Positions 1 through 6,582 of a stretch of 6,582 nt of DNA are shown in pieces; position 1 is the first letter of the stretch, and each line of letters begins with the position of its first letter. Both the position numbers and the translations under genes were made by a program. Source of the stretch: a bacterium. GTDB lineage: Bacteria > SZUA-182 > DTGQ01. Under the pieces are notes generated by a model. That model saw only the letters and a program-made list of their open reading frames with translations. It had not been told where the DNA came from and did not search any database. The stretch covers positions 1-6,582 of the forward strand of contig JAILZY010000138.1 of NCBI GenBank assembly GCA_023512255.1. The letters are read 5' to 3'.

Positions 1-4
1 ATCA

Positions 5-33
5 GTTAACTTTCACAAAATGTGTGAGTTAAC
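5..33. promoter_or_regulatory. Imperfect inverted repeat upstream of the DUF3467 gene
   Basis: Arms 5-17 (GTTAACTTTCACA) and 21-33 (TGTGTGAGTTAAC) are near-perfect reverse complements around a 3-nt centre. The outer seven bases GTTAACT/AGTTAAC match exactly. As RNA, 12 of 13 positions pair, one as G-U. No T-run follows, so an intrinsic terminator is not well supported. It lies about 70 bp before the start codon of the next gene, so an operator for a dimeric regulator is possible, as is the end of an upstream transcript outside the window. I could not place convincing -35/-10 boxes here. Confidence 0.35.
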
Positions 34-105
34 ATTCTGGAATATAAAGCTTTTCAGGTGTTCGCTCTGGATTCAGGATAGACGGACACAATATGAGGAG
101 AAAAA

Positions 106-432
106 ATGAGTATGGGTCAAGAAGATAGCGCTAAAACCAAAAACCAGCCGCGAATTTCCCTCAGTATCACCGAAGAGGTCGAAAGAGGGCTTTACGTAAA
201 CCAGGTCATTATCGGCCATTCTCAAAAGGAATTCATTATCGACTTCGGATTTTTGGCCCCACCGGGAAATAAAATCAAGATTCAAACCCGAGTGATCACT
301 AACCCAATTGATGCCAAAATTCTCTACCTGTCGTTAAAAGAAAATCTTGAAAAATATGAAGAGAGATTCGGCACAATTCCGGTTCAGCTCCAAAAACTGC
401 CCCCTGATGAGGGAACGCTACCCATCCATTGA
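106..432 (+). CDS. DUF3467 family protein (function unknown)
   Basis: This 108-aa cytoplasmic protein has no signal peptide or membrane segment. The core resembles the DUF3467 family, in which small proteins carry a motif close to 'Y.N...I.HS..EF..DFGF', then a conserved arginine region and a C-terminal 'ENL.KYEE.FG'. Here these are at residues 30-49 (YVNQVIIGHSQKEFIIDFGF), 62-71 (RVITNPIDAK) and 79-89 (ENLEKYEERFG). The family has no established biochemical function. The start at 106 is chosen because GAGGAG (95-100) lies 5 nt upstream; an in-frame ATG at 112 is an alternative. The first 18 residues are polar and likely disordered. The next gene on the strand begins 256 bp away, so it is probably transcribed alone or with genes to the left of the window. 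Confidence 0.8.
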   Translation: MSMGQEDSAKTKNQPRISLSITEEVERGLYVNQVIIGHSQKEFIIDFGFLAPPGNKIKIQTRVITNPIDAKILYLSLKENLEKYEERFGTIPVQLQKLPPDEGTLPIH

Positions 433-688
433 GGTAATTTTCTCAAGGCGATGATTATCACACCTTATCTACCAAGCAAAAGGTCATATAACACCATAAT
501 ACAACCCATATTCCCGATCCTGGGAAAGAATTGGGTCGATAAGAGAAGGGAGGATATCCTTCCCCAATTATCATCACAAGCATTAAGACAAGCATCAAAA
601 CTTCCCGCAAGTTGAGCGAAGCATTTATCTAGATAGGACTTGTGATAGGCTCAAAGTTTAAAACTCTTATCCTAAGGAGGTTAATATT
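433..688. other. Non-coding interval with a weak dyad and a short direct repeat
   Basis: No gene was found in these 256 bases. A 7-bp inverted repeat (529-535 AATTGGG with 563-569 CCCAATT) encloses a purine/pyrimidine-rich segment with a GGATATCC core, so a bulged stem is possible. It could be the end of the DUF3467 transcript or a regulatory site, but no T-run follows. ACAAGCAT occurs twice, at 576-583 and 588-595, 12 bp apart, roughly one helical turn. The last bases hold the strong ribosome site AAGGAGG (674-680) of the following lipoprotein gene. No confident promoter boxes were recognised. Confidence 0.3.
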
Positions 689-1348
689 ATGAAAAAAACC
701 GCGGCTCTTATAGTCATAGGAACCCTTTTGATCGGCTCTTGTTATCTGATGAGCGGTTGTGCGGCCAGCAATACGGCTAAAGGCGCAGGAATTGGTGCAG
801 CAGCAGGGGCTACACTCGGTGGAATCATAGGGCATCAGTCAGGACATGGGGCTCAAGGCGCGATCATTGGAGGAGTTGCTGGTGGTGCTCTCGGTGCCCT
901 AATCGGCAAGCGTCTCGATAGACAAAAGGAGGAGTTGGAAAAGGTCCCTGGAATGCAAAATGTTCAGGTCAATGAACAGGAGCAGACAATTAGCGCCTCT
1001 ATCCAGATACTGTTTAATGTAGACAGTGATCAGATTAAACCGGGCGAAGCTAAAAAGCTCGATGAGTTAGCCGCTGTTTTCGCTAAGTATCCAGAAAATA
1101 TAGTGGTAATTGAAGGACACACTGACAGTGATGGCTCCGAGGAGTATAACCAAAAACTTTCAGAAAGAAGAGCCCGCTCGGTGGAGAATTATCTTAGAGG
1201 AAAGCACCTTAATATCGCAAGTCTCAGTTCTGTAGGGTATGGCGAATCAAGACCGATTGCATCAAATGACACGCCAGCGGGAAAAGCAGCTAATCGCCGG
1301 GTGGAGTTAAAAATTTCCGTTGATCCCAAAAGAGTTCCACAAGAATAA
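689..1348 (+). CDS. OmpA-family lipoprotein with glycine-zipper domain (YiaD-like)
   Basis: This 219-aa envelope protein probably tethers the outer membrane to peptidoglycan. Residues 1-24 form a lipoprotein signal (MKK, hydrophobic core) ending in MSGC, so C24 is the likely lipidated cysteine; C18 (IGSC) is an alternative. Residues 31-73 are a glycine zipper with GxxxG/GGxxG spacing, expected to pack as a membrane-embedded hairpin. A short charged linker follows (74-90). Residues 103-213 are an OmpA C-terminal domain with the peptidoglycan-contacting signature: GHTD (D146), then YNQKLSERRARSV (153-165), and a late NRRVELKI. Order and length match E. coli YiaD-type proteins. The start is supported by AAGGAGG at 674-680, 8 nt upstream. 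The gene stands alone, convergent with the cell-wall amidase gene to its right. Assignment to the family is secure; equivalence to YiaD is inferred from architecture. Confidence 0.9.
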   Translation: MKKTAALIVIGTLLIGSCYLMSGCAASNTAKGAGIGAAAGATLGGIIGHQSGHGAQGAIIGGVAGGALGALIGKRLDRQKEELEKVPGMQNVQVNEQEQTISASIQILFNVDSDQIKPGEAKKLDELAAVFAKYPENIVVIEGHTDSDGSEEYNQKLSERRARSVENYLRGKHLNIASLSSVGYGESRPIASNDTPAGKAANRRVELKISVDPKRVPQE

Positions 1349-1373
1349 GTTAAAAAGCCTAAAATCCCAGGGG

Positions 1374-1404
1374 GAGGGAGCACCACCATAAGCTCACCTC
1401 CCTC
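1374..1404. terminator. Possible bidirectional stem between convergent genes
   Basis: GAGGGAG (1374-1380) pairs with CTCCCTC (1398-1404) across a 17-nt loop, and two more outer pairs are possible with a wobble. It sits in the 81-bp gap between two convergent stop codons, where a shared terminator is expected. The loop is long and there is no clear T-run on either strand, so the call is weak. Confidence 0.3.
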
Positions 1405-1429
1405 TCACACACATAAGCTTCCCCTAATA

Positions 1430-2197
1430 TCAACAAGAGACATGACCAAAGCCAAGCAGCTTCTCCATCCGGCTAAAAACATATGAGAAGCCCTGAACCC
1501 GTGGGCTCTTATTCCCTTCAATCGTATAGAGCATACCATATTTAAGCTGATGAACTAACCCAACATGCCCCTGCCAGTTGTCTGCCTTAACCCGCCACCA
1601 GAAAACTAAATCTCCAGGCTGCGGAATATATCTATCAGAGGGGCTTTTGGCCCAGCCCTTTTTCTGAAATTTTTTCAATAAATCACGGGCGCTTGCCGAA
1701 TAAGAAAAGGGCATTTTTTCTTTTTCTCCACCAGCAGCCTGCAAAAAACACCAGCTTACAAACGAGGCACACCACGGATTCCCTGCGCCAAGTCCAGCTG
1801 GAGCCAAATACTTACAAACCCAAGGGCCTTGATTATTCCCACCAACTTCACCTGCTCCTGCTTTGAGCTCACTAATAGCCGCGCTCAAGGCTGCCCGCCC
1901 TATGCCGCTTCCTCCCGCCTCCTCGGGCGGCATCTCCTGGTAGTTTATAGCGACAGGGCGGTCAATCACAGGTTTAGGATGTGTGAGACTCCACCAGGTC
2001 AGCGGGCCTACCTGTCCATCTACCCGAAGCGGCTCACCATGCTGATCTAGATTTTGAGATTGAAAGGCCCGGACCGCATTGTATGTTTCTACTCCAAAGA
2101 TGCCATCAAGACTGACCGGAAAGCCGTGCTCGACTAAAAGTTTTTGAAGCTGTAAAACCTCTTCTCCTTGAGCCCCTTTCTTTAGTAGGCTACTCAT
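1430..2197 (-). CDS. Peptidoglycan-binding protein with CHAP-type amidase domain
   Basis: This 255-aa predicted cell-wall hydrolase has two modules. Residues about 5-72 are a PG_binding_1 three-helix domain (LKKGAQGEEVLQLQKLL, then DGIFGVETYNAVRAFQ and VDGQVGPLTWWSL). After a Pro/Gly-rich linker (73-100), residues about 102-255 are a CHAP/TIGR02594-like papain-fold amidase. The presumed catalytic cysteine is C143 in NPWCASFVSW, the histidine is H211 in GHVGLV, and the third polar residue is E227 or N229 in IEGN. PGDLVFW (194-200) is the usual strand before the His motif. Such enzymes cleave peptide or amide bonds in peptidoglycan. GGAGG (complement of 2205-2209) lies 7 nt before the ATG. No signal peptide is visible, which resembles phage endolysins or proteins released by a dedicated route; no holin or phage gene is adjacent. 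It is preceded on the same strand by the 1162-aa gene, but a hairpin element separates them, so co-transcription is doubtful. Confidence 0.85.
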   Translation of the reverse strand: MSSLLKKGAQGEEVLQLQKLLVEHGFPVSLDGIFGVETYNAVRAFQSQNLDQHGEPLRVDGQVGPLTWWSLTHPKPVIDRPVAINYQEMPPEEAGGSGIGRAALSAAISELKAGAGEVGGNNQGPWVCKYLAPAGLGAGNPWCASFVSWCFLQAAGGEKEKMPFSYSASARDLLKKFQKKGWAKSPSDRYIPQPGDLVFWWRVKADNWQGHVGLVHQLKYGMLYTIEGNKSPRVQGFSYVFSRMEKLLGFGHVSC

Positions 2198-2214
2198 ACA
2201 TAATCCTCCATGTG

Positions 2215-2346
2215 TAAATTAAGGGGAAAACCCTTTTGAAAAAGGGTTTTCCCCTTAAACCCTTTTCCTAAAACTTTAATATTAATCAAAGTTTTAGGAG
2301 GATGGTTTGGAAGGAACCCTTATTGAATAAGGGTTCCTTCCAAAAT
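2215..2346 (+). repeat. Triple-hairpin repeat element, copy A
   Basis: Three adjacent hairpins fill the gap between two minus-strand genes. Hairpin 1 pairs 2219-2236 with 2241-2258 (18 bp, TGAA tip). Hairpin 2 pairs 2267-2277 with 2288-2298 (11 bp plus outer A-U/G-U pairs, 10-nt AT loop). Hairpin 3 pairs 2306-2323 with 2327-2344 (18 bp, TGA tip). The same three hairpins in the same order, on the opposite strand, occur at 6083-6226. Shared sequence begins at TAAATTA and ends at CCAAAAT, which sets the borders used here. Hairpins 1 and 3 are related: both arms end in AACCCTT before the tip. There is no coding potential and no transposase nearby. It resembles compound REP/BIME- or MITE-like elements, but I do not recognise a named family. 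It lies 24 nt past the stop of the large gene and could also terminate its transcript, although no T-run follows. Confidence 0.85.
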
Positions 2347-2369
2347 TCACAACTCCACTTCAATCCAGC

Positions 2370-5300
2370 TCAAGGCAATAAGTTATCAAGACATGAAGTC
2401 TGTCCCAAATACTTCTTAAACAGGCATAGAGCATCTGCTGGAGAAAAAGCGCCATCCCGATTAACATCTGCACACTCAGGGCACGGACCTAATCCCAAAT
2501 AGCACCGGAAGGCAATTAGCGCATCCTGCGGCGTGATCGCTCCATCTGCATTCAGATCCCCCGTGCAGGCTCTGAGGCAGAGACAGCCGCCAGATGAGGA
2601 AAGATTAGCCAAATCATCGGTTAGTTTCTCAAGCCCAAGTGAGAAGCACTCATTGTCAAACCCTCCAGCTATCTTAAATTTCAACCAGACAATATAGCCG
2701 CTCGCTTTCTTCTGGATACCACCAGCAGTAGATATTCCAGCTACTCTGAGCCTGCCAGGGCTGACCTTACTGACATCGAACAGGGCAAAAGAGGCGACCA
2801 AATCTCCCCGCTCATAGGCCATATATTCCATGACAGCAGGATCATAGGTAAATTCAAACCCCAGGCTACTAATCCCATACGGCGCAACTTGGATCCGCAC
2901 CGGAATCCGCACTTCATCTCCTCTTCTGCCCTGGGCAGCAGGCACATCTAGATTGCCCGAATCATCTTCCTGACATACCCGCGGCTGCGGGTAGCAGCCA
3001 ACCCATTGACCATGCTGGCAGGTGGCTTTGGTTTTCCCATCCGGGCAAACTTGATAAAGCTCCTCATCTATCTTGCCGTCGCAATCATTATCGAGGCCAT
3101 CGCACACCTCATCCTGAGGCTTGGGGGCAGTACAGCCAACCCAGCGGCCATTTTGGCAAATTTCTTGGCCACTTCCACAAGCCGTGGAGCAATCTCTGAC
3201 CAGCTCCTCATCTATCTTGCCATCACCATCATTGTCCCGGCCATCGCAGATCTCCTGAGCGATCCTCCCAGCGACAATTTCCCCATAGCCCTCTCTAGTC
3301 AAGATCGTCTTGCCAAACTGCACCGAAAGGGCCCTCTTCCCCGGCCAGGCGTTTTGATCGACCGCAAACTCAACTAGATATCTATTTCCCTTCTCGCCGC
3401 GATCGGCCTCAAGCACTCTCGTCCTCACTCCCTGGCCAAGGTTGACTCTCAAGCTCTCTGCACTCGGAGAGGCATTGACAATACTGATCCATTGCCGGAA
3501 GCTTTTTCCCTGCTCAAATAAGAGGGGCTTTTCCAATTTGATATCAAGATAGGGCTGATATACGTTCTGAGTCAGCCCACCGCTAGTCTCTGCATAGGCG
3601 GAAAACCTAGATGGTTTATAACTCTTCAAGACCTCCTTATAGTTTGTTCCATACTCATATTCTGCACGAGGGGCAGGATATGAAGACTCAGTAACTGTAA
3701 AACAGCTCCGAATGGTAAAGCGGCTGATCAGCCGGCGAACATAAGCCACTGATGCGGCTGATGAAGAAATATTCAACTTTGCAGTATCGAATAGAGCAGT
3801 GTAGATTCCATCCTCGGCAACCTTATCCCCATTTTGGCCACTATCAGACATCTCAACCGTGGTTATCAGGAGGCCGTTCGGGTCGTATATCCGCGACAGG
3901 ACATCTACTTTAGTCAGTCGATATTTATTGGAAACCGAAGCATAGATGGGCACTTTGGGATAATCCTTTCCGAAGCTAATCAGGGGAGTATCGAGCCAGA
4001 CCTGCGCATCAATATCCTGATTATCGATATAGGCTAAAAGATATACATTCCCCTGAGTTATTGATGGCCCTGTGTAGGCAGCGGTAGTGCCTATTGGCCG
4101 GCTAGCCATGATGGTGGCGGTCCATTGACCAGACTGAGGCTTTTTCACCTTCCGTCCTAGAAATCTTCCCTTCTGCTGGGTATTGTCAAGGCTGCTGGAA
4201 AAGGTAGCTGAGGCTGGATTCGCTAGGCTAAAGGAGTAATTTTGAACATTTACACTTTCTGGAAATAGGTAAAATTTCACATCCTTTGAATTCTCAGGAA
4301 CCGTGAAACTGATGGTGCTATAGAACAGGTTATTATTGCCCAAGGTCACCGTTTTCCACTCAAGCTTTCCAAAATGGTTATACATGACTGTCCAGCCGCG
4401 CTTTTTGGCTATTGATTTTACTATGCCCATTTTCAAATTCATCAGGCTTCCGTCATTCTCTGACATGATGACATTCTCGCCGCTTGTTTCCGAAGCGATA
4501 TTCTGCATGGTTGTCTCGTCCGCATCACCGTAGGAAAAGGTATGGATGATCACTCCAGCATCCCGAGCCCGCTCTACCTGGGTCCAAAGGTCCTCTCCTG
4601 TGGTCTGTCGGCCATCGGACATAAGAAAAATTTCCGCGCCAGCCATATGATCTGGACCATGAGTGGCCGCAAAGGTATCGAGCGCGGTTTTCAGAGCCAG
4701 GTGAATATTAGTCAGGCCGGTTGGCTCGAGGAAGTTAGTCAGAGTGCTGGCGCTGTTATAACGGTCATAATTAAAAAGTTTATCAACTGCATGATTATAA
4801 GCAAAGGTGCCAATGTAGTCATCTGGCTCTGAGCTGTGATATAAGAACATGCCAGCTTCCTGAACATACTGGCTGGCCGGAATGCCATACTCTTCATAGC
4901 TCATACTGCCGGAGCGATCAAGAAGCAAGATTCTTCCTGGTACCGCACCCTCATGCTCCACATATCTTAATTCGACCTCGGGCATGGTTGAAAAGTCGAT
5001 TGCCGGTCTGACCCCGTCAGTGTGATGTCCGATCAGGTCAACATGATTAAGACAAGCCACTGCCCAGCCATCAAGAGCGTACAACTGATTAACCCACTCA
5101 TTTATCGGGCCGTCATTAGCAGGGTCAGCATCATCAATTACCGCTGGCGTCAAGGCTTGGGTTACCAATGTTCCGGTTGAGGGATCGGTGTATTCAATAG
5201 TGATTGAATGATCGCTGTGATTACAGAACTGGTGAGGCGTATTGGCATTCATAACCGTAATAGGGTCGCCAACAGTTACCCGAACCGGAAAGCTTGCTTC

Positions 5301-5858
5301 TCCAGGAAAGTGGCCCGAATAATATCCGTAATCCTTACTGTATTCATCGGAAAGGCCATAAAAATAATGCCCGAATTCATGGGAGGCCACATCGTGAATG
5401 TTAGACCTCCAGCCCCGTCGAATATTCAAATGATGCACTAGACTGTTTATCCATCCGCCTAGGGTAGCCGAAGATGTGCCCGGGCCCATATCCCAGCGGA
5501 TATCAGCAGATGCCCAGGCTCTGGCCTCATTACTGATGAGCACTCGGCGGATGTAGTGCTTTCCTTCGCTCATCTCATAGACATGCTGAGCAAAGAGCCG
5601 AAGATCATGCTCCAATTTATCTTTAGCCTGCCACTGATGTCCACTGCTGTCAAGAATGGGATTGCCAGAGTTGTCAGTAACTAGGTCATGATCAAGATCA
5701 CCGCTGTAGGACAAACTTACGGTAATGCCGCCATCGGCTCCGACACTGGCTGCCTGGACAGAACGAATACAGCCAGAGGGTAATAATCCGAATGATAATA
5801 ATAATGATAACAAAAGCGGCAATGAAACTGCAATAATGAAGCTGGTTTTTTTGAACAT
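2370..5858 (-). CDS. Secreted CLCA-like metallopeptidase/VWA protein with MopE, cohesin and dockerin modules
   Basis: This 1162-aa exported protein has a signal sequence at 1-36 (MFKK, long Leu-rich core). Cleavage is probably at VQA|AS; C30 is a poor lipobox because P27 is at -3. Residues about 40-290 are a CLCA N-terminal peptidase-like domain with HEFGHYFYGLSDEY at 160-173. This matches the CLCA zinc motif HExxHxxxGxxDE (H160, E161, H164, D171/E172). Residues about 305-485 are a von Willebrand A domain with an intact metal site: DRSGS (D314, S316, S318), T383 and D415. Residues 490-860 look like beta-sandwich/FN3-like segments. Two MopE-like calcium motifs follow (871-909, 919-955), then a cohesin-like domain (about 968-1093) and a dockerin (1099-1158) with calcium loops D1101-D1112 and D1131-D1142. 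It is plausibly a surface protease/adhesin. AGGAGG (complement of 5868-5873) precedes the ATG by 9 nt. CLCA proteins are peptidase-like rather than channels; the substrate is unknown. Confidence 0.88.
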   Translation of the reverse strand: MFKKTSFIIAVSLPLLLSLLLSFGLLPSGCIRSVQAASVGADGGITVSLSYSGDLDHDLVTDNSGNPILDSSGHQWQAKDKLEHDLRLFAQHVYEMSEGKHYIRRVLISNEARAWASADIRWDMGPGTSSATLGGWINSLVHHLNIRRGWRSNIHDVASHEFGHYFYGLSDEYSKDYGYYSGHFPGEASFPVRVTVGDPITVMNANTPHQFCNHSDHSITIEYTDPSTGTLVTQALTPAVIDDADPANDGPINEWVNQLYALDGWAVACLNHVDLIGHHTDGVRPAIDFSTMPEVELRYVEHEGAVPGRILLLDRSGSMSYEEYGIPASQYVQEAGMFLYHSSEPDDYIGTFAYNHAVDKLFNYDRYNSASTLTNFLEPTGLTNIHLALKTALDTFAATHGPDHMAGAEIFLMSDGRQTTGEDLWTQVERARDAGVIIHTFSYGDADETTMQNIASETSGENVIMSENDGSLMNLKMGIVKSIAKKRGWTVMYNHFGKLEWKTVTLGNNNLFYSTISFTVPENSKDVKFYLFPESVNVQNYSFSLANPASATFSSSLDNTQQKGRFLGRKVKKPQSGQWTATIMASRPIGTTAAYTGPSITQGNVYLLAYIDNQDIDAQVWLDTPLISFGKDYPKVPIYASVSNKYRLTKVDVLSRIYDPNGLLITTVEMSDSGQNGDKVAEDGIYTALFDTAKLNISSSAASVAYVRRLISRFTIRSCFTVTESSYPAPRAEYEYGTNYKEVLKSYKPSRFSAYAETSGGLTQNVYQPYLDIKLEKPLLFEQGKSFRQWISIVNASPSAESLRVNLGQGVRTRVLEADRGEKGNRYLVEFAVDQNAWPGKRALSVQFGKTILTREGYGEIVAGRIAQEICDGRDNDGDGKIDEELVRDCSTACGSGQEICQNGRWVGCTAPKPQDEVCDGLDNDCDGKIDEELYQVCPDGKTKATCQHGQWVGCYPQPRVCQEDDSGNLDVPAAQGRRGDEVRIPVRIQVAPYGISSLGFEFTYDPAVMEYMAYERGDLVASFALFDVSKVSPGRLRVAGISTAGGIQKKASGYIVWLKFKIAGGFDNECFSLGLEKLTDDLANLSSSGGCLCLRACTGDLNADGAITPQDALIAFRCYLGLGPCPECADVNRDGAFSPADALCLFKKYLGQTSCLDNLLP
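2994..3248 (-). repeat. Two tandem MopE-like Cys/Asp-rich units inside the large gene
   Basis: Within the 1162-aa protein, residues 871-909 and 919-955 are repeats of one design: CDGxDNDxDGKIDEEL, a variable cysteine-bearing stretch, then CQxGxWVGC. The DNA of the two units is also clearly related, for instance the CTCCTCATCTATCTTGCC stretch near 3060 and again near 3207. Such Asp-rich loops are taken to bind calcium in the MopE-type motif family. The first unit has Gly (878) where the second has Cys (926) in DND(C)DG, so the usual cysteine pairing must differ between them. Confidence 0.75.
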
Positions 5859-6082
5859 TGTTCATCTCCTCCTGTAAGGGGGGTAATAAGTTAGTAGTGG
5901 ATATTAAGTTATTGGTGTATACAAGGTAATCTTTTTATGTATTTTAAGGGGAAGATTCCGATTGCAGACGCAGGCGCGAACTTCAATGGTAAATCGACGA
6001 TCAGCGGATGAGCGAGATTATTTCTTTCACCAACCCCTATTATGGTATTGTTTTGGTGCAAAATATATGCCAAGCAAGAAAG
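5859..6082. other. AT-rich leader of the large gene containing a GC-richer structured segment
   Basis: These 224 bases upstream of the large minus-strand gene hold no confident gene. The part next to the start codon is AT-rich with the AGGAGG ribosome site. In contrast, about 5946-6038 is GC-richer and shows nested complementarity. AGGGG/CCCCT (5947-5951 with 6034-6038) could close the segment. Inside it, a bulged CC(G)ATTG pairs with CAATGG, and CGATCA pairs with TGAGCG with one mismatch around the loop GCGGA. A 24-codon plus-strand ORF (5937-6011) and an open minus-strand frame both cross it. It may be a 5' untranslated structured RNA, a small gene or a gene remnant. I matched it to no known riboswitch consensus, and I could not place a promoter. 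Confidence 0.3.
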
Positions 6083-6226
6083 ATTTTGGAAGGAACCCTT
6101 TTTGAAAAAGGGTTCCTTCCAAACCATCCTCCTAAAACTTTAATATCTTAACTTAATATTAAAGTTTTAGGAAAAGGGTTACAAGGGGAAAACCCTTACT
6201 CGATAAGGGTTTTCCCCTTTAATTTA
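6083..6226 (-). repeat. Triple-hairpin repeat element, copy B (inverted relative to copy A)
   Basis: Reading the plus strand, the hairpins of copy A appear in reverse order. Hairpin 3 pairs 6085-6102 with 6106-6123 (18 bp, TGA tip). Hairpin 2 pairs 6131-6146 with 6156-6171 (16 bp, 9-nt loop). Hairpin 1 pairs 6183-6198 with 6204-6219 (16 bp, CTCGA tip). The reverse complement aligns with copy A almost throughout the arms. The linkers also match, including the 19-nt AGGAGGATGGTTTGGAAGG. Differences concentrate in the hairpin tips, one inserted base between hairpins 1 and 2, and a longer central hairpin. Flanking TAAATTA and AAAAT are shared with copy A. No target-site duplication is evident. 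It lies between the divergent starts of the large gene and the exported-protein gene. Confidence 0.85.
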
Positions 6227-6257
6227 ATGTCAACGAAGATGACAGCAGGTAAACAAG

Positions 6258-6347
6258 ATGGACAAATATGCCGATGAATTATCAGTTTTAACATCTTCAG
6301 TAATTCAGCGTTCGGATTGTAATCAAGATGAGGAAAAATCATTATGA
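6258..6347 (+). CDS. Possible 29-aa small ORF translationally coupled to the next gene
   Basis: An ATG at 6258 opens a 29-codon frame (starting MDKYADELSV, ending DEEKSL), hydrophilic and mostly acidic, with one cysteine. Its stop TGA (6345-6347) overlaps the ATG of the following gene (6344-6346) as ATGA, a classic arrangement for translational coupling. The ribosome site is weak (CAGG around 6246-6249, 8 nt upstream). The frame is closed by a stop at 6240-6242, so it cannot be longer. No family is recognised. It may be a leader peptide or a chance frame; the overlap is the only real support. Confidence 0.2.
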   Translation: MDKYADELSVLTSSVIQRSDCNQDEEKSL

Positions 6348-6582
6348 AAAAGAAGAGAGCGGTTTTGATCCTAATTATACTGGTCAATATCGGATGCATT
6401 CTTGGCTGGCCCTTTGAGTGTGGATTTGCAGGTGAGGCCGATCAGCCCCTATTCTTGACCGGGGATGGACTTTGTGGCCAAGATTTCAACCAATCCCCAA
6501 GCTCTTGGGAGCTTCCATTCCAATATGCCCAGACCTCCTGGCCATCCATACACCGGGATGGCCGAAACTCAAACTACCTCCC
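6344..6582 (+). CDS. Exported protein, N-terminal part only (possible beta-propeller)
   Basis: The frame is open from 6344 to the window end, giving 79 complete codons of a longer protein. Residues 1-29 form a signal peptide: MKKKR, then a hydrophobic stretch to about residue 22, with likely cleavage near GFA|GE (29/30). C18 lies in NIGC, a poor lipobox, so lipidation is doubtful. The start is supported by GAGGA at 6330-6334, 9 nt upstream. The mature start is polar, and near its end comes TSWPSIHRDGRNSNYLP. This resembles the first strand of PQQ-like beta-propeller proteins, which often read 'WP.f..D..nsg'. That is a weak match from a single segment. It is divergent from the large secreted gene, with repeat copy B between them. 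Confidence 0.75.
   Translation, partial: MKKKRAVLILIILVNIGCILGWPFECGFAGEADQPLFLTGDGLCGQDFNQSPSSWELPFQYAQTSWPSIHRDGRNSNYL

Follow-up and report, generated by a model that had tools for sequence, protein, structure and literature searches.

The 1162-residue protein encoded at positions 2370..5858 of the window (the whole stretch of DNA analysed, 6582 nt, an entire contig numbered 1-6582) is, on balance, best explained as a secreted metallopeptidase that would be docked into a non-cellulosomal, protease-bearing extracellular complex of at least 13 proteins carrying a cohesin-dockerin tandem. Pfam and NCBIfam matches, together with an orthologue, identify the open reading frame (ORF) as a CLCA-like metallopeptidase with cohesin and dockerin modules. 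From the N-terminus, it consists of a signal peptide, a zincin motif, a VWA domain, a CLCA-like beta region, MopE-type motifs, a type I cohesin and a type I dockerin. The ORF and all of its features given below lie on the minus strand.

The ATG start codon is preceded by a Shine-Dalgarno-like AGGAGG (5868..5873), and residues 1-36 (5751..5858) form a predicted signal peptide, as judged from the sequence and from comparison with the orthologue. A lipoprotein reading was considered unlikely, since the signal-peptide cysteine, C30, is missing in the orthologue, which points to a type I signal peptide. This same-genus orthologue (L108:7790-11383) is 77% identical and keeps the whole domain order, with three MopE copies versus two in the window protein. 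The dN/dS values of the pair range from 0.05 to 0.18 over all domains (VWA 0.045, dockerin 0.064, zincin 0.07, cohesin at most 0.18), and they are rough because dS is near saturation. Given the retained order and these values in every domain, the ORF is taken to be a real, constrained gene.

A YiaD-family glycine-zipper/OmpA lipoprotein gene (689-1348, plus strand) is a conserved convergent neighbour in both genomes. Directly downstream of the ORF and on the same strand lies a peptidoglycan-binding plus CHAP gene (1430-2197, minus strand), which was not found at the corresponding position beside the orthologue in G001. The long upstream stretch, 5859-6582, has no obvious gene, contains the inverted repeat AAGGGGAAAACCCTTATCGAGTAAGGGTTTTCCCCTT (minus strand) and is largely not conserved in the orthologue. 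An Rfam scan gave no match.

The zincin-like metallopeptidase domain, delimited by profile searches and alignment, covers residues 44-304 (4947..5729). Its zinc-site motif, HEFGHYFYGLSDEY (residues 160-173; 5340..5381), bears out the CLCA zinc motif HExxHxxxGxxDE that the first-pass annotation had read at this place, and it is the sole HE..H...G..DE in the 1162 residues, where about 9e-6 such motifs are expected from composition. A candidate Met-turn, TVM (201-203; 5250..5258), followed by QFC212, is suggested by the alignment.

Relatives in three other lineages were found with a two-row profile, which matched a tandem pair in genome G210 (E 4e-12 and 7e-7), one protein in G235 (1e-11) and one in G145 (5e-4). 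A six-row profile then gave matches in 26 of the 301 genomes of the G210 phylum, of which seven that lie nearest to the family and carry the motif were taken into the alignment. The final alignment holds the window protein and 12 relatives: the same-genus orthologue, nine proteins from one other phylum and one from each of two further lineages. The zinc ligands of homologues had been proposed as a check, and they are kept: the 13 members, which come from four lineages and of which seven were chosen partly by motif, all agree at the motif's H, E, G, H, D, E and Y positions, so that HExGH and DEY stand in every one of the 12 aligned relatives. A large divergent branch of the zincin family in the G210 phylum (L144-L165) has motifs of the type HELGHxxxxLxDxY, with D[ND]Y or DGY in place of the acidic DEY.

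Membership of named families was also studied. CLCA_N (PF08434) has no match in the window protein or in its own genome, and it gives weak matches below the cut-off in 8 of the 13 family members (best E 0.0023). Peptidase family M64 matches all 13 weakly (best E about 0.002), with 12.2 bits against a cut-off of 26 and over 25 residues only for PF09471 in the window protein. Comparison of the family with ten M64 sequences by hhalign gave a probability of 95.5%, limited to 59 columns around the active site. In the AF2 model of residues 38-741, built with 13 sequences, the mean pLDDT was 56.5; the VWA domain is good and the zincin poor, with pLDDT below 50 over much of model residues 87-248, and the zincin core is predicted as beta-alpha-beta-beta followed by the HExxH helix. 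Foldseek with this model, in which the zincin has low pLDDT, returned no zincin among the 50 matches listed. From the profile comparisons, we conclude that the N-terminal domain probably represents an unnamed bacterial zincin family, weakly near both CLCA_N and M64.

Single-sequence tblastn of the zincin against plasmids and phages gave no match. With the relative L135 as the query, plasmid matches begin at or after its VWA region, and its segment containing the zincin and part of what follows gave none. A search with PF08434 over 386 relatives and 40 further genomes found no true CLCA; the control genomes gave none either, and therefore a blank with this model is not proof of absence. One weak PF08434 match, L110, was set aside, as M64 fits it better.

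The VWA domain follows at residues 310-472 (4443..4931; Pfam E 2e-13, above the gathering cut-off, and Foldseek). Its MIDAS motif DRSGS (314-318; 4905..4919) is completed by T383, assigned by eye, and D415, so the complete MIDAS after the zincin, in CLCA order, stands as first annotated. The matches listed by Foldseek for the 38-741 model are led by VWA domains, including that of human CLCA1 at 24% identity. The NCBIfam CLCA model TIGR00868 aligns co-linearly over residues 311-714 with E 1e-12; the match stays well short of the cut-off set for whole proteins. Behind the VWA domain, residues 636-716 (3711..3953) form a putative CLCA-like beta region, which includes a choice-of-anchor X motif at 669-692 (NCBIfam).

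Pieces freed of the VWA domain were scanned with the CLCA model to see whether its match is due to VWA only. Matches at the corresponding model positions were obtained for L133 (1.4e-11), L135 (5.8e-9) and L168, a protein devoid of VWA (1.5e-7), and no CLCA match was seen for L134. The window protein's own VWA-free piece gave a faint co-linear match (E 0.039), and the whole-model cut-off of TIGR00868 was not reached. Since VWA-free pieces still match the CLCA model, the beta region is judged by sequence to be CLCA-like across the family and faintly so in the window protein itself. The earlier label 'CLCA-type' is thus supported for the VWA and, more faintly, for the post-VWA beta region, and unsupported as CLCA_N membership.

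Most relatives show the order zincin, VWA and a DGxY-type beta region, and four have the zincin and the beta region without VWA. The MIDAS is degraded or the VWA absent in several relatives; therefore, the family can do without a VWA domain. Since some relatives keep the zincin without VWA, the zincin appears to be its core.

The C-terminal part begins with an unannotated beta-sandwich at residues about 771-862 (3273..3548; AF2 pLDDT about 72-88). Two MopE-type DNDxDGKIDEE motifs (residues 871-932; 3063..3248; Pfam 7e-7), a type I cohesin (969-1064; 2667..2954; Pfam E 7e-9) and a type I dockerin (1100-1148; 2415..2561; Pfam E 2e-5) follow, all above their gathering cut-offs, and the MopE, cohesin and dockerin modules of the first-pass annotation are thereby confirmed. 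The cohesin assignment is given by both the sequence profile and the predicted fold: in the AF2 model of residues 742-1162, its pLDDT was about 95 and that of the dockerin mostly 80-92, and Foldseek with this model placed type I cohesins on top of a list that includes the non-cellulosomal Archaeoglobus cohesin 2xdh. The dockerin is assigned by its profile and by two intact calcium loops (1101-1112 and 1131-1142), both canonical. A pattern scan of genome contigs gave almost only MopE-type repeats, mostly in Myxococcota, and was rejected as homology evidence since the search patterns fell on MopE.

In the relatives, this end of the protein is different. In L135 it is a T9SS sorting tail, by both Pfam (5.6e-7) and NCBIfam (1e-11), the proteins of the G210 phylum end after PPC-like stretches recognised by eye, and the end of L134 looks dockerin-like by eye and was undetected by Pfam at E 1. 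As judged by sequence, the C-terminus is the changeable part of the zincin family, its module differing by lineage (cohesin-dockerin, T9SS tail or PPC-like end).

The genome of the window protein holds 20 dockerin and 23 cohesin places. A cohesin followed by a dockerin was found in 13 proteins, 11 by coordinates (same frame, short gap), a twelfth (L092) and, by alignment, a thirteenth (L094). The tandem is usually C-terminal, many proteins ending in ...KYLGQPSCLD or close to that; in C81 (L101) it appears internal. Eleven of the tandem tails share 42-53% identity with the window protein's own, and across the tandem proteins the dockerin loops (ITPxDAL and VTPADAL) hardly differ, which suggests shared partners.

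Two further peptidases bear such tails: a gingipain-like Peptidase C25 with its C25 propeptide (L100:29-2659, plus strand) and a papain-like Peptidase C1 (L095, E 6e-6). Alongside these same-tailed peptidases, L094 and L099 combine beta-propellers and Kazal-type protease-inhibitor domains with a cohesin-dockerin tail, and Lcl_C repeats are another partner domain type. Dockerin-only proteins include the hexapeptide-repeat protein L093 and the beta-helix protein L096. L093:1061-1978 (minus strand), which by eye looks like a carbonic anhydrase of the gamma type, starts with a signal-like stretch, has its dockerin at the C-terminus and would be an unusual secreted cargo. Among the cohesin-only proteins, L104:1923-3758 has two cohesins and the lipobox LAGC and is a candidate anchor. 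Three others (L100:13743-16997, L106:435-6299 and L107:1664-2806) have in common odd W/Y/N/S/P-rich C-termini with an aromatic final residue, possibly a new type of anchor.

Pfam scanning of 22 dockerin/cohesin ORFs of this genome found no glycoside hydrolase catalytic domain and no protein with more than two cohesin stretches; the marks of a cellulosome, dockerin-bearing glycoside hydrolases and a many-cohesin scaffoldin, are both missing from these 22. Cohesins occur in 8 of the 9 genomes of the lineage that were searched, with 1 to 25 per genome.

Taken together, the protein would be exported by Sec through its signal peptide. Zinc would be held by H160, H164 and a downstream acid of DEY, with E161 as the catalyst, roles suggested by their conservation, while the VWA MIDAS may bind a metal and also a protein, as ligand or substrate. 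The dockerin would dock, in trans and dependent on calcium, onto cohesins of other surface proteins such as L104:1923-3758, and the protein's own cohesin may take the dockerin of another protein; the modules are observed and their pairing is predicted. The complex probably degrades extracellular protein jointly with the same-tailed C25 and papain-like peptidases. Self-association of the window protein is plausible; with a network extending over the genome, docking with other proteins is at least as likely.

An unlikely alternative, though one to be taken seriously, is that the tandem works without any multi-protein complex, either as an intramolecular clasp with the dockerin on its own cohesin or as a C-terminal sorting or stability module for an export or anchoring machine. 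Few residues separate cohesin and dockerin in at least ten proteins, where the tandem is mostly at the extreme C-terminus and often ends in SCLD, and L135 has the same core with a T9SS tail, as if the C-terminus were an interchangeable anchoring slot. However, dockerin-only and cohesin-only proteins in the same genome fit pairing in trans, and the calcium loops and adjoining residues are conserved. More doubtful is an extension of the docking model, in which the tandem proteins would join head-to-tail, needing no scaffold, to build an extracellular fibre or mesh that bears proteases, and the metallopeptidase would represent a sister family, in prokaryotes, of animal CLCA. Such polymers are conceivable since plug and socket are present on every one of these proteins; if true, the polymer would correspond to a cellulosome that degrades protein and has no scaffoldin of its own.

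The conservation of the zincin bears on a reading that we hold less probable still, namely that of a surface adhesin or matrix protein in which the VWA does the work and the zincin is inactive or only self-processing. HExGH and DEY are invariant in all 13 members (the motif being part of the choice for seven), the zincin dN/dS is low, and the zincin, as the core, is kept in some VWA-less relatives. These points speak against an adhesin, despite the intact MIDAS, the multi-domain, mostly beta build and the discussion of CLCAs as self-cleaving proteins in a family with substituted sites (PMC3650047). Finally, a true CLCA gained by bacteria from animals, following the transfer scenario of Lenart et al. 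2013, is highly improbable: the domain order, the co-linear TIGR00868 match and the CLCA1 VWA listed by Foldseek are as it would predict, but PF08434 does not match the protein, and the diversity of the zincin family within bacteria does not suggest a recent animal origin.

Compared with CLCA proteins (animal CLCA1-4 and bacterial CLCAs, PMC3650047), the window protein is alike in the order zincin, VWA with MIDAS and beta region, in HExxHxxxGxxDE and in the co-linearity with TIGR00868. Unlike them, its zincin is without a CLCA_N match, and it has extra MopE, cohesin and dockerin modules, none of which is named in the main text of Lenart et al. 2013. With M64 (IgA peptidase-like) it shares the motif HEFGHxxxGLxDEY and differs in that the similarity is confined to the active-site columns, with a Pfam score below the cut-off. 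A bacterial metallopeptidase family with a CLCA build and its own zincin may offer bacterial proteins, soluble ones, as models of the animal family, which is under medical study.

In Ca. Stygibacter (Cloacimonadota), dockerins on C25 and S8 peptidases were proposed to form a cellulosome-like extracellular protein-degrading complex (PMC8542988), and the idea of a cohesin-dockerin complex that bears proteases thus has a precedent. Neither a CLCA-like core with a cohesin-dockerin tail nor a network in which most dockerin proteins bear both modules was found described in the open-access papers covered. In the present genome, the cohesin-dockerin network appears to include three peptidases and no enzyme recognisable as carbohydrate-cutting, and many of its components bear both modules. 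The type I-like cohesin fold outside cellulosomes is shared with Archaeoglobus fulgidus 2xdh, which has other partner domains, compared with the protease core here. With Ca. Stygibacter, the present genome shares a gingipain-like C25 with a C-terminal dockerin; the scaffoldin of that organism, 3,755 aa long, has repeated cohesins and CBMs, whereas here most dockerin-bearing components have their own cohesin and a CLCA-like metallopeptidase is included.
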